Source: an uncultured Prevotellaceae bacterium (GTDB lineage: Bacteria > Bacteroidota > Bacteroidia > Bacteroidales > Bacteroidaceae). From it: DNA of 64,000 nucleotides. The translations under genes and the position numbers were made by a program. This document shows positions 1 to 64,000 of the stretch, piece by piece (position 1 is the first letter of the stretch; each line of letters opens with the position of its first letter). The stretch is from NCBI GenBank assembly GCA_902790625.1, contig CADASP010000010.1, forward strand, positions 1 to 64,000. The letters run 5' to 3'. The notes under the pieces are model-generated. The model had not been told where the DNA came from and did not search any database. It saw nothing but the letters and a program-made list of their open reading frames with translations.

Positions 1-363
1 GCCCACCAGTTCTCCGTACTGCTCCTTGGGGAAGTCATCGGGTATCTTGAAGCTGACCGTAGCATAATCGTCGAGCACCACATGGGTGTTGCCATCCTGA
101 GTCACATTGACAGGTGTGCCGACGAAGTTATGCCCTTGTGCTTTGAGCTTATTCATTTCCTGTTCAGACAGTGCCTCGTATTTCACACCAGTGACTCCAC
201 TGGGGAATGATATGGTTACATCGCTGGGCAATTCCGTGTTGTCGTCTCCATTGCCCCCTGGAACTTCCTTGCCTTCTTCTTCCTTATTGTCTTCGCTACA
301 TGAGACCCACGCAAGGCAGAAGGCAGCCATCAAGGCAATAAGCCAAATATTTCTCTTTGTCAT
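1..363 (-). CDS. Lipoprotein of unknown function, cut by window edge
   Basis: Only the first 121 codons are present; the gene runs off the left edge. The N-terminus has a short positive stretch (MTKRN), a hydrophobic core and then VSCSED, a lipobox-like site, so the product is probably a lipoprotein exported through the inner membrane. A Glu/Gly/Asp-rich linker follows (residues about 26-45), which is common just after the lipid anchor in Bacteroidota surface lipoproteins. The remaining part shows no domain that I recognise. The start at 363 is supported by a promoter-like TATCTTTG a short way upstream. Confidence 0.8.
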   Translation of the reverse strand, partial: MTKRNIWLIALMAAFCLAWVSCSEDNKEEEGKEVPGGNGDDNTELPSDVTISFPSGVTGVKYEALSEQEMNKLKAQGHNFVGTPVNVTQDGNTHVVLDDYATVSFKIPDDFPKEQYGELVG

Positions 364-394
364 AATAATAATGGTTTTGATGAATAATTTTGTG

Positions 395-402
395 CAAAGA
401 TA
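395..402 (-). promoter_or_regulatory. -7 promoter element for the lipoprotein gene
   Basis: Minus-strand TATCTTTG matches the Bacteroidota TAnnTTTG -7 consensus and lies 32 bases upstream of the ATG at 363. I did not find a convincing -33 TTTG at the usual spacing. Confidence 0.5.
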
Positions 403-462
403 CAGCAAAATATTCAAAATGGACTTGCAAATCGTACTTTTCGACTTGCAGATGATGATTCG

Positions 463-2163
463 TCAGTCGTTTTTGGCCTTCCAGTCGCTGGGAGTCATGC
501 CTGTGATGGCTTTGAACGCCCGGAAGAATGAGGATTCGGTAGTGAATCCCGACTGCATCCATACCTCGGCCACCTTCATGTCGGGGTGCTGACGCATCAG
601 ACGCTTGGCGTGCTCCACGCGGTAGTTGCTGATGAACTGTGAGAAGGAGCAGCCCAGCTGGCTGTTGATGCAGGCTGAAATGATGTTGCGGTTCGTTCCA
701 AGGCGGATGGCCAGGTCGTTCAGTTTCAGGTGGCTGTCAAGATAGGGCTGCTCTTGCTCCATCAGCTGACTGATGCTGCGCATGAGTTCTTCGCCGTCAT
801 TCGTTGACTCTATGGCTTCTGGAGCATCGGCTATGACAGTCTCGCTTGCGGTCATCCGCTTCTTCCGCATCATAACAAGTGCTGCCGCCAGGGCTGCCAA
901 TACTGCTATGAGCACTATCCATGGCCAGGCTGCCGCTGCCTCTTTTTGCTCGTCGCGTTGGCCGACAGGCAAAAGATACGCCGTAGCCAAAGGCGAGAAG
1001 TTGTCGTTGTCCAGCTGTCCACCGTTTGATTTGTTGTAGTTATAACCACCCATCATCATCAGGTCGCCATCGTCGGTAAGCACAATCATAGGAAATCCCG
1101 CATCGGGTAGGGGATCTGTATAGTAAAGCGTCAGTGGAGCGGGGGTCTTGTCATATTCCACGCACAGCACGTAGGATCGCCCTTTCAGGTCGCTCCCATG
1201 GATATATCCCCTATGGGCTTTCCTGTCGGCTATGAGAGGAGAATAGTATAATATGGAGTCGGAGGGAGACACACCTGTCAGCGGTACAGGACAAGTGGTT
1301 GACAGAATGGAGAAGGTGGTGTCGCGCACCAGCATGAATGCCATCTCGCGTCTCCAACAACTCCAATCGCGAGGAATGCTGTCGCTCCAATCCTGCACGT
1401 TGATGAGGTAGGTGTAGTCGCCTTTGGACTCGTCGCCGATGAAGCTGAGGTCGTTGCAGAAAGGTGCTTCAAAGGTCAGCGGCTGCCACTTTTTTAATAA
1501 AGGTACGCGCAAGGGTTCGCCCTTCAGCCGCTCCACGCTGTCGCTGCAAAGGGGCTCGTGGTACGGACTTTCATTCCCCAGGATGAGGACATTGCCGTCG
1601 GAGGTGCGGAGCAGATAAGGCACGGCATGTGCCTTGCAGACATCCTTGACAGGAGAGAATGTCCTGTCGCCGTCGAACATCTCTATGCCATCATCGTCAT
1701 ACCAGTTGCCTGCGACGACAACCCGTCCACTGTCCAGCTCTGCTCCAGAGGCAAATGTGCGCTTCATGCTCAGAATGCTGAACCCCCTGAAGGTATGTGT
1801 CTCGGGATCGTACTCCTCCACAGGGTAGCTCCGTCCTACTCCCATCGGCTCGGCTTGTCCGCCTCCCAAGAGCACTTTCCCTGAACGGAGCACCACGCAG
1901 AGGCCGTTGTCGTGAGGGTAGGCCATCTGCATAAGATGCCACTCGCCGTCCTTGTAGTACTCAGCTGTCTGCGTGGGAATGAAGTTCGTCGTATGTCCGC
2001 CAAATATCGTCACCTCGCCGTTCAGGCAGGCGGCAGAATGGCTGTTGCGGGGGATGTTTAGGTCGGGCAGCCTCTCTGCCACGATTCTGACGAGAGGGCA
2101 CTCCGCCGCCAGAAGGGCCAGCGGTAGCAGCAGTAGGAATAGTATGTGGCAGAACCTGTTCAT
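463..2163 (-). CDS. Kelch-like sensor with membrane anchor and AraC-type HTH
   Basis: A one-piece membrane regulator of 566 residues. A signal peptide or N-terminal anchor (residues 1-20) is followed by an extracytoplasmic beta-propeller-like region of about 390 residues with Kelch-like blades (FGGH at about 55, LGGGQ, VVAGNWYDD, MMGGYNY). A single transmembrane helix lies near residues 419-438 (AAAWPWIVLIAVLAALAAAL), followed by basic RKKR and a C-terminal AraC/XylS double HTH (residues about 465-566, ending GMTPSDWKAKND). By analogy with hybrid two-component systems it should sense a periplasmic ligand and bind DNA from the membrane, but no histidine kinase or receiver domain is visible. 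The ligand is unknown and no sugar-utilisation locus is adjacent. It may regulate the lipoprotein gene downstream, which lies on the same strand with its own promoter. Confidence 0.85.
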   Translation of the reverse strand: MNRFCHILFLLLLPLALLAAECPLVRIVAERLPDLNIPRNSHSAACLNGEVTIFGGHTTNFIPTQTAEYYKDGEWHLMQMAYPHDNGLCVVLRSGKVLLGGGQAEPMGVGRSYPVEEYDPETHTFRGFSILSMKRTFASGAELDSGRVVVAGNWYDDDGIEMFDGDRTFSPVKDVCKAHAVPYLLRTSDGNVLILGNESPYHEPLCSDSVERLKGEPLRVPLLKKWQPLTFEAPFCNDLSFIGDESKGDYTYLINVQDWSDSIPRDWSCWRREMAFMLVRDTTFSILSTTCPVPLTGVSPSDSILYYSPLIADRKAHRGYIHGSDLKGRSYVLCVEYDKTPAPLTLYYTDPLPDAGFPMIVLTDDGDLMMMGGYNYNKSNGGQLDNDNFSPLATAYLLPVGQRDEQKEAAAAWPWIVLIAVLAALAAALVMMRKKRMTASETVIADAPEAIESTNDGEELMRSISQLMEQEQPYLDSHLKLNDLAIRLGTNRNIISACINSQLGCSFSQFISNYRVEHAKRLMRQHPDMKVAEVWMQSGFTTESSFFRAFKAITGMTPSDWKAKND

Positions 2164-2271
2164 TTCTTGGCTTTTGCGCGCATCGGAGCTGTGCCGACCT
2201 TAAGCATAGTTGTGGTAATTCTGTCTTGCTTTCTTTCGTTGCTCAGCCATTGTCATTTGGCATTAGTGGTG

Positions 2272-2279
2272 CAAAGGTA
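2272..2279 (-). promoter_or_regulatory. -7 promoter element for the Kelch/AraC gene
   Basis: Minus-strand TACCTTTG matches TAnnTTTG and lies about 110 bases upstream of the ATG at 2163, giving a fairly long leader. Confidence 0.45.
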
Positions 2280-2390
2280 CGAAAAAGGAGGCTAACCTCC
2301 AAACGATTCGCTCGCTTTTTATGAAATCAGGAATGAGCCCATTTGAAATAGTCCATAACATGGTTGTAATGGCGAAAATACAATGCGCAG

Positions 2391-2417
2391 CCGCTCCCCT
2401 CCCATGTTGGGGAGCGG
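2391..2417 (-). terminator. Terminator-like hairpin after a gene remnant
   Basis: CCGCTCCCC and GGGGAGCGG pair perfectly (9 bp) around a 9-base loop. On the minus strand the hairpin begins directly after the stop codon of the remnant at 2418-2510. There is no long T tract, so it may be a processed 3' end rather than a classical terminator. Confidence 0.5.
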
Positions 2418-2510
2418 TTAGCGCATGAGTAGGTCAACAGCTTCTATGTTGCCTAATATATAGCTCTTGACCTGTTTCCCTTCGCCGCCGTAGGGCGTTA
2501 GCTTGTCTAA
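2418..2510 (-). pseudogene. C-terminal gene remnant, family unknown
   Basis: Thirty codons of protein-like sequence (beginning LDKLTPYGGEGKQ, ending AVDLLMR) run to a TAA that abuts a strong hairpin. There is no start codon or upstream body; the frame upstream runs into repeat-like sequence with another hairpin (GGAATTAC/GTAATTCC at 2541-2561). I read it as the decayed 3' end of a lost gene. I do not recognise the family. Confidence 0.35.
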
Positions 2511-2596
2511 CGCCGCACACCGCACAGCATGCCTCGGAGCGGAATTACATAGGGTAATTCCCTATAGCGGGAGGGGTGTGCCTTGCAGAGCGAGTT

Positions 2597-3052
2597 CTAT
2601 CCTGGGTCAACTGCTATGTTATAGCAATATTTTTCCATTCTGAAACAAGTGAATGTCTCTCCTACAATTTTCTTTGAGTAGTCGGCCACATAACCCATCG
2701 TCTCATAGAAGTGCGTTTTGTTTTCGCGGCTTTCTACTACCGCTACCATAAATCCAAGTTCCTCTGCCCACTTCTCAGCCTCTTTCACTACAAGCGTGCC
2801 AATGCCTTTGCCCCGATACTCCGGAAGAACAACAATGCGTCCGAGCATAACAGTTCTTTCGTCAATAGCGTATAAGCGGCATGTGGCTATAGGCAGATAG
2901 TTGTCAACAATCACTATATATTTGGTCTCAGGCGTGTCGTGTTCATCAAACTCCACGTCAAGAGGAATCTGATGCTTCCGTGCCATTGCCTGAATCCTGA
3001 CATAGTAGGCACCTGCCTGTTCCGCCGTCTTTGTCGCTCTGATAATTTCCAT
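2597..3052 (-). CDS. GNAT family N-acetyltransferase
   Basis: A 151-residue single-domain acetyltransferase that would move an acetyl group from acetyl-CoA to a small-molecule or protein amine. The GNAT motif A is clear: LGRIVVLPEYRGKGIGTLVV (about 70-89), with the R/Q-x-x-G-x-G/A pyrophosphate-binding loop YRGKGIG. Motif B follows as FYETMGYV near residue 119. The length is normal for the family. The last eight residues (NIAVDPG) look unlike GNAT ends and run into repeat-rich DNA, so the original stop may have been lost. The substrate cannot be told. It is a stand-alone gene between two decayed gene ends. Confidence 0.85.
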   Translation of the reverse strand: MEIIRATKTAEQAGAYYVRIQAMARKHQIPLDVEFDEHDTPETKYIVIVDNYLPIATCRLYAIDERTVMLGRIVVLPEYRGKGIGTLVVKEAEKWAEELGFMVAVVESRENKTHFYETMGYVADYSKKIVGETFTCFRMEKYCYNIAVDPG

Positions 3053-3142
3053 ATCTCACTCTTTTTTATCGGGTCTGACAATAATGGCTGTGGTAAGCGT
3101 CCCAATGGGTCGAGCGCTCGTCGGCTCTGTACTTAACGTAGC

Positions 3143-3336
3143 TCATATCCGTTTCTTCAACCTTGCAGGATTGCCCGCCACCAAGGTACGAGGCTCCACC
3201 AGGTCTGCTCCACCTCCGTGACATCGTTTCTGTCGTTAGGGTAGAATGGGGCGTAGTGGGATGGCCCAACGCCCTGGAAGGTTGAATACGAGTCGCCCAA
3301 GATGGACACTTTCTTTGTCTGTATTTTTTTAAATAA
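3143..3336 (-). pseudogene. Decayed fragment: SGNH/GDSL hydrolase start, acetyltransferase-like tail
   Basis: One minus-strand frame (3157-3336) reads KKVSILGDSYSTFQG and then NDVTEVEQTWW, which matches the N-terminal block of Bacteroidota SGNH/GDSL hydrolases (GDS carries the catalytic Ser). It lacks a start codon and stops after about 60 residues. An overlapping frame (stop at 3143) ends PRTLVAGNPARLKKRI, a typical end of a left-handed beta-helix (hexapeptide) O-acetyltransferase. Two different genes thus seem to have been fused by deletion. A short ORF of 26 codons (3066-3146) follows with an ATGA overlap, but I cannot assign it. Confidence 0.6.
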
Positions 3337-3449
3337 TCAAAAAGATTGGTGATTTAGATAACTTTCATTTTCATATTTATGCTTTCAACATGGGGCGTGC
3401 AATTAATAATGTACCCACTTCTTGTGGATTTTCTTGTGATTCTGCTTTC

Positions 3450-3935
3450 CTAATATTTCTCCTTTAGGTAATTGGCGAAAAGTCGAGCGGCACTTTCCAC
3501 TTTGGCGACGCAAGGACGCTGCTTGTAATACTCTGCTGTGCGCTCAGAAGCCACATAGCTCGATGATGCCTTTTCGTAGCCATTCAAACCCAATATCTCC
3601 GCACATATCAGGCTGCCATTCTCCTCTTTCGATTTTGCCAAGAGTTCCTGCACCACCTTATAGCAGGCCGATTTTCCTTCACTGTCACTGCCTTCGGTTT
3701 GTCCACAGTCCAGACCTGTGAGCATCACAATCCCCGAGACGGCACCGCACATCATCCGCATCCTGCCCACGCCCCCTCCGAAGCCTGCGGCCATCTTCTT
3801 GGCCAACGTGTCGTCGAGTCCATAGAGGTCGGCAAATGCGGCTACCACACTCTGGCAGCAGCCATAACCGGCCATGAAGTTTTCTACCGCTCGGTCTACT
3901 CTCTCGTCCAGTTTCTTTGATTCCTCTTCATTCAT
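3450..3935 (-). CDS. C_GCAxxG_C_C family redox-type protein
   Basis: A 161-residue soluble protein with the family's spaced cysteine pattern. GYGCCQSV (about 24-31) stands at the place of the usual C-GCA block, followed by the Gly-rich AAGFGGGVGRM, then MCGAVSG, LDCGQ, SACYK, ICAEI and a final PCVAKVESAA. These cysteines suggest metal or redox chemistry, although the family has no settled function; some members are annotated as putative redox-active proteins. The length is normal. No neighbour belongs to an obvious pathway with it. Confidence 0.85.
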   Translation of the reverse strand: MNEEESKKLDERVDRAVENFMAGYGCCQSVVAAFADLYGLDDTLAKKMAAGFGGGVGRMRMMCGAVSGIVMLTGLDCGQTEGSDSEGKSACYKVVQELLAKSKEENGSLICAEILGLNGYEKASSSYVASERTAEYYKQRPCVAKVESAARLFANYLKEKY

Positions 3936-3998
3936 GATCGCTTTTCATTTTTATGTAAATGTTTACGTGCCGGTAACAACTTAGCTGTCTATTATTCT

Positions 3999-4131
3999 AA
4001 CAACGAATTTGACGAATGAAACGAATTCCATGCGGCTTGTTGACTCCTGTCGTCTTACAATGCCATGCCTTCTATGCTTCAAAACGTCTGATTTTACATA
4101 TAAATTCGTCAAATTCGTCAAATTCGTTGTT
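3999..4131. repeat. MITE-like element, copy A, with 19-bp terminal inverted repeats
   Basis: The arms AACAACGAATTTGACGAAT (3999-4017) and its perfect reverse complement (4113-4131) enclose 95 bp. The left part also carries GAATTCCATGCGGCTTGTTG, which recurs at 8370-8395 and 22118-22137. After the right arm, TGTAGAAAAC and GGTCTGAG recur (with small changes) beside the copy at 8393-8411. The element is non-coding; an ORF across it (starting MTNETNSMRLVDS) is a by-product of the repeat. Confidence 0.7.
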
Positions 4132-4182
4132 GTAGAAAACGTAGGTCTGAGCAGTTACACGTGTCGAGACAATTCCTGTATT

Positions 4183-4710
4183 CTATTCTTTGGGCCTGAC
4201 GTAAAGGTACATCTTGCACTTCGAATAGTCTATCACAGCCTTGTACTTATCCAGGAAATCAGTTCCAAGCACGCCATCCACTCTTCCTGCCTTGTTCTTC
4301 CTGAATTCCGCGTTGATGAAAGATATGTCCATCAGATACAGGTCTTTCACCTCAATGCTATAATCGTTGACCTGAAATGTCGCCGATGTCTTGGTCAGTG
4401 GCGAGGCCGAGCCTATTCCTGCTGCATAGTCACTCGTCTTTGACGATTCCAGTCCAAATGCTTTTTTCTTCTTCTTGTCGATAATTGTGGCACCGCCGCC
4501 TGTGTCGATGAGGAAGATGCAGGGCTGGCCATTCACCGAGAGGGAAGCTGTGATATGGCCCGTCCTCGTCTTGAGAAGCTCCACTTCTTCAAATTCCTTG
4601 ACCTGGCTTGTGGAGTCGGCAACTTCAGCTATCGGGCTGTCATCGGCCCGCTTGCTTCCAGTGCATCCTGCCAGTATGGCCAACAGGCAGAGAACCGTAA
4701 ACTGCTTCAT
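4183..4710 (-). CDS. Retropepsin-like aspartic protease lipoprotein
   Basis: A 175-residue lipoprotein with signal peptide and lipobox (LAILAGCTGS, Cys16). A retropepsin-like fold follows a short linker: the catalytic motif FLIDTGGGATII lies at about residues 66-77, in the clan AA pattern hydrophobic-D-T-G, and the second hydrophobic-G motif is GVLGTDFL near 150. Such single-domain proteases work as dimers and are anchored facing the periplasm. The substrate is unknown. The gene sits alone between a MITE-like element and a gene remnant; the promoter at 5017-5047 could still serve it through the remnant. Confidence 0.8.
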   Translation of the reverse strand: MKQFTVLCLLAILAGCTGSKRADDSPIAEVADSTSQVKEFEEVELLKTRTGHITASLSVNGQPCIFLIDTGGGATIIDKKKKKAFGLESSKTSDYAAGIGSASPLTKTSATFQVNDYSIEVKDLYLMDISFINAEFRKNKAGRVDGVLGTDFLDKYKAVIDYSKCKMYLYVRPKE

Positions 4711-4740
4711 CCGTCTATGCTATGCTTTTATATCCCCAGC

Positions 4741-4972
4741 TTATTCCGCCACAGTCTTGCGTCCTTCGTGGATGTACAGCCCCTTCTTTGCTGGCTTGCC
4801 TTGCAGCTGGGGTCCCTGTGGGTCGTGGTAACGTTGAACTGATGCCCGTGGACTCTTCCTCGTTGAAACTCAGGCTGTAGGCACGCACGCTGTTGCCGCC
4901 CAGGTCGAAGTAGGCTCGGAAGGCAGCCAGTGCGATTCTGCGCGCATAGGTTACAGTTCTTTTCATATTCAT
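4741..4972 (-). pseudogene. Frameshifted C-terminal remnant of a secreted protein
   Basis: One frame from an ATG at 4972 reads FRAYFDLGGNSVRAYSLSF then EEESTGIS, and another frame ends KKGLYIHEGRKTVAE with TAA at 4741-4743. Together they match the usual end of Prevotella secreted proteins (an AYF-type beta strand, EE.TGI, then a short GLYI..GRK tail). At least one frameshift separates the halves, and the body of the protein is gone. A full promoter is retained upstream. Confidence 0.55.
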
Positions 4973-5016
4973 GCGGGTTTTCAGTTGTTTTGTTGCGTTT
5001 CGTTGCTATTTCGCTA

Positions 5017-5047
5017 CAAAATTAAACAATAATCTTGTCTTTGCAAA
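5017..5047 (-). promoter_or_regulatory. Complete -33/-7 promoter upstream of a remnant gene
   Basis: On the minus strand TTTG (5047-5044) and TAATTTTG (5024-5017) are separated by 19 bases, matching the Bacteroidota TTTG-N19-TAnnTTTG arrangement. It drives the remnant at 4741-4972 and perhaps the retropepsin-like lipoprotein beyond it. Confidence 0.6.
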
Positions 5048-5062
5048 GATTTTTGAACAAAA

Positions 5063-6742
5063 TCAACACGAGGGTGCCAAATCCTTGATGATACGCATGT
5101 TTCGGGTGTCCACGAGATGCCGGTCGGTAATCTTGATGTCGGGGATGACAGGCAGGCACATGAACGCCATGGCGATGAATGGCGACTTCATCGGGCAACC
5201 AATACGCTTTGCCATCTCGTGGATGCGCAGCGTGAGGCAAGCCATCTCAGTCCCGCTGAGCGGTGCCATCAACCCGGCGATGGGCAGGGGGATGTCGACC
5301 ATCTCCTCAGGGCCTGCGGCTACCATCCCACCCCGCATCTCTACCACCCGGTTGATGGCGCGCACCAGATACTCGTCGTTCGAGCCGATGGCCACGATGT
5401 TGTGGCAGTCGTGGGCCACGCTGCTGGCGATGGCCCCACACTCGATGCCGAAGCCACGCACCAGTGCCACGACGGGCCGGGCACCAGGCTGATAGCGGTT
5501 GTATACCACAATCTTCTGCGCCTCGGCCCAGGGATAGCGTGAGTCGGTGTGTGGGTCGCCTGTCAGCGTCACCTCGTCGTGCCGTGTCAGCAGACTGCCT
5601 TCGGAGGCCTGAATGACATGCATGGTCTTGCCGGGGCGAAAGTCGATGGCCAGGTCGGCGGCAGCAACGGGCTCCGCCACAAAGCGGTTGGGCCACTCTC
5701 CGTCGCCCTCGTTGCTGACGATGAGCGCATCGTGGGCGATGCCGGCGTTGCGGTTGTACACCTCCGCCCCGCGGATAAACGTGCGCTCCACACGGAAGTG
5801 CGGGCTCAGGTTGTCGACGATGATGAATGTGGCAGGGTCGCCCGCCTGCAGCAGTCCCCATCTCTGGCCGTAGTGCCGTTGGGCGTTCACGCAGGCAGCC
5901 TGTAGCACGTCCCACAAATTGTGGCCGTCGGCCAGGGCGCGTTTCACAATCAGGTTGATATGTCCGCGCACGAGGTCGTCGGGATGGCAGTCGTCTGTGC
6001 AGAACATCACCATGTCGGGGCGCTCGCTGATGAGCGGGTTCAGCAGCTCGTAGTCCTTGGCGGCACTGCCCTCGCGGATCATCACCTTCATGCCCGCATG
6101 GATGCACGAGCGTCCTTCTTCGAGCGTCGAGCATTCATGGTCGGTGGTGATGCCCGCGCTGGCATACTGGTGGCGCTGGCGTCCTGTCAGTCTGGGGGCA
6201 TGGCCGTCGACAGGCTTCCCATGGCGGTGGGCAGCCTCAATCTTCGCCATCACCTCCTTGTCGCCAGCCAGCACTCCCTGGTAGTTCATCACCTCGGCCA
6301 AGAACCCGATGTCGCTGCGAGCCATCAGCATGGCCGTGTCCTTCGCATCGAGCGTGGCACCGCTGGTCTCGATATCGCCGCCCACGGCTGGCACGCAACT
6401 GGGTGCGCCAAAACAGAAGTTGAAACGCGCCTGCCGTCCCGAGCGTATCATGAAGTCGATGCCCTCGATGCCCATCACGTTGCCAATCTCGTGCGGGTCG
6501 GCCATCACGCCGATGGTGCCGTGGCATACTGCTACGCGGGCGAACTCGCGGGGCACCATCATGCTGCTCTCGATATGAACGTGGCTGTCGATGAAACCTG
6601 GCATCAGATAAGGCCATGGCTGCTCGCTTGCAGGCAGATGGCAACGTTTCACTTCAACGATGTTCTCGCCTTCCACCACCACTTCGCCGTCGAAAATTTC
6701 GTGGCGCATCACGTCGACCACATGTCCCTTTACGTTCATCAA
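5063..6742 (-). CDS. ade: Adenine deaminase
   Basis: A 559-residue amidohydrolase-superfamily enzyme of the AdeC type, which converts adenine to hypoxanthine and ammonia in purine salvage. The metal-binding start of the barrel is LMPGFIDSHVHIESSMM (about 46-62). ADPHEIGNVMG follows, and the later metal-ligand positions are present in GHAPRLTG, TTDHE and FCTDDCHPDDL. The length is close to that of bacterial AdeC. It lies 15 bases downstream of the GH35-like gene on the same strand and is probably cotranscribed with it. Met2 is an equally possible start. Confidence 0.95.
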   Translation of the reverse strand: MMNVKGHVVDVMRHEIFDGEVVVEGENIVEVKRCHLPASEQPWPYLMPGFIDSHVHIESSMMVPREFARVAVCHGTIGVMADPHEIGNVMGIEGIDFMIRSGRQARFNFCFGAPSCVPAVGGDIETSGATLDAKDTAMLMARSDIGFLAEVMNYQGVLAGDKEVMAKIEAAHRHGKPVDGHAPRLTGRQRHQYASAGITTDHECSTLEEGRSCIHAGMKVMIREGSAAKDYELLNPLISERPDMVMFCTDDCHPDDLVRGHINLIVKRALADGHNLWDVLQAACVNAQRHYGQRWGLLQAGDPATFIIVDNLSPHFRVERTFIRGAEVYNRNAGIAHDALIVSNEGDGEWPNRFVAEPVAAADLAIDFRPGKTMHVIQASEGSLLTRHDEVTLTGDPHTDSRYPWAEAQKIVVYNRYQPGARPVVALVRGFGIECGAIASSVAHDCHNIVAIGSNDEYLVRAINRVVEMRGGMVAAGPEEMVDIPLPIAGLMAPLSGTEMACLTLRIHEMAKRIGCPMKSPFIAMAFMCLPVIPDIKITDRHLVDTRNMRIIKDLAPSC

Positions 6743-6757
6743 TGCTTTAGCCGCGTC

Positions 6758-8389
6758 TTAGTATTCGTATAGCTTGATATGCAGTAATTTCCATTCACCT
6801 ACGCCGATGCGGGCATGGCGGCCCTGATGTGTCTGGTCGCCATTGTGGCGGCGGAGGTACTGCATCGTGCCGTCGGCAGCGATGGAAACTTCATCGACGG
6901 AAAGAAGACCGAGGCGCTTGCCGGTAAAGTGAGAAGACTGACGGGTGGAGAACGAAGCATTTGCCGAGGCCTCAGCAAAGCCGTCCTCGCCCAATGCCTT
7001 TTGCTGCTCTTGTCGCTTCTCCGCAGGAGTCTTGAAGTCGACGACCACGCCGCTGCCTGCCAGGAGGTAGTCGTATCGGTTGAGGCGGACGAGCATGGCT
7101 CCACCCTCGGGCCATGTGGTGCCGTCGGTAGCACGAGGATCCCAAGGCAGGGTGAAGTAGTGGCGACAGGTCATCACCACGCCGTCGTCGTCGATGGTGC
7201 GCTCATGGTCCTCCTGGTCGAAGAGCAAGCCCCAGCTCTTCAGTGTAGAGTGGGGAGCGGAGGGCGAAAGATGGGCCGCCGCCAACTGTCTGACGAGTCC
7301 GTAGGCCTGTGTGGTGGATTCCGTCTCTTCCTCACTGGCCTGGTCGATGGCGAAAGGCGAGAAGCCGATGGCCTGATGCTCGCCGAAGGCATAGAGGGCA
7401 CGTGCACCGCTGTTGGCGCAGCAGCGGCTCTCGGGGATGAAGAGTCGGTTCTTGACAGATGGGGAGTGGAGAATAGAAAACGGGACATCATCATCTTGTG
7501 GGCGCAAAGGCATCGCATATTGTGCGCACCACGATTTGAAGCCGGTGTCGTAGATGTCGGGAGCGAGCAGGTCGATACTCGGTGCTCCCTCGTGCCAGAA
7601 GTCGATGAGATGTGCCAATGGACCTGCTGAAGGATACTCGCCGGGGCGGCGCCCTCGACTGTTCATGGCAGCATTGACGTATAGCGGCATGTCGTGAATC
7701 CGTCGGGCTGCCTTGGCCAGATGCTCCACATAGCGGGCATAGCTCAGTGCCATAAACTTCTCGTCGGCATACTCGTCGGTGCCATAGCGCTCGGCCCAAC
7801 GCTCTTGTCTATATGTCTTCTCGGCCAATGGCGAGTGGTCGCGTGCCGACTCCAGCATGCCTATCTCGTTTTCTATCTGCATCATGATGACCACCTGGCG
7901 CTGTGGGTCTTTCTCACGCACATGCTGCATCAGTGCCGAGAATGCTTTCAGGTCGGCCTTCAGCACATTGTTGCTGAAGCACGAGGCTATCTCCATCTGC
8001 TTGCCCTCGGCGGTCATCGCCCGGGGGAACCGCTTCGTGTCTTGCTTGAACCACCCTGGCGCATAGCACGACATTGAGTTCTTCCAAGCGCCGAACCAAA
8101 GGAACACGACATGCAGCTGCTCACGTCGTGCCACATCGATGGTGCGGTCGATGAGCGTGAAGTCGTACTGTCCCTCTGTGGGCTCCATCAGCTCCCAATA
8201 GGCAGGCACGAGTACGGTGTTCAGTCCCAATGTGCGCATCCGTGGCATCACCTCTTCGATGTCGCCCACCGATGTAGCGGCAGAATTGCTCAGCTCGCCA
8301 CCGAGGATGGGGAAGTCGAGATGTTGTGCCGATATGGTGTGAACAACCATCATGGCCACAAGGCAGAGAAATGAGTTAACAAACCGCAT
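6758..8389 (-). CDS. GH35/GH42-like glycoside hydrolase with DUF5597-type C-terminus
   Basis: A secreted 543-residue enzyme with signal peptide MRFVNSFLCLVAMMVVHTIS cleaved near AQ. The TIM-barrel part has GLNTVLVPAYWELMEPTEG and MMQIENEIG, where the Glu in QIENE is the expected acid/base; the nucleophile is likely the Glu in LFIPESRC. The C-terminal half (from about residue 370) matches the DUF5597 beta-rich type found on Bacteroidota beta-galactosidase-like enzymes. The likely substrate is a beta-galactoside or related glycan, acting in the periplasm or at the surface. The first Met of the signal peptide is supplied by a dispersed repeat; an upstream in-frame ATG at 8401 also lies in that repeat. 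Confidence 0.85.
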   Translation of the reverse strand: MRFVNSFLCLVAMMVVHTISAQHLDFPILGGELSNSAATSVGDIEEVMPRMRTLGLNTVLVPAYWELMEPTEGQYDFTLIDRTIDVARREQLHVVFLWFGAWKNSMSCYAPGWFKQDTKRFPRAMTAEGKQMEIASCFSNNVLKADLKAFSALMQHVREKDPQRQVVIMMQIENEIGMLESARDHSPLAEKTYRQERWAERYGTDEYADEKFMALSYARYVEHLAKAARRIHDMPLYVNAAMNSRGRRPGEYPSAGPLAHLIDFWHEGAPSIDLLAPDIYDTGFKSWCAQYAMPLRPQDDDVPFSILHSPSVKNRLFIPESRCCANSGARALYAFGEHQAIGFSPFAIDQASEEETESTTQAYGLVRQLAAAHLSPSAPHSTLKSWGLLFDQEDHERTIDDDGVVMTCRHYFTLPWDPRATDGTTWPEGGAMLVRLNRYDYLLAGSGVVVDFKTPAEKRQEQQKALGEDGFAEASANASFSTRQSSHFTGKRLGLLSVDEVSIAADGTMQYLRRHNGDQTHQGRHARIGVGEWKLLHIKLYEY

Positions 8390-8420
8390 GGAATTCGTCA
8401 AATTCGTTGTTGTGGAAAAC
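8370..8420 (-). repeat. MITE-like element, copy B: single arm overlapping a gene start
   Basis: Minus-strand 8411-8393 is a perfect copy of the 19-bp arm AACAACGAATTTGACGAAT, followed by TCCATGCGGTTTGTTAACTC, homologous to copies A and C. The ATG inside this string is the start codon of the GH35-like gene. No partner arm is seen within the next few hundred bases. The flank GTTTTCCACA also matches copy A. Confidence 0.7.
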
Positions 8421-8449
8421 TTGGGACTGAGAATTTGCTTGCTGTGAAA

Positions 8450-8998
8450 TTAGAAGCTTATTTTTCTCTCTGGTTCCGAGAATGAGCAGAAACGGGCTGT
8501 GCCATTCGTGATGTAGAGGACAGCCATGTTGTCGTCGTCGGCCTTGTACATTGATTTCAGCCCTGGGTTGCGATTGAGGAACTCTTCTTTCACGGCCAGC
8601 GTTTCGTCGTTGACCAGCGTGCCCGCAACGCGCATCCACTCGCTGCCCGACGGCTTCAGTGCACAGATCTCGAATTTGCCATTGGCAGCCATCTGCTTGT
8701 AGACGTCCTTCACCTTGCCCGTCATGATGTAGAGACGGTCATTGATGATTTCCGACACGCCAAAGGCACGGACATGAGGCTGGTCGCCGTCGACTGTTGC
8801 AATGAAGAATGCTCCGCATTCCTTCAGATAAGCTTGTACTTCTTTCATGTTCTCTGATTTTGTTTGTGGGTCAATACTTTCAGCGGCCTCGGCAGGGGCT
8901 GCTGTCGTGGTCTCGTTCTCGGTTGCCTGCGAGGGCTTGTTCTGTGTGCAAGCTGCCATTGACAGCAGCAATGCAAAAGCGAAAATAATCTTTTTCAT
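8450..8998 (-). CDS. Pyridoxamine 5'-phosphate oxidase-fold lipoprotein
   Basis: A 182-residue lipoprotein (start MKKIIFAFALLLSMAACTQN, lipobox Cys17). After an Ala/Glu/Thr-rich linker comes a split-barrel flavin-binding domain from about residue 50: AYLKECGAFFIATVDGDQPH, VRAFGV, INDRLYIMTGKVKDVYKQM and ICALKPSGSEWMRVAG, the pattern of the PNPOx-like family. Such proteins bind FMN, F420 or haem-like ligands; the reaction here cannot be named. The lipid anchor puts it in the periplasm, which is unusual for this mostly cytosolic fold. An upstream in-frame ATG at 9046 lies across the promoter and is not used here. Confidence 0.8.
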   Translation of the reverse strand: MKKIIFAFALLLSMAACTQNKPSQATENETTTAAPAEAAESIDPQTKSENMKEVQAYLKECGAFFIATVDGDQPHVRAFGVSEIINDRLYIMTGKVKDVYKQMAANGKFEICALKPSGSEWMRVAGTLVNDETLAVKEEFLNRNPGLKSMYKADDDNMAVLYITNGTARFCSFSEPERKISF

Positions 8999-9033
8999 CT
9001 GTTTGGTATTTGTGGTTAATGAATAACAGGGGA

Positions 9034-9041
9034 CAAAATTA
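9034..9041 (-). promoter_or_regulatory. -7 promoter element for the PNPOx-fold lipoprotein
   Basis: Minus-strand TAATTTTG, 36 bases before the ATG at 8998, matches TAnnTTTG. It argues for the shorter start, since the longer ORF would overlap the promoter. Confidence 0.5.
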
Positions 9042-9170
9042 CTCATTTTTTGTCAGAAAACAGCGGTGGGCATCCGTTTTTTTCCGAAATAATAGCTGTT
9101 TAATGGCGAAATATGCCTTCCACAAGTGAAAAAACTCCGTCGGGAGAGTGGTTTTCTCGGATTTTATGAG

Positions 9171-9178
9171 TACCTTTG
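9171..9178 (+). promoter_or_regulatory. -7 promoter element for the 9327 secreted protein
   Basis: TACCTTTG matches TAnnTTTG and lies about 150 bases before the ATG at 9327. The leader holds GC-rich, partly self-complementary sequence around 9235-9275. Nothing else was seen in the 9047-9326 gap. Confidence 0.45.
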
Positions 9179-9326
9179 CCACGCCATAGCCGATTTTCGC
9201 TTGTCTTCAATTGCAGCACTGAGATGAGCTGACAATCCGGCGGGGCAGCGCCATGGGCCGCTGTTTGGCTGCTCCAGGGGCTTATTTAGAATGTTCAATG
9301 AAAGTGCTGCGGTATTTAGTATCTTT

Positions 9327-11315
9327 ATGAGAAATACACTACTCAAATCAGTGCTCGCCGGTGGCCTGCTCACACTGAGCATGGGCGCACAGGCACAGAC
9401 CGACGTGACCAGCCAGCATCTGCAGAATGCTGACTTCTCGGCAAGTACACCCATCACAGCCGAGAAAATCTATGGCTATGGCAAGGACGGCTCACCTTAC
9501 GGTCTGCAGGATGTGGAAGAATGGACTACCGTAGTGGTGCAATTCGATGCCAACAATGCCGACTATCCCAATTCGGGCATGGGTGGCGGCGTGGTGGCCT
9601 ATGGCTCACCCACATTGCTGCAGGGCAGCGGCGTGGCTGCTCCTGCACAGGGTCCCGACGGTGGCGAGGGCAACTGCCTCGGCTTTTTTGGAGTGTGGGG
9701 CTGCGGCGGCTACTATGCCCAGGACGTCACACTGCCTGCTGGCGAGTACACCATCACCGTTCCCATCTATAGCCAGAGCGGAACCAATGCCACTACCTCC
9801 TACACCGGCTTCTTCCCCGCAGGGAGTGAGACGGGCTACACCGTGGCCACCAATCCCGCACCCGGTGCCTGGGCCCAGCAGACAGTGACCTTCTCGTTGA
9901 CAGCTGAAACCGCAGGACAGATTCGCCTGGGATACAAATCGAACGGCAGCGGCTCGGGCGCCAACCCCATGATCTTCATCGATGGCATCAAGATTGAATA
10001 TACCGAGGTCGATATGTTGCCCGCCGCCAAGGAAGAGCTGCAGGCAGAAATCGCGGCTGCTGAGGCACTGCTTACCGACTACGAGGGCTACACCGAGGGC
10101 ATCGACGAGTTCACGGCTGCCATCGGCAATGCCAAGTTGATACTCGACAACGCCACCACCGTGGAGCAGGTCGTTGCTGCCGTCGAAGCCCTGAAGGCTG
10201 CCGAGAAGGCATTCCTGGACGCCAACATGTTCAGCTATCAGAAGTATATCATCCAGAACATTGCTTCTGAAAAATTCTGGGGTGCCGCCAACAGCTGGGG
10301 CACTCGTGCCTCGCTGGTGAATGATGCCGAGTATGTGATGCTGGTGCCCCTGCCCGATGGCAAATACCATCTGGAGTCGCAGGTGAGCAACGGTGGCACA
10401 AGCTACTACTTCAACGGCGACTATATGGACAACGGTTCGCCCGTGAAGCTTACCATCAAGCGTGCTGGGCTGCTGGGCTATTCCGACGATGATGAGACCA
10501 TCCCCGTCTATGCCTACACCATTGCCAACGATGGCAAATACTATGGCTGGGACGGCGAGAGCACCGTCTTGGGCAAGAACCTGGCTGCCGACGACGACAA
10601 TGCCCTTTGGATCATTGCTTCTCTCGACGAGGCAACGGCTGCACTGAGCGAGGCTACATCCGAAGACCCAATGGATGCCACCTTCCTCATCGAAGACCAC
10701 AACTTCGGTCGTAACAACCGCAACCACAACAAGTGGACATACACTTCGGAAAAAGCCGACGGCAACCCCAACTTCAATATCTCAGGTGGTGAGGACGGCA
10801 CTGGCAGCATCGGTAACAACTGCGCCGAGTCCTTCCATGCCAAGTTTGAGATCAGCCAGACGCTGGCCAACGCTCCTGCCGGCGACTACGAGCTGACGGC
10901 ACAGGGATTCTACAGAGAGGATGAAGTGGAAGGCGAGAGCACCATCGACCTGCCCGTATTCTTCGCCAACGATGCCACCGCCACCTTCCCCGTTCTCGAC
11001 GGAGAGGAGAACAGCATGTCGACAGCAGCAACCTCGTTCCTGGCTGGCAACTACACCATCGAGCCCATCAGGTTCACCGTCACCGAGGCTGGCAAGCTGA
11101 CCATCGGCGCACGGCTCGTGGAGAGCACCAACCTCTGGTGCATCTTCGACAACTTCACGCTGATGTACTTCGGACCTGGCGAGACCGTAGGAATCACCAC
11201 CCTGAAGGCTGAGAAGGCCAGCGACAACGCCATCTACAACATGCAGGGACAGCGTGTGGAGAAGGCCGCAAAGGGCATCTACATCCAGAACGGAAAGAAG
11301 ATGCTGGTGAAGTAG
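9327..11315 (+). CDS. Large secreted protein with beta-sandwich modules, function unknown
   Basis: A 662-residue exported protein; MRNTLLKSVLAGGLLTLSMG is a good signal peptide, so the ATG at 9327 is preferred to the one at 9291. An N-terminal beta-rich module (residues about 25-225) begins LQNADFS and resembles galactose-binding-like or carbohydrate-binding folds. A helical FIVAR-like segment follows (about 232-300: EELQAEIAAAEALLTDYEG, VVAAVEALKAAEKAFLDAN), then more beta-rich modules (QNADFS-like NHKWTYTSEKADGNPNF). The end is IYNMQGQRVEKAAKGIYIQN then GKKMLVK, the short tail typical of Prevotella secreted proteins. No catalytic motif was seen; binding of glycans is an inference. The DNA is GC-rich and monocistronic. 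Confidence 0.8.
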   Translation: MRNTLLKSVLAGGLLTLSMGAQAQTDVTSQHLQNADFSASTPITAEKIYGYGKDGSPYGLQDVEEWTTVVVQFDANNADYPNSGMGGGVVAYGSPTLLQGSGVAAPAQGPDGGEGNCLGFFGVWGCGGYYAQDVTLPAGEYTITVPIYSQSGTNATTSYTGFFPAGSETGYTVATNPAPGAWAQQTVTFSLTAETAGQIRLGYKSNGSGSGANPMIFIDGIKIEYTEVDMLPAAKEELQAEIAAAEALLTDYEGYTEGIDEFTAAIGNAKLILDNATTVEQVVAAVEALKAAEKAFLDANMFSYQKYIIQNIASEKFWGAANSWGTRASLVNDAEYVMLVPLPDGKYHLESQVSNGGTSYYFNGDYMDNGSPVKLTIKRAGLLGYSDDDETIPVYAYTIANDGKYYGWDGESTVLGKNLAADDDNALWIIASLDEATAALSEATSEDPMDATFLIEDHNFGRNNRNHNKWTYTSEKADGNPNFNISGGEDGTGSIGNNCAESFHAKFEISQTLANAPAGDYELTAQGFYREDEVEGESTIDLPVFFANDATATFPVLDGEENSMSTAATSFLAGNYTIEPIRFTVTEAGKLTIGARLVESTNLWCIFDNFTLMYFGPGETVGITTLKAEKASDNAIYNMQGQRVEKAAKGIYIQNGKKMLVK

Positions 11316-11379
11316 TGAAAAGGGAAGTCCCCCTTTAGTCCAACCCCCAACAACCCACCCCCTACAGACCCACCCCCTG

Positions 11380-11498
11380 CAGACCCACCCCCTGCCCCTC
11401 CCTGTGAGGGAGGGGAGCAGATAGTTTTGCTGCAGAATCATCAAAGGACAAGTCTATATACTCCCCTCCCTCACAGGGAGGGGCAGGGGGTGGGTCTG
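11380..11498. repeat. 38-bp perfect inverted repeat between convergent genes
   Basis: Positions 11380-11417 and 11461-11498 are perfect reverse complements (each contains ACCCCCTGCCCCTCCCTG), separated by 43 bases. Each arm is itself partly palindromic (CCCCTCCC/GGGAGGGG). Two more truncated copies of the ACCCACCCCCT part lie just before at 11352-11379. The right arm forms the last codons of the BASS transporter gene. It could act as a two-way terminator for the convergent genes. Confidence 0.75.
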
Positions 11499-12410
11499 TA
11501 GGGGCAGATAGGCCACGAGTGCCCCAGAGAGGTTGTGCCACACGCTGAAGAGGGCACCGGGGATGGTGGCCAGCGGATAGGCGGCAAAATGGATGGTGGC
11601 CAGACTGGTGGCCAACCCTGAGTTCTGCATGCCCACCTCGATGCTCACGGCCCGCTTCTTCGACTCGTCCATTCGCAACAGGCGACCAATGAGATAGCCC
11701 AAGGCGAGGCCACACACATTGTGGAGCACCACCACCACCACTATCAGCAGTCCACCGGCGAGCAGCTTGTGGGCACTGGCCGAGATGACAATGGCCACGA
11801 TGAACGCGATGGCGAGGGCCGAGGTGGCGGGGAGGTAGTCGGTGACCTTAGCCGTGGCCTTGGGCCACAGCCATTTGGCCACCAGACCAGCGATGATGGG
11901 CAGGATGACCACCCACAGGATGCTGAGGAACATGCTGGCCACGTCGACATGGATGCTCTTGCCTGCCAGAGCCCACGTCAGCAAGGGCGTGAGCAGCGGT
12001 GCCAGCAGGGTCGACACGCCCGTCATGCCCACCGACAGTGCCAGATGGCCCTTGGCCAGATAGGTGATGACGTTGGAGGCCGTACCACCAGGGCAGCAGC
12101 CCACCAGCACCACGCCCAATGCCAGCGCTTCGGGGAGCGCGAAGAGACGCGACAGCAACCATGCCAGCAGCGGCATGACGGTGAACTGCGCCATGCAACC
12201 GATGGCAACATCCTTCGGGTGGCTGAACACAATCTTGAAGTCGTGCAGGTTGAGTGTGAGGCCCATGCCGAACATCACCACTCCCAGCAGGTAGTTGATG
12301 ACCGTGGGGGGCACCTGCTGCAACGCACTGGGAAAGGCCAGCGCCAGCAAGGCGGCGGCCAGCACCAGCAAACCCACGTATTCTGAGATAAAATGACAGA
12401 GTTTCTTCAT
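11454..12410 (-). CDS. Bile acid:sodium symporter (BASS) family transporter
   Basis: A 318-residue inner-membrane protein with about nine to ten hydrophobic segments. Family signatures include FGMGLTLNLHDFK (about 48-60), VGCCPGGTASNVITYLAKG (about 102-120) with the conserved GG..SN sodium-site region, and EVGMQNSGLA near residue 258. BASS members take up organic acids with sodium; bile acids themselves need not be the substrate. The last 17 residues or so (LPLQTHPLPLPVREGSI) are encoded by the inverted repeat and are unlikely to be ancestral. The gene is divergent from the serine hydrolase gene. Confidence 0.9.
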   Translation of the reverse strand: MKKLCHFISEYVGLLVLAAALLALAFPSALQQVPPTVINYLLGVVMFGMGLTLNLHDFKIVFSHPKDVAIGCMAQFTVMPLLAWLLSRLFALPEALALGVVLVGCCPGGTASNVITYLAKGHLALSVGMTGVSTLLAPLLTPLLTWALAGKSIHVDVASMFLSILWVVILPIIAGLVAKWLWPKATAKVTDYLPATSALAIAFIVAIVISASAHKLLAGGLLIVVVVVLHNVCGLALGYLIGRLLRMDESKKRAVSIEVGMQNSGLATSLATIHFAAYPLATIPGALFSVWHNLSGALVAYLPLQTHPLPLPVREGSI

Positions 12411-12430
12411 TCCTTCGTGAAATTTCTTTG

Positions 12431-12438
12431 CAAAAGTA
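12431..12438 (-). promoter_or_regulatory. -7 promoter element for the BASS transporter
   Basis: Minus-strand TACTTTTG matches TAnnTTTG, 21 bases before the ATG at 12410. It is back-to-back with the plus-strand promoter at 12461. Confidence 0.5.
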
Positions 12439-12460
12439 CGATAATTATCAGAATTATTGC

Positions 12461-12468
12461 TATATTTG
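12461..12468 (+). promoter_or_regulatory. -7 promoter element for the serine hydrolase
   Basis: TATATTTG matches TAnnTTTG, about 60 bases upstream of the ATG at 12530; a purine-poor AT-rich leader follows. Confidence 0.5.
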
Positions 12469-12529
12469 TACCCGATTTTTTCAACACAAAGCAGACTTTA
12501 GCCAATAAACCCCTAAAAACAATACTAAC

Positions 12530-13594
12530 ATGAAAATGAAAAAGACTATTTTGGCGACGATGGTGCTGATGGCACTGGTGGCATGCAAGAGCAATGTGAA
12601 GCCGACGGCAGAGGTGATTGACCTGCCGCGAGCAGAGACCCCCGACGACGTGGCAGCAGCCATGGAAGGGTTCTTCAATGAGGCCGAAGCCGACTCGATG
12701 GACATCCACAGCGTGATGATTGTGAAGGACGGCAGCGTCATCTACAGCCGATGGCAGAGCCAGGGCGTCGACAGCGTGCCCCATGTGCTACACTCGGTGA
12801 GCAAGACGTTTACGGCAACAGCGGTGGGACTGGCCATTGCCGATGGCAAGATGGCACTCACCGACAAGGTGGTAGACTTCTTCCCCGACAAGCTGCCCAC
12901 AGAGGTGAGCCAGAACCTGAAGGACATGACGGTGCGCGACCTGCTCACCATGACGTGTGGGCACGATGTGGAGCCATCGCTCCGCGACGCAGCTCAGCAC
13001 GACTGGGTGACGCTGTTCCTGGCACATCCCGTGGAGCACCAGCCGGGCACGTTCTACCTCTATAACAGCCTCGGCACCTATGTGCTCTCGGCCATCGTGC
13101 AGCAGGTGACGGGCCAGAAGGTGGTGGACTATCTGACGCCCCGCCTCTTCGAACCCCTCCACATCAGCAAGCCACGATGGGAGGAGAGTCCACAGGGCAT
13201 CAACTGCGGGGGATGGGGACTCTATCTGACGACGGAGGACCTGGCCAAGATGGGGCAGTTGCTGCTGCAAAAAGGAGAATGGAACGGACAGCAGCTGATA
13301 CCTGCCGAGTGGGTTGCAGAGATGTCGAAGAAGCAGGTGGAGAGCATCAATCCCGGCACCCGGATAGAACAGGCCGAGGAGCGTGGCATGACCGTTGAGA
13401 CCAGCGACTGGATGCAAGGCTATGGCTATCAGATGTGGCGGTGTCGTCCCGGCTGCTTCCGTGCCGACGGGGCCAGAGGCCAGTACATCATCGTGGTCCC
13501 CGACAAGAACGCCGTCATCGCCATCACCTCCGACGTGGAGGATTTGCAGGGCGAGCTGAACCTCGTCTGGGACTGCATTCTCCCCGTGCTATGA
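12530..13594 (+). CDS. Serine hydrolase (class C beta-lactamase-like) lipoprotein
   Basis: A 354-residue lipoprotein (lipobox LVACKSN) of the serine-type beta-lactamase/D-Ala-D-Ala carboxypeptidase-like family. The catalytic SxxK is SVSK in VLHSVSKTFTATAVG (about 85-99), and the YxN motif is YNS in FYLYNSLGTYV (about 179-189). The third, less conserved motif would be in the GCFRADGARGQYIIV block near 305-320, where a HxG is replaced by ADGARG. It sits in the periplasm and may act on peptidoglycan, esters or amides; resistance function is not implied. Start chosen at the first of two nearby ATGs (MKMKK). Confidence 0.9.
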   Translation: MKMKKTILATMVLMALVACKSNVKPTAEVIDLPRAETPDDVAAAMEGFFNEAEADSMDIHSVMIVKDGSVIYSRWQSQGVDSVPHVLHSVSKTFTATAVGLAIADGKMALTDKVVDFFPDKLPTEVSQNLKDMTVRDLLTMTCGHDVEPSLRDAAQHDWVTLFLAHPVEHQPGTFYLYNSLGTYVLSAIVQQVTGQKVVDYLTPRLFEPLHISKPRWEESPQGINCGGWGLYLTTEDLAKMGQLLLQKGEWNGQQLIPAEWVAEMSKKQVESINPGTRIEQAEERGMTVETSDWMQGYGYQMWRCRPGCFRADGARGQYIIVVPDKNAVIAITSDVEDLQGELNLVWDCILPVL

Positions 13595-13803
13595 CCAACT
13601 TCGCACGAAAGTATCATCTTTTTCCTCAAACATTTTGCCGTTTGACGGCCGTGATGAACCATCTCCTCGGACAGACGCCCGATGGCTTCGACAGTGAGGC
13701 TGCCAATGTGAATGGCGACGAAGAAGGAGTCACCATCACTGATTTAGTGTTGATTATAGATATGATTCTAAGAAACAACGCCTCTGATGACGGTGGCGAG
13801 TGA
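13591..13803 (+). CDS. Small ORF with dockerin/EF-hand-like end, probable remnant
   Basis: A 70-residue ORF whose ATG overlaps the preceding stop (ATGA). Its C-terminal part, DSEAANVNGDEEGVTITDLV then LIIDMILRN, is a single Ca-binding dockerin-like repeat, the same type that ends the secreted protein at 40780-44172 (DVNGDGDVTITDAVLIVDEI). There is no signal peptide. It is most likely the surviving end of a larger secreted protein, now translationally coupled to the hydrolase, although a read-through origin cannot be excluded. A strong terminator follows. Confidence 0.5.
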   Translation: MTNFARKYHLFPQTFCRLTAVMNHLLGQTPDGFDSEAANVNGDEEGVTITDLVLIIDMILRNNASDDGGE

Positions 13804-13821
13804 AGAAGAAACAAAAGACAG

Positions 13822-13867
13822 AAACTCCCCTTCCCTAAGCAGGGACAGGGGAGTTTCCTGTTTTTTT
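13822..13867 (+). terminator. Rho-independent terminator
   Basis: AAACTCCCCT pairs with AGGGGAGTTT, with an inner TCCCT/AGGGA stem around AAGC, and a run of seven T follows at 13861-13867. It ends the serine hydrolase transcript. Confidence 0.85.
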
Positions 13868-13970
13868 AGCCCACATTGTTCTCAACGAATGAGACGGTTT
13901 TTCCCAGAAATTCCGGATTATCCGGATTATCCGGAAATTCCAGGAGAACCGGGGAAAAACGATTGTTATT

Positions 13971-15752
13971 TCACTTGTGCCATTGGCTTGCTGCTATGCC
14001 GGCCAGGCGACCATTGACCACGATGTCGGCAACTCCATTGCCGCCCAGGCGGTTGGCACCATGCAGACCTCCCGTCACTTCGCCGGCAGCATAAAGCCCG
14101 GGGATGGGGGCGCCATCGGCTCGCAGCACCTGCGTCTGTGCGTTCACGCTCAAGCCTCCCATGGTGTGGTGGATGGCCGGTGCCACGCTGACGGCATAGT
14201 AAGGGGGCGTGGCGAGCGGGATGGGCATCTCCGTGGCGCTGCGTCCAAAGTCGTCGTCGTGCCCTGCCTGCTGCTGCTCATTGTAGCGATGGACGGTGGC
14301 AACGAGTGCGGCGGCAGGGATGTTCACCATGCTGGCCAACTCTTCTATGGTATTTCCCTGACTGAGCAGGTGCTGGTTGGCGTATGTCTCGATGGAGGCC
14401 AGCGACTGTCGCACGCCTTGGTCGAAGACGAGGAATGCCTCGTGCGAGCGCTGCCTCAGGATGGCTGCCGACACCACGTCGCGCGTGTCCATCTCGTTGC
14501 AAAAGCGCTCTCCGTCATGGTTCACCAAGATGGCCCCGTTGCCACGCACGGCCTCGGTGATAAGGATATGGTTGGTGGCTTCGGCCGTGGGGTGAATCTG
14601 TATGTTAGCCATCTGTATGGTTGAACCGCCAAGTGGTGCCACCCAGTCGAAGGCGTCGCCAGTGGCTCCGGGATGGTTCAGCGTGGCAAAGCCGCTGAGC
14701 GACGGTTGCAGACGTGCCACCATGGCGAGATTGGCGCCAAAGCCTCCCGTGGCAATGATGACTGCCCGCGACGCGAGCACATAGCTGCTGCCATCGGCAT
14801 TCTGCACCTTCACGCCCGTCACGCTGCCATCGGTAGCCGTGCGAAGCCCCACCACCTTGTTCAGCGTGCGTATCTCGATGTTGTCTTTCTCAGTGGCAGC
14901 CTTGAGCACCTTCATCAGATGGGGACCAATGGCCGAGCCTCCCTTGGGTCGATGTGTCCGCTTCACGCTGCTGCCAGCCATCAGTCCCACGTCGGTCAGG
15001 TCGGCACCAAGCCCCGACAGCCACGAGATGGTGACCGGCGCGTGGTCTACCAGGTTTTGCACCAACGACGGTATGTTCTCATACCGACCACCGCGCATGA
15101 TGTCGTCGTAGAACAACTGCTTGCTGTCTTCGATGCCCAGGCCGCGCTGCACGTCGGTCTCGGCAGCGTTGATGCCACCAGTGGAATAGTTGGTGTTGCC
15201 GCCAATGATGCCCTGCTTCTCCAGCACAATAATCTTTTGGCTCCCATCGGTCTCTGCCGCAGCCACTGCCGCCGAGAGTCCGGCACCACCAGCCCCCACC
15301 ACGACGATGTCGCACGTGCAGTCGATATACGTCTTGTCAGCGTCGGCTTGCTTGCCCATTGCCGCCTGCAGGGCTGAGTTGATGGCACCGATGACGCCTG
15401 TCGAGGTCAGTGTGGCGCCGCTGATGCCGTCCACCTCAACACTCATCAGCTGCTGTCGGCCAATGGCATTGGCAACGATGCTGTTGATGGCATCCTGTGC
15501 AAAGACCGACTCCGACTGGCTGACGATGGTCACCTGCTCCACCTGATGGTTCTTCACCACCACCTTGGCAATGATAGAGCCGCTGCGCCCCTCGCCGCTG
15601 CCCGTCCATTCGCCATCTTGAAGCATCTGCCCAGTAAGCTCCGCAGCATCGTTGTCGTCGCTCGAACAGGAGGTGGGCATCATCAGCACAAACAATGCCA
15701 TGACGACGGCCCACACCGATGTCGTTATCTTCTGTTTCATCATTTTATACAA
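13971..15752 (-). CDS. Flavocytochrome c/fumarate reductase-type flavoprotein lipoprotein
   Basis: A 593-residue lipoprotein (lipobox MMPTSCSSDD). An N-terminal FMN-binding domain (about 45-135) carries DGISGATLTSTG, the SGAT motif for covalent FMN at the Thr. A FAD-binding domain starts at about 148 with DIVVVGAGGAGLSAAVAAAE and continues through VIIATGGFG to GLYAAGEVTGGLHGANRLGG near the end. This is the UrdA/FccA-like layout without haem, acting in the periplasm. The active-site NHPGATGDAFD and VFDQGVR blocks are kept. The acceptor could be fumarate, urocanate or another unsaturated acid; the sequence does not decide. No cytochrome partner is adjacent. MKQK at residue 5 is an alternative start. 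Confidence 0.9.
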   Translation of the reverse strand: MYKMMKQKITTSVWAVVMALFVLMMPTSCSSDDNDAAELTGQMLQDGEWTGSGEGRSGSIIAKVVVKNHQVEQVTIVSQSESVFAQDAINSIVANAIGRQQLMSVEVDGISGATLTSTGVIGAINSALQAAMGKQADADKTYIDCTCDIVVVGAGGAGLSAAVAAAETDGSQKIIVLEKQGIIGGNTNYSTGGINAAETDVQRGLGIEDSKQLFYDDIMRGGRYENIPSLVQNLVDHAPVTISWLSGLGADLTDVGLMAGSSVKRTHRPKGGSAIGPHLMKVLKAATEKDNIEIRTLNKVVGLRTATDGSVTGVKVQNADGSSYVLASRAVIIATGGFGANLAMVARLQPSLSGFATLNHPGATGDAFDWVAPLGGSTIQMANIQIHPTAEATNHILITEAVRGNGAILVNHDGERFCNEMDTRDVVSAAILRQRSHEAFLVFDQGVRQSLASIETYANQHLLSQGNTIEELASMVNIPAAALVATVHRYNEQQQAGHDDDFGRSATEMPIPLATPPYYAVSVAPAIHHTMGGLSVNAQTQVLRADGAPIPGLYAAGEVTGGLHGANRLGGNGVADIVVNGRLAGIAASQWHK

Positions 15753-15761
15753 TTTAGATTA

Positions 15762-15938
15762 TAGAGAGTTATCGCCTTTGGCGAGTTATGAGTTTAGATT
15801 TTAGAATTTAAAGTTATTCTCGCTTCGCTGCGATTAAGAATTATGAATTGGTGCGCGAAACAATTCTTAACTCTTCATTCTTAATCGCCAAAGGCGATAA
15901 CTCTAAATTCTAAACTCTAAATTCTAAATTCTTAATTC
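15762..15938. repeat. Intergenic repeat block (TTTAGAATTAAGA/ CGCTTCGCTGCGATTA type)
   Basis: The block joins AT-rich ATTCTAAATTCTAAA-type runs with TTATTCTCGCTTCGCTGCGA, and holds an inverted pair TTATCGCCTTTGGCGA (15780s) and TCGCCAAAGGCGATAA (15885-15900). The Ser-Arg-rich CGCTTCGCTGCGATTA string recurs twice at 19632-19692. The block reaches into the msrA stop codon. Confidence 0.65.
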
Positions 15939-16456
15939 CTATTCATAGGCTTCGAAGCCTTTCGGGCAAACTCGAAGAGCGACTGGGGCAGATGGCAATA
16001 GCCCGTAGGATTCTTGTCGAGATAGTCTTGGTGGTACTCTTCTGCCGCATAGAAGTTGTCTATGGGCAGCTTCTCCACGGCCAGAGGCTGCTGGTGGTTT
16101 TTCTGCTCCTGGGCAAACACCTGCTCGATGATGGGCAGGTCTTCGGCATCCGTGTAGTAGACACCCGTGCGATAGCGGGTGCCCTCGTCGTGCCCCTGTT
16201 TGTTGAGACTCGTGGGGTCGATGGCCTTGAAGAACATCTGCAACAGAAATTCGAGGCTCACCACGTCGGGATTGTACTTCACGCGCACCGTCTCTGCGTG
16301 TCCCGTAGTGTCGGTATATACCTCCTTGTACGACGGATTCGGCGTATGCCCGTTGGCAAATCCCACTTCGGTTTCCACCACGCCCTCCATCTGCTTGAAA
16401 TAATGCTCGGTGCCCCAGAAGCACCCTCCTGCAAGATAAATCTCTTTTGTATTCAT
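15932..16456 (-). CDS. msrA: Peptide methionine sulfoxide reductase MsrA
   Basis: A 174-residue cytosolic enzyme that reduces methionine-S-sulfoxide in proteins and free form with thioredoxin. The active site AGGCFWGTEHYF contains the catalytic Cys in GCFWG. Conserved GYANG-like GFANGHT, VYTDTTGHAETVRV, DPTSLNKQGHDEGTRYR and AAEEYHQDYLDKNP confirm the family. There is no MsrB domain. The start is at MNTKEI (16456) instead of the ATG at 16471, which sits closer to the promoter. The last residues (PMNRN) come from the adjacent repeat block. Confidence 0.95.
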   Translation of the reverse strand: MNTKEIYLAGGCFWGTEHYFKQMEGVVETEVGFANGHTPNPSYKEVYTDTTGHAETVRVKYNPDVVSLEFLLQMFFKAIDPTSLNKQGHDEGTRYRTGVYYTDAEDLPIIEQVFAQEQKNHQQPLAVEKLPIDNFYAAEEYHQDYLDKNPTGYCHLPQSLFEFARKASKPMNRN

Positions 16457-16485
16457 CGTTGAACCTATCATTAAAAAAAACGCCG

Positions 16486-16493
16486 CAAAAATA
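16486..16493 (-). promoter_or_regulatory. -7 promoter element for msrA
   Basis: Minus-strand TATTTTTG matches TAnnTTTG, 30 bases before the ATG at 16456. Confidence 0.45.
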
Positions 16494-16864
16494 CGAAATT
16501 ATTTAGAATCCTCCTAATTTTCCAGCAACTTTACATTCAAAGTAACGATAAAAAAACAAGTTTGGGCGATTGTGACAAACGCGAAAGTCCATGTGGAGCG
16601 GTCGTTGTGATTGAACTTGAAGAGCGGGGGAGGGGACTCTGCGGCTGACGCAGCAGACACGGTGGCGTCCAATAGCCAACAACCACGGTTGGAGCAGCCT
16701 TTTGACAGGGAGTGCCTTACGAGAGAATGGAAAAACTTACGGACACGGATGAAAAATGCGCTGGAAAAGGTGGCTTGGGCTTGCCGTTACGTAGAAAAAC
16801 GATGAAGATAGGCTATCTGCGAAAAAAAATGCCCGAAAAGCGTAGGTAATTCGGAAAATATTGC

Positions 16865-16872
16865 TAAATTTG
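16865..16872 (+). promoter_or_regulatory. -7 promoter element for the DUF2271-GH51 operon
   Basis: TAAATTTG matches TAnnTTTG, about 50 bases before the ATG at 16923. Apart from this and the msrA promoter, the 16500-16860 gap holds nothing I can assign. Confidence 0.5.
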
Positions 16873-16922
16873 TAGCCACTATTGAATATCTACAACAAAC
16901 AACCCAACTAAAAACTGACATT

Positions 16923-17558
16923 ATGAAACATTTGAGCAGCCCCGCCAAGCGGGGAAAGGGCATGGGCCAATGGGGCTTCATCGCCATCATCGCAGCTTTG
17001 TTGCTGACAGTTCCCGTAATGGTGCAAAGCAAGAAGGTGCAAGCCAAGAAATCAAAAACCCTGGAAGTGTCGTTCGACTATCAACGTCAGGCAGGCCCTG
17101 GCTCCAACCAGTATGCCGTGTGGATTGAGAACGAGAAGGGGGAGGTCGTCAAGACGCTCTTCGTCACCTCGTACACCACCAAGGGTCGCGCACGGGGCGG
17201 CGAGCAGCCCAAGCGCGGCTACATCGTCAGGCCAGCTTGTGTGCCCACATGGGTGAAGAGCGTGAATGCCGAGGCGAAGACCGACCAGCAGCTGGATGCC
17301 TTCACAGGAGCTACGCCGCAGGCAGGAGGCACGCAGACGTTCACTTGGGACTTCACCGACGAGGAGGGCAATGCCGTGCCAAAGGGCACCTACAAAGTGC
17401 TCGTAGAAGCAACGCTCTACCAAACGAGCGACATCATCTACTCCGGCACCTTCTCCTCGAAGGACAAGGCGGGCGACATCACGCTCACTTCGACGCTCAC
17501 CAAGCCCGACGAACAGCACAAGGACATGGTGACAAACGTAAAGGCAGTGCTGAGATAA
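16923..17558 (+). CDS. DUF2271 domain periplasmic protein
   Basis: A 211-residue exported protein with one N-terminal hydrophobic segment (GFIAIIAALLLTVPVMV) and a single DUF2271 domain (about 45-210): VSFDYQRQAGPGSNQYAVWI, then GEVVKTLFVTSY, VPTWVK, DAFTGATP and FTWDFTDEEGNAVPKGTYKV. The family is a periplasmic beta-sandwich of unknown function, in other bacteria often near FMN-transferase or flavin-related genes; none adjoins here. The N-terminal SSPAKRGKG is encoded by a small palindrome (CCCCGCCAAGCGGGG), so MGQWGF at 16962 is an alternative start. It is 15 bases upstream of the GH51 gene. Confidence 0.8.
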   Translation: MKHLSSPAKRGKGMGQWGFIAIIAALLLTVPVMVQSKKVQAKKSKTLEVSFDYQRQAGPGSNQYAVWIENEKGEVVKTLFVTSYTTKGRARGGEQPKRGYIVRPACVPTWVKSVNAEAKTDQQLDAFTGATPQAGGTQTFTWDFTDEEGNAVPKGTYKVLVEATLYQTSDIIYSGTFSSKDKAGDITLTSTLTKPDEQHKDMVTNVKAVLR

Positions 17559-17573
17559 CGGGGGAGAATAGCC

Positions 17574-19586
17574 ATGAGACATAAAACATATTTTTCCATG
17601 ATGCTGGCCGCCATGCTGGGTGCAAACAGCACGACGCTCCAAGCACAAGAATTGACGCTTCGGCTCGACAAGGCCGAGACCGAGGTGAGTCCGATGCTCT
17701 ACGGACTGATGACCGAGGAAATCAACTACTCCTACGAGGGTGGACTCTACACGCAGCTGGTTCCCAACCCATCGTTTGCCGACATGTTCAATCCCCGTGG
17801 CGGGCGTCGCGGCGGACGGCAGAATCAGAACCAGTCCCGCTTCACCGTGCGGCCTGAGCGCTGGCAGCTCACCGACACCGTGAAGGTGCGCGTGCGGCAG
17901 AATCGACAAAACGGCCTCAACGATGCCAACCCCACATCGCTGATTGTGAACTTCGAACAGGCGGGACTCGGCCTCGTCAGCGAGGGCTACTGGGGATTCC
18001 CCATCCGCAAGAACACCACCTTCAAGGGGGCACTCTATGCCCGACGACCGGCTGAGCAAAACGACGGCGGTGCCGCGCCCGCTCCCGTGAGGTCGCTGAC
18101 CATCGCCCTGAAGAGCGCCGACGGCACCACGACCTACGCCGAGACGAAGGTGAGCGGCTTCAGCAACGAATGGAAGCGGTTCGACATACAGCTGACCACC
18201 TCGGCCACACAGGCCGACACGAAGGATGCGCGCCTCTTCATCATCGGCAACGAGGCGGGCAGCATCGAGCTGACACGCGTGACGCTGTTTGCCCCTTCCT
18301 ACAAGAACCGCAAGAACGGATTGCGCATCGACCTGATGGAGATGATGGCCGAGATGCGGCCCAAGTTCGTCCGCTTCCCGGGCGGCAACTATCTGGAAGG
18401 AAACAACTTCGCCAACCGCTTCGACTGGAAGCGCACCATCGGCAATGCCGACGAGCGCCCCGGTCATCAGAGTCCGTGGGGCTATCGCAGCACCGACGGC
18501 CTGGGACTGCTGGAGTTCTGCCAGTGGGCCGAGGACACGGGCGGCGAGCCTGTGGTGGGCGTCTTTGCCGGCTATGTGCTCAGCGGCGACCATCTCGACG
18601 GCGACTACATCAAGCCCTTCATTCAGGATGCGCTCGACGAGATAGAGTACATCATGGGCGATGCCTCGACCAAGTGGGGAGCCATGCGTGCACGCGACGG
18701 ACATCCGCAGCCCTTCCCCCTTCACTATGTGGAGATAGGCAACGAGGACTTCTTCGACCGCAGCGGCAGCTATCCCAACCGCTTCAAGATGTTCTACGAG
18801 GCCATCAAGGCACGCTACCCGCAGTTGCAGATTATCTCGACGGTAGGCTACGATGCCCTGAAGTCGAAAGCCATCCCCGACCCCGTGGTCGATGTCATCG
18901 ACGAGCACTACTACCGCAATGCCTTCGACATGTATCGCAACGCCTTCCAATATGACCGCTACGACCGCAACGGGCCGAAGATATTCTGCGGTGAATGGGC
19001 CACGCGCGAAGGCTCGCCGACCACCAACATGAATGCCGCTTTGGGTGATGCCGCATGGATGAGCTGCATGGAGCGCAACTCCGACATCTGCATCATGTCG
19101 TGCTATGCCCCGCTGTTCGTCAACGTGGAGCAGGGGGCCATGCAGTGGGCCAGCGACCTCATTGGCTACGACGTGCTGAACGCCTACGGCTCGCCTTCCT
19201 ACTGGGCACAGGTGATGTTCGCACAGTACTTGGGCGACCGCATCGTACCCGTGGAAGCCATCGACATTCCCAAGCAGAAGCTCGACCGCAACGACGAGGC
19301 CAATGCTGTGTTCTACACCGCCACGAAGGATGCCAAGACGGGCACCACCTATCTGAAACTGGTCAACGCGGTGGGCAATGCGCAGAAGCTGACCGTGAAG
19401 CTGGAGGGCGCGAAGAAGGTGAAGTCGAAGGCAAAGAAGATTGAGCTGAAGTCGGCCCGTCCGGAGGACACCAACAGCATCGACAACCCGCGCAACATCG
19501 TTCCGCAGGAATCCTCGCAGAAGGTGGGCAAGCGGTTTCCCATCACCCTGGCCCCATACTCCATCACCGTGCTGGTGATAGAATAA
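17574..19586 (+). CDS. Alpha-L-arabinofuranosidase, GH51
   Basis: A 670-residue secreted enzyme (signal peptide to about TTLQAQ) that removes arabinofuranosyl units from plant polysaccharides. The N-terminal part carries a carbohydrate-binding-like insert, then the barrel: KFVRFPGGNYLEGN (about 263-276), the acid/base Glu in HYVEIGNEDFF, and the nucleophile Glu in IFCGEWATREG. The C-terminal beta-sandwich ends ITLAPYSITVLVIE. The length is normal for Bacteroidota GH51. A 49-bp piece of the gene (19359-19407) is repeated at 25141-25189. A strong hairpin at 19730-19772 follows the gene. Confidence 0.95.
   Translation: MRHKTYFSMMLAAMLGANSTTLQAQELTLRLDKAETEVSPMLYGLMTEEINYSYEGGLYTQLVPNPSFADMFNPRGGRRGGRQNQNQSRFTVRPERWQLTDTVKVRVRQNRQNGLNDANPTSLIVNFEQAGLGLVSEGYWGFPIRKNTTFKGALYARRPAEQNDGGAAPAPVRSLTIALKSADGTTTYAETKVSGFSNEWKRFDIQLTTSATQADTKDARLFIIGNEAGSIELTRVTLFAPSYKNRKNGLRIDLMEMMAEMRPKFVRFPGGNYLEGNNFANRFDWKRTIGNADERPGHQSPWGYRSTDGLGLLEFCQWAEDTGGEPVVGVFAGYVLSGDHLDGDYIKPFIQDALDEIEYIMGDASTKWGAMRARDGHPQPFPLHYVEIGNEDFFDRSGSYPNRFKMFYEAIKARYPQLQIISTVGYDALKSKAIPDPVVDVIDEHYYRNAFDMYRNAFQYDRYDRNGPKIFCGEWATREGSPTTNMNAALGDAAWMSCMERNSDICIMSCYAPLFVNVEQGAMQWASDLIGYDVLNAYGSPSYWAQVMFAQYLGDRIVPVEAIDIPKQKLDRNDEANAVFYTATKDAKTGTTYLKLVNAVGNAQKLTVKLEGAKKVKSKAKKIELKSARPEDTNSIDNPRNIVPQESSQKVGKRFPITLAPYSITVLVIE
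19359..19407 (+). repeat. GH51 segment duplicated at 25141-25189
   Basis: This part of the GH51 gene (encoding LVNAVGNAQKLTVK) matches 25141-25189 in the same orientation with 47 of 49 bases identical by eye. The two copies flank the 5.7-kb phosphate module. Confidence 0.8.
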
Positions 19587-19587
19587 T

Positions 19588-19720
19588 ATGATTAAGAATT
19601 TAGAATTAAGAATTTAGAATTAAGAGTTATTCTCGCTTCGCTGCGATTAAAAGTTTAGAATTAAGAGTTATTCTCGCTTCGCTGCGATTAAAAGTTTAGA
19701 ATTAATAATTAGTGCGCAAA
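19588..19720. repeat. Intergenic repeat block downstream of GH51
   Basis: AATTTAGAATTAAGA runs are followed by two tandem copies of a roughly 44-bp unit containing TTATTCTCGCTTCGCTGCGA. The same units occur at 15762-15938. Confidence 0.65.
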
Positions 19721-19729
19721 ATAATTCGA

Positions 19730-19772
19730 GGTACGGTTGAAAAGACGGTGAAGCCGTCTTTTCAACCGTACC
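19730..19772 (+). terminator. Strong 19-bp hairpin after GH51
   Basis: GGTACGGTTGAAAAGACGG and its perfect complement flank a TGAAG loop; a second 9-bp hairpin (AAATTTGGA/TCCAAATTT) follows at 19776-19797. Damaged relatives of the first hairpin lie at 35443-35513 and 40487-40500, so it is also a dispersed repeat. Confidence 0.6.
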
Positions 19773-19921
19773 TTGAAATTTGGAGCGTTCCAAATTTTCA
19801 TGGGGCATGTGTGTGCCAATTCTACTTACAAGGATAGCGGTGGAAGAGTACAGTCTTTACTCCCAGACTTCTGAAGCCTGGGCATATCGGCATGTAGCAT
19901 CAACTCCTGCAGATGGCTGTG

Positions 19922-20029
19922 CTATCCCTTGCCCAGCGCCACGAAAGCCCACGTCAGAAACAATGCAAGGATGATGACCCTCACCCAGTTGACTATCCTT
20001 TCAATTCTTTCTATCTTTTCTATATCCAT
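19922..20029 (-). CDS. Putative 35-residue single-span membrane protein
   Basis: ATG to TAG encodes MDIEKIERIERIVNWVRVII followed by LALFLTWAFVALGKG: a charged, heptad-like N-terminus and one transmembrane helix. The composition is far from random, which supports a real small protein, but there is no clear promoter or ribosome site and no family I recognise. It stands alone on the minus strand between repeats and the phosphate module. Confidence 0.45.
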   Translation of the reverse strand: MDIEKIERIERIVNWVRVIILALFLTWAFVALGKG

Positions 20030-20119
20030 CTTTGATTGAGAGTTTTGTTTTTGTCCCACTTCGAAACGATTCAACTACTTCATGCTTTGCAACACCCAGA
20101 AAGCCGACATCCAGAATGC

Positions 20120-20155
20120 CCCCATCCACCTCACCGCGAGAGAGTGGATGGGGGT
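20120..20155. repeat. 11-bp hairpin in intergenic region
   Basis: CCCCCATCCAC and GTGGATGGGGG pair perfectly around a 14-base loop. There is no T tract on either strand; role unknown. The rest of 20030-20280 shows nothing assignable. Confidence 0.5.
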
Positions 20156-20280
20156 GGACAGTGTGGGTGAATTGCTATTCCTCATGATTGTAGTCGTTGC
20201 TTGAAATGCTGGTTGCAAAGGTATTCGCTGGATATTACAAAATCATTTCATTGGTGTGAAAGAGAGGTTACGGTGATGCC

Positions 20281-20337
20281 TGTAACAGCATTGTAACATC
20301 GGTGTAACGCCGACGTAACAAGATTGCAATATCTTTG
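20281..20337 (+). promoter_or_regulatory. PHO box (four 11-bp repeats) plus -7 element
   Basis: TGTAAC, TGTAAC, TGTAAC and CGTAAC begin at 20281, 20292, 20303 and 20314, exactly 11 bases apart, the spacing of PhoB-binding half-sites. TATCTTTG (20330-20337) begins 16 bases after the last repeat starts, so the boxes replace the -33 region, as expected for an activator of the PhoB type. The ATG of the Na/Pi cotransporter follows at 20363. Confidence 0.75.
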
Positions 20338-20362
20338 CAGCTGAATTACAGAAACCAGACTA

Positions 20363-22072
20363 ATGGAATTGATAGTCAACATTTTCTCGCTGGTTGGCGC
20401 ACTGGCATTGTTCCTCTACGGAATGAAGACCATGTCGGAGGGCCTTGAGAAGTTTGCCGGCGACCGTCTGCGCAGCATCCTTGCCGCCATGACCAAAAAT
20501 CGCGTGATGGGCGTAATGACGGGTATCCTCATCACAGCACTCATCCAGTCGTCGAGCGCCACCACGGTGATGGTGGTCAGCTTTGTGAATGCAGGACTGA
20601 TGACGCTGGCACAGTCCATCGGTGTCATCATGGGTGCCAACATCGGAACCACGGTGACGGCGTGGATCATCTCGGCCGTGGGGTTCAAGGTGAACATTGC
20701 GGCCTTCGCCATCCCCCTGCTGGCCATCGGCATGCCATTGATGTTCAGTGGCAAAGGCAACAGGAAGAGCATCGGCGAGTTCATCTTCGGCTTCTCATTC
20801 CTCTTCATGGGACTCGCCTACCTGCAGGAGGCAGCAAACGCCATGAACATCGGCGACATGGTGGCTGGCTTGCTGGCTCATGTGCCGCAAGACTCGTTCT
20901 TCACCATCCTCCTCTTCGTCATCGTGGGTGCCTTGGTCACCATGATTGTGCAGGCCTCTGCTGCCACGATGGCCATCACGCTAATGCTCTTTGGCATGAA
21001 CATCCCCGGCTTCGGATTCGAGCAGGCGGCAGCCTTGGCCATGGGACAGAACATCGGCACCACCATCACAGCGTTTATGGCCTCGCTCACCGCTAACACG
21101 CAGGCCCGCCGTGCCGCCCTGGCCCACATGTTCTTCAATGTGTTTGGCGTAGTGCTTTTCCTCATCGTGTTCTATCCGGCTTGCAATGTTGTCAGCTGGT
21201 TTGTCGACAACGTGATGGGTGGTGGCAACGACCTCTTCAAGCTCTCGGCCTTCCACACCGCCTTCAACGTCATCAACACGCTGCTGCTCATTGGCTTCGT
21301 CAGACAGATTGAGGTGCTGGTGTGCAAGCTGTTGCCGATGAAGGCGCAGGACGAAGACCACCGACTGAGGTTCATCACTGGTGGTCTGCTCTCGACGGCC
21401 GAGCTCAGCATCATAGAGGCGCAGAAGGAGATTCACCTCTTCGCCGAGCGTTGCCTGCGCATGTTTGGATTTGTGCCCGAGCTGATGGAGACGCACGACG
21501 AGGCAGCTTTCAGCAAACTGTTTTCGCGCATCGGGAAATACGAAAAAATCACCGACTCGATGGAGATGGAGATTGCCGGCTACTTGAACAAGGTGAGCGA
21601 AGGCCGCCTGTCGGATGCGTCGAAGAGTCAGATACAGAAGATGCTGCGGCAGATTACGGAGTTGGAGTCCATCGGCGACTCCGTCTATAACCTCGGGCGC
21701 ACGCTCAACCGCCACCGCATGCACTGCCAGGACGATTTCACACCCGAACAGACACAGCACATGATGACCATGCTGCACCTGGTGGAAGGTGCTCTCGACG
21801 AAATGATGAAGCGCATAGACCTGCCTATTTCGCAGACCAATATCACGAAATCCATCAACATCGAGCACGAAATCAACAACTATCGCAAGCAGCTGCTCAA
21901 CCAGAACCTGAACGACGTGAATGGCGGCCTCTACAGCTATCAGCTGGGCGTGTTCTACGTCGACTTCATATCAGAGTGCGAGCGTCTGGCCGACTATGTG
22001 ATGAATGTGGTGCAAGCTGGCAAGGGCCTGAACAACGACTTTGGCGAGAGTGCCCGCAACGGACAGGGGTGA
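20363..22072 (+). CDS. Na/Pi cotransporter with PhoU-like C-terminal domain
   Basis: A 569-residue inner-membrane protein importing inorganic phosphate with sodium. Two inverted halves hold the QSSSATT-type motifs: TALIQSSSATTVMVVSFVNA (about 58-77) and IVQASAATMAITLMLFGM (about 195-212), each followed by GANIGTTVTA or GQNIGTTITA. After about residue 340 a cytoplasmic helical PhoU-like region follows (EIHLFAERCLRMFGFVPELM, then EINNYRKQLLNQNL). The length is typical for the long family form. The PHO box directly upstream and the PhoB/PhoR-like pair next door on the other strand support phosphate as substrate. Confidence 0.95.
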   Translation: MELIVNIFSLVGALALFLYGMKTMSEGLEKFAGDRLRSILAAMTKNRVMGVMTGILITALIQSSSATTVMVVSFVNAGLMTLAQSIGVIMGANIGTTVTAWIISAVGFKVNIAAFAIPLLAIGMPLMFSGKGNRKSIGEFIFGFSFLFMGLAYLQEAANAMNIGDMVAGLLAHVPQDSFFTILLFVIVGALVTMIVQASAATMAITLMLFGMNIPGFGFEQAAALAMGQNIGTTITAFMASLTANTQARRAALAHMFFNVFGVVLFLIVFYPACNVVSWFVDNVMGGGNDLFKLSAFHTAFNVINTLLLIGFVRQIEVLVCKLLPMKAQDEDHRLRFITGGLLSTAELSIIEAQKEIHLFAERCLRMFGFVPELMETHDEAAFSKLFSRIGKYEKITDSMEMEIAGYLNKVSEGRLSDASKSQIQKMLRQITELESIGDSVYNLGRTLNRHRMHCQDDFTPEQTQHMMTMLHLVEGALDEMMKRIDLPISQTNITKSINIEHEINNYRKQLLNQNLNDVNGGLYSYQLGVFYVDFISECERLADYVMNVVQAGKGLNNDFGESARNGQG

Positions 22073-22089
22073 AGTTAACATCTATTGTT

Positions 22090-22140
22090 TCAACAACGAA
22101 TGAAACGAATGAAACGAATTCCATGCGGCTTGTTGACTCA
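22090..22140 (+). repeat. MITE-like element, copy C (partial)
   Basis: CAACAACGAATGAAACGAAT is followed by a second GAAACGAAT and CCATGCGGCTTGTTGACTC, the left half of copy A. No right arm follows; TTGTCTTACGACA downstream resembles TCGTCTTACAATG in copy A. Confidence 0.65.
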
Positions 22141-22293
22141 TATTGTCTTACGACACTATGTGTTCGCTAAAAAAGTGGTGACATGCCGTTGAGCATGGTT
22201 GATGACGAGCGAAATGGGGTGGATTCAGGAGAGGCGGCGCACGACAAACAGGGAGCGGGAGGCACCGCCGAGGGAAAAGGGGCATGCTTTTTA

Positions 22294-22371
22294 GGTTGGC
22301 AGCGGGCGGGGACATGATTGGCAGCGGCCGCCAGCGAACGCCGCCAATGATGGCAGCGGCCGCTGCCAACC
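22294..22371. repeat. GC-rich palindromic repeat, copy 1
   Basis: A 78-bp string built from GGCAGCGGCCGCTGCC-like palindromes with GGACATGATTGGCAGCGG and CCAATGATGGCAGCGGCC. Its reverse complement matches 44643-44732, where the element is 90 bp. Downstream flanks (AAAAGGCA..) are also partly alike. Confidence 0.75.
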
Positions 22372-22491
22372 GAAATTTATAGGTGATGAATATAGAAAAA
22401 TGGTTTTCCACAGGTTTGCCCCTCTGTCGCCTCCGTTTTGGCGAACTTGGTGCATGAACGGGGGGAGCTAATGATGGGGCATCACTGGTAA

Positions 22492-24000
22492 TCAGAATCT
22501 GGCAAGTGTGATGCGGATGGTGAGTCCTCCACCGGGAGTGGGTAATGCTGTGGCTGTTCCACCGTGGGCAGCTACGGCATTTTTCACGATGGCGAGGCCG
22601 AGGCCCGTGCCGCCGAGCTTTCGGCTGCGGCCCTTGTCGATGCGATAGAAACGCTCGAAGAGGTGTTCCAGGTGCTGCGGCTCCACACCAGGCCCGTTGT
22701 CGCTCACGCTGAACTCGTAGAAATGGCGGCCATCGACTTCCAATTCACGACAGGTGATGTCGAGGCGCGAAGCCCCGTTGGCATAGACAATGGCATTGTC
22801 GATGAGATTGCGGAAGATGCTGTAGATGAGGCTCTGGTCGCCCAGCACCTCAACACGCTGCGGCACCTGAAGCCGGGGGATGATGCCCCTGTCTTGAAGT
22901 TGCAGGGAGGTGTCATCGAGCACGCTCTGTATCACCTGCACCACGTTGACCTGACGGTATTCCATCTTCGCCTTGCTGCCATCCATCTCGTCCAGCTTGG
23001 TCAGCGCACTCATGTCGAACAGCAGCTTGTTCATGCGCTCGCTTTGGGCAAAACAACGCTGCAGGAAGTGGTTCCTCTTCTCTTCGGGCATGTCGGGATG
23101 GTCGAGGATGCTCTCCAAATAGCCGTGGATGCTGGCGGCGGGCGTCTTCAGTTCGTGAGCGGCGTTCTGCGTGAGTTGGCGCTTGATGCGCACCTTGTCC
23201 TCCTCAGAATGGCGCAACTTCCAATAGAGCATGATGATGGTGTGGCTGATGTCGCCCAACTCGTCGTCGGGCAGTCGGCGCACCAGCTCGTGGTCGAAAG
23301 CCTCGTCCTCCATTTCCGAGCTTTCTTGCGCTCCGTTGGTGCTCAGGCGCTTCGCGGAGGACTCGCCTACCTGTAGCCTTTCGGCCTTCACGGCAAACTC
23401 GCGCAGATGGCCGATATGGCGGCTGATGCGGCGCGTGCTCAGGAAGAGCACCACTCCCAGCAGGAGCGTCAGGGCTATGGCAAAGTAGATGTAGGTGTTG
23501 TCGGCCTGCAGCGAACGGGTCAATTCGGCTGAATAGGGCACGGCTGTGCGTACCACCACATCGCCCAGCCGTGTGGCAGAATAGAAGTAGGTCTCGTGGG
23601 TCGATTGCGACAGGCGCTTGATGTCGTAGCCGTTGCCATCGTGAAGAGCCTGCTGTATTTCCTTTCGCTGCAGATGGTTGCCCAGCCCACTGGCGTCGGC
23701 ATCATGGCTGTCGAGCACCACCCGTCCTTGCAGGTCGATAATCGACACGCGGAGGCCCTCCATGCTGTGCCGTTTCACATAGTCGCGAAACAGACGGTCG
23801 TTCATCAGGCTGTCCTCGCCCAGCGTCTGCGCCATCTCGTAGTTGTACATCTGCAGCCGCGAGTGCAGGATGTCAATCTTGTAATCCTTCTCGCGTTGAT
23901 ATTGATACACGCTGAAACAGACGGCAAAAAGCAGGAAGATGCCGCCGATGCTGAGCAGCAGATTGCGCTGAAACGACTTACCTTTCAAAGCAGTAGCCAT
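22492..24000 (-). CDS. phoR: PhoR-like sensor histidine kinase
   Basis: A 502-residue membrane kinase from MATALKGKSF. Two transmembrane segments (about 11-31 and 153-173) enclose a periplasmic sensor of about 120 residues. Then come HisKA with the phospho-His in NAAHELKTPAASIHGYLESI, and HATPase with DNAIVYANGA, SDNGPGV and GTGLGLAIVKNAVAAHGG. It overlaps the end of the response-regulator gene by 23 bases, so the two are translated together. The PHO boxes at this locus suggest that it answers to phosphate, but sequence alone does not prove the signal. An in-frame ATG at 24039 gives a longer, less likely start. Confidence 0.85.
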   Translation of the reverse strand: MATALKGKSFQRNLLLSIGGIFLLFAVCFSVYQYQREKDYKIDILHSRLQMYNYEMAQTLGEDSLMNDRLFRDYVKRHSMEGLRVSIIDLQGRVVLDSHDADASGLGNHLQRKEIQQALHDGNGYDIKRLSQSTHETYFYSATRLGDVVVRTAVPYSAELTRSLQADNTYIYFAIALTLLLGVVLFLSTRRISRHIGHLREFAVKAERLQVGESSAKRLSTNGAQESSEMEDEAFDHELVRRLPDDELGDISHTIIMLYWKLRHSEEDKVRIKRQLTQNAAHELKTPAASIHGYLESILDHPDMPEEKRNHFLQRCFAQSERMNKLLFDMSALTKLDEMDGSKAKMEYRQVNVVQVIQSVLDDTSLQLQDRGIIPRLQVPQRVEVLGDQSLIYSIFRNLIDNAIVYANGASRLDITCRELEVDGRHFYEFSVSDNGPGVEPQHLEHLFERFYRIDKGRSRKLGGTGLGLAIVKNAVAAHGGTATALPTPGGGLTIRITLARF

Positions 24001-24673
24001 AGCCCACCCGTGTCTTGATATGTTTGCCATAGTGCCCAATCTTCTTGCGCAAGCGGGTGATGTTCACATCCACTGTGCGGTCGAGCACCAGCACATCGTG
24101 CGGCCAGCAATATTTCAGCAAATCTTCGCGCGAGAACACCTTGTCGGGATGCCGCAAGAAGAACGACAGCAGTTCCAACTCCTGTTTGGTGCACGCCAGC
24201 TCTTGTCCGTCGAGGGCGACGGTCTTGGCATTCAGGTCGATCACGATTCCCTCATAGCAGAGCGTATCCCCCCGCTCCTCGCCAAGTAGCGAGGGAGCGC
24301 CCACATTGCCCGCCGACCGCCTGAGCACCGCCCTCACCCTGGCCTTCACCTCTTTCATGCTCAGCGGCTTGGCAATATAGTCGTCGGCACCAATATTGAG
24401 ACCTTTCACCAGATTGTCCTCGCCGTCGAGAGCCGTAACAAAGATGATGGGGATGTGGGCCGTGGCGGGGTTGTCCTTTATCTTGCGAGCCATTTGGAAG
24501 CCCGACATTTCGCCCATCATCACATCCAGCAGAATGAGTGCATACTCTCCCAACGGCAATGCCAGCGCCTCCTCAGCCGATGCGGCTGTAGTCACCTCAA
24601 AGCCTTCCGTTTCGAGGTTATATTGCAGTATCTCGCAGATGTCCTGCTCGTCGTCTACAACAAGTATTTTCAT
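23978..24673 (-). CDS. phoB: PhoB-like response regulator (OmpR family)
   Basis: A 231-residue two-domain regulator. The receiver domain has VVDDEQD at the start, the phospho-acceptor Asp in LILLDVMMGEMSG, and the Lys in DDYIAKPLSM. The winged-helix DNA-binding domain (about 130-231) has ELELLSFFLRHPDKVFSRED, DRTVDVNITRLRKKIG and a final TRVGYGYCF. It probably binds the TGTAAC repeats at 20281 and 24735. The start at MKILVVDDE (24673) fits the promoter at 24695; the ATG at 24697 would overlap it. Confidence 0.85.
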   Translation of the reverse strand: MKILVVDDEQDICEILQYNLETEGFEVTTAASAEEALALPLGEYALILLDVMMGEMSGFQMARKIKDNPATAHIPIIFVTALDGEDNLVKGLNIGADDYIAKPLSMKEVKARVRAVLRRSAGNVGAPSLLGEERGDTLCYEGIVIDLNAKTVALDGQELACTKQELELLSFFLRHPDKVFSREDLLKYCWPHDVLVLDRTVDVNITRLRKKIGHYGKHIKTRVGYGYCFER

Positions 24674-24694
24674 AAGCATCACACTAATTGGCAG

Positions 24695-24751
24695 CAAAGA
24701 TAAAAATAAATATCAAAAAACAAGAAGGATTTGCATTACAATCTTGTTACA
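24695..24751 (-). promoter_or_regulatory. Promoter and candidate PHO box of the PhoB-like gene
   Basis: Minus-strand TATCTTTG (24702-24695) is 22 bases before the ATG at 24673. Upstream, TGTAACAAGAT and TGTAATGCAAA form two 11-bp-spaced half-sites (24751-24746, 24740-24735), close in sequence to the last box of the Na/Pi promoter (CGTAACAAGATTGCAAT). The distance to the -7 is longer (38 bases from the last half-site start) than the 16 at the transporter, so autoregulation is likely but less sure. Confidence 0.5.
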
Positions 24752-24791
24752 ATACTTGCCCCTGCGCCCCCCGCATCATCCATGGGAGCTT

Positions 24792-25196
24792 TCACAACCG
24801 CATGCAGAGGAAGGCGCGGAGACGCCACTTGTTTTGATTGATGACCACCGCATCGTCGCTGAAGAGAGAGCTGTTCACCACAAGGGTGGCCCCAGCGAAG
24901 TGGCGGGGCGAGAAAAAGTGGACGATGGCGGCGCGCTCGTTGAAGAGCATGTTGAAACGGATGTGCTCTGCCTTCTTGCGCTCGCCGCGAATGGTCATGT
25001 TGTTGCGGTTGTAGACGACGAAGGTGGGGAGCATGGAGAAGTGGAGCAGCCACTTACGGCCGAGCACCCAGTTGTAGCCGTAGCCACCGCCAATGCCCAC
25101 ATGACCCACATAGAGACGCACATCGGGGGCATTCGGGCTCCTGGTCAACGCGGTGGGCAATGCACAGAAGCTGACCGTGAAGCAGGAGGTCGTCAT
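24792..25196 (-). pseudogene. Chimeric ORF: DUF4421 C-terminus behind antisense GH51 fragment
   Basis: From residue 20 on, the 134-residue ORF matches the C-terminal barrel strands of DUF4421 outer-membrane-type proteins: YVGHVGIGGGYGYNWVLGRK, LLHFSMLPTFVVYN and INQNKWRLRAFLCMRL. The first 19 residues (MTTSCFTVSFCALPTALTR) are the antisense reading of the 49-bp GH51 segment. Its ATG overlaps the ccsA stop (TGATG), so it could be translated by coupling, but there is no signal peptide and most of DUF4421 is missing. I take it as a remnant. Confidence 0.7.
25141..25189 (+). repeat. Second copy of the 49-bp GH51 segment
   Basis: Matches 19359-19407 in direct orientation with two mismatches. It lies exactly between the ccsA stop and the DUF4421 remnant. 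Confidence 0.8.
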
Positions 25197-25996
25197 CAGG
25201 TGGTATAGGTGTGCACGCTGGAGCCTTGAGCAGCGGGCAGATAATTTATTCCCCACCAACACATCTGGAGGAGCACGAACGAGAGGAGGAGGATGCAGAG
25301 CGCCAGGCGAGGACGATGGGAGGGCATCTGGCGGTAGTGGACGTAAACGAGATAAGCCAGCCAGGTGATAGCCGCCCACGTCTCCTTGGGGTCCCACGAC
25401 CAATAGTGCCCCCACGCTTCTTTTGCCCAAAGCGCACCAAAGAGCATGCCGATGGTCATGAAGGCAAGGCCCACGTAGACCAGGTCGTCTAAACTCCCCA
25501 TGCGGCATGGGGTGAGCATCTCCCCGTTCTGCCCCCTGCGTGTGCCCCAAAGCAGGAAGAGCGCCATCAGCGTGGCCACGCCAAAGACAGCGTAGGCAAA
25601 CATGTATACGATGACATGGGGAGCAAACCATGGACTTTGCAGGGCTGGCATCAGCGTGGCGGAATGTATCTCGGGCTTGAAGAGGTTGACGCAGATGAAC
25701 ACCAACGCCAGTAGCGTTGAGAACGAGAGAATCCACTTGTATTTCCAACGCAAATAGACGATGATGCCAGCCAAAGGGAGGAAGAACGAGTACCAGAGTC
25801 GCGTCTCGCCCATCGTGCGCAGTGGTGGACGTTGCAATGCTGTCCACATCGCCACGATGAAACTGAAAAACACGGCGAGCCCGATGATGGTCGACGTATA
25901 GGCCAGGAGTGTCCTCTCCTTCCATGCCGCCCAGGCTCCCACCGTCCACAGCAGTACCGACGCTATCGCAAAATATATCAGATAATCCCAACTCAT
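25196..25996 (-). CDS. ccsA: Cytochrome c biogenesis protein CcsA
   Basis: A 266-residue inner-membrane protein of System II cytochrome c maturation, which with ResB brings haem across the membrane and attaches it to CxxCH motifs. There are about eight hydrophobic segments. The haem-handling WWD-type motif is WGHYWSWDPKETWAAITW (about 196-213), and the flanking His residues lie in PHVIVYMFAYAVFG and in MPSHRPRLA. The start at MSWDYLIYFA overlaps the resB stop by four bases (ATGA). It is the last working gene of the nrf operon. Confidence 0.9.
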   Translation of the reverse strand: MSWDYLIYFAIASVLLWTVGAWAAWKERTLLAYTSTIIGLAVFFSFIVAMWTALQRPPLRTMGETRLWYSFFLPLAGIIVYLRWKYKWILSFSTLLALVFICVNLFKPEIHSATLMPALQSPWFAPHVIVYMFAYAVFGVATLMALFLLWGTRRGQNGEMLTPCRMGSLDDLVYVGLAFMTIGMLFGALWAKEAWGHYWSWDPKETWAAITWLAYLVYVHYRQMPSHRPRLALCILLLSFVLLQMCWWGINYLPAAQGSSVHTYTT

Positions 25997-26886
25997 GCGC
26001 GCTGCCTCCTTCCTCCAAAGACAAACATACAAACGGCCCCACCCAGCATCATGTAGATGCCGGTATAGACCAGTGGCAGCCACGGGTCGCTGACCAACTC
26101 CAGAATCGACGTCTGGCTCATGGCACCCATCGCGGTGTCGTAGCCATATTGGTAGATACGCCAGCCATCGACTTCGACGGGCTTGTTGACATCAACAGTG
26201 GCTTGGATGTCCTTTCCCGACTTCGTCAGCACCTGTATCTTCGAAGCGAAACGCTTGGGTGAGCCGTCGTCGTAGGTCTCCATGATAAACCGCTTCAGCT
26301 CGATGGCCAGCGGCATGTCGCGAACAACTCCCTCCTGCGTCAGCGCACGCCACTCAGGCTGGCCCACCATGGTGAGCATCTTCAACCGCTGCATGTCGGC
26401 ATTGCCCAGCGTGGCGGTGGTCAGCGCAATAAAAAGCCCCAGATGGAGCAAGAGGGAAGGACGAAGCGTGGATAGAGAGCGATGCGTCATCACCGCCCGC
26501 AGTTGTTTGAGGATGACCAAAGCCAACGTCAGAGCCATATAGACATAGATGAGCACGAAGGGCCAGAAGGAGAGCATGTTGCCGAGCCATTTGCCATCGA
26601 CCGTCTGCCGCGTCAGCCCCATGACGGTGGTGAGGATGGCAGCATATACCAACGTGGGGATTGCCGACTGATAGGTGGCGATGAAGCGGAAGGCATAGAC
26701 GCGTCGGCGCAACACGAAAAGGGCAGCAGCAATAGCCAAGAATGCCGCCAGCACGATGCCATTGGTCGGCCATGCGAAAGCCGCCCATGCCACGCCACCC
26801 ACGGCAAGCTGAAGCATCAACCCAGCAAAGATAAGGCCTCCTCCAATGAGGAAGCCTTCTTTCATAGTCCAGGGTTTAATCCACAT
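25993..26886 (-). CDS. resB: Cytochrome c biogenesis protein ResB-like
   Basis: A 297-residue membrane protein with four to five N-terminal hydrophobic segments, a periplasmic domain (about 165-270: LTQEGVVRDMPLAIELKRFI, FASKIQVLTKSGKDIQATV, VDGWRIYQYGYD) and a final transmembrane helix with a basic end (GGRRQRA). GWRIYQYGYD is the typical ResB block. In System II it is the partner of CcsA. It overlaps nrfA by one base (TGATG) and ccsA by four, so the genes should be translationally coupled and made for NrfA/NrfH maturation. Confidence 0.88.
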   Translation of the reverse strand: MWIKPWTMKEGFLIGGGLIFAGLMLQLAVGGVAWAAFAWPTNGIVLAAFLAIAAALFVLRRRVYAFRFIATYQSAIPTLVYAAILTTVMGLTRQTVDGKWLGNMLSFWPFVLIYVYMALTLALVILKQLRAVMTHRSLSTLRPSLLLHLGLFIALTTATLGNADMQRLKMLTMVGQPEWRALTQEGVVRDMPLAIELKRFIMETYDDGSPKRFASKIQVLTKSGKDIQATVDVNKPVEVDGWRIYQYGYDTAMGAMSQTSILELVSDPWLPLVYTGIYMMLGGAVCMFVFGGRRQRA

Positions 26887-28418
26887 CAGATTTCGATAAG
26901 TTTGCCGTTCTTCTTTGCCTCCTCAATCCACTTGGGCTCGATTTCCTGAAGGAAGCGCTGCTTCTTCTCGTTGAGCGACGGCATGTCGAGCCCAATGGCA
27001 GCCTGAGCCTTCGCTTTCGTGGAATAGTCAGGCACGGGGATGTCGCCTATGAGCCCTTGCTTGGCTGCCACACGTGCAATGAGCAACCGGGCCTGCTGCG
27101 CATAGTCGACGGAATGTGAGAGCAGACGAATCACCTCCTGGGGAGCATGGAAGGTGGCGCCATGCGAGGCGATGGCATAGTCCCACCGCCATTGGCTCTT
27201 GCGCAGTAGCGCCTGGATGGGCTTCATCTCGTCGTCGGAAGCGCCCTTGTCGATGATGTACTTGGCCTCGAAGTGGGCGCGTGCCAGCTCCTGCTCAGCA
27301 CGCAGGCGCACCTCGTTGCACTTCTCCTGCCGGTCGTAGACATTCTGGCGCAGCACCTCGGCATCCTCGCGGTGGCACGTCTGGCAGGTGCGGTCGATTT
27401 TTGCCAATGGCGACATAATCTGATGGTCGCTAAACTTCACCCCTCCCTCCTGCTTATAGGGCATGTGGCAGTCGGCGCAGCTGACTCCACGCTGGGCATG
27501 GATGCCGTGCTGGGAGATTTCGTAGCCTGGATGCTGAGCCTTCAGGATAGGGGTCTTCGACAGCGGATGGATATAGTCGTAGAAACCTATCGAGTCGTAA
27601 TACTCCTCAGCAGCCTCGCAGGTCAAGCCCTTGTCGTGTGGAAACGTCAGGTAGTTGGCCTTGCCGGGATTGTTAGGGTCGTCGGGCTTGATGAAGTAAT
27701 ACTCCACATGGCACTGGGCGCACACCAGCGAGCGCATCTCCTGATGGCTCTGGCTCTTGACGTCCAACCCGCGACGCGCAAAGGCCTCGTAGAGTGCAGG
27801 ACGTGCAGGACGCAAATCCATAGTGCGTGCGTCGTGACAGTCAGAGCATCCGATGGTATTCACCTCTTCGGCACCCAGCTCGCTCCACTTCTTGGCATAG
27901 AAGTTGGCAGGATCCATCACCGATTTCTTGTCGCTCAGCTCACGCATCATTCGCGGCACGTCGGGGCCCTTGCAGGTCCAGCACGTGGCAGGCTGCATGT
28001 CGCCGTCGCCATCGATGCCGGGATTGCCGGTGCGCAGGATCTTGCGCATATCCTCCAAGGCATGTTTGTGGCCGCGAGGGGTATTGTAGTGGCGCGAGAA
28101 GGCATAGCCGGCCCACAGCACCACCATCTCGGGACGCTGCTCAAGGACGTCCACTTCTTGCGACGAGTTGTACTTCGACTTGAACGAGGTGTCGGCAGTC
28201 ATCGCCCACGTCTCGTACTCACGCGGATAGTCGGCCTTGAATTTCTCGTTCTGCGCCACAATGCTGTCTTCAAACACCGTGCGCTTGTTGTTGAACACAC
28301 TTGCCACTTCGGCACGACGCTGCATCAACGACGATACGAGCAGTCCCAGTACGAAGACCACCACCATCGACCCTCCGAAGAGGAGCCATCCCTGCCAGCT
28401 TTTTAATTTCTTTTCCAT
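26886..28418 (-). CDS. nrfA: Ammonia-forming cytochrome c nitrite reductase NrfA
   Basis: A 510-residue pentahaem enzyme reducing nitrite to ammonia with six electrons in the periplasm. It has an N-terminal anchor/signal (WLLFGGSMVVVFVLGLLV), the special active-site haem motif CWTCK in PATCWTCKGPDVPR, and four regular sites CSDCH, CAQCH, CADCH and CQTCH. Catalytic residues lie in the VCAQCHVEYYF and HGIHAQRGVSCADCHMPY blocks, as in known NrfA. The length is normal. It is 66 bases downstream of nrfH. Confidence 0.97.
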   Translation of the reverse strand: MEKKLKSWQGWLLFGGSMVVVFVLGLLVSSLMQRRAEVASVFNNKRTVFEDSIVAQNEKFKADYPREYETWAMTADTSFKSKYNSSQEVDVLEQRPEMVVLWAGYAFSRHYNTPRGHKHALEDMRKILRTGNPGIDGDGDMQPATCWTCKGPDVPRMMRELSDKKSVMDPANFYAKKWSELGAEEVNTIGCSDCHDARTMDLRPARPALYEAFARRGLDVKSQSHQEMRSLVCAQCHVEYYFIKPDDPNNPGKANYLTFPHDKGLTCEAAEEYYDSIGFYDYIHPLSKTPILKAQHPGYEISQHGIHAQRGVSCADCHMPYKQEGGVKFSDHQIMSPLAKIDRTCQTCHREDAEVLRQNVYDRQEKCNEVRLRAEQELARAHFEAKYIIDKGASDDEMKPIQALLRKSQWRWDYAIASHGATFHAPQEVIRLLSHSVDYAQQARLLIARVAAKQGLIGDIPVPDYSTKAKAQAAIGLDMPSLNEKKQRFLQEIEPKWIEEAKKNGKLIEI

Positions 28419-28484
28419 ATCTGTGAGATTTACGATTTGCCCATGTTTGGTTTGTTGTTTCTTTCTACATCAGCAGCCCATGTT

Positions 28485-29096
28485 TCACTTGTCGCTACTG
28501 CTCAACAGTCCTTGCAGCCACTCGGGCACCGGACTTGGCGGTAGGGGCGTCACACCCTCGGCGTTAGGTGTTGACATCAGCGAGTTCATGCCCCCGTGCG
28601 GCACGTTGCGATGACAGTCCCAGCACACCTTTCCCCCTTCGCGCTGTTGCTGCATATATCCCTTGCGCCCCGTAGTCACGAACTCCTGGTTCAGCTGCGT
28701 ATGACAGCGTATGCAGTTGTCCATCACCACCTGGCCCGTCAGGTCTTCGGCCTTCGGAGCCTGCCGCTCAGCGTGTGCCAAGAAATAGGCGGTGTGCTTC
28801 AGGCCGTCCATCGCCTTGAAGCCATAGTAAACGGCCAAATTCTGATGGGGCACATGGCAATCGTTGCACGTGGCGTCGCGCCCATGCGAGGAATGGCTCC
28901 AGGTAGCATAATAAGGGGTCATGATGTGGCAGTTGACGCAAGCCGACGGGTTGTCGCCTATAAAATAAGTGTGAGCCCGAAGCAGGTACATAAACAACCC
29001 CACAAGCCCGCAAACGACGCCTGCCAAGACCAGCAAAACAATTTTCTGCCAATATAATAATCTGTCTTTAAAGGATAGTAGTTCTTTCAGCTTCAT
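28485..29096 (-). CDS. nrfH: Cytochrome c nitrite reductase small subunit NrfH
   Basis: A 203-residue tetrahaem quinol dehydrogenase of the NapC/NirT family that anchors NrfA and feeds it menaquinol electrons. One transmembrane helix (IVLLVLAGVVCGLVGLFMYL) precedes four haem sites: CVNCH, CNDCH, CIRCH and CWDCH. The C-terminal tail beyond RNVPHGGMNSL is Pro-rich and carries no further motif. It is the first gene of the operon. Confidence 0.95.
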   Translation of the reverse strand: MKLKELLSFKDRLLYWQKIVLLVLAGVVCGLVGLFMYLLRAHTYFIGDNPSACVNCHIMTPYYATWSHSSHGRDATCNDCHVPHQNLAVYYGFKAMDGLKHTAYFLAHAERQAPKAEDLTGQVVMDNCIRCHTQLNQEFVTTGRKGYMQQQREGGKVCWDCHRNVPHGGMNSLMSTPNAEGVTPLPPSPVPEWLQGLLSSSDK

Positions 29097-29116
29097 CCTA
29101 TATGGTTTTTAGATTA

Positions 29117-29124
29117 CAAATATA
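29117..29124 (-). promoter_or_regulatory. -7 promoter element for the nrf operon
   Basis: Minus-strand TATATTTG matches TAnnTTTG, 21 bases before the nrfH ATG. No clear Crp/Fnr palindrome (TTGAT-N4-ATCAA) was found upstream in 29125-29240. Confidence 0.5.
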
Positions 29125-29241
29125 GGAAAAAAATCTCCAACTTGTCTTCGTAAGGCGAAGAAAGAAGAGAATTTTATGAATATTTATGAGAATTTCACAC
29201 ACAGGGAGGGCATGCGCATCCATTGGTGCATGCCCTAATGC

Positions 29242-31242
29242 CTACTCCAGCTCGACATTCAGGCCGATGCTGAAGGAGGTGCCTGTGGTGAGTGGCGAAG
29301 AATAGTAATAGGACTTGGGCTTGAAATTGAAGATGTTGTCGACGGCCGTGTTAAGGCTGATGCTCCGCCCAATATGCTGCTGCAGCATCAGGCGCCAGAT
29401 GGAGTAACCCTTGTCTACATCGTTGCGCCCCGACTGCGGCCGCCCCTGGAAGCGTCCTGAGAGCGCCGCATCGAGGGCATAATGGCGCGAGAAGCGGTGG
29501 TCGTAGCCTATGTGCCAGGTGCAGGAATGCGAGCGGGGCTGATTGAACTGCGAGAAATAGACATTGCCGCTCTCATGCAACCATGAATAGTTGATTTTCA
29601 TCGACAGTCCCCAATCCCAGATGTGACCCATGCTGAAGTCGATGCCCCAGACAGTGATGCCGTCCTCGTTGCTGTAGAGGGCGCTCTCCATGCCCTCGTA
29701 CATGCCGCCGTCGATGGTGGTGATGCGCTTGTCGAAGATGTTGCAGTAGCCCATGAGGGTGAAGTTGTAGCGCCCGTCTAAAAGGAATCCGCCGTTGCTG
29801 ATGCGGTGGGTGCGCTCCACGGCTACGTTGAAGTTGTGGCTCCTCTCCGGCTCCAGTTCAGGATTGCCGCGAAGCAGATACCCCATGTTGCCCATGTCGA
29901 AGTGCATATACATCTCCTTGAGCGTAGGGGCGCGGAAGCCACTGGCGTAGTTGGCGCGGAAGGTCATCCACGGCTGCTTGAAGACGATGGCGAGCCGCTC
30001 GGTGAGCGCCTTCTGTGCCGAGGCCGAGAAATAGTCGTAGCGCACGCTGCCCACCACGTTCAGCCGGGGGGTGATGTTCCAGTCGAACTGGGCGTAGCCA
30101 TCGACATTGCCCTGAGCGTGGTGGGTGCCCTCAATGAATTGGTAGGTGGAGAGGTAATCGTGCAGATAGTCGGCTCCCACGAGCAAGGTGTTCTCTCCAA
30201 GCGAATGGCTGTAGAGTGCATGCACCACGTGCTGACGATTCACGTAGTCGTGGTCGTGGGTGCGAGCGCCGTCGGGGGTGTAGTTGGCCTTGTCGTACTG
30301 GTCGTAGGCGTACGACAGCTCCAGATGCCGGTCGTGGCTCCATGCGTATCGCCCTTTCAGTCCGGCGCTGTAGCCATTGAAATGATAGTCGTGGGTGTCG
30401 CGCTCGCTGGTGCGGAAGAAGTAGCCGCCCCGGCCTGTCAGCGTCAGCTGGTCGGTGGCGCGCCATGTCAGTCGCTCCTTCACGTTGTAGGTCTTCTGCC
30501 CGTAGAGTCGGCTCAGGTTCGAGTCGTCTGTCAGCACTGTCTCGTCGTAGGGCAAGCCTTGCGCCTTCTTCAACAACTCTAAGGCCACCTCCTCCGACGA
30601 GTGGGCCTTGGGCAGGTCGACGGGGTCGATGCTGGTGTGCTGGAAGCTGGTCTGCGAGTTCCACTTCGCCGTGTTCAGCGAGAAGCCAGCCCCGTGGCGC
30701 CATTCGTGGCCAAAGGAGTTGTAGCGCGAGTTGGCATAGGCTGTCCACGGCTCCAGGTTCTCCCGACTGATGATGTTGACCACGCCGCCCACGGCATTCG
30801 AGCCGTAGAGGGCCGACGAAGCCCCCTTCACTATCTCTATGCGCCCCACGTTGTCGAGCGTCATCCGGTTGTAGTCCACGTTGTCCATCGTCTCGCCCGC
30901 CATGCGCTCGCCATCGACGAGGAAGAGCACGGCATTGCCGCCGAAGCCGCCCATGCGGAGCGACGTCTCCTGGCTCATGGCGAAGCCGAACTCCAAGCCG
31001 GGAATCTCGTGCGTCAGCATGTCCTGGACGTTGGTGGCATCGGCCATCTTGATGTCGTGCAGGGTGATGAGCCGTGTCACCACGGGGGCATCCTTCAGCG
31101 CCTTGGGCGAATGCGAGGCCGTCACCACGACGGGCTCCAGGTTGACCGAGTCGCGGATGGTGGTCTGCGCAGAGAGTGGAATAGCTGGCACAGCCCATGC
31201 CATGCCAGCCAATAGGAAAAATCTGAAGCGCCCTGTCACCAC
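29242..31242 (-). CDS. TonB-dependent outer-membrane receptor
   Basis: A 666-residue receptor: signal peptide (to PLSAQ), a plug domain with the TonB-box-like region VNLEPVVVTASHSPK and LVDGERMAGETMDNVDYNRM, GSSSALYGSNAVGGVVNIIS-type plug motif (ASSALYGSNAVGGVVNII), then a 22-stranded-type barrel ending in SFSIGLNVELE with an aromatic/hydrophobic pattern. The short form lacks the SusC N-terminal extension, so it is more like siderophore, haem or cobalamin receptors. The start is a GTG directly after the stop of the lipoprotein gene. Substrate unknown. Confidence 0.92.
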   Translation of the reverse strand: MVTGRFRFFLLAGMAWAVPAIPLSAQTTIRDSVNLEPVVVTASHSPKALKDAPVVTRLITLHDIKMADATNVQDMLTHEIPGLEFGFAMSQETSLRMGGFGGNAVLFLVDGERMAGETMDNVDYNRMTLDNVGRIEIVKGASSALYGSNAVGGVVNIISRENLEPWTAYANSRYNSFGHEWRHGAGFSLNTAKWNSQTSFQHTSIDPVDLPKAHSSEEVALELLKKAQGLPYDETVLTDDSNLSRLYGQKTYNVKERLTWRATDQLTLTGRGGYFFRTSERDTHDYHFNGYSAGLKGRYAWSHDRHLELSYAYDQYDKANYTPDGARTHDHDYVNRQHVVHALYSHSLGENTLLVGADYLHDYLSTYQFIEGTHHAQGNVDGYAQFDWNITPRLNVVGSVRYDYFSASAQKALTERLAIVFKQPWMTFRANYASGFRAPTLKEMYMHFDMGNMGYLLRGNPELEPERSHNFNVAVERTHRISNGGFLLDGRYNFTLMGYCNIFDKRITTIDGGMYEGMESALYSNEDGITVWGIDFSMGHIWDWGLSMKINYSWLHESGNVYFSQFNQPRSHSCTWHIGYDHRFSRHYALDAALSGRFQGRPQSGRNDVDKGYSIWRLMLQQHIGRSISLNTAVDNIFNFKPKSYYYSSPLTTGTSFSIGLNVELE

Positions 31243-31731
31243 TTATTTCTTGGTTCCTGTAAATGTTCCGGCAAAGGGGAATGGCATCCTGCCATACTTC
31301 AGGGCGAAAGTCACGACGATAGTCTTATCGCTGAACAAGGCCGTCAGGTCACTCACGGTATAGGCCTTGTCCGTCCCGTCGGCACCCTTCAAAGTGCCTT
31401 CGTAGGATGCGAGCCTTCCCTTGATGGTATTGCCGTCCTTTGAGAGGGTGATGCCCTTCACCGAAAGCGAGGGGATGGTCATCATGCCCATGCCCACCTC
31501 GGGGATGGTCATGTCTATGGACACGTCGGTAGCTTTGACAAACTGGTAGGTCTTGGTATCGTTCGACGACTCCTCGTTATCGACCACGAAAATCTCATTG
31601 CCATCATAAGAACCGGCCACTTGTTCGGCAACGGCCACCTCCGGCTCGTCGTCGTCACTACTGCATGAACTCATGCCCATCACGATGGCCACAGCGGCCA
31701 CCATCATTGTCATTAAACTTTTGAATTTCAT
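31243..31731 (-). CDS. Calycin/lipocalin-like lipoprotein
   Basis: A 162-residue lipoprotein (lipobox GMSSCSSDDD, start MKFKSLMTMM) with an all-beta domain of lipocalin-like appearance: VAGSYDGNEIFVV, TIPSLSVKGITLSKDGN, GRLASYEGTLKG and a C-terminal TIVVTFALKYGRMPFPFAGT. It fits the 'calycin-like domain' proteins that sit next to TonB receptors in Bacteroidota, often thought to catch a ligand at the surface. Its stop abuts the receptor start, so the two probably form a receptor-lipoprotein pair. Confidence 0.75.
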   Translation of the reverse strand: MKFKSLMTMMVAAVAIVMGMSSCSSDDDEPEVAVAEQVAGSYDGNEIFVVDNEESSNDTKTYQFVKATDVSIDMTIPEVGMGMMTIPSLSVKGITLSKDGNTIKGRLASYEGTLKGADGTDKAYTVSDLTALFSDKTIVVTFALKYGRMPFPFAGTFTGTKK

Positions 31732-31776
31732 AAATTGGAAATTAATAAAATGGTTACTCAATGCCTAGTATAGTCT

Positions 31777-32586
31777 TTATTTCTCTGTGCCCAGCTCCTG
31801 CTTGGCGTAGTCATACTCCGAGCCGTAGGCACTGTGGGGGATGCTGAAGATGACAATCATGAACAGCACCGCCAAGCCCACCACCCAGCGGTTGTGCTTC
31901 CACTTCAGGGTGGCAAGGGCCGCGATGAAGAACAGGAACGACAGCAGGGTCTTGTTGTCGGTGAGGTCGGTGCCGATGGGGAATCCCGTCCACCAGGGGC
32001 CGAAGGCGGCATGCTGCACCAGAGGGCCGAAGATGAAGCCGCCCACGAAGAGCGTCGCCACCGTCGTCTTCAGCCAGCGGGCGTATTCCTTGCGCGTCAG
32101 CACCAGCAGCAGCGTATAGACGGCCAGCAGCATGGCGGCAAACATCAGCAGGATGTGGGGCACCAGGATGGAGGCGGGCACATCGTTGCGGAAGCGTATC
32201 ACCACCGGCTCGTCGGCAAGATAGTCTTTTCCGCCCACCGTGAGGTAATACTGCAGCTTGCCACCCACGGGCTGCACAGGCAGCATGGCCTGCCACTGCG
32301 CTGGCTGGCCATCGCCGCCGCCGCTCCAACCGAAGTCCACGGTGGTGTAGGCATCTGCCGTGGGATAGCGGCGGTAGTGCAGCTGTGCCTCAACAGTCTG
32401 CGGCACGTCCGTCAGCGCCACGCTGACATCGTGCTGCACACCGCTGCGGGGCAATTTCAGCTTGCAGCTTTCACCATTCACCTCCACGTCAACGCGCTGC
32501 GCATGCGTGGGGCCCGTCATGCGCTGGTAGAAGCTCAGCACCAGGGTGATCAGGGCGGCCAATAGCCAATATACCGATTTCTTCAT
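31777..32586 (-). CDS. Membrane protein with Ig-like domain and five helices, function unknown
   Basis: A 269-residue protein with an N-terminal anchor (YWLLAALITLVLSFY), a beta-rich periplasmic domain (about 30-135: VDVEVNGESCKLKLPRSGV, PQTVEAQLHYRRYP, KLQYYLTVGGKDYLADEP) and four to five C-terminal helices. Histidines sit at helix ends (VPHILLMFAA, LVQHAAFGPWW, FSIPHSAYGSEYD) and might bind haem or metal. I do not recognise a named family. It overlaps the M28 peptidase gene by four bases and precedes the lipoprotein and receptor genes. Confidence 0.75.
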   Translation of the reverse strand: MKKSVYWLLAALITLVLSFYQRMTGPTHAQRVDVEVNGESCKLKLPRSGVQHDVSVALTDVPQTVEAQLHYRRYPTADAYTTVDFGWSGGGDGQPAQWQAMLPVQPVGGKLQYYLTVGGKDYLADEPVVIRFRNDVPASILVPHILLMFAAMLLAVYTLLLVLTRKEYARWLKTTVATLFVGGFIFGPLVQHAAFGPWWTGFPIGTDLTDNKTLLSFLFFIAALATLKWKHNRWVVGLAVLFMIVIFSIPHSAYGSEYDYAKQELGTEK

Positions 32587-33851
32587 TTCTTTGCGGGGCT
32601 TAAGTGCACTTGAAAGGTCATTGTCTTCTCGCCTCGGAGCACCTTCACGGCGATGGTGGTGCCGGGCTCCAGCTCCGACAGACGCTCCATATATCCATTC
32701 ATGTCGTTCACGGGCTTGCCGTCAATCTCCTGAATGATGTCGCCGCTCCTGATGCCAGCGTTGTGCGCCGCCTTCCCTGCCACCACGATGTCGGCGCGCA
32801 GTCCCGGAATGCGGCTCTGCCCCATCACGTCGGGCATCAGCCCCAGCGTCACCTTCAGGTTGGCATGGCTCATCCGCTGGCTGCTGGCCACGTTGATATA
32901 GTCGGGGCGCGTGGGCATGCTCGCTATCCGGGCTATCAGCTCCTTGGCGAAGTCGAGTGTCTGCTGCATGCCGTCGTAGTTCAGGGTGGCGGCAGCGTCA
33001 TCGGGCGTGTGATACTCCATGTGGCCGCCGGTGGTGAGGAAGAGCACGGGAATCTCTGCCCCCACAAACGACGCATGGTCGCTGGGGCCGTAGCCGTCGG
33101 GGGTGCAACTGATGTTCAGGTGGGTCTGCGCGGCGGTCTGCTCCGCCATGGCCTTAAACGCTGAGCTGGTGCCGGTGCCGCCGACGCTCAGGGCGTTGTC
33201 GCGCATGCGCCCCACCATGTCAAGATTCACCATGGCCACCATGCCGTCTTTGCCAGCGGGCAGGTTGATGCGCCTGTCGTCGCTCTTTCCCATCCACTCC
33301 AAAAACTGCTTCGAGCCTATCAGGCCCTGCTCCTCGGCGCCGAAGAAGGCGAAGATGATGCTGCGTGGTGCGCCCACCTGCTTGAAATGTCGGGCCAACT
33401 CCAGCACCACGGCATCGCCACTGGCATTGTCGTCGGCACCGGGGTGCACGGCCAAGGTGTCGGGGCGGCGCGAGCCGGAGCCCTTGCCGCCCAGTCCCAG
33501 ATGGTCGTAGTGCGAACCCACCACAATATATTCGTTCTTCAGGCGCTTGTCGGTGCCCTTGAGCACGCCGATGATGTTGTGCGTGGTGCGCTCCACCTCT
33601 TTCCCGTAGGCGAAGTCGTGGTAGTATCCCTTCTTCTTCTTTCCCTTCACCACGGGCTTCAGCTTCAGGCTGCGCAGCTGCTTCACTATATACTCCGATG
33701 CCAGCGTGTCGCCAGCCGTGGCGGGGTAGCGCCCGCCCAGCTCCTGCGATGCCAGCTGCGCCACCGTCTGCCTCATGGCCTCCTGGCGCTGCGCATCAGC
33801 GGCAACAGCAATGGCGGCCACCAGCGCCAACAATACAAAACATTTCTTCAT
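32583..33851 (-). CDS. M28-family metallopeptidase with C-terminal PDZ domain
   Basis: A 422-residue secreted di-zinc peptidase (signal peptide MKKCFVLLALVAAIAVAADA). Zinc ligands and catalytic residues are clear: VVGSHYDHLG (His), GADDNASGDAV (Asp), FAFFGAEEQGLIGS (Glu-Glu), VNLDMVGRM (Asp) and MEYHTPDDAA (His). A PDZ domain at about 340-420 has GLRADIVVAGKAAHNAGIRS then GDIIQEIDGKPV. It probably trims peptides in the periplasm or outside. The start at 33851 is chosen for the signal peptide and promoter; the ORF is open further upstream without coding signs. Confidence 0.92.
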   Translation of the reverse strand: MKKCFVLLALVAAIAVAADAQRQEAMRQTVAQLASQELGGRYPATAGDTLASEYIVKQLRSLKLKPVVKGKKKKGYYHDFAYGKEVERTTHNIIGVLKGTDKRLKNEYIVVGSHYDHLGLGGKGSGSRRPDTLAVHPGADDNASGDAVVLELARHFKQVGAPRSIIFAFFGAEEQGLIGSKQFLEWMGKSDDRRINLPAGKDGMVAMVNLDMVGRMRDNALSVGGTGTSSAFKAMAEQTAAQTHLNISCTPDGYGPSDHASFVGAEIPVLFLTTGGHMEYHTPDDAAATLNYDGMQQTLDFAKELIARIASMPTRPDYINVASSQRMSHANLKVTLGLMPDVMGQSRIPGLRADIVVAGKAAHNAGIRSGDIIQEIDGKPVNDMNGYMERLSELEPGTTIAVKVLRGEKTMTFQVHLSPAKK

Positions 33852-33878
33852 AAATCGGGTCGTTACGAAAATCGGGTG

Positions 33879-33909
33879 CAAAGGTACAACTTTTTTCCAA
33901 CGCTTGCAA
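33879..33909 (-). promoter_or_regulatory. Promoter for the M28-TonB operon
   Basis: Minus-strand TTGC and TACCTTTG are 19 bases apart; the -7 lies 28 bases before the ATG at 33851. The -33 is one base off TTTG. Confidence 0.5.
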
Positions 33910-34007
33910 TCCCCATTTATGATTATTTTCGCACAGCAGCACAGCACCGCGCCTGCAGCCTCCTGAAAAAACAACGAATGCAGACGAAGGGCACGAATGA
34001 AAAGTAT

Positions 34008-34191
34008 AAATGGATAAAAGGATAATTGGATAATTTGCGTTTTCAGCAAATATACTGGGGTTTCCAGCGATTTTGCCCTAAAATAGTGGTTTTAAGATGG
34101 ATTGCACACCTTCCGCAGGAGTGTGCAAAAGAGGGGCGAGGAAGCCCCTCCCCCCGCCCCCCCATGGGGGGGAGCATTTAGTTTTGCGGGG
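34008..34191 (+). repeat. Left inverted repeat of the 34.0-36.3 kb cassette
   Basis: About 184 bp, containing GGATAATTGGATAATTTGCG, CAGCAAATATACTGGGG, a GCACAC/GTGTGC hairpin, GAAGCCCCTCCCCCCGCCCC and TAGTTTTGCGGGG. Its reverse complement matches 36076-36258 at roughly 85-90 percent by eye. Confidence 0.8.
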
Positions 34192-34284
34192 CCAAAATAT
34201 CGCCGTGAGCTTCACAGCCCACGGCGACATCAACCTAAACTAACTAACATGAAAACACACACAGAAGAGATTTCTTCAATTACT

Positions 34285-34395
34285 TTAGCCGAGCAACCCG
34301 ATGCAGGAGCTGACGCCGAGCGAGGTAGCAATGGCCGAGACGATGGCGGCTATCAGCCTGATCCAAAAGTCCCATTTCTTACCTGGAGCACTCAT
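34285..34395 (-). CDS. Smalltalk family small membrane protein
   Basis: A 36-residue protein, MSAPGKKWDFWIRLIAAIVS then AIATSLGVSSCIGLLG: a short basic and aromatic start and one transmembrane helix with the small-residue AIAxxLGVSSC pattern of the Bacteroidota 'smalltalk' proteins. These tiny genes usually follow an HU-family gene, as here (HU ends 133 bases upstream). The function is unknown; an amidase gene that often accompanies the pair elsewhere is missing. Confidence 0.75.
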   Translation of the reverse strand: MSAPGKKWDFWIRLIAAIVSAIATSLGVSSCIGLLG

Positions 34396-34523
34396 AAGTT
34401 AGGAGTTACGAGTTACGAGTTACGAGTTACGAGTTAGGAGTTACGAGTTAGGAGTTAGGAGTTACGAGCTACGAGTTGTTTCGTGCGAGTACAACTCCTC
34501 ACTCCTCACTCCTCACTCCTCAC
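34396..34523. repeat. Heptanucleotide tandem-repeat tract
   Basis: About a dozen units of AGTTACG/AGTTAGG are followed by four units of ACTCCTC in the opposite sense, so the tract can fold back on itself. It lies between the HU and smalltalk genes. Related 7-bp tracts lie at 40527-40586 and inside the phosphatase gene at 49489 and 49692. Confidence 0.85.
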
Positions 34524-34527
34524 TCTT

Positions 34528-34992
34528 TTAGGGTTCCTGAGTCTCCAGATACTTGCCCTTCTCGTTCGACAGGGTGGCTTCGCCATTCTTCAGCTTCTGG
34601 GCCAGCGAGGTGTACATCAGCGAGCTGGAAGCAGTCAACTGCTTGGGCACGCAGTCGCCAGTGGCCTGGCAGAGCAGCTTGGTCTTCTTGATGTTCTGCT
34701 GCAGGTCGAACTTCTCCACGCTCACGGCGGGAGTGGAAATCACGCTGGCCTTGAAGATGGCCAGGTTGTCAATCTTCACGGGCTGTCCACCCAGGGCCAG
34801 CTCGCGGATGCAGCGCGAAGCAGCGATCAGCACACCATAGATGGTGTCGACGGTGAAGGGGCTACCATGGGCGTGGATGTGCTGCGAAAGCTCAGCGATG
34901 CCCACAGGCTCCAAGTTGTTGACGCGACCATAGACCTTGCCATACTGGCGGCTCTCCTGGTTCTTGTTCTTGTAGAGGTCAATTCTTAACAT
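34528..34992 (-). CDS. HU-family (HU-HIG) DNA-binding protein
   Basis: A 154-residue basic protein of the HU-like type common in Bacteroidota, longer than classic HU. The fold pattern is RIDLYKNKNQESRQYGKVYG (start), LAELSQHIHAHG-like GIAELSQHIHAHGSPFTVDT, IYGVLIAASRCIRELALGG and VKIDNLAIFKASV. The tail from about residue 100 is Lys-rich and lacks known motifs. The start at MLRIDLYK is favoured, as the upstream ATG overlaps the promoter. It may organise nucleoid DNA or bind special sites; here it sits within the inverted-repeat cassette. Confidence 0.9.
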   Translation of the reverse strand: MLRIDLYKNKNQESRQYGKVYGRVNNLEPVGIAELSQHIHAHGSPFTVDTIYGVLIAASRCIRELALGGQPVKIDNLAIFKASVISTPAVSVEKFDLQQNIKKTKLLCQATGDCVPKQLTASSSLMYTSLAQKLKNGEATLSNEKGKYLETQEP

Positions 34993-35034
34993 GGCTTTGA
35001 AAGGAATTAGTGAAACATTAAGTGAACTGTAGTG

Positions 35035-35042
35035 CAAAGTTA
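35035..35042 (-). promoter_or_regulatory. -7 promoter element for the HU gene
   Basis: Minus-strand TAACTTTG matches TAnnTTTG, 43 bases before the ATG at 34992. Confidence 0.55.
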
Positions 35043-35072
35043 CAAAAAACCCTTGCCGCGAGCAAGGGTTTT
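35043..35072 (-). terminator. Terminator after the 35090 remnant gene
   Basis: AAAACCCTTGC and GCAAGGGTTTT form an 11-bp stem with a 5-base loop; on the minus strand it is followed by a T run. It would end transcription of the remnant at 35090 before the HU promoter. Confidence 0.7.
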
Positions 35073-35089
35073 CCCACTTATCTTTCCGC

Positions 35090-35206
35090 CTAATAATCCG
35101 TACGCTTGTAAGTCATTTTCGTTGAGGGGTTTACATAGAGTGCAAATCCTATCACCATGTCTTCGTAGCGCAGATTCTTCAGCGTGCCGTTCTCCACCTT
35201 CGCCAT
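35090..35206 (-). pseudogene. C-terminal remnant of unknown protein
   Basis: MAKVENGTLKNLRYEDMVIG then FALYVNPSTKMTYKRTDY reads like a real beta-rich C-terminus and is followed by a proper terminator. The open frame extends to 35287 without convincing sequence, and no upstream body is present. The family is not recognised. Confidence 0.4.
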
Positions 35207-35440
35207 CGCCCAGCCCAGCCGCCGCCATGAGTATAAGCAGACAACCATCGCATGCGCGCCACCAAAGGATGCCTCGGCATCCATCATTCAGTCCACTCCG
35301 AAAACCAAGCATCACTCGCGAAAGACGGCGCATTGTTTGGGGGGTGTTTTTTTTTAGTGGAGAAGGGCGGGGGGCGGAGTGCACTCATCATTCACTGCGT
35401 GGACTTGAATGCCGTATTATGGCAGATAATCATAAAGTTA

Positions 35441-35515
35441 TTCGAGGTACGGTTGAAAGGACACTGAAAGCGTCTGGAATCTTCAAAAAAACGCTACCGT
35501 CTTTTCAACCGGACG
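35441..35515. repeat. Degenerate copy of the 19730 hairpin element
   Basis: TTCGAGGTACGGTTGAAA and CGTCTTTTCAACCG repeat the arms seen at 19726-19770, but the inner part is longer and broken up. Further on, 35516-35640 holds nothing assignable. Confidence 0.5.
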
Positions 35516-35710
35516 AAGTTATTTCTCGTCGGGAAATGCTCGTTCCACGTCGGGGGGGGGTATCATTCCACGTCGGGGAATAAACTTTTGCTACCGCTTT
35601 TTCTAACTTCAAAGTAATAATTTGAGATGATGATGAACGCAGAAGCCCCGGAGGGGCGACGGAATAAAGGTAGGGGGCATCGCCTCTATACCCCCATAAG
35701 AGGGTAGAAC

Positions 35711-35930
35711 AATCCGTCGCCCCCTCTGGGGGCTTTCATTCCGTCTGCCTTCACAGGGGCGATGCCCCTGCCTGTAATCCGTCGCCCCCTCCGGGGGCTT
35801 TCATTCCGTCTGCCTTCACGGGGGCGGTGCCCCTGCTTAGTCGATTGGTGCTCACCATCGTCTTCCGTCGCCCCCTCCGGGGGGGGGGCTTCATTCCGTC
35901 TGCCTTCACGGGGTATTCCCCTTAGCATGT
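35711..35930. repeat. Three tandem GC-rich repeat units
   Basis: Units begin at 35711, 35776 and 35862, each with CCGTCGCCCCCT, GGGGGCTTTCATTCCGTCTG and CCTTCACGGGG-like ends; the second carries an extra 21 bp or so. The GCCCCGGAGGGGCGACGG at 35646-35663 is an inverted relative. An ORF across it on the minus strand is a repeat artefact. Confidence 0.75.
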
Positions 35931-36075
35931 CGGCTGCAAAAAATACGCATTTCTGCTGACATTGGTGCAGGAATCTTGCGTTAGGAGTTCTTGCCTTGCA
36001 AGCGACCAAAGGTCGAGCGAGGAGTGAAGCCCCTCCCCCCGCCCCCCCCTGGGGGGGAGCATATAGACCCAATGC

Positions 36076-36258
36076 CCCCGCAAAACTATCTGCCCCCCCC
36101 ATGGGGGGGCGGGGGGAGGGGCTTCCTCCCGCTTTTTTGCACACTCTCCCTGGGGGGTGTGCAATCAATCTTAAAAACACTATTTGGGGGCAAAATCGCT
36201 GAAAAACCCAGTATATTTGCTGGAAACGCAAATTATCCAATTATCCATTTATCCATTT
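36076..36258 (-). repeat. Right inverted repeat of the 34.0-36.3 kb cassette
   Basis: Reverse complement of 34008-34191 with small differences. A further short arm, GAAGCCCCTCCCCCCGCCCC at 36026-36048, forms a 23-bp inner inverted repeat with 36103-36125. Beyond the element, GGATAAATGGATAAATGGAT recurs at 36364-36383. Confidence 0.8.
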
Positions 36259-36386
36259 ATCCATTTACCACCTCCATATTTCGCATTTTCCCTCGTCGAT
36301 ATATTGAAAAATGTTTTAATTATTATATACTATAATAATTAACGCCTATAGGATATAGGCTAATGGATAAATGGATAAATGGATAA

Positions 36387-36596
36387 TTGAATAATTGCTT
36401 GCAGTGCGGCAGCGCCAATATCCGGATATGGGACAAGCGCACCTGCCCCAAGTGTCAGGGAGAGATGGAAGACACAGGCGAACCTTCGCCTCACACCTCG
36501 GCTATCACTTCGATTTCCACCAGCGCCCCCTTGGGCAAGGTCTTCACCGCCACGGCCGAACGGGCGGGGTATGGCTCTTGGAAGAACTCTGCGTAG
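36387..36596 (+). pseudogene. Zinc-ribbon-like fragment overlapping ridA
   Basis: From a TTG, the frame reads CLQCGSANIRIWDKRTCPKC then QGEMEDTGE, a believable four-cysteine zinc ribbon of about 30 residues. After about 36480 it runs antisense through ridA and loses sense. It is preceded directly by the GGATAAAT repeat. It is probably a stranded fragment, not a working gene. Confidence 0.3.
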
Positions 36597-36868
36597 ACGG
36601 CGTTCATCTCAGCAAAGTCGCCCATGTCGGCCATGAACACGGTTGTCTTCACCACGCTGCCCATCGTCAGACCTGCTTCTTCCAGGATGGCCTGCACATT
36701 TGTCAGCGACTGGCGCGTTTGCTCCCTGATGCCGCCCTCGGCAAATGCGCCCGTTGCCGGGTCGATGGGAATCTGGCCAGAGGTGTAGACGAGATTCCCC
36801 ACTTGGATGGCTTGGCTGTAAGGCCCTATTGCTGCCGGGGCCTTTGCGGTGTTAATCACTTTTTTCAT
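36491..36868 (-). CDS. ridA: RidA family reactive intermediate/imine deaminase
   Basis: A 125-residue trimeric cytosolic enzyme that hydrolyses reactive enamine/imine intermediates from PLP enzymes to ketoacids and ammonia. It is typical in length and sequence: APAAIGPYSQAIQVGNLVYT then SGQIPIDPATG, and the substrate-binding Arg in EPYPARSAVAVKTLPKGALV. It follows the TonB receptor gene by nine bases, so the two are probably cotranscribed, although no metabolic link is evident. Confidence 0.95.
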   Translation of the reverse strand: MKKVINTAKAPAAIGPYSQAIQVGNLVYTSGQIPIDPATGAFAEGGIREQTRQSLTNVQAILEEAGLTMGSVVKTTVFMADMGDFAEMNAVYAEFFQEPYPARSAVAVKTLPKGALVEIEVIAEV

Positions 36869-36877
36869 AGCATTTTG

Positions 36878-38764
36878 TTAAAAATCAACATTCACGCCAG
36901 CCATGAACGTGGCAAGAGGCATGGGATAGCCCGCCAACAGTTCATAGTCGTGGCGCATCAGGTTCTGGCCGCGCACCCACAGCTTCAGATGGTCAGCAGG
37001 GCTATAGGTGACGGCGGCGTTGACCAGCGTAAAGGTCTGATAAGGCTCGGTGGCGCTGCCGGTGTAGAGATTGCTGACGTGCTGGGTGCCGGCATTGATG
37101 TCGAAACGGCCCTGGTGGCAGCGGATGCCCAAGTAGTCGACGTATTCGGGTGTTCCCGTCTGCTCGCGCCCCTCCTGCTGATGGATATAGCTGCGGTTGG
37201 CGTGGACGGCGAAATGGCGGTTGACGCGATAGTGCGCCTGCAGCTCATAGCCCGCATTCTCGAAGGCGCCCGTGTTGATGCGCCCCACGTTGCCATCGGG
37301 CTTCACGCCCGTGCCCACCAGGTTGTCGGCCTTCAGGTAGAAGACGTTGGCCTTGTAGGAGAAGCGCCCCAGCGTCTGCTGCCACGACAGCTCGTAGTTC
37401 CACATGCGCTCAGCCTTCAGCTCCACGTTGCCGTTGGTGCCATAGAAGTAGAGCTCCATCATCGACGGGTTGCGGAATCCCTTGCTGGCCGTGAGCTTCA
37501 GCACGCCATCACTCACAGGACGGGCCACCAGGCCCAGCTGCGGCACCCACTCGCCGCCCGACACGTTCTGCCAGTCGTAGCGCAGACCGGCATCGACGGT
37601 GAGCCACTCGGCGAGATCCTGACGGAAGTCGACGTAGGCGGCCCACTCGTTGCGGTAGCTCTTGCCCGTGCCCGCCCTGTAGTTGGTGGCGATGAGCGAG
37701 CCGTCGGCACGGCTGGTGTTGTAGGCATAGCCGTAGATGTGCTGATAGTCGGCACCCACGGTGGTGTGGTTGCCCTCGAAGGGCTGGATGGTCTCGAAGA
37801 ACGACACGCCCGTCAGGGCATCCTTCGAGCGGAAGAGGTTGGCACGGGGCTGGTTGTTGTTGGCACTGGGGCCATAGCCGTCGTTGATTTTATGGCGCCC
37901 GAAGTTGGAGTAGACCATCAGCGTTCCGTCGAGTCCATCGAAATGATTGCTCACCGAGGCATTCACCACGCCACGGGTGATATACTGGTCGGCCTCCTCG
38001 AGCGGACTGGCCAGCGTGCCGGGATGGGAAGCGTTGAAGTGGGTGACGTCGGCCGACAGGCGGGTGGTCCAGTTCTCGTTGAGGTCATAGCCCAGGTTCA
38101 GAAAGCCGCCATACTGCTCAAAACCCATGTTGGGCCGATGGTTGTCTGTCCGGCTGTATTGCGCCGCCACGGTACTGCTGAAGCGTCCCTGCCGCACCTG
38201 GTTGGTGGCTTCGGCCTGCACCGAGCCATAGCTGCCCGCCCCCACGTTGAGCTGGGTGCGCACACCATCGTGGTGCATCCTGCGCGTCACGATGTTCACC
38301 ACGCCGCCCATGGCATTCGAGCCATAGAGCACCGAGGCCGGGCCGCTGACCACCTCCACGCGGTCGGCCATCATGGTCTGATAGGCATCGCCGATGGGGT
38401 GGTCGAAGATGTTGGCATACTGTGGATGGCCGTCGATGAGCACCAGCACGCGCGAGCCGCCAGAGAGGCCACGCAGGTTGAGCGAGCCGCTGCCACCGCC
38501 ACTGACGCCATAGCCCATGACGCCACGGCCATTGATGAACAGGCCCGGCACCTCCTGCGACAGCGTGGGCAGGATGCTCTGCTGATGGTTTTCAGTCAGT
38601 TGCTCACGCGTGACCACGGTCACGTTCATGGGCAAACGGCTCACTGCGGTGGCATGACGCGACCCCGTCACCACCACTTCTTGCAATGCCAGCGAATCGG
38701 TCTGTGCACTGGCGAATGGCACTGTGCCCCACAGGGCCAGTGCCACAATCATTTGTTTTTGCAT
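36878..38764 (-). CDS. TonB-dependent outer-membrane receptor
   Basis: A 628-residue receptor with signal peptide MQKQMIVALALWGTVPFASA, TonB-box-like LALQEVVVTGSRHATAV, the plug with RVLVLIDGHPQYANIFDHPI and ASVLYGSNAMGGVVNIVTRR, and a barrel ending FMAGVNVDF. It is of the iron/cobalamin receptor type (IDG..Y, no SusC extension). The start is placed at 38764 for the signal peptide; the open frame extends to 39004 through intergenic and alkaline phosphatase sequence. I looked for a cobalamin riboswitch in the leader (38765-38890) and saw none. Confidence 0.93.
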   Translation of the reverse strand: MQKQMIVALALWGTVPFASAQTDSLALQEVVVTGSRHATAVSRLPMNVTVVTREQLTENHQQSILPTLSQEVPGLFINGRGVMGYGVSGGGSGSLNLRGLSGGSRVLVLIDGHPQYANIFDHPIGDAYQTMMADRVEVVSGPASVLYGSNAMGGVVNIVTRRMHHDGVRTQLNVGAGSYGSVQAEATNQVRQGRFSSTVAAQYSRTDNHRPNMGFEQYGGFLNLGYDLNENWTTRLSADVTHFNASHPGTLASPLEEADQYITRGVVNASVSNHFDGLDGTLMVYSNFGRHKINDGYGPSANNNQPRANLFRSKDALTGVSFFETIQPFEGNHTTVGADYQHIYGYAYNTSRADGSLIATNYRAGTGKSYRNEWAAYVDFRQDLAEWLTVDAGLRYDWQNVSGGEWVPQLGLVARPVSDGVLKLTASKGFRNPSMMELYFYGTNGNVELKAERMWNYELSWQQTLGRFSYKANVFYLKADNLVGTGVKPDGNVGRINTGAFENAGYELQAHYRVNRHFAVHANRSYIHQQEGREQTGTPEYVDYLGIRCHQGRFDINAGTQHVSNLYTGSATEPYQTFTLVNAAVTYSPADHLKLWVRGQNLMRHDYELLAGYPMPLATFMAGVNVDF

Positions 38765-38891
38765 TGTTTTGTTTTTTTGTATCACACACAACAGGGCCGG
38801 ACTCTTCGCCTTAAGCCTCCTATCGCTATGGAGGGCATGACCATGAACGTGAGCGATGGTTAGAGAATAAGAGAGAGTATCATCAAGACGA

Positions 38892-40310
38892 TTAGTCTTC
38901 AATCTGGTAGCCCGCGATGCGAGCCATGGCGGGCGCAATCTCGATGTTGTCGATGCGCCCCTGCAGCACCTCGGTGCCGGGCCCCACGGCATATACGGGC
39001 ACATAGCCGTTGCTGTGGCCGCCGCTGGCCCAGCTGATGAGTGCCACCTCGCTCAGGATTTTCTTGCACGTCTCGCAGAGGTCGTTGATGCGGTCGTTCA
39101 CCTTGTCGCCCTCCTTGATGGCCTTCTCGATGTCGCCGATGCGGTTGTCGATGCGCTCGCGCTGCTTCTTGTCAATCTCGATGGCACCGCCCAGCCCCAG
39201 GATGGTCTTCACCTGCTTGTCGATCAGCTCTGGGGTGAACTTGGCGGGTGCTTTCTTATACAGCTGGTGCAGCATCCACTTCGTCTCGTCGATGCTGCGG
39301 GTCTGATACTTCAGCAGGTCGGTGTGCAGCTCGTAGGGGCCTCTGCCCATGACGAGGCCGCCCGTCTCGTGGTCGGCCGAGATGACGATGATGGTCTCGT
39401 CGGGGTGCTGCTCGTAGAACTCGTAGGCCACGCGAATGGCCTTGTCGAAGTCGAGCACCTCGCTGACCACATTGCCGATGTCGTTGCGGTGACAGGCATA
39501 GTCGATCATGCCGCCCTCAATCTGGAAGAAGAACCCGTTCTTCTGCTTCGACATCAGATAGTTGATACCGGCGCGGGTGATCTGCTCCAGCGTCAGGTCG
39601 TTCTTGTCCTGGTCCAGGGCATAGGGGATGTGGTCGCTGTTCAGCTTCTCGTTCTGGTAGTCGCTCTGCAGCATGATGAGCTTGTCGGCCTTGCGCCCCT
39701 TCTTCTGATACTCCTTGTAGCCGCCGGTCAAGATGGTGTAGCCCGCCGCCCTGGCCTGTTCGCGCAGCGAAGGCTGCCCCTCCTTGGTGTTGGGCTTGTG
39801 GAAGTCGCAGCCGGCAAAGAAGTCGAAGCCGCTCTTGCAGAGGTCCTGCCCCAGCTCCCAATACATGTTGCGGTCGCGCTGATGGCCATAGAACGAGGCT
39901 GGCGTGGCATGGGTGATGGCCACATTGGTGGCCACGCCCACCGCAGCCCCAGCCTTCTGCGCCCACACGGCAATGCTGTTGCACGGCGTCTCCAGGTCTT
40001 CGAGCACGCCGATGGCACCGTTCTTCGTCTTTTTGCCTGTGGCCAAGGCGGTGCCGCCAGCCGCCGAGTCGGTCACGCCGTTGGTGGCCGAGTAGGTGTT
40101 GACCATGCCCACCACCGGAAGGCTCGACATGAGGATGGGTTCAAAGCCTATCTTACCCTTCAAGGCAGCAAGATAGGTCTCGGTGACATTGATTTGATTC
40201 ACGCCCATGCCGTCGCCGATGAAGTAGAACACATACTTCACCTGGCTCTGTGCTGTCAGGGCGATGGCCACAAACAGGGTGGCCACAATGGAGAATAGTC
40301 TTTTGGTCAT
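38892..40310 (-). CDS. phoA: Alkaline phosphatase
   Basis: A 472-residue secreted phosphomonoesterase (signal peptide to about LTAQSQ). The metal site YFIGDGMG and the nucleophile Ser in VTDSAAGGTALATGKKTKNG match the PhoA family, with ITHATPASFYGHQRDR, IEGGMIDYACHRND, VISADHETGG and SGGHSNGYVPVYA giving the other metal ligands. It releases phosphate from organic esters in the periplasm, which fits the phosphate module 15 kb away. Its promoter carries only one PHO-like half-site. Confidence 0.95.
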   Translation of the reverse strand: MTKRLFSIVATLFVAIALTAQSQVKYVFYFIGDGMGVNQINVTETYLAALKGKIGFEPILMSSLPVVGMVNTYSATNGVTDSAAGGTALATGKKTKNGAIGVLEDLETPCNSIAVWAQKAGAAVGVATNVAITHATPASFYGHQRDRNMYWELGQDLCKSGFDFFAGCDFHKPNTKEGQPSLREQARAAGYTILTGGYKEYQKKGRKADKLIMLQSDYQNEKLNSDHIPYALDQDKNDLTLEQITRAGINYLMSKQKNGFFFQIEGGMIDYACHRNDIGNVVSEVLDFDKAIRVAYEFYEQHPDETIIVISADHETGGLVMGRGPYELHTDLLKYQTRSIDETKWMLHQLYKKAPAKFTPELIDKQVKTILGLGGAIEIDKKQRERIDNRIGDIEKAIKEGDKVNDRINDLCETCKKILSEVALISWASGGHSNGYVPVYAVGPGTEVLQGRIDNIEIAPAMARIAGYQIED

Positions 40311-40398
40311 TATTTTATTATTTGATTAGAAAAGCCTAAATCATGCCACCAAGGCACCGGCAGTGTGTCTGCTTCCGACATTAACGTACACTTTGCTG

Positions 40399-40422
40399 CA
40401 AAGATACACTTTTCTGCTGACA
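40399..40422 (-). promoter_or_regulatory. Alkaline phosphatase promoter with single PHO-like half-site
   Basis: Minus-strand TATCTTTG (40406-40399) is preceded, 16 bases upstream, by TGTCAG (40422-40417). The spacing equals that of the last PHO half-site at the Na/Pi promoter, but no second half-site stands 11 bases further up (TGATGC). Treat the box as weak. Confidence 0.35.
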
Positions 40423-40526
40423 TTCCCGCATCATATCACAAAAAAATGCAAGGGAGACGTGTTTTTTTTCGACCTGTGCAGTTGAAAAGACGGCTAACCC
40501 GGTTCCCAATGACAAAGTCGGGCGGG

Positions 40527-40586
40527 TGAGTGAAGAGTTAGGAGTGAGGAGTTAGGAGTTAGGAGTTAGGAGTGAAGAGTGAAGAA
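40527..40586. repeat. Heptanucleotide repeat tract
   Basis: Units of AGTTAGG, AGTGAGG and AGTGAAG in tandem, related to the tract at 34396. It cuts off the signal-peptide remnant at 40566-40652. Confidence 0.8.
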
Positions 40587-40652
40587 TTGCGAAATGGCGG
40601 TGCTCGACATCATCGAGAGCAACAGAACGAGTAGTATGCTCAGCTTCTTCAT
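40566..40652 (-). pseudogene. Signal-peptide-only remnant
   Basis: ATG to TAA gives MKKLSILLVLLLSMMSSTAI then SQFFTLHS: a textbook signal peptide followed at once by the heptamer tract and a stop. The mature protein is gone. The AT-rich sequence upstream could hold its old promoter. Confidence 0.45.
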
Positions 40653-40742
40653 ATTGGTATAGATTTATTGGGTTAATTATTACACATTATATTTATTGCG
40701 CGCGCACGGGGCGAACAGACAGGCGGGTAGGCAAGCGTAGCT

Positions 40743-40768
40743 CGGGAGAGGGACTTTCCCCCCTCCCG
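40743..40768 (-). terminator. Possible terminator after the BspA-like gene
   Basis: CGGGAG and CTCCCG plus an inner GGG/CCC pair form an imperfect hairpin 12 bases beyond the stop codon; no T tract. Confidence 0.35.
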
Positions 40769-40779
40769 CACGAGTGAAT

Positions 40780-43700
40780 TTAGGGTTCTTGATTCAAAAT
40801 CTCGTCCACGATGAGCACGGCGTCGGTGATGGTCACATCGCCGTCACCATTCACATCGTAGTTCATTTCAGTGCCGATCTTCTTGTAGATGACAGTGATA
40901 GAAGGATAGGCTTTCACAAACTGTTCGGCAGGCAGCACGAACTTATACGAACCATCATTCTGCTGCTGCACATCGCAGTCGTCTCCAATTGATCGTTCGT
41001 ATTCATAAAGCACCAGTCCCAACTCATAGCCATCCTGTGGGTGGAAAGTGAAGGTGACATCAGAATGGGGCTTCATCGAATAGCACTGACCCAATTGGTC
41101 AACTTCTAAGGTTTTGTTACGTACGGTATCATCAGTACCAGTATAAGAGATTGTCGTTGTACCGCCCTTGGAGGAGAACGTAGAGATATCGACAGACTTC
41201 AATTCATACTTCACTTCTATCACGAGGTCCTCGGTGACATTCTGCAGGCGCAGCTCTTTTTCATTATTCTCGTTGTCTTCAAGCTCATCAAAACGGTCTT
41301 CTCCGTTCACATAGAGGTGAACATCATACATACCAGGAATAAGGTTATAAGGTGAAATCACGACATCGCTGCCCTTTTGGAATTTCACAATTCTCGAATC
41401 ATTACCATAATCCGAAATATTATTGCCATCACCAAAATACAATAACCAGCCATTAGACGGCACAAGCGAGGCCGTCAGCATATCAACTGCGGGTTTCTTC
41501 GTGAAATTGACAATCCAGTCGCCATCGACGAAGAACTGGGCATAGTTGTCGCCTTCAATCTTATATACCATAAGACCATATTCTTCACCTTCCTCCTCAA
41601 GCAAGTCGGTGTAGTCATCGCCGTTAAAGAGCAATTGAACATTCTTGTCTGGTTCAGCATAGACATACAATTGGAGACTTGTCCCTGTCTCTGAAAGGTC
41701 AAACGTGTTTGTTCCTGGATGGGTTGATGAGGAATTGAGATAAATTTCGGCAGTTCCTCCGTCAACCATAATCGAAACGCTGCAATAACTGCCCGCATCT
41801 CCAGCCATAGCAGCCTTCCAGGTCACCTTATTGGCATCTTTCTCGTAGATAGCCAGCACCGATGCAGAGCTGAGTTCACACAGTTGTCCCTCGGCAGGTG
41901 TCGACGAAATAAATCCAAGCAGATACTGATTGTTCAGATTATCCTTTAAGGCAAATTTGTCTGTTACGTCCACGCCATCCAAATACACCTTCACGGTTTC
42001 GCCCTCCTGGGGAACACTCAAGTGGAACTCAACATAACCGGTTTCACCCATCTCGTTGCGATAGGCCTTCACCATCTGATTGCGTCCCTCCGTCTCGGAT
42101 GCCGTCACCTCACGGATAGCCTGAATATTTCCGTCTTCCTCTTTGAAAGGAATGCATGTCAGCGAGCCGTCGCCCACTACGGCAAGGTCAAATGTGTAGT
42201 AGGACTCGTCGCCATAAGCTATGGATAGCTGATAGGAGTTTTCTCCTTCGCCAAATTTCTCCAAGGGTATGCGATAGGTGCCATCGCTTTGCAGGAAGCT
42301 GTTGGGCGAAAGCAACAGTTTACCATCCCTGAGGACTGCCGTCACGGCCTTCCCCATGTCAGGCGTGACAACAGCATAGTAAGTTCCTGTCTTTGGCAGA
42401 GTGAGCCAAACAAACCTTCCAGATGGGTAGGTTGACAAAGCTTCGTCGCTGCCTTCCTTGTAGATAGCCAGAGTGCCACCGCTGCCATTGTTTCCCGACA
42501 GTTGGCGACCATTGCTCTCGAAGACAACACGTATGTCCGTGTCGCCACCGTCAAGTGGTATATTATAGTGGTCTCCTGCATCAGGATTGGTATCGACAGC
42601 TTGAGCAAGCACACCATTGGCATATACCTTGACTGAGTTAACGATTCCTTCTTCTTGATACGCTCCAAAATCATAGACGGTCCAGAACTCCACATACTGG
42701 TCTTCATCTGAGTCGTAGACGCCAATCACATCGAACATCTCTCCTGGTTCCATTTCATAAGGAATGGTATTACTATTGTCTATCCAATCGTTTTCTCCAT
42801 CGCCTATATTAACATGGCACGAGCCTTGTGCCCCTTCCACCGACATGTGTACATTGAACTGCGTACCGTCGGGGATGGTTTTCTTCTGATAGTAAATTTT
42901 CAACGACTCTTCTGTACCATCATTGGCAAAATGGTAAACCGTTGATGCAACTCCAGTAGTTTCATTCTCATCAAATGGCACTGGTATAGAACCCCAATGT
43001 ACTATCTTCCGCACCTTATAATCGTTCTCCGGAGTTATCTCCACACTGACAGGCTGTGTTTTGTCAAAGCTATAAGATGCTTCTATAGCTCCATTTATAG
43101 TATGACTCTTTGTCGCCCCGTTCACTTTACCAGTGAGCTTAACACTACCATTGCCGAAATTGACAAGTCGAAGGCTGCGAGGCCCTTCATAGACGACCTG
43201 ATAGCTATCGACGCCCATCGGATCGGACTCTTTATAGTAGCAGTAGCCGAAGTCCGATACGATAGTGTTGACTTCCGTTCCGTTGCGTATCAGTTTTGGT
43301 TTTTGTCCAGAATAGTAGATATGAAGCTCGTATTTGCGGGAGTCATCGTAGAGCGTCATGGTTTCCTGCCCACCATTGCTACTAAGAGTGTATTCCAATA
43401 GACCATCAGTGAATGAATTCCTCCATAACTGAATCTCTCCACCGCCGTTGCTACTTAGCGTTGCGGTATGTGTAGTGATATAGGGCACCACGGCTTTAAG
43501 CTCTTTCCATATATTGGCGCTCAGATGCTTCTGGTCACACTGCTCCTGCGTCCAAGCAGCCACATGCGCAGTAATGTTGGCCGCAGGAGCCGTGCAGATT
43601 TTATCCCAAGTTGGAGGAAGACCATATATTGTAGAATAATCTGGCACAGAACTACCTTTGAAATAGATGTCCTTCAGGTTTGGGCATTGCAAGGCAGGAA

Positions 43701-44172
43701 TAGTAGTGGCATATTGAAATTCATTCAAATTAGGTTTGTCATTAAAAATAATGGTATTAAGATTCGGACAATCTAAGTGTCCGACAAATAGATAATCCTC
43801 ACGGTCGTATGGTGGATCACTATCGAGAGTTCCAGCAAAGCGAATACCGCTTTCAAAAGTCAAGGTCTTGACATAACTGTTCGAAATGGTACCATTGACA
43901 TATAAAACCGAATAAAACATATTAATTATGGTAGATGGAACCACAACATTCTCCTCTGTGCCACTGATGCCCGTTAGCACAGCATAAAAGCTGTTTTGGT
44001 ACCAAATTATACTACCCTCAGGGCATTCATGTATTTCATAAATATCAAATGTTAGATTATCGATAGTTACAGGCTCCTCCACTTTTACAAAATGTTTTTT
44101 TTGAGCCCACACGCTCTGTGCTCCTCCCACGCATAGCAGGAAAAGAGCCAACAATAATTTAATCTTTTTCAT
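40780..44172 (-). CDS. BspA-like, dockerin-tailed large secreted protein
   Basis: A 1130-residue exported protein (signal peptide MKKIKLLLALFLLCVGGAQS, cut near VWAQ). The N-terminal 200 residues look like BspA-type leucine-rich repeats (VKTLTFESGIRF, CPNLNTIIFNDKPNL, CPNLKDIYFKGSSV). The middle consists of many beta-rich modules of about 80-100 residues with no family that I can name. The end is a dockerin-like Ca-binding repeat, DVNGDGDVTITDAVLIVDEI. It is likely a surface adhesin or structural protein. The gene is visibly more AT-rich than its neighbours, which suggests transfer. The ATG at 44172 is preferred over one at 44202. Confidence 0.8.
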   Translation of the reverse strand: MKKIKLLLALFLLCVGGAQSVWAQKKHFVKVEEPVTIDNLTFDIYEIHECPEGSIIWYQNSFYAVLTGISGTEENVVVPSTIINMFYSVLYVNGTISNSYVKTLTFESGIRFAGTLDSDPPYDREDYLFVGHLDCPNLNTIIFNDKPNLNEFQYATTIPALQCPNLKDIYFKGSSVPDYSTIYGLPPTWDKICTAPAANITAHVAAWTQEQCDQKHLSANIWKELKAVVPYITTHTATLSSNGGGEIQLWRNSFTDGLLEYTLSSNGGQETMTLYDDSRKYELHIYYSGQKPKLIRNGTEVNTIVSDFGYCYYKESDPMGVDSYQVVYEGPRSLRLVNFGNGSVKLTGKVNGATKSHTINGAIEASYSFDKTQPVSVEITPENDYKVRKIVHWGSIPVPFDENETTGVASTVYHFANDGTEESLKIYYQKKTIPDGTQFNVHMSVEGAQGSCHVNIGDGENDWIDNSNTIPYEMEPGEMFDVIGVYDSDEDQYVEFWTVYDFGAYQEEGIVNSVKVYANGVLAQAVDTNPDAGDHYNIPLDGGDTDIRVVFESNGRQLSGNNGSGGTLAIYKEGSDEALSTYPSGRFVWLTLPKTGTYYAVVTPDMGKAVTAVLRDGKLLLSPNSFLQSDGTYRIPLEKFGEGENSYQLSIAYGDESYYTFDLAVVGDGSLTCIPFKEEDGNIQAIREVTASETEGRNQMVKAYRNEMGETGYVEFHLSVPQEGETVKVYLDGVDVTDKFALKDNLNNQYLLGFISSTPAEGQLCELSSASVLAIYEKDANKVTWKAAMAGDAGSYCSVSIMVDGGTAEIYLNSSSTHPGTNTFDLSETGTSLQLYVYAEPDKNVQLLFNGDDYTDLLEEEGEEYGLMVYKIEGDNYAQFFVDGDWIVNFTKKPAVDMLTASLVPSNGWLLYFGDGNNISDYGNDSRIVKFQKGSDVVISPYNLIPGMYDVHLYVNGEDRFDELEDNENNEKELRLQNVTEDLVIEVKYELKSVDISTFSSKGGTTTISYTGTDDTVRNKTLEVDQLGQCYSMKPHSDVTFTFHPQDGYELGLVLYEYERSIGDDCDVQQQNDGSYKFVLPAEQFVKAYPSITVIYKKIGTEMNYDVNGDGDVTITDAVLIVDEILNQEP

Positions 44173-44642
44173 AATCGTATGTTTTAAGTATATAATCGTC
44201 ATTAAATATCCGCAGGACGGTTTTCACACACTTATTTATGATAGGAAATGGTTTCCGCTTGCAAATTTACGAATAAAAACGCGAACCATTATTGTCTATT
44301 TTTAACAAAATGAAGGTGCCCACTGTCAATTTTAGACAAAAATGCAGAAATTTTGGGGATTCAGAGGCACGAGGGAACGCCGATGCTACATACGGCAAAG
44401 AAAATGTTACATGAAAGAAAGTAGAAACTCGTCATTTGTCCCAAGCCCACTGAGGGGACAGCCCCTCAGGTCTCTACGCAGTTGCAGGAGTAACTTCTTC
44501 CATTTGCTGACAAACCTTTTCACTGGAAGAAGCCACAATTCTCGTTGGGAGCATTCCAATTGAAAATTTGGTGTTCTTGCGTCACTTTGGTGGCAAGCGA
44601 TGTCGCGCCGACAACTTAAACAATGTGGACAAGGTGAAAAAC

Positions 44643-44732
44643 GGTTGGCAGCGGCCGCTGCCATCATTGTTCCCGCCCGCTGCCATCATTGGCAGCGGCC
44701 GCTGCCAATCATGTCCCCGTCCGCTGCCAACC
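44643..44732. repeat. GC-rich palindromic repeat, copy 2
   Basis: Two GGCAGCGGCCGCTGCC palindromes plus CCCGCCCGCTGCC and CATGTCCCCGTCCGCTGCC. It is the inverted counterpart of 22294-22371. It lies in the gap before the capsule operon. Other parts of 44173-45110 hold small hairpins (CTGAGGGG/CCCCTCAG near 44449-44468, GGATCAT/ATGATCC at 44965-44987) but no gene that I can support. Confidence 0.75.
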
Positions 44733-45113
44733 CAAAAGGCACGGTGTTTTTCCCCGCTTCCCCATCGCCTGTTCCCAATTTGCGGTGGACTAAATCCGCT
44801 GAGGCGACACTCGAAAAACATTGCGAGGAGGGAGCAATTGCCTTACAGTGGCGGAGAAGAGCGGCGGGGGCACTTTTGATAGGATAAGTGCATAAAGGGT
44901 AGTCCACTTGCAGGGGTAGGGGGCTGGCGCGGTATCGCAGTAGCAAATGCTTCACTTTGAGCCTGGATCATATAGCAAAAATGATCCCCCTCGAAAAAGG
45001 CACAAATGAGTTTACTTGGGCGTGATGTCAAAAGTGTTTACAACTCTCGTCAATAAAATGATGCCGCAGGTGTTTTTTTCGGAGGAAACGCCTGTTTTGT
45101 GCGTTTTTTATTG

Positions 45114-45121
45114 TAATTTTG
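45114..45121 (+). promoter_or_regulatory. -7 promoter element of the capsule operon
   Basis: TAATTTTG matches TAnnTTTG. It leaves a leader of roughly 90 bases before the UpxY start at 45217. No pair of inverted repeats flanking the promoter was found, so a Bacteroides-style invertible promoter is not evident. Confidence 0.5.
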
Positions 45122-45216
45122 CAGCCGACATTTCAAGACATCTAAATAAAGTCCATCGGGAACCAACCATCACGATTGCCTATCAATGTCACTGGCATTC
45201 AGTACATTTACAGACA

Positions 45217-45897
45217 ATGCCCTCGGACAATGCCTACTTCGTCTCCACATGCCCCCGATGTGGTGACCCCAAGAAATGTGCCTACGCCAAAAGCCCTGTT
45301 GACAACATGCTGAAAGAAAACGAACCCCACTGGTTTGTTATGCGGATAAGGAACTCCAGCCTCTCGCGCCTGAAGACGCTGATGGACCTCATGGGCAACG
45401 ACGATGACATTGACGAGACCTATGCCCCCATGCGCTTCATCAAAGTAAGCCCCACGAAGATGGACTTCGTGCCCTATCTCGTGAACTACATCTTTGTCCA
45501 CTCCTCGTTGGAGCGGCTGAAGCGGGCGAAGAGCAGCCACGAAGACTACGAGCCGCTGCGCTTCGTGATGCACCCGTCGTTCGACGAGAAGCTGGCCAAG
45601 CGCAGCGAGGCGCTCTACATCTCGGAAAAAAGGATGGATGACTTCAAACGCGTCACCGCCGAGGAGAACGAGAAGGTGGTGTTTCTCGACAACATGAACT
45701 ACGCCTGCAAGCCCAGCCAGGAGGTGCAAATCACCGAGGGGCCATTTGCTGGAGTGGTGGGACGCATCAAGCGCATCAGGGGCAACCGTGGCATCGTTAT
45801 TCCCATAGGCAAGGAGATGGCGGTGGCAATAATGGACGTTCCAAGAGGCTACATGAGACTGCTGACAGAAGAAGAAACAAAAAACATAGAAAGATGA
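45217..45897 (+). CDS. UpxY-like transcription antiterminator (NusG family)
   Basis: A 226-residue NusG-like factor heading the capsule operon. The NGN domain starts near EPHWFVMRIRNSSLSRLKTL, with YLVNYIFVHSSLERL, and a KOW motif follows at GPFAGVVGRIKRIRGNRGIV near residue 175. UpxY proteins let RNA polymerase read through the long operon they lead. A Cys-containing N-terminal piece (CPRCGDPKKCAYAKSP) precedes the NGN domain and could bind a metal. The start at 45217 is a judgement; the frame is open to 45016, which is upstream of the promoter. It overlaps the next gene by four bases. Confidence 0.85.
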   Translation: MPSDNAYFVSTCPRCGDPKKCAYAKSPVDNMLKENEPHWFVMRIRNSSLSRLKTLMDLMGNDDDIDETYAPMRFIKVSPTKMDFVPYLVNYIFVHSSLERLKRAKSSHEDYEPLRFVMHPSFDEKLAKRSEALYISEKRMDDFKRVTAEENEKVVFLDNMNYACKPSQEVQITEGPFAGVVGRIKRIRGNRGIVIPIGKEMAVAIMDVPRGYMRLLTEEETKNIER

Positions 45898-46685
45898 AAA
45901 AGACTACATTTGTGCTACTAATGGCAGTAGTGCTGCTCGGTGCGTGCAAGACACCCGCTGACATCGCCTATCTGCAGGATGTGAAGACCAACGAAGCCAT
46001 CCAGACACAGGGCGACGGCTACATCCGCTTCTATCCCGGCGACAAGTTGAGCATCTTCGTGCATAGCCGAGATGAACAGCTGATGAACCTGTTCAATATT
46101 TCAGGTCGCAACGGAGCGATGAACACCATGACGGCCGGTGGGCAGAACTACGCGCCCTACACCGTTGACAGCAATGGCGAGATTGACTTCCCCGTGCTGG
46201 GAAACATCAAGATAGAGGGGATGACGCGCGACGAGGTGGGCAAGACCATCAAGAACCGCCTCATCGGCGAGAGCCTCTGCAAGGACCCTGTGGTCACGGT
46301 GGCCTTCTACAACATGTCGTTCTCAGTACTGGGCAGCACCGGGACGGGAGTGAAGATGATCAACAAAGACCGCATCACCCTGCTTGATGCCATCGCCATG
46401 GCCAGCGACCTGGAAATTAACGGACTGCGAAAGAATGTGCTGGTGATGCGACAAGAGGGCGACAAGCAGGTGCCCTACCGGGTAGACCTGACAAGTGCGG
46501 AAGACATCTATCACTCACCGGTGTACTACATCCGACAGAACGATGTCATCTACGTGGAGCCCAACGACAAGGCGAAACGCGCCAGCACGGTGATGGGGTC
46601 GAGTGCGTTCACGCCAAGCTTCTGGTTCAGCATGTTTTCGACCCTGATGTCAACAGCACTGTTGATATATAACATCTTGAAGTGA
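45894..46685 (+). CDS. Wza-like polysaccharide export lipoprotein
   Basis: A 263-residue outer-membrane lipoprotein (lipobox VLLGACKTP) of the polysaccharide biosynthesis/export family. The export domain has YRFYPGDKLSIFV-like YIRFYPGDKLSIFVHSRDEQ, DSNGEIDFPVLGNIKIEG and VGKTIKNRL, followed by SLBB-like segments (VLGSTGTGV, LLDAIAMASDL, SPVYYIRQNDVIYVEPND). A C-terminal hydrophobic helix (FSTLMSTALLIYNIL) may cross the outer membrane, as in Wza. It forms the exit channel together with the Wzc-like protein. Confidence 0.9.
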   Translation: MKKTTFVLLMAVVLLGACKTPADIAYLQDVKTNEAIQTQGDGYIRFYPGDKLSIFVHSRDEQLMNLFNISGRNGAMNTMTAGGQNYAPYTVDSNGEIDFPVLGNIKIEGMTRDEVGKTIKNRLIGESLCKDPVVTVAFYNMSFSVLGSTGTGVKMINKDRITLLDAIAMASDLEINGLRKNVLVMRQEGDKQVPYRVDLTSAEDIYHSPVYYIRQNDVIYVEPNDKAKRASTVMGSSAFTPSFWFSMFSTLMSTALLIYNILK

Positions 46686-46766
46686 GTGGTGAGCACCCCT
46701 TCTGCCCCCAAGGGGGCTACTTCACTCTTCACTTTAAACATCAACATAACCACCAAACAACAGAAA

Positions 46767-49247
46767 ATGGCAACCAAAAAGACAACTGCCTACAGCCAAC
46801 GGACACCCAGCAGAGAGTCGCTCAGCATCACCGACATGCTGATGGTGTGTCTGCGCCACTGGCCATGGTTCGTGCTCTCATTAGTCCTCTTCATGGGAGC
46901 TGCAACACTCTATCTGCTCCGCACACCGAAAATCTACACACGAACCACCTCCATCCTGGTGAAGAACAGTGGCGAGAAGTCGAACGACATCAAGCTGATA
47001 GAAGACCTGGGCGTGAACAACCTCTCGTCGAACATCTCCGACGAAATAGTCGCCATCCACTCGCCAGCCGCCATCTACGAGATGGTGAAGCGTCTGCACC
47101 TCGACATCAGCTACCGCCGTCCCGGCTTTTTCCGCGACGAAACACTCTATGCTGCAACGCTGCCCGTGGAGATAGAGTTCATCGACCTGGCCGACGACGT
47201 AAAGTTAGACTTCAAGCTGAAGCTGACTGGCGACAACACCGCCAACATCTCGGAGATGATGCTGCAAGGCGAACCCTTAGCCGGGGCCTTCGACATCCAC
47301 ATGAACGACACCACGCAGACACCCATCGGCAAGATGCTGCTGAAGCCCTCGCTCTACTATAAGAAAGAGATGCGCCAAGAGATACTGGTGAAGCGAGTGG
47401 GGTTTGTGGAGGCCTCGCAGCACTACGGCAGCCTCATCACGGCCAGCCTGAAACCACAGACAAAGAACATCATCGACATTGAGTGCACCGACAACTCCAT
47501 CGCTCAGGCCGACAACATCCTGAAGACCATCGTCAACATCTACAACGAGAACTGGGTGGCAAACCGCAACCAAATCAGCATATCGACCAACGAATTTATC
47601 AAGGAGCGACTGGCAGTGATTGAGGAGGAGCTGGGCGATGTAGACCAGGACATTGCCGGATACAAGAGCGCCAACGCCATGCCCAGCGTGGAAGCGGTGG
47701 CCGCCCAAGCCATGGGCCAGGAGAGTGCAGCCGACCAGCAGCGACAACTCATCAGCAACCAGCTGTATATGGTGCGCTACGTGCGCAACTACGTCACCGA
47801 CCCCTCGCATGCCAACCAGCTGCTGCCCGCCAGCTCGGGTATCGGCAACGCCGCCGTGGAGTCGCAGATTGCTGCCTACAACGAGAAACTGTTGCAACGC
47901 AACAACCTCGTGGCCAACAGCAGCGAGCAGAACCCGCTGGTGGCCGACCTCGACGTCACGCTGGCAAACCTGAAGAGTGCCATCATCAACTCGCTCGACA
48001 ACACCCAGGCCACGCTCAGCACACAGCTCAACACCGTGCAGATGATGCACAGCCAAGCACTCAACAAGTTGTCGGCCAACCCGAACCAGGCCAACCACCT
48101 GCTGTCCATTGAGCGTCAGCAGAAAGTGAAAGAGAGCCTCTACCTCTTCCTGCTACAGAAACGCGAGGAGAACGAGCTGAGCCAAGCCTTCACCGCCTAC
48201 AACACCCGCATCATCGCCGAGCCATTCGGCAGCAGCCAGCCCACTTCGCCACAGCGCAACAAAATCCTGATGATTGCCTTCGCGCTGGCAATGGCTCTGC
48301 CCGCCGCCTTCTTCATCTATCGGGAGAACTCTTACAGCAAGGTGAGAGGTCGCAAAGACATAGAAAACCTCACCATTCCCTACGTAGGTGAACTACCCCT
48401 GTGGAAGCCGAAAAAGAAAGAGGAGACGAACAAGCACGGCTACCAGATTGTGGTAAGGAGCCACAAACGCGACATCGTCAACGAAGCCTTCCGAGTGGTG
48501 CGCACCAACCTGGAGTTTATGGTGAAAGGCCCATTGACAATGGCCAAAGAGGCATCGGCCACCTCCAAGAGCAGCATCATCATGTTCACTTCGTTCAACC
48601 CAGGCTCAGGAAAGACATTCGTCTGTGCCAACCTCGGTGCCTCTTTTGGCATACGCGGCAGCAAGGTGATTTGCATTGACCTCGACCTGCGCCGAGGCTC
48701 ACTCTCAGAGTTCGTCGGCTCGCCAAAGAAGGGGCTCACCAACTATCTGGGCGGACAGACCGACGACTACCACGAACTTATCGTACGCAAGTCGCTGGCT
48801 GTGGCTGAAGAGGAGAACAGCGAAGCTGCCAAGGAGAGCAAGCGAGGAGAGGCCATCGACTTCCTGCCAATGGGTAAAACGCCCCCCAACCCCACAGAGC
48901 TGCTCTATTCGCCCAAGCTGAAACCCATGCTCGACGAGCTGCGCCAGGAATACGACTTCATCTTCATCGACTGCCCCCCGGTGGAGATTGTGGCCGATGC
49001 CACCATCATCAGCCGAGAGGCCGACATCACGCTCTTCATCATACGTGCAGGTCTGCTGGAGCGTGCCATGCTGCCCGAACTGGAGAGAAACTACGAGGAG
49101 AAGAAATATAACAACATGGCCATCATGCTCAACGCCACCGATGCCGAACACCACTATGGATACCACCGCTACGGTTACGGATATGGCTATGGATATGGTC
49201 GATACGGCTACGGCAAGGGCCACGGCTACGGTTATTACGGCAAATAA
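46767..49247 (+). CDS. Wzc-like chain-length regulator and tyrosine autokinase
   Basis: An 826-residue inner-membrane protein. A Wzz domain is flanked by helices WFVLSLVLFMGAATLYLL (about 35-52) and ILMIAFALAMALPAAFFIY (about 502-520). The BY-kinase domain has Walker A FNPGSGKTFVCANLG, Walker A' ICIDLDLRRGS, and Walker B FIFIDCPPVEI. The C-terminus YGYHRYGYGYGYGYGRYGYG is the Tyr cluster that becomes phosphorylated. It controls polymer length and export with the Wza-like and phosphatase partners. The ATG at 46767 is preferred; the 81 bases before it carry a repeat (CCCCCAAGGGGG) and two TTCACTC heptamers. Confidence 0.93.
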   Translation: MATKKTTAYSQRTPSRESLSITDMLMVCLRHWPWFVLSLVLFMGAATLYLLRTPKIYTRTTSILVKNSGEKSNDIKLIEDLGVNNLSSNISDEIVAIHSPAAIYEMVKRLHLDISYRRPGFFRDETLYAATLPVEIEFIDLADDVKLDFKLKLTGDNTANISEMMLQGEPLAGAFDIHMNDTTQTPIGKMLLKPSLYYKKEMRQEILVKRVGFVEASQHYGSLITASLKPQTKNIIDIECTDNSIAQADNILKTIVNIYNENWVANRNQISISTNEFIKERLAVIEEELGDVDQDIAGYKSANAMPSVEAVAAQAMGQESAADQQRQLISNQLYMVRYVRNYVTDPSHANQLLPASSGIGNAAVESQIAAYNEKLLQRNNLVANSSEQNPLVADLDVTLANLKSAIINSLDNTQATLSTQLNTVQMMHSQALNKLSANPNQANHLLSIERQQKVKESLYLFLLQKREENELSQAFTAYNTRIIAEPFGSSQPTSPQRNKILMIAFALAMALPAAFFIYRENSYSKVRGRKDIENLTIPYVGELPLWKPKKKEETNKHGYQIVVRSHKRDIVNEAFRVVRTNLEFMVKGPLTMAKEASATSKSSIIMFTSFNPGSGKTFVCANLGASFGIRGSKVICIDLDLRRGSLSEFVGSPKKGLTNYLGGQTDDYHELIVRKSLAVAEEENSEAAKESKRGEAIDFLPMGKTPPNPTELLYSPKLKPMLDELRQEYDFIFIDCPPVEIVADATIISREADITLFIIRAGLLERAMLPELERNYEEKKYNNMAIMLNATDAEHHYGYHRYGYGYGYGYGRYGYGKGHGYGYYGK

Positions 49248-49249
49248 CC

Positions 49250-50067
<818 letters not shown>

Positions 50068-50071
<4 letters not shown>

Positions 50072-51585
50072 ATTCAAAAACCACCCGTATCTTCAAGAAC
50101 ACATTTGTGCTATACTTACGTATGGCATTTACCATGCTTGTCACCTTATACACAAGCAGAATTACTTTGAATGTTCTTGGAGTTTCTGATTATGGTATCA
50201 ACAACGTTGTGGCAGGGACCATTTCCTTTTTGTCGTTCCTGATGTACTCCATGAACACAGCGACACAACGTTTCCTCAACATAGCCATGAGCAGAAACGA
50301 CGATGAGGAGCTTCGCCATGTGTTCAGTGTCAGTATCACCATCCATGTTATCATCTTGGTTTTAGTTGTCATCATCGGAGAAGTTGTAGGTTTATGGCTG
50401 TTATACAACAAATTGGTGATTCCTCCCGAGCGAATGGAGGCAGCCTTCTGGGTATTTCAGTTCACGATGATTTCCACAGCCACAGCGGTCATGACTGTAC
50501 CCTATAATGCAGAGGTAATAGCCCACGAGAAAATGAGCATCTATGCATATTTCTCTATCATGGACACCATCCTAAAGCTACTTATAGTCTATTTGTTGGT
50601 CATTTCCCCATACGACAAGCTAATTAGTTTCGGCTTTATGTACATGTGCACTTTTATCTTAAATCGTGTCATCTATACAATATACTGTAAAAGGACATTC
50701 AAAGAGTGCAGATACTCCATTCATTTTCCACGTAAATTGTTCAAGGAAATGATTTCATTTGCCGGCTGGGATTTATTTGGGGTCTTTGCATGGGCTTGTT
50801 CCACTCAAGGTTTAACGATTCTTCTCAATATATTTTTTGGTCCGGTGGTCAATGCAGCCAGGGCCATAGCAGGTCAGGTGATTGGCGTCATTAAAGGTTT
50901 CACAGGCAACTTCAGCACGGCCTTGAATCCTGCAATCACCAAAGCATACGGAGCCAGAGAGTATGGTTATATGACAAAACTGATGTACAGTGGTTCGAAG
51001 CTCATTTTCATCCTGTTATTCACCATGATGCTGCCCTTGTTCATAAAGTGCCATTATGTGCTAAAACTGTGGCTGAACATGGTTCCCGAATACAGCGTTG
51101 CTTTTATCCAGATATTAATCATACAGTCGGTCATACAAACGATGTGGAATCCCTTATTTGTTTCTGGACTCGCAACGGGGAAAATCAGGCAGTTTGGGCT
51201 TATTACTTCATGCTTGATGATTATTAAATTAGCTGCTGCATATATTATTATGAAGATGGGAGCGTCGCCCGTATGGACGGTTGCCATTATCAGTTTATGG
51301 GAATTATTGGCCTACGGTGTTCAGCATTACACATTAGGGCGGTTAACTGATTATAGTTTTTCCGACTATTTCCAGAAGGTACTTAGACCAACCCTTTTGG
51401 TCATTGTCTTAGTTGGGCTTTCTACCTATTGGTTTAATACCCTTCTGAACGATTCAATTCCTCACCTAATCCTGCTCTGCTGTGTTAGTTGTCCTTTATC
51501 ATTGCTTCTTTCCTACATTCTCTTATTGAATCATGAAGAAAGACAATTTGTGAAACGTACCATTAAGACTCGATTGTCAAAATAG
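50068..51585 (+). CDS. Wzx-like polysaccharide flippase
   Basis: A 505-residue inner-membrane protein with about twelve to fourteen hydrophobic segments that should flip lipid-linked repeat units. The start is a GTG overlapping the phosphatase stop (GTGA); the sequence VNSKTTRIFKNTFVLYLRM then TLYTSRITLNVLGVSDYGIN and NVVAGTISFLSFLMYSMNTA matches the MATE/PST family flippases of Bacteroidota capsule loci. The much longer open frame to 49654 is antisense-free but repeats-derived. From here on the DNA is visibly richer in AT. Confidence 0.9.
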
Positions 51586-51586
51586 A

Positions 51587-52531
51587 ATGAGCGCATTTAA
51601 GAAGATAAAAGAGAGTATCTATTGGAATGTCAGGAACAGATACGTCCGTTGGGCTCAATATCATAATCCCAGGAAATTAGCAGACATTCTGTACAGAGAT
51701 GTTTTTCACCGTTGGATTAACTGGAAAGACCCCAAGACACTCAATGAAAAAATTAATTGGCTTGCATTCTACACTGACACAAGCCTTTGGTCTTTGTATA
51801 CCGACAAGTACCGGGTACGAGAATACGTTAAAAGTAAAGGACTTGAACATCTGTTAGTCCCCATCTATGGAAAATGGGACAAGGCTGAAGACATTGATTT
51901 TGAAAGTCTGCCATCAAAATATGTTCTAAAGCCCAACAACGGAAACAGCGACATCGTTATTGTAACAGATAATGCGACAATAGACAAAGAAGCCATTATT
52001 AAAAGATTGAACGGCGGAGGGGCAAGAAAATTCATCTCGTCTGCCCAACCTCATTATCTTTCAATAGAACCATGTTTCATTGCTGAACAGTTATTAGAGA
52101 CGAATCATCCTCTGGGAATCATTGATTATAAAATCAAAGTATTCAATGGGAAACCATTCTGCATTGGTACATGGGCAAATAGAATCCCCATGACCAACAC
52201 CGGAGATTTTGGATTATACGATTTAAATTGGAATCCTCTCACCAACTGGATTAGCGAGAAAGCCAGGAATGGAACCCATATTCCCAAACCAAAGAATCTG
52301 GAAAAGATGATAGAATATGCAGCCATATTGGGAGATGGGTTTGAGCAGGTTCGCGTTGATTTTTACGAGATTGATGGCAAGGTTTATTTTGGAGAATTGA
52401 CTTTTACTTCAGCAGCAGGTCGCGACGACGACTACACAGAAGAGGCATTGCTTGAGATGGGAAACCAAATTCAACTAGATTATAGCAAGAAGTGCAAACG
52501 GAAATGGGAACTCAATTCGTATATGTATTAG
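51587..52531 (+). CDS. TupA-like ATP-grasp protein
   Basis: A 314-residue cytosolic protein matching the TupA-like ATP-grasp family found in polysaccharide loci: WKDPKTLNEKINWLAFYTDT, LYTDKYRVREYVKSKG, SKYVLKPNNGNSDIVIVTD (nucleotide-binding) and FYEIDGKVYFGELTFTSAAG (Mg-binding Glu residues). The family is thought to ligate amino acids or similar groups to sugars or peptides; the exact reaction is unknown. It starts two bases after the flippase gene. Confidence 0.85.
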   Translation: MSAFKKIKESIYWNVRNRYVRWAQYHNPRKLADILYRDVFHRWINWKDPKTLNEKINWLAFYTDTSLWSLYTDKYRVREYVKSKGLEHLLVPIYGKWDKAEDIDFESLPSKYVLKPNNGNSDIVIVTDNATIDKEAIIKRLNGGGARKFISSAQPHYLSIEPCFIAEQLLETNHPLGIIDYKIKVFNGKPFCIGTWANRIPMTNTGDFGLYDLNWNPLTNWISEKARNGTHIPKPKNLEKMIEYAAILGDGFEQVRVDFYEIDGKVYFGELTFTSAAGRDDDYTEEALLEMGNQIQLDYSKKCKRKWELNSYMY

Positions 52532-53514
52532 TTAGCTCAGAACAAGACTATTATCTAGAGGAGCTATGGGTGTCTTTATATTCCCTTCGTCAATACCATC
52601 CATCAGAAAGGGTTATTGTTCTAACTGACGACCCAACGTCAGAGCGCATCAGCCAGCAGCCTTCGTTGGCATCTTTGATTACAGAGACAAAAGTGATCCC
52701 TGTCCCTGAAAACTATCCCACGAAAGACCGCTCCAGAGAAATAAAGACTTCTATTAGGAATCTGATTGACGGAAACTTCCTGTTCATAGATACTGACACC
52801 GTGATTACAGGCCCTTTAGACGATGTGGACAATTTACCCGTTCAAAATATCGCCATGGTGCCAGAATTGCACGGTTCCTTCAAGAATCATCTGACTTACG
52901 ACTATGTGCGAACAGATGTAAAACGAATATTTGATGTTGACGCCTCCGACAGTCCCTATTGGTTCAACTCTGGTTGCATGCTGGTGAAAGACAACCAACT
53001 AACACGTGGATTTTTCCGGAAATGGAACGAGAATTGGAAGCATTCTGCATTTAACAAGGGGAATAGCACCGATCAACGTGCATTGCTGTGTACTGACAAA
53101 CAACATGGATATATCATCGAGTGTCTGCCCGATGTCTACAACTGCCAAGTAGCCATGAGCATAGAATATCTTTATGATGCGAAGATTGTACATTTCTGGC
53201 ACATGAGGAGCAATTTCACCCCTCATCTTGATTACTCACCGTTTTGCAACAAAGATATATATAGGAAGATACGTCAAGACAAAGCAATAATTAACGAAAC
53301 TGCTCAAACCATTCTCCGATGCAAGTCATCGTTCAGAACACCTTCCATGCTTGTCGGTAGCGATGAAATAGATTTCCTTTTTTCACCATTTTATACTGTC
53401 CTCGGCCGATCATATCGGGAAAGCAAAGCCATGCGATGGTGTTTAAACAGATTCATCTACTTGGTAAACCTTTATTATAGAATTAAAAGGAAAATCAAGA
53501 AAAACAAATCATGA
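52504..53514 (+). CDS. Glycosyltransferase-like protein (GT-A, DXD)
   Basis: A 336-residue cytosolic protein with GT-A features: FVYVLVSSEQDYYLEELWVS at the start, VIVLTDDPTS, and the metal-binding DTDTV in GNFLFIDTDTVITGPLDDV (about 92-110). WFNSGCMLVKDN and IVHFWHM follow, as in GT8-like enzymes. The sugar is unknown. The ORF overlaps the previous gene by 28 bases from MGTQFVY or 40 from the ATG at 52492. Confidence 0.75.
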   Translation: MGTQFVYVLVSSEQDYYLEELWVSLYSLRQYHPSERVIVLTDDPTSERISQQPSLASLITETKVIPVPENYPTKDRSREIKTSIRNLIDGNFLFIDTDTVITGPLDDVDNLPVQNIAMVPELHGSFKNHLTYDYVRTDVKRIFDVDASDSPYWFNSGCMLVKDNQLTRGFFRKWNENWKHSAFNKGNSTDQRALLCTDKQHGYIIECLPDVYNCQVAMSIEYLYDAKIVHFWHMRSNFTPHLDYSPFCNKDIYRKIRQDKAIINETAQTILRCKSSFRTPSMLVGSDEIDFLFSPFYTVLGRSYRESKAMRWCLNRFIYLVNLYYRIKRKIKKNKS

Positions 53515-54431
53515 CCTACGCCCCCATCGCCCTCTTCACCTATTGCCGTGCCGACCATACAAAGGCCGCTGTAGAGTCATTGCTAAAGAACAAGGAAGCG
53601 GCAGAGTCTGACTTGTTCATCTTCTCCGACGGGCCCAAAACCGAAGAGAAGCGGAAAGGCGTGGAGGAGAACCGAACCTATATCCACGCCATCACCGGCT
53701 TTAAGTCCATCCACATCATTGAGCGTGAGAAAAACTGGGGGCTGGCCAACAGCTTGATTGCCGGTATCACTGAAGTCATCAACCAATACGGGCGAATCAT
53801 TGTTGTCGAAGACGACCTTATCCTCTCGCCCTATTTCCTGCAATTCATGAATGAAGCTTTGGAGAAATATAAAGATGACGACCGCGTGGGCACCATCTCC
53901 GCTTACGTCCCTCCGGTCAAAGGGGAACTGCCAGAGACATTCTTCCTAATGTATTTCCAGTGCTGGGGATGGGCCACGTGGAAACGCGCATGGGACTTAC
54001 TCGAAACCAACCCCAAGCCTCTCCTTCGCAGACTGCGTTTCAAGAAAAGGAAGTTTGACGTTGGAGGTGGTTGCGGCAATTATGGGAACTTATATTGTCA
54101 AAAGGTGGGCTTGGTAGACTCATGGTATGTGCGGTTCTACGCCTCTCTTTTCCTCAAAAGAAAGCTATCTTTTTATCCAGGTCATTCCTTAACTGTCAAC
54201 GATGGGATGGATGGTACTGGTACGCATTGCAAAAACAGTCCTGACGCTATGGCTCCCGATTGCTATGAGCATCCTATAGTAATAAAAGACACTCCTGTTC
54301 GTGAGAGCATCCATGCATACCAGATGTTTTGCAATTACTTCACGAAAAGAGAAAAGGGTTCGGCTTTTCACAGACATTACCATCAATTCAAAGGCTATCT
54401 CCGAAGGCTTTTGTATATCGATTGCATGTAA
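53511..54431 (+). CDS. Family 2-like glycosyltransferase
   Basis: A 306-residue GT-A enzyme: APIALFTYCRADHTKAAVES then LFIFSDGPK, GLANSLIAGI and RIIVVEDDLILSPYFLQFMN with the EDD metal motif at about 98-102. QCWGWATWKRAW and SWYVRFYASLF are typical of the branch that includes GNT-I-like and Bacteroidota sugar transferases. It overlaps its upstream gene by four bases. Its 5' part is more GC-rich than its neighbours, a sign of mosaic assembly. Confidence 0.82.
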   Translation: MTYAPIALFTYCRADHTKAAVESLLKNKEAAESDLFIFSDGPKTEEKRKGVEENRTYIHAITGFKSIHIIEREKNWGLANSLIAGITEVINQYGRIIVVEDDLILSPYFLQFMNEALEKYKDDDRVGTISAYVPPVKGELPETFFLMYFQCWGWATWKRAWDLLETNPKPLLRRLRFKKRKFDVGGGCGNYGNLYCQKVGLVDSWYVRFYASLFLKRKLSFYPGHSLTVNDGMDGTGTHCKNSPDAMAPDCYEHPIVIKDTPVRESIHAYQMFCNYFTKREKGSAFHRHYHQFKGYLRRLLYIDCM

Positions 54432-54470
54432 TCCTATTGGCGAGCTGGTTTATCTTAATGCGTCCATAAT

Positions 54471-54554
54471 TCTTGCGTCCACGTCGTGGACTGTAGCGTC
54501 TACGACATAAAATGTAGCGTCCACGGCGTGGAATGTAGCGTCTGCGACGCAAAC
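54471..54554. repeat. Four tandem 21-bp units in a capsule-operon gap
   Basis: Units at 54471, 54492, 54513 and 54534 follow TGTAGCGTCYRCGRCRTRRA; each holds an imperfect GTCCACGGCGTGGA-type palindrome. This is the only long gap (252 bases) inside the capsule operon. Confidence 0.8.
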
Positions 54555-54683
54555 TAAAGAAGACCCGACGATATTTTAATAGTCTGCAGCGTAACCACAG
54601 GTTTTCAGAAGGGAAGACACGAAACATGATGTCTTTTGCCTACAATTCACCAACTATTTTTTGTAGGAAATTCATAACAAAAG

Positions 54684-55619
54684 ATGCACAAGAGAGTTAT
54701 TTCGATGGAACCAATGAAGTATGCGAACAACAGCAACTTCAAGTTGGCTCCCTATTATGCATGGGTTGATGCAAGTGGAAAGAAAGCTGCGTCTTATTAT
54801 TCACTAAAGTCTTTGCGATTCCTACTTCCTTTATTTGAAAAAATAACACCTAGAAGTTCCCAAAAGGCCGTATTATGTTTTGCCGAACCTCCTAGCTTGG
54901 ACATTGACTGTTTTCCCTGGTGGGGCTGGCGTGAAATAATCCCTGTATTATGGGATTGCTGGCCAAAACACTGGAACTCTACAGAACAATGGTTTCGTTC
55001 ACATGATGTCAAATCAGCGATTTTCACCTCATCGCAGACTGCGGACGAATTTCGTCGGCGTTTTCCCAACATGAACATCCTGACCATCACAGAAGGAATT
55101 GACACTATTACTTTTCACGCTGAAAAGCCTTTGTCGAAACGCAATATTGACATCTTACAGTATGGCCGCGTGGCAAAGCTATGGGGGAGCGTTAATTTTG
55201 GCGACGACATACACTCTATCTGTAGCAAAGACGAGAAAACGCTTTTGCACACTCGCAAAGACCTTGTCAATTCATTGGCCGACTCAAAAATTGTTTTGAG
55301 CATTCCACGTTGTGACATGCAGCCGGAATTAGCCGGAAATATTGAGACCTTAACCCAACGCTATTGGGAATGTATGCTTTCGGGCACAATCATCCTAGGT
55401 CGTGCACCAAAAGAACTGACAGACCTGATAGGCTATGACCCAACAGTTCATTTGCAGCAAGAATGCATCATAGAACAAGTAAGAAGCATTGTTCGTCATA
55501 TCGAAGACTATCAGGAACTGGTAGACAGGAACAGGGCTGTGGCATTGGAAAAAGCAGACTGGAGCTTGCGAATAAAAGCTATCATGGAATGGTTACGGGA
55601 AATAGGCTATGAGGTTTGA
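54684..55619 (+). CDS. GT-B type glycosyltransferase-like protein
   Basis: A 311-residue protein with a GT-B look: an N-terminal half with PWWGWREIIPVLWDCWPKHW, SAIFTSSQTADEFRRRFPNM, then ILQYGRVAKLWGSVNFGD and a donor-site-like NIETLTQRYWECMLSGTIIL. It resembles family 1/CgeB-like enzymes acting in polysaccharide synthesis. Donor and acceptor are unknown. The start after the 21-bp repeat gap is the first ATG, preceded by AT-rich DNA. Confidence 0.65.
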   Translation: MHKRVISMEPMKYANNSNFKLAPYYAWVDASGKKAASYYSLKSLRFLLPLFEKITPRSSQKAVLCFAEPPSLDIDCFPWWGWREIIPVLWDCWPKHWNSTEQWFRSHDVKSAIFTSSQTADEFRRRFPNMNILTITEGIDTITFHAEKPLSKRNIDILQYGRVAKLWGSVNFGDDIHSICSKDEKTLLHTRKDLVNSLADSKIVLSIPRCDMQPELAGNIETLTQRYWECMLSGTIILGRAPKELTDLIGYDPTVHLQQECIIEQVRSIVRHIEDYQELVDRNRAVALEKADWSLRIKAIMEWLREIGYEV

Positions 55620-55622
55620 AAG

Positions 55623-56792
55623 ATGAGCAGAGAACAAAACATAGCATACTTGGCAACATTTCAGAAAATGTACCTAACAAAGGATGTCTTTCTGATTCCT
55701 TATTATTTAGCTCGCGCTCAACATGTTCCATTAAAGATTATCTATGGTAGTAATCAAGGAGATGCAGAATTGCCCAAATGCTATCGGAATGCCGTGTTAG
55801 TTGGACATTCAAGAAGAAAAGTATCCAAAACAAAAGAGATGTTTGACTGGATATTGTATGTCCTACCCTATGCCTCACGAACAAATTCTTTGTTTTTCTG
55901 CGGATGCTCTGCCCATCACATGCTACTAACTTGGATTCTTCTGAAACTGAACCCAAAGATTTCAATTATTGTGTTTGGAGATATGGAAGAACCTCAGGCT
56001 CAAGACTTTTTTGAAACAGGAACAGTATATGGTAGCGGACTCGCAGCCTGGATAAAACGAAAACTTGCAAGTCATTTTTTCAACCATGTGAAGTTTCTTG
56101 TAGCCAATGAAAGAGCCTATGGTATAATGCAAAAGGCTTTCAAAAGGTACAATTGGCAAGGATTGGTTTCTCTTTACCCCTGTTTGGATGATGAACTATT
56201 CAACGAATTTGGATTACAGATACGGCCATGGTCAGAAAAAGAAAACATTATGATTTCTGTGGGAAGAATAGGCAATTATCAAAAGAACACAGAAATGCTG
56301 TTAAAAGCCTTGGGGAAAGTACATCTAAATGATTGGAAGGTATATCTCATCGGGCCCTTGACAGACAGCTTTTGCATTGACAAAAACGCGAATATAGAAC
56401 AATATGCAAAATCATTTTTTCAGAACAATCCACATTTAATTGGCAAGATAATATTTACAGGTTTGATATATGACCAAAAAGAGTTGTTCAACTATTTTCT
56501 GAGAGCTAAAGTATATTTGTCCTCTGCACGACATGAAGGGTTTGCAAATGTGTTCAGTCAAGCAGCAGCACTTGGCTGTTATATCATTAGCACAGATGTA
56601 GGAGGGGCTGAAACTGCAAGTAACAACTGGCAGTTTGGAACAAAGATTGAGCAGGAGAATGATGTAGATATGGCCAAAGCAATACAAATGATTATTGATG
56701 ACGAATCAACCATTCAGAAACGCTCACGACCTGACGTCAATGCTTTTCTATATTCACGAGCTATTACGCAGAAGTTAATACCCTGTTTATGA
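55623..56792 (+). CDS. GT4-like glycosyltransferase
   Basis: A 389-residue GT-B enzyme: ISVGRIGNYQKNTEMLLKAL starts the C-terminal Rossmann half, followed by WKVYLIGPL, IIFTGLIYDQKELFNYFLRA, VYLSSARHEGFANVFSQAAA (the EGF..V.EA-type donor motif) and YIISTDVGGAE. It adds a sugar from a nucleotide donor to the lipid-linked unit. The DNA is very AT-rich compared with the backbone. It starts four bases after the previous stop. Confidence 0.88.
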   Translation: MSREQNIAYLATFQKMYLTKDVFLIPYYLARAQHVPLKIIYGSNQGDAELPKCYRNAVLVGHSRRKVSKTKEMFDWILYVLPYASRTNSLFFCGCSAHHMLLTWILLKLNPKISIIVFGDMEEPQAQDFFETGTVYGSGLAAWIKRKLASHFFNHVKFLVANERAYGIMQKAFKRYNWQGLVSLYPCLDDELFNEFGLQIRPWSEKENIMISVGRIGNYQKNTEMLLKALGKVHLNDWKVYLIGPLTDSFCIDKNANIEQYAKSFFQNNPHLIGKIIFTGLIYDQKELFNYFLRAKVYLSSARHEGFANVFSQAAALGCYIISTDVGGAETASNNWQFGTKIEQENDVDMAKAIQMIIDDESTIQKRSRPDVNAFLYSRAITQKLIPCL

Positions 56793-57562
56793 TACCCAAA
56801 ACCATACACTATTGTTGGTTCGGACATAATCCATTACCAGAACTTGCCCTACGCTGTATTGCGTCATGGAGGAAGTTTTTGCCTAACTACGAAATACGGG
56901 AATGGAACGAGGACAACTTCGACGTAAACATCATTCCATATACGGCTGAAGCATACAGACAAAAGAAATATGCGTTTGTCAGCGACTATGCGCGGTTCTG
57001 GATTCTCTATCACTATGGAGGAATCTATTTCGATACGGACGTGGAGGTGATACGTCCGATGGATGACATAATAGAACGAGGCAACTTCATGGGGTTTGAG
57101 GTTGACCCAGACGGATCAAATACGCCTGGCTGGTATGCCCCAAAATACGCTTTTGCAGTAGCATTGGGACTTGGATTCGGTATGGACAAGGGGCATCCAT
57201 TTTTACAACGAATGATGACGTATTATAAAGAATTGACCTTTGACATATCCCACCTTTCGCCTTGGACTAAAACCATTGTTGCCCATACGACGGAAGTGCT
57301 GGTACAGATGGGCCTGCAGAGCAAAAAAGGCATTCAAAAGGTGGGTGACATAACCATCTATCCACATGAATTCTTTGCGCCCGTCAATGTGATTTCAGGT
57401 CGATTGCGTGTCACCAAGAAAACACACAGCATTCATTGGTATATGGGATCGTGGAATGAAAGTAAAAAGAAAACGCTGAAGGAACGAATTCGTAGTATTA
57501 TGCCAGAATGGTTATTTTATATAAACAATAGAATCAAGCGCAGAAAATACATAATCAAATGA
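56789..57562 (+). CDS. GT32-type glycosyltransferase
   Basis: A 257-residue enzyme with the clear start MIPKTIHYCWFGHNPLPELA, EIREWNEDNFDV, KKYAFVSDYARFWILYHYGG and the DXD motif in IYFDTDVEVIRPMDD (about 77-91), all typical of GT32 (Och1-like, capsule) enzymes. It overlaps the previous gene by four bases and the next by four. Confidence 0.9.
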   Translation: MIPKTIHYCWFGHNPLPELALRCIASWRKFLPNYEIREWNEDNFDVNIIPYTAEAYRQKKYAFVSDYARFWILYHYGGIYFDTDVEVIRPMDDIIERGNFMGFEVDPDGSNTPGWYAPKYAFAVALGLGFGMDKGHPFLQRMMTYYKELTFDISHLSPWTKTIVAHTTEVLVQMGLQSKKGIQKVGDITIYPHEFFAPVNVISGRLRVTKKTHSIHWYMGSWNESKKKTLKERIRSIMPEWLFYINNRIKRRKYIIK

Positions 57563-58797
57563 ACTCGATTACAAGGTTCTTTACCCTATACTGGATTATC
57601 TATTTTCCCACCTGCATCGCGTATAACGACCTGCCGGGATTTCAAAGCATCGACGAGGTGATGACGGCCCTGCTCATCGTTTATACATTTTATCAAAGGA
57701 GGAATCCTGACACCAACGAAGAGCCTTGGAAAGAGTATTTCACCTTCCTGGGCATCTTGGCTTTCTATGTGGTATATTCTCTCTTCATGCAAGTGAATGT
57801 AGCTGGAGCTGTATGGATAGAGTTCGTGCAACAGATAAGACCCTATTCCATCATCTTCTGTACATGGATACTGAATCCCCAGTTTACAGAACGTCAAAAG
57901 AAATGGATGTTGACATCGATGGTCATCACATTAGCATCATGGATTTATCTCCATCCCGAGACCACTCAAAGGGGAGTAGAAGTTGAGTTCCCCGTTCTGG
58001 GGCAGTTGGCTATCTGTACGGGCATGGCATGGTATCTATTCAAAGAGCATACACAAAAGAACAAGCTGATTGCGACTGCAATCGTATTGACAGGCATGCT
58101 GGCCCCGAAGTATAAGTTCATGGGGGAGGTAGTGTGTTTTATTGCGCTGCTGTTCTTCCTAAAGAAACAACTAGACTTCAAGTCGCCCAAGACGACCATT
58201 GCTGTTGTCTTGCTGATGGCAGTGGTGATAGCAGTGGTATGGCAGCGCTTCGACATCTATTATATGTCAGGGTGGAGCAATGCAGCCTTGGCACGCCCCA
58301 TGACCTACAAGACATCACTTTACATTCTATGGGACTACTTCCCGCTTGGGCCTGGCATGGGCACATTTGCCACAAATGGTGCTTGGGTACACTATTCATC
58401 GCTTTATTATGACTATCAGTTGAATAGCATTTGGGGACTCGATGAAGGAGGCGGGTTTATATGCGATGCCTTCTACCCCACATTGTCACAGTATGGCATT
58501 GTGGGGGTCATCCTTTTCTGCATCTTCTGGAAACGTAGGCTGAAAGCCATCAACGAGATTGAGGACATGCACTACTACCGAATAGCACTGATGGTTTTCT
58601 TCTGCCTTGCCATCGAACAAACGGCCGACACGTCGTGGCTCTCAGGCAAAGGCATGGGCTACTGCATGCTGTTGGGGTTATGTCTGAATGCCAACAGGAA
58701 CAACGAATTGGAAGACGATAACGAATCAGACGAATTAAACGAATTGTCACCAGAAATCACAACAGCCCCAGAAGCCCCAAATGCTCCAATCATATAG
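57559..58797 (+). CDS. Wzy-like polysaccharide polymerase
   Basis: A 412-residue membrane protein with ten or more hydrophobic segments and a large loop near 230-310 (FDIYYMSGWSNAALARPMTY, LGPGMGTFATNGAWVHYSS), the pattern of O-antigen polymerase/ligase proteins. It should join repeat units on the outer face of the inner membrane. The hydrophilic C-terminal tail (NRNNELEDDNESDELNELSP) is coded by ACGAAT-rich DNA (58700-58746) that resembles the arms of the MITE-like family. Confidence 0.82.
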   Translation: MNSITRFFTLYWIIYFPTCIAYNDLPGFQSIDEVMTALLIVYTFYQRRNPDTNEEPWKEYFTFLGILAFYVVYSLFMQVNVAGAVWIEFVQQIRPYSIIFCTWILNPQFTERQKKWMLTSMVITLASWIYLHPETTQRGVEVEFPVLGQLAICTGMAWYLFKEHTQKNKLIATAIVLTGMLAPKYKFMGEVVCFIALLFFLKKQLDFKSPKTTIAVVLLMAVVIAVVWQRFDIYYMSGWSNAALARPMTYKTSLYILWDYFPLGPGMGTFATNGAWVHYSSLYYDYQLNSIWGLDEGGGFICDAFYPTLSQYGIVGVILFCIFWKRRLKAINEIEDMHYYRIALMVFFCLAIEQTADTSWLSGKGMGYCMLLGLCLNANRNNELEDDNESDELNELSPEITTAPEAPNAPII

Positions 58798-58798
58798 G

Positions 58799-59359
58799 AT
58801 GAAAACATACGAGTTGCTGGCTAAAATTAGCTTGGTACCAAGCTATCTGTGGGATAAGCTCTGGAGTCCGATTTGGAAACGGGCAATGCACCACTGTGGT
58901 AAAGGAGTCTACTTGCGCCCGATGTCGTCTGACATCAAAGGACTGAAGAACCTGTCTGTAGGCGATGGGACGTCCATTCCGAAAGGGAGCACGTTCTATT
59001 GTACGAATGCCACGCTGACCATAGGGCGAAAAGTAGTCTTCGGCCCCCATCCCACCATAATTACTGGCGACCACCGATCAGACCTCATTGGCAAATACAT
59101 CATCGATATAACTGTAGAAGACAAATTGCCCGAAAACGATGCCCCTGTGGTCATCGAAGACGATGTGTGGTGCGGTGCCAACGTTACCATTCTGAAAGGT
59201 GTAACTATCGGCCATGGCAGTATCATCGCTGCCGGAGCGGTGGTGACACAATCGTTTCCACCCTACTCTATCATCGGAGGCGTACCCGCCAAACTCATCA
59301 AGATGCGCTTTACTGAAGAACAAGCCAAGGAAAACGACAGGCTACTATATGGAAAATAA
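58799..59359 (+). CDS. Hexapeptide-repeat O-acetyltransferase
   Basis: A 186-residue left-handed beta-helix enzyme: LSVGDGTSIPKGSTFYCTNA, TIGRKVVFGPHPTII with the catalytic-type His in TGDHRSD, then VVIEDDVWCGANVTILKGVT and IGHGSIIAAGAVVTQSFPPY, ending IIGGVPAKLIKMRF. It would acetylate a sugar of the capsule using acetyl-CoA. MKTYELL at 58799 follows the polymerase stop by one base; an ATG at 58781 would give six more residues. Confidence 0.9.
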   Translation: MKTYELLAKISLVPSYLWDKLWSPIWKRAMHHCGKGVYLRPMSSDIKGLKNLSVGDGTSIPKGSTFYCTNATLTIGRKVVFGPHPTIITGDHRSDLIGKYIIDITVEDKLPENDAPVVIEDDVWCGANVTILKGVTIGHGSIIAAGAVVTQSFPPYSIIGGVPAKLIKMRFTEEQAKENDRLLYGK

Positions 59360-60425
59360 AAGAGTGTTGGTCGTCGGTTCTGCCGAGCAGAGTGCAGGAG
59401 GTGTGGCTTCTGTCATTCGGTTGATAAAGAAGACACCCGCATGGAAAGAATTCAACTGCTATTGGCTCGGCACGCAGATTCAACGCAACTATCTGTGGAA
59501 ACTGTGGTACGCAGTGAAAGCCAACATCTTGGCACTGTTTATTATTTGGCGGTACGACATCGTGCATTTCCATACCGTTCCCGACAGGATCTGCCTCATC
59601 ATCCAGATGCCTATATTCCTGCTGGCACTATTAGGAAGGAAACACATCATCATGCACATCCACATGGGCAACCAGTTGAAAGACCACACGCAAAACAGGC
59701 TGTTCCTGTGGTGCCTGAAGCGGGCAGACCTCATCATTCTGTTAGCGAAGAAGTGGCAGAAGCTGTTCCAAGAGATGTACGCAGACATCACAACTCCCAC
59801 CACCGTATTATATAACGCCTGCGAGGAAGTGCCGGAAGTACCCTTTGAAGAGAAAGAGAAAATCATCATCATGGCGGCCTACTTCAATGACAATAAGGCT
59901 CCTGACCTGTTGCTGAAAGCATGGCAGAAGATTGGAAGACAGCATCCTGACTGGAGGGTTTACATGCTGGGCAATGGTGAAGTGGAGCGTTATCAGCGAA
60001 TGGCGAAGGAGATGGGGCTGGCGGACACCGTAACGTTTACAGGCTATATCGTCGGAAAAGAAAAAGAAGAGTTCTTCCGCAAAGCCAGCATCTTGTGCAT
60101 GTGTTCCTACGAAGAAGGATTCCCCATGGTGGTTCTGGAAGCATGGGCATACAGCATCTGCGTGGTCACGACTCCCGTAGGCGGTTTACCTGACGTGCTG
60201 GAGGATGGCCGCAACGCTTTGGTTTTTGATTTCGGTAACTGGGAAGGTATGGCAGATAGACTCTCATACATCATTGAGCATGAAGGCACGCGAAAGGACA
60301 TGGCTGATTATTCAAGAATATTTGTATATGAACATTTTTCAGCAGACACAATTAGTAATGAAATGACTGCCATTTATCATTCACTGACAAGCAAAGAACA
60401 AGATAATTGTAGTTCATCTACCTGA
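59349..60425 (+). CDS. GT4-family glycosyltransferase
   Basis: A 358-residue GT-B enzyme: RVLVVGSAEQSAGGVASVIR at the start, IIMHIHMGNQLKD, then the C-terminal half with IIMAAYFNDNKAPDLLLKAW, WRVYMLGNGEVERYQRMAKE, VTFTGYIVGKEKEEFFRKAS and the donor motif SYEEGFPMVVLEAWAYSICV. It overlaps the acetyltransferase gene by eleven bases. Confidence 0.92.
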   Translation: MENKRVLVVGSAEQSAGGVASVIRLIKKTPAWKEFNCYWLGTQIQRNYLWKLWYAVKANILALFIIWRYDIVHFHTVPDRICLIIQMPIFLLALLGRKHIIMHIHMGNQLKDHTQNRLFLWCLKRADLIILLAKKWQKLFQEMYADITTPTTVLYNACEEVPEVPFEEKEKIIIMAAYFNDNKAPDLLLKAWQKIGRQHPDWRVYMLGNGEVERYQRMAKEMGLADTVTFTGYIVGKEKEEFFRKASILCMCSYEEGFPMVVLEAWAYSICVVTTPVGGLPDVLEDGRNALVFDFGNWEGMADRLSYIIEHEGTRKDMADYSRIFVYEHFSADTISNEMTAIYHSLTSKEQDNCSSST

Positions 60426-60494
60426 TGCACTCCAGCAAATCATCCAAAGATAATATTGGAGGTTCAAATAAAATAGTTGTTTAGATTATCTACA

Positions 60495-61733
60495 ATGAAG
60501 GTATTAGTTAGTGCATACGCATGCTCACCAAATATGGGCAGTGAGCCAGGGATGGGGTGGAACTGGTGTGTAAACCTGGCAAAGCATTGCGAACTACACA
60601 TTATAACGGAAGGTGAGTTCCGAGACAAGATTGAGGAAATGGTTCCGACGTTAGTTCAGGGTGCAAACATGCATTTCTATTATCTTCCTGTTACGGAGAA
60701 AGTCAGGCGGATGTGTTGGAACCAAGGCGACTGGCGTTTCTACTATTACTACAGGGAATGGCAGAAAAAGACTTTGGAGTTGGCAAGGAAGATTTGCGAA
60801 GATGAGGCTATAGACATTCTGCATCAACTAAACATGATTGGATTCCGTGAACCTGGATATCTTTGGAAGATAAGTCAAGAAACGGGCATCCCATTTGTAT
60901 GGGGACCCGTAGATGCAAAAGAGTCCTTTCCTATGGCATACGCTGCTGAAGCCCCGTGGAAGACACGACTATTCCTTCGACTTAAAAACGGCATTACCCG
61001 ATGGCAACTAAGATATAACCGAAGAGTAAAAGAAGCAGTCAGAACATCGGCTGCTTTATTGTCAGCCTCGTCTAACTCAGTATATAGTTTCAAGAAATAC
61101 TTCGGCGTTGACAGTCGATTAGTTAACGAGACGGGATTATCAGTCATCCAAGGCCAAAAACGCACAAAGGAGAAGAACAGCTTTGACATTCTATGGGTAG
61201 GGAAATCAGACTTTCGGAAGCAACTATCGTTAGCACTCAAAACCGTAAAAACGGCTATGAAAGACAACCTGTTATTTCATATAGTTGGAAGTGACGAAGA
61301 GGTACATAGAAAGGAAGCTGAAAAACTCTGCATTTCCAACCATTGTGTGTTTCATGGTGCCATTAGCCACGATGAGGTATTTAACATCATGAATCAAGCA
61401 GACGTACTACTGTTCACCAGTGTTGCAGAAGGGACGCCCCATGTCGTTTTAGAGGCAATAAGTTGCGGACTACCCATTATTTGTTTTAAAACCTGTGGCC
61501 AAGGCGATTGTGTTACAGATGATATCGGCATAAAGATTCCACTTACAAATCCTGCCCAATCAGTTTTAAATATTTCCAAAGCCATCGAGTATCTGTACTA
61601 CCACCGCAACATATTAACAGCAATGTCAAAAAACTGCCAGAAAAGAGCAGAGAAGCTTTCATGGGAAAGCAAAGCCCAAAAGATGGTATTGCTGTATGAA
61701 GAAGTGTTGAAAAAAAATGCTAAGGCTGTCTGA
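60495..61733 (+). CDS. GT4-family glycosyltransferase
   Basis: A 412-residue GT-B enzyme starting MKVLVSAYACSPNMGSEPGM (the GSE/GMGW pattern of GT4 enzymes). The C-terminal half has FDILWVGKSDFRKQLSLALK, LLFHIVGSDEEVHR, VFHGAISHDEVFNIMNQADV and TSVAEGTPHVVLEAISCGLP, the EGxPxVxLEA donor motif. The ATG at 60477 would add six unlikely residues. It overlaps the next gene by 17 bases. Confidence 0.9.
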   Translation: MKVLVSAYACSPNMGSEPGMGWNWCVNLAKHCELHIITEGEFRDKIEEMVPTLVQGANMHFYYLPVTEKVRRMCWNQGDWRFYYYYREWQKKTLELARKICEDEAIDILHQLNMIGFREPGYLWKISQETGIPFVWGPVDAKESFPMAYAAEAPWKTRLFLRLKNGITRWQLRYNRRVKEAVRTSAALLSASSNSVYSFKKYFGVDSRLVNETGLSVIQGQKRTKEKNSFDILWVGKSDFRKQLSLALKTVKTAMKDNLLFHIVGSDEEVHRKEAEKLCISNHCVFHGAISHDEVFNIMNQADVLLFTSVAEGTPHVVLEAISCGLPIICFKTCGQGDCVTDDIGIKIPLTNPAQSVLNISKAIEYLYYHRNILTAMSKNCQKRAEKLSWESKAQKMVLLYEEVLKKNAKAV

Positions 61734-62448
61734 TCTTCATTTAGTAGGCTCAAAAAGCGAACTGGGCATGATTCCTGAGGGCAAGGTGCTCATCAACACC
61801 ATTAATGCGCACTCATATAACGTGGCGCAGAAGGATGCAGCATTTGCGGAGGCTTTGACCATGGGCGATTACCTGTTGCCGGATGGGGCGAGCATCGTGA
61901 AGGCATGCCGATGGCTCAAGGGGAGGACTCTGCCGAAGGAGAGAATAGCAGGATGGGATTTTTTTGCTTTCGAGATGGCCCGACTCAGCGAGAACAGCAA
62001 CCGTCATCCATGCGTGATGTTTATGGGGTCGTCAGAGCTGGTGCTGGCGAAGATACGGGAACGGGCCGCCAAGGACTATCCAAACATAGAGGTAGTGACT
62101 TTTTCACCACCCTTCAAGTCTGAGTTCACAGACGAGGACAACACAGCCATCATCAATGCCATCAACCAAGTGAATCCAGACCTGCTGTGGATTGGAATGA
62201 CCGCGCCGAAACAGGAGAAATGGACGTGGCAGCATTGGAAAGAGCTGGACATCCACTGCCACGTGGGTACCATCGGGGCGGTGTTCGACTTTTATGCGGG
62301 CACCGCGAAACGGGCGCCACTCTGGATGCAACGCCATTCCCAGGAATGGCTCTACCGCCTGGCGAAAGAGCCGAAGCGCATGTGGCGCAGATACATTATC
62401 GGCAATCCGCTCTTTATCTTCAGAATCGTTAAAGAGAAAATGAAATGA
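61717..62448 (+). CDS. WecG/TagA/CpsF family glycosyltransferase
   Basis: A 243-residue enzyme: VLINTINAHSYNVAQKDAAF, DYLLPDGASIVKACRWLKG, RIAGWDFFAFEMA, VMFMGSSELVLAKIRERAAK, PDLLWIGMTAPKQEKW and GTIGAVFDFYAGTAKRAPLW are all family blocks (the DG in PDGASIV and the GxxxxPKQE loop). Such enzymes transfer UDP-activated HexNAc(A) onto a lipid-linked sugar. The DNA is again GC-rich, so the mosaic region ends near here. Confidence 0.93.
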   Translation: MLRLSDLHLVGSKSELGMIPEGKVLINTINAHSYNVAQKDAAFAEALTMGDYLLPDGASIVKACRWLKGRTLPKERIAGWDFFAFEMARLSENSNRHPCVMFMGSSELVLAKIRERAAKDYPNIEVVTFSPPFKSEFTDEDNTAIINAINQVNPDLLWIGMTAPKQEKWTWQHWKELDIHCHVGTIGAVFDFYAGTAKRAPLWMQRHSQEWLYRLAKEPKRMWRRYIIGNPLFIFRIVKEKMK

Positions 62449-63863
62449 CCCGACGTAACAACCAAACGAACACACTCATCAAGCGGTTGGTCATTGTGGG
62501 CGACATACTGCTGCTATGCGGCTTGCTGCTATTGTTCCGCTGGCAGCATCCTGCCATGAGCCAGTGGAGCAACCACACGACCGAGACGTTCTGGGTGGTG
62601 TGTATCATGGCGATGCTGCTGGCGCAGTGGAAGTTCAGCACCATCATACACCTGCGCCTCATCTCTGGCGGCGACATCCTGCGCAGGGTCTTTGAACTCA
62701 GCACCACTCAAACCATCGTAGCATATTTGGTGATGAAAGTTGTCGACAGTTCAATGCCTGTCGGTTGGCTCCTGGTACAAATAGGACTATGCCAAATGCT
62801 GATGCTTACCTTGGTGCGGCTGATAGAAAGAAGCGCCATCAAACGGTTCCGCCGCGCCGGTATGAACACCCGAACGGTGACATTCATTGGCGCCGACCCC
62901 GTGCTGCTCACCCTCTACGACAAGCTCAACAACAACCCCACGCTGGGCTATCTTGTGATGGGATACTATGCTGACAGCGACATCAGCGAAAGTCAGAAGG
63001 GAAACGGGAGCCTTAGCCGAAAGGGGACGCTTCAAGAGCTGATGGCAGAGCTCAAGGCGGGCAAAACGCTCGACCTGGGCGACGAGGTGTATGTCTGCCT
63101 TCCACGAAACGAACGGCAGAAGCTGAAGGAGTTGTCAGACTACTGCGACAGCCACGTCATACATTTCTATTACATACCGGCCACCGAGGAGCGACTGGAC
63201 CTGAACCTGAAACGGGAGTTTCTTGACGACATGGAGGTGTTCACCACCCACGAAGTGCCGTTAGAGAACTTTGCCAACAGGATGGTGAAGCGAGCGTTCG
63301 ATATCACCTATTCCATCTTCACCCTCCTACTGTGTCTCCCGCTGCTGCCCTTTATTGCCCTCATCATCAAATGGCAGAGTCCGGGCCCCATCTTCTTCCG
63401 TCAGCAGCGCACAGGCATCAACGGCAAGGTGTTCATGTGCTATAAGTTTCGCTCCATGCACACCAACATTGATGCCGACAAGCTACAGGCAACGAAGGAC
63501 GACCCGCGCAAGTTTGCCTTTGGCAGCTTCATGCGCAAATATAACATCGACGAGTTGCCACAGTTCTGGAACGTGTTGAAAGGTACCATGAGCATTGTGG
63601 GGCCACGACCTCACATGTTGCTCCACACCGAGACTTATTCACAGCAGATTGGCACCTATATGGTGCGCCACTTCGTGAAGCCTGGCATCACCGGCTGGGC
63701 ACAGGTGACGGGCTTCCGTGGCGAGACGAAAGAGCTGTGGCAGATGGAGGAGCGTGTGAAGCGCGACATCTGGTACATTGAGAATTGGAGCATCTGGCTC
63801 GACCTGCGCATCGTTTGGATGACACTGAAAAGCATGTTCATCCACGACAAGCAGGCTTATTAG
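62445..63863 (+). CDS. Undecaprenyl-phosphate sugar phosphotransferase (initiating)
   Basis: A 472-residue polyprenyl glycosylphosphotransferase of the WcaJ type that starts repeat-unit synthesis by moving sugar-1-phosphate to undecaprenyl phosphate. Four N-terminal helices precede a CoA-binding-like domain (TVTFIGADPVLLTLYDKL) and a fifth helix, ITYSIFTLLLCLPLLPFIAL. The catalytic domain holds KWQSPGPIFFRQQRTGINGK, FRSMHTN, RKYNIDELPQFWNVLKGTMS, VGPRPHM and ITGWAQVTGFRGET. It is the last gene of the operon, overlapping the WecG-like gene by four bases. Confidence 0.95.
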   Translation: MTRRNNQTNTLIKRLVIVGDILLLCGLLLLFRWQHPAMSQWSNHTTETFWVVCIMAMLLAQWKFSTIIHLRLISGGDILRRVFELSTTQTIVAYLVMKVVDSSMPVGWLLVQIGLCQMLMLTLVRLIERSAIKRFRRAGMNTRTVTFIGADPVLLTLYDKLNNNPTLGYLVMGYYADSDISESQKGNGSLSRKGTLQELMAELKAGKTLDLGDEVYVCLPRNERQKLKELSDYCDSHVIHFYYIPATEERLDLNLKREFLDDMEVFTTHEVPLENFANRMVKRAFDITYSIFTLLLCLPLLPFIALIIKWQSPGPIFFRQQRTGINGKVFMCYKFRSMHTNIDADKLQATKDDPRKFAFGSFMRKYNIDELPQFWNVLKGTMSIVGPRPHMLLHTETYSQQIGTYMVRHFVKPGITGWAQVTGFRGETKELWQMEERVKRDIWYIENWSIWLDLRIVWMTLKSMFIHDKQAY

Positions 63864-63919
63864 CTCCGTCATTCACGCCAACGCCTCATAGCAACTGAGC
63901 AACGCCCTTTCCAGCACAT

Positions 63920-63995
63920 AGCGAGAGCCGAGACTGCATCTGCAATCCCGGCTCTCGCTGTGTATGCCCCCATCTGCGCAACATAGCGAGGGGGC
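63920..63995 (+). terminator. Two hairpins after the capsule operon
   Basis: AGCGAGAGCCG pairs with CGGCTCTCGCT (63920-63959), and GCCCCC with GGGGGC (63966-63995). No T tract is visible before the window ends, so the termination role is inferred from position. Confidence 0.5.
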
Positions 63996-64000
63996 ATTAC

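Follow-up and report, generated by a model that had tools for sequence, protein, structure and literature searches.

Inverted copies of a rare composite repeat around an HU-HIG and smalltalk operon in a Prevotellaceae chromosome

Among the Bacteroidales, Porphyromonas gingivalis has composite repeats that are intergenic, non-coding and species-limited, the BrickBuilt and PgRS/464 MITEs, in which tandem short units lie between leader and tail parts; BrickBuilt itself is present in 19 copies, with 12-nt IS5-type terminal inverted repeats and, in some cases, target-site duplications (PMC4596501). REP/BIME palindromes that go with RAYT (Y1_Tnp) transposases represent another described system (PMC3733652), and among the genes of Bacteroidota, HU-HIG and smalltalk (NF033879) are known to occur as pairs. 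The 64,000-nt stretch of DNA analysed here (the window) contains a segment of 2.2 kb that can be compared with each of these. Its gene content and order are those of an HU-HIG/smalltalk pair, while the two long inverted repeats around it, the arms, are not part of such pairs, and the genome's other pair (C31) has none. The arms are like the P. gingivalis repeats in being intergenic, non-coding and species-limited composites with tandem short units between other parts but, unlike BrickBuilt, they exist in two full copies only, are built from different units, and no ends of the BrickBuilt kind were found on them. The palindromic repeats at 35646-35926 inside the segment resemble the flanks of the genome's own RAYT gene, whereas the arms occur at neither of its RAYT genes. 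We lean toward the view that HU-HIG and smalltalk form an ordinary chromosomal operon within an intergenic repeat cluster, and that the arms are inverted copies of a low-copy composite repeat, probably passive.

The initial annotation had described near-identical inverted repeats bounding the segment, with tandem repeats, an HU-family gene and a smalltalk gene between them and no transposase. This part of the description stands. Local alignment of the left arm with the reverse complement of the right gave 88.4% identity over 198 columns (E 3e-64), with edges slightly shifted from those first given, a few short indels, 35 bp as the longest exact run and an overall divergence of 12%. When the whole window was compared with itself, the arm pair was the top inverted match at the same E value, the runner-up with separate arms being 113 bp at 77%. 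The tandem arrays were recovered, and neither a transposase nor a recombinase is found among the open reading frames within or adjoining the segment. The features are as follows.

34000-34194, plus strand: left arm, made of an 8-mer (GGATAAAT-type) array, the 26-bp core, a TGCACAC hairpin and half of a GC-rich palindrome
34053-34078, plus strand: left copy of the 26-bp core, TACTGGGGTTTCCAGCGATTTTGCCC
34141-34189, plus strand: GC-rich palindromic element, truncated to a half copy, in the left arm
34202-34218, minus strand: hairpin with a T-rich tail 3' of smalltalk, the likely operon terminator (predicted)
34285-34395, minus strand: smalltalk gene, 36 aa (NF033879 above cut-off, also Pfam DUF6486)
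34396-34527, minus strand: inverted 7-mer arrays filling the HU-smalltalk gap, which is the smalltalk leader (predicted hairpin)
34528-34989, minus strand: HU-HIG family gene, 153 aa (Pfam PF18291, E 1e-8)
35646-35926, no strand assigned: palindromic repeat (CCCCGGAGGGGCGACGGAAT..GGGGCATCGCCCC) in several copies
36026-36125, no strand assigned: GC-rich palindromic element in its complete form, folding as RNA into a single hairpin of -92 kcal/mol (predicted fold)
36073-36266, minus strand: right arm, 88% identical to the left arm and inverted relative to it
36188-36213, minus strand: right copy of the 26-bp core, with two base differences from the left one
36231-36397, no strand assigned: AT-rich palindrome between two 8-mer arrays in inverted orientation (36231-36265 and 36362-36396)
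36395-36482, plus strand: 3'-end remnant of a gene for a zinc-ribbon protein, immediately beyond the right arm and just before the RidA stop codon

The arms are mosaics of repeat parts. From the outside inward, each consists of the 8-mer array (36231-36265 being the outer end of the right arm), the core-bearing stretch, the TGCACAC/GTGTGCA hairpin and the GC-rich part. The last of these is half of a palindromic intergenic element of ~100 bp that has matches at ~15 other loci of the genome, frequently as inverted doublets, and occurs in ~19 further genomes of the genus; it is complete on the right side of our segment and present as the half copy only in the left arm. That the arms might prove to be a common genome-wide repeat had been named at the outset as grounds for giving up the cassette reading, and this turns out to be the case for the GC-rich third and not for the remaining ~130 bp.

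This remaining part, comprising the 8-mer array, core and hairpin, is present in two full copies in the 4.14-Mb genome, both of them here, in addition to a hairpin fragment at C10:68750. Random placement of two copies around the 2.2-kb segment would have a probability of ~0.001. Outside the window's own genome the full arm was not found, either in 119 relatives or in a set of 398 genomes of the genus that includes the window's own. The 26-bp core reached slightly farther: with up to three mismatches allowed it was detected in 3 of 397 other genomes of the genus, and is thus common to four species including that of the window, while a reversed core pattern used as control gave no matches. The three other species have AGGTATACCT 15-18 bp after the core; in the window it is absent from this position. 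Core matches in two further genomes (G132 and G285) sit in apparent susD-like coding sequence and were dismissed as chance matches. In Prevotella sp. UBA3837 the core lies inside a 472-bp composite repeat, present in two copies 96% identical to each other, which holds an array, an AT palindrome, the inverted array (the arrays being inverted 9-mers) and the core. These two copies indicate that the core does spread inside repeats. They are located at 2230-2698 (L140) and 353-823 (L168), with no clear terminal repeats or target duplications. The arrangement of an AT palindrome between an array and an inverted array recurs in our segment, on the outer flank of the right arm (36231-36397). Viral contigs contained no match to the core pattern, a search of the segment against Rfam returned low-scoring matches to unrelated hairpin families only, all under gathering scores, and in the literature no description of such repeats was found for Prevotella.

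The genes between the arms appear unexceptional. The genome has four further HU-HIG genes of this clade, 63-69% identical and in unrelated surroundings; smalltalk follows one of the four (C31), and none of them, the C31 pair included, has arms, which speaks against a mobile or invertible cassette. A promoter of its own had been ascribed to HU. A sigma-70-type scan showed none, but by eye a candidate of the Bacteroidetes type, TTG-N20-TAACTTTG, can be read just upstream of the gene at about 35036-35070. Changes in the number of 7-mer units before smalltalk could alter its translation. As for the terminated gene remnant reported between the arms, an open reading frame is indeed present at 35090-35287, but has no family match; the zinc-ribbon tail at 36395-36482 is the clearer gene remnant, with longer versions in other species (L137 in G018 and L109 in G034), the latter on the same contig as RidA and ~4 kb away from it.

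How might such an arm pair have arisen? Two copies within 2.2 kb are unlikely by random insertion, which makes local inverted duplication the simplest account. Long palindromes favour local inverted duplication, and we infer that the arm composite, a short tandem array, the 26-bp core, a small hairpin and a piece of the genome-wide GC-rich palindrome, was most likely copied in this way, for example by replication template switching at long palindromes. A close alternative would be that one MITE-like repeat inserted twice, at linked sites. The effect of the arms on the genes would probably be passive only: they would form strong hairpins or halt transcription at the operon ends. The interior of the segment also has the character of a cluster of several repeat families rather than of a clean cassette, since it contains RAYT-type palindromes and inverted 7-mer arrays. 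The former, at 35646-35926, are like those flanking the RAYT gene at C1:109186, so that the RAYT-associated REP palindromes, which flank a RAYT gene of the same genome, have a counterpart here; no arm part (array, core or GC palindrome) was found at either RAYT gene.

Let us consider instead that two MITE-like copies bound the HU-smalltalk operon and that a transposase acting in trans moved the whole. We regard this as unlikely, although a number of observations speak for it. The full arm is known only as this pair, in the genome and in the genus search, and the low chance of the only two full copies flanking one operon makes the arrival of a unit with both arms possible. In the nearest relative examined (G138), DNA around the M28 peptidase gene is 93-96% identical to the window; this homology ends at 34003, with other genes beyond, and because this is the outer edge of the left arm, a real junction lies there. 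Such a stop would be expected of an inserted unit as well. Neither HU beside M28 nor a window-like M28-RidA junction occurs in any of the relatives' M28 loci fetched, where the neighbours differ, and eleven relatives carrying the M28 locus have no HU match at E 1e-20. Against it, no empty site was found at the relatives' M28 loci examined and no target-site duplication just outside the arms: there is no shared word of at least 5 at 34000/36266; random control pairs mostly share 5-6 by chance. The genome has no second such block, its other HU genes stand without arms, the segment matched no plasmid or phage, and the arms have drifted 12% apart, with indels. The arm ends, the 8-mer array and the GC palindrome, were not recognised as IS ends, a comparison made without a catalogue of the IS of this genome. 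The multiple dispersed copies typical of MITEs are seen for the GC part alone, and of a composite transposon two copies and a cargo are present, with no transposase between the arms. Of the unusual repeat-bounded unit in the initial annotation, the improbable pairing and a left edge that coincides with the homology stop thus hold up, but a mobile or invertible cassette is not supported.

A related scenario, to which we would give little weight, supposes an undescribed, rare composite non-coding family of Prevotella, mobile by some enzyme, a pair of whose copies captured the HU-smalltalk operon as cargo. Its layout, put forward just as tentatively, would be a short tandem array, an AT palindrome, an inverted array, the 26-bp core, often AGGTATACCT, and GC-rich hairpins.

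It is also doubtful that the arms are selected insulators whose strong hairpins keep transcription from entering or leaving the HU operon. The predicted fold of the GC element is strong, its copies lie at or just past gene ends at several other loci, and one is directly at the 3' end of another HU gene (C18); on the other hand, smalltalk is already followed by the terminator-like hairpin at 34202-34218, the other HU genes do without arms, and some copies of the element appear inside open frames. Least credible is an invertible switch in which arm-arm recombination flips the operon and changes its expression: the arms, inverted, 194 bp long and identical over a run of 35 bp, could support homologous recombination, but active switches normally keep near-identical repeats, and frequent use is unlikely with arms diverged to 88% identity with indels and no recombinase near, while the likely promoter of HU, being internal to the segment, would be turned along with it, and inversion would thus not switch HU off.

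Returning to the repeat cluster around an ordinary operon, we propose with moderate confidence that the arms fit among known composite intergenic repeats of the MITE-like or REP-like sort; as repeats they do exist, but on present evidence they are not a new mobile element. Intergenic gaps of repeat-rich Prevotella chromosomes gather palindromes and arrays of several families, and for this reason the finding of a gene between long inverted repeats argues only weakly there for a mobile cassette. The rare 26-bp core, found in three other sampled species, one of them with the duplicated 472-bp repeat, offers a small lead to an undescribed Bacteroidales repeat family.

Some further repeats were noted in passing. 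The two RAYT-like Y1_Tnp genes of the genome (L138 at C1:109186 and L139 at C9:147429) have inverted palindromic flanks, of a different family for each, and L139 reads through one TAG. Other large palindromes of the window are at 11374-11504, 15790 and 22272, and an inverted pair is formed by 22272-22372 and 44642-44754. Many short 7-mer arrays, which resemble the short tandem repeats known from cyanobacteria, lie at 15902-15938, 19591-19705, 34397-34525, 40528-40582, 49487-49545 and 49692-49717, several of them as inverted doublets, and the GAGTTAG-type array at 40528 has dozens of matching places in two relatives.
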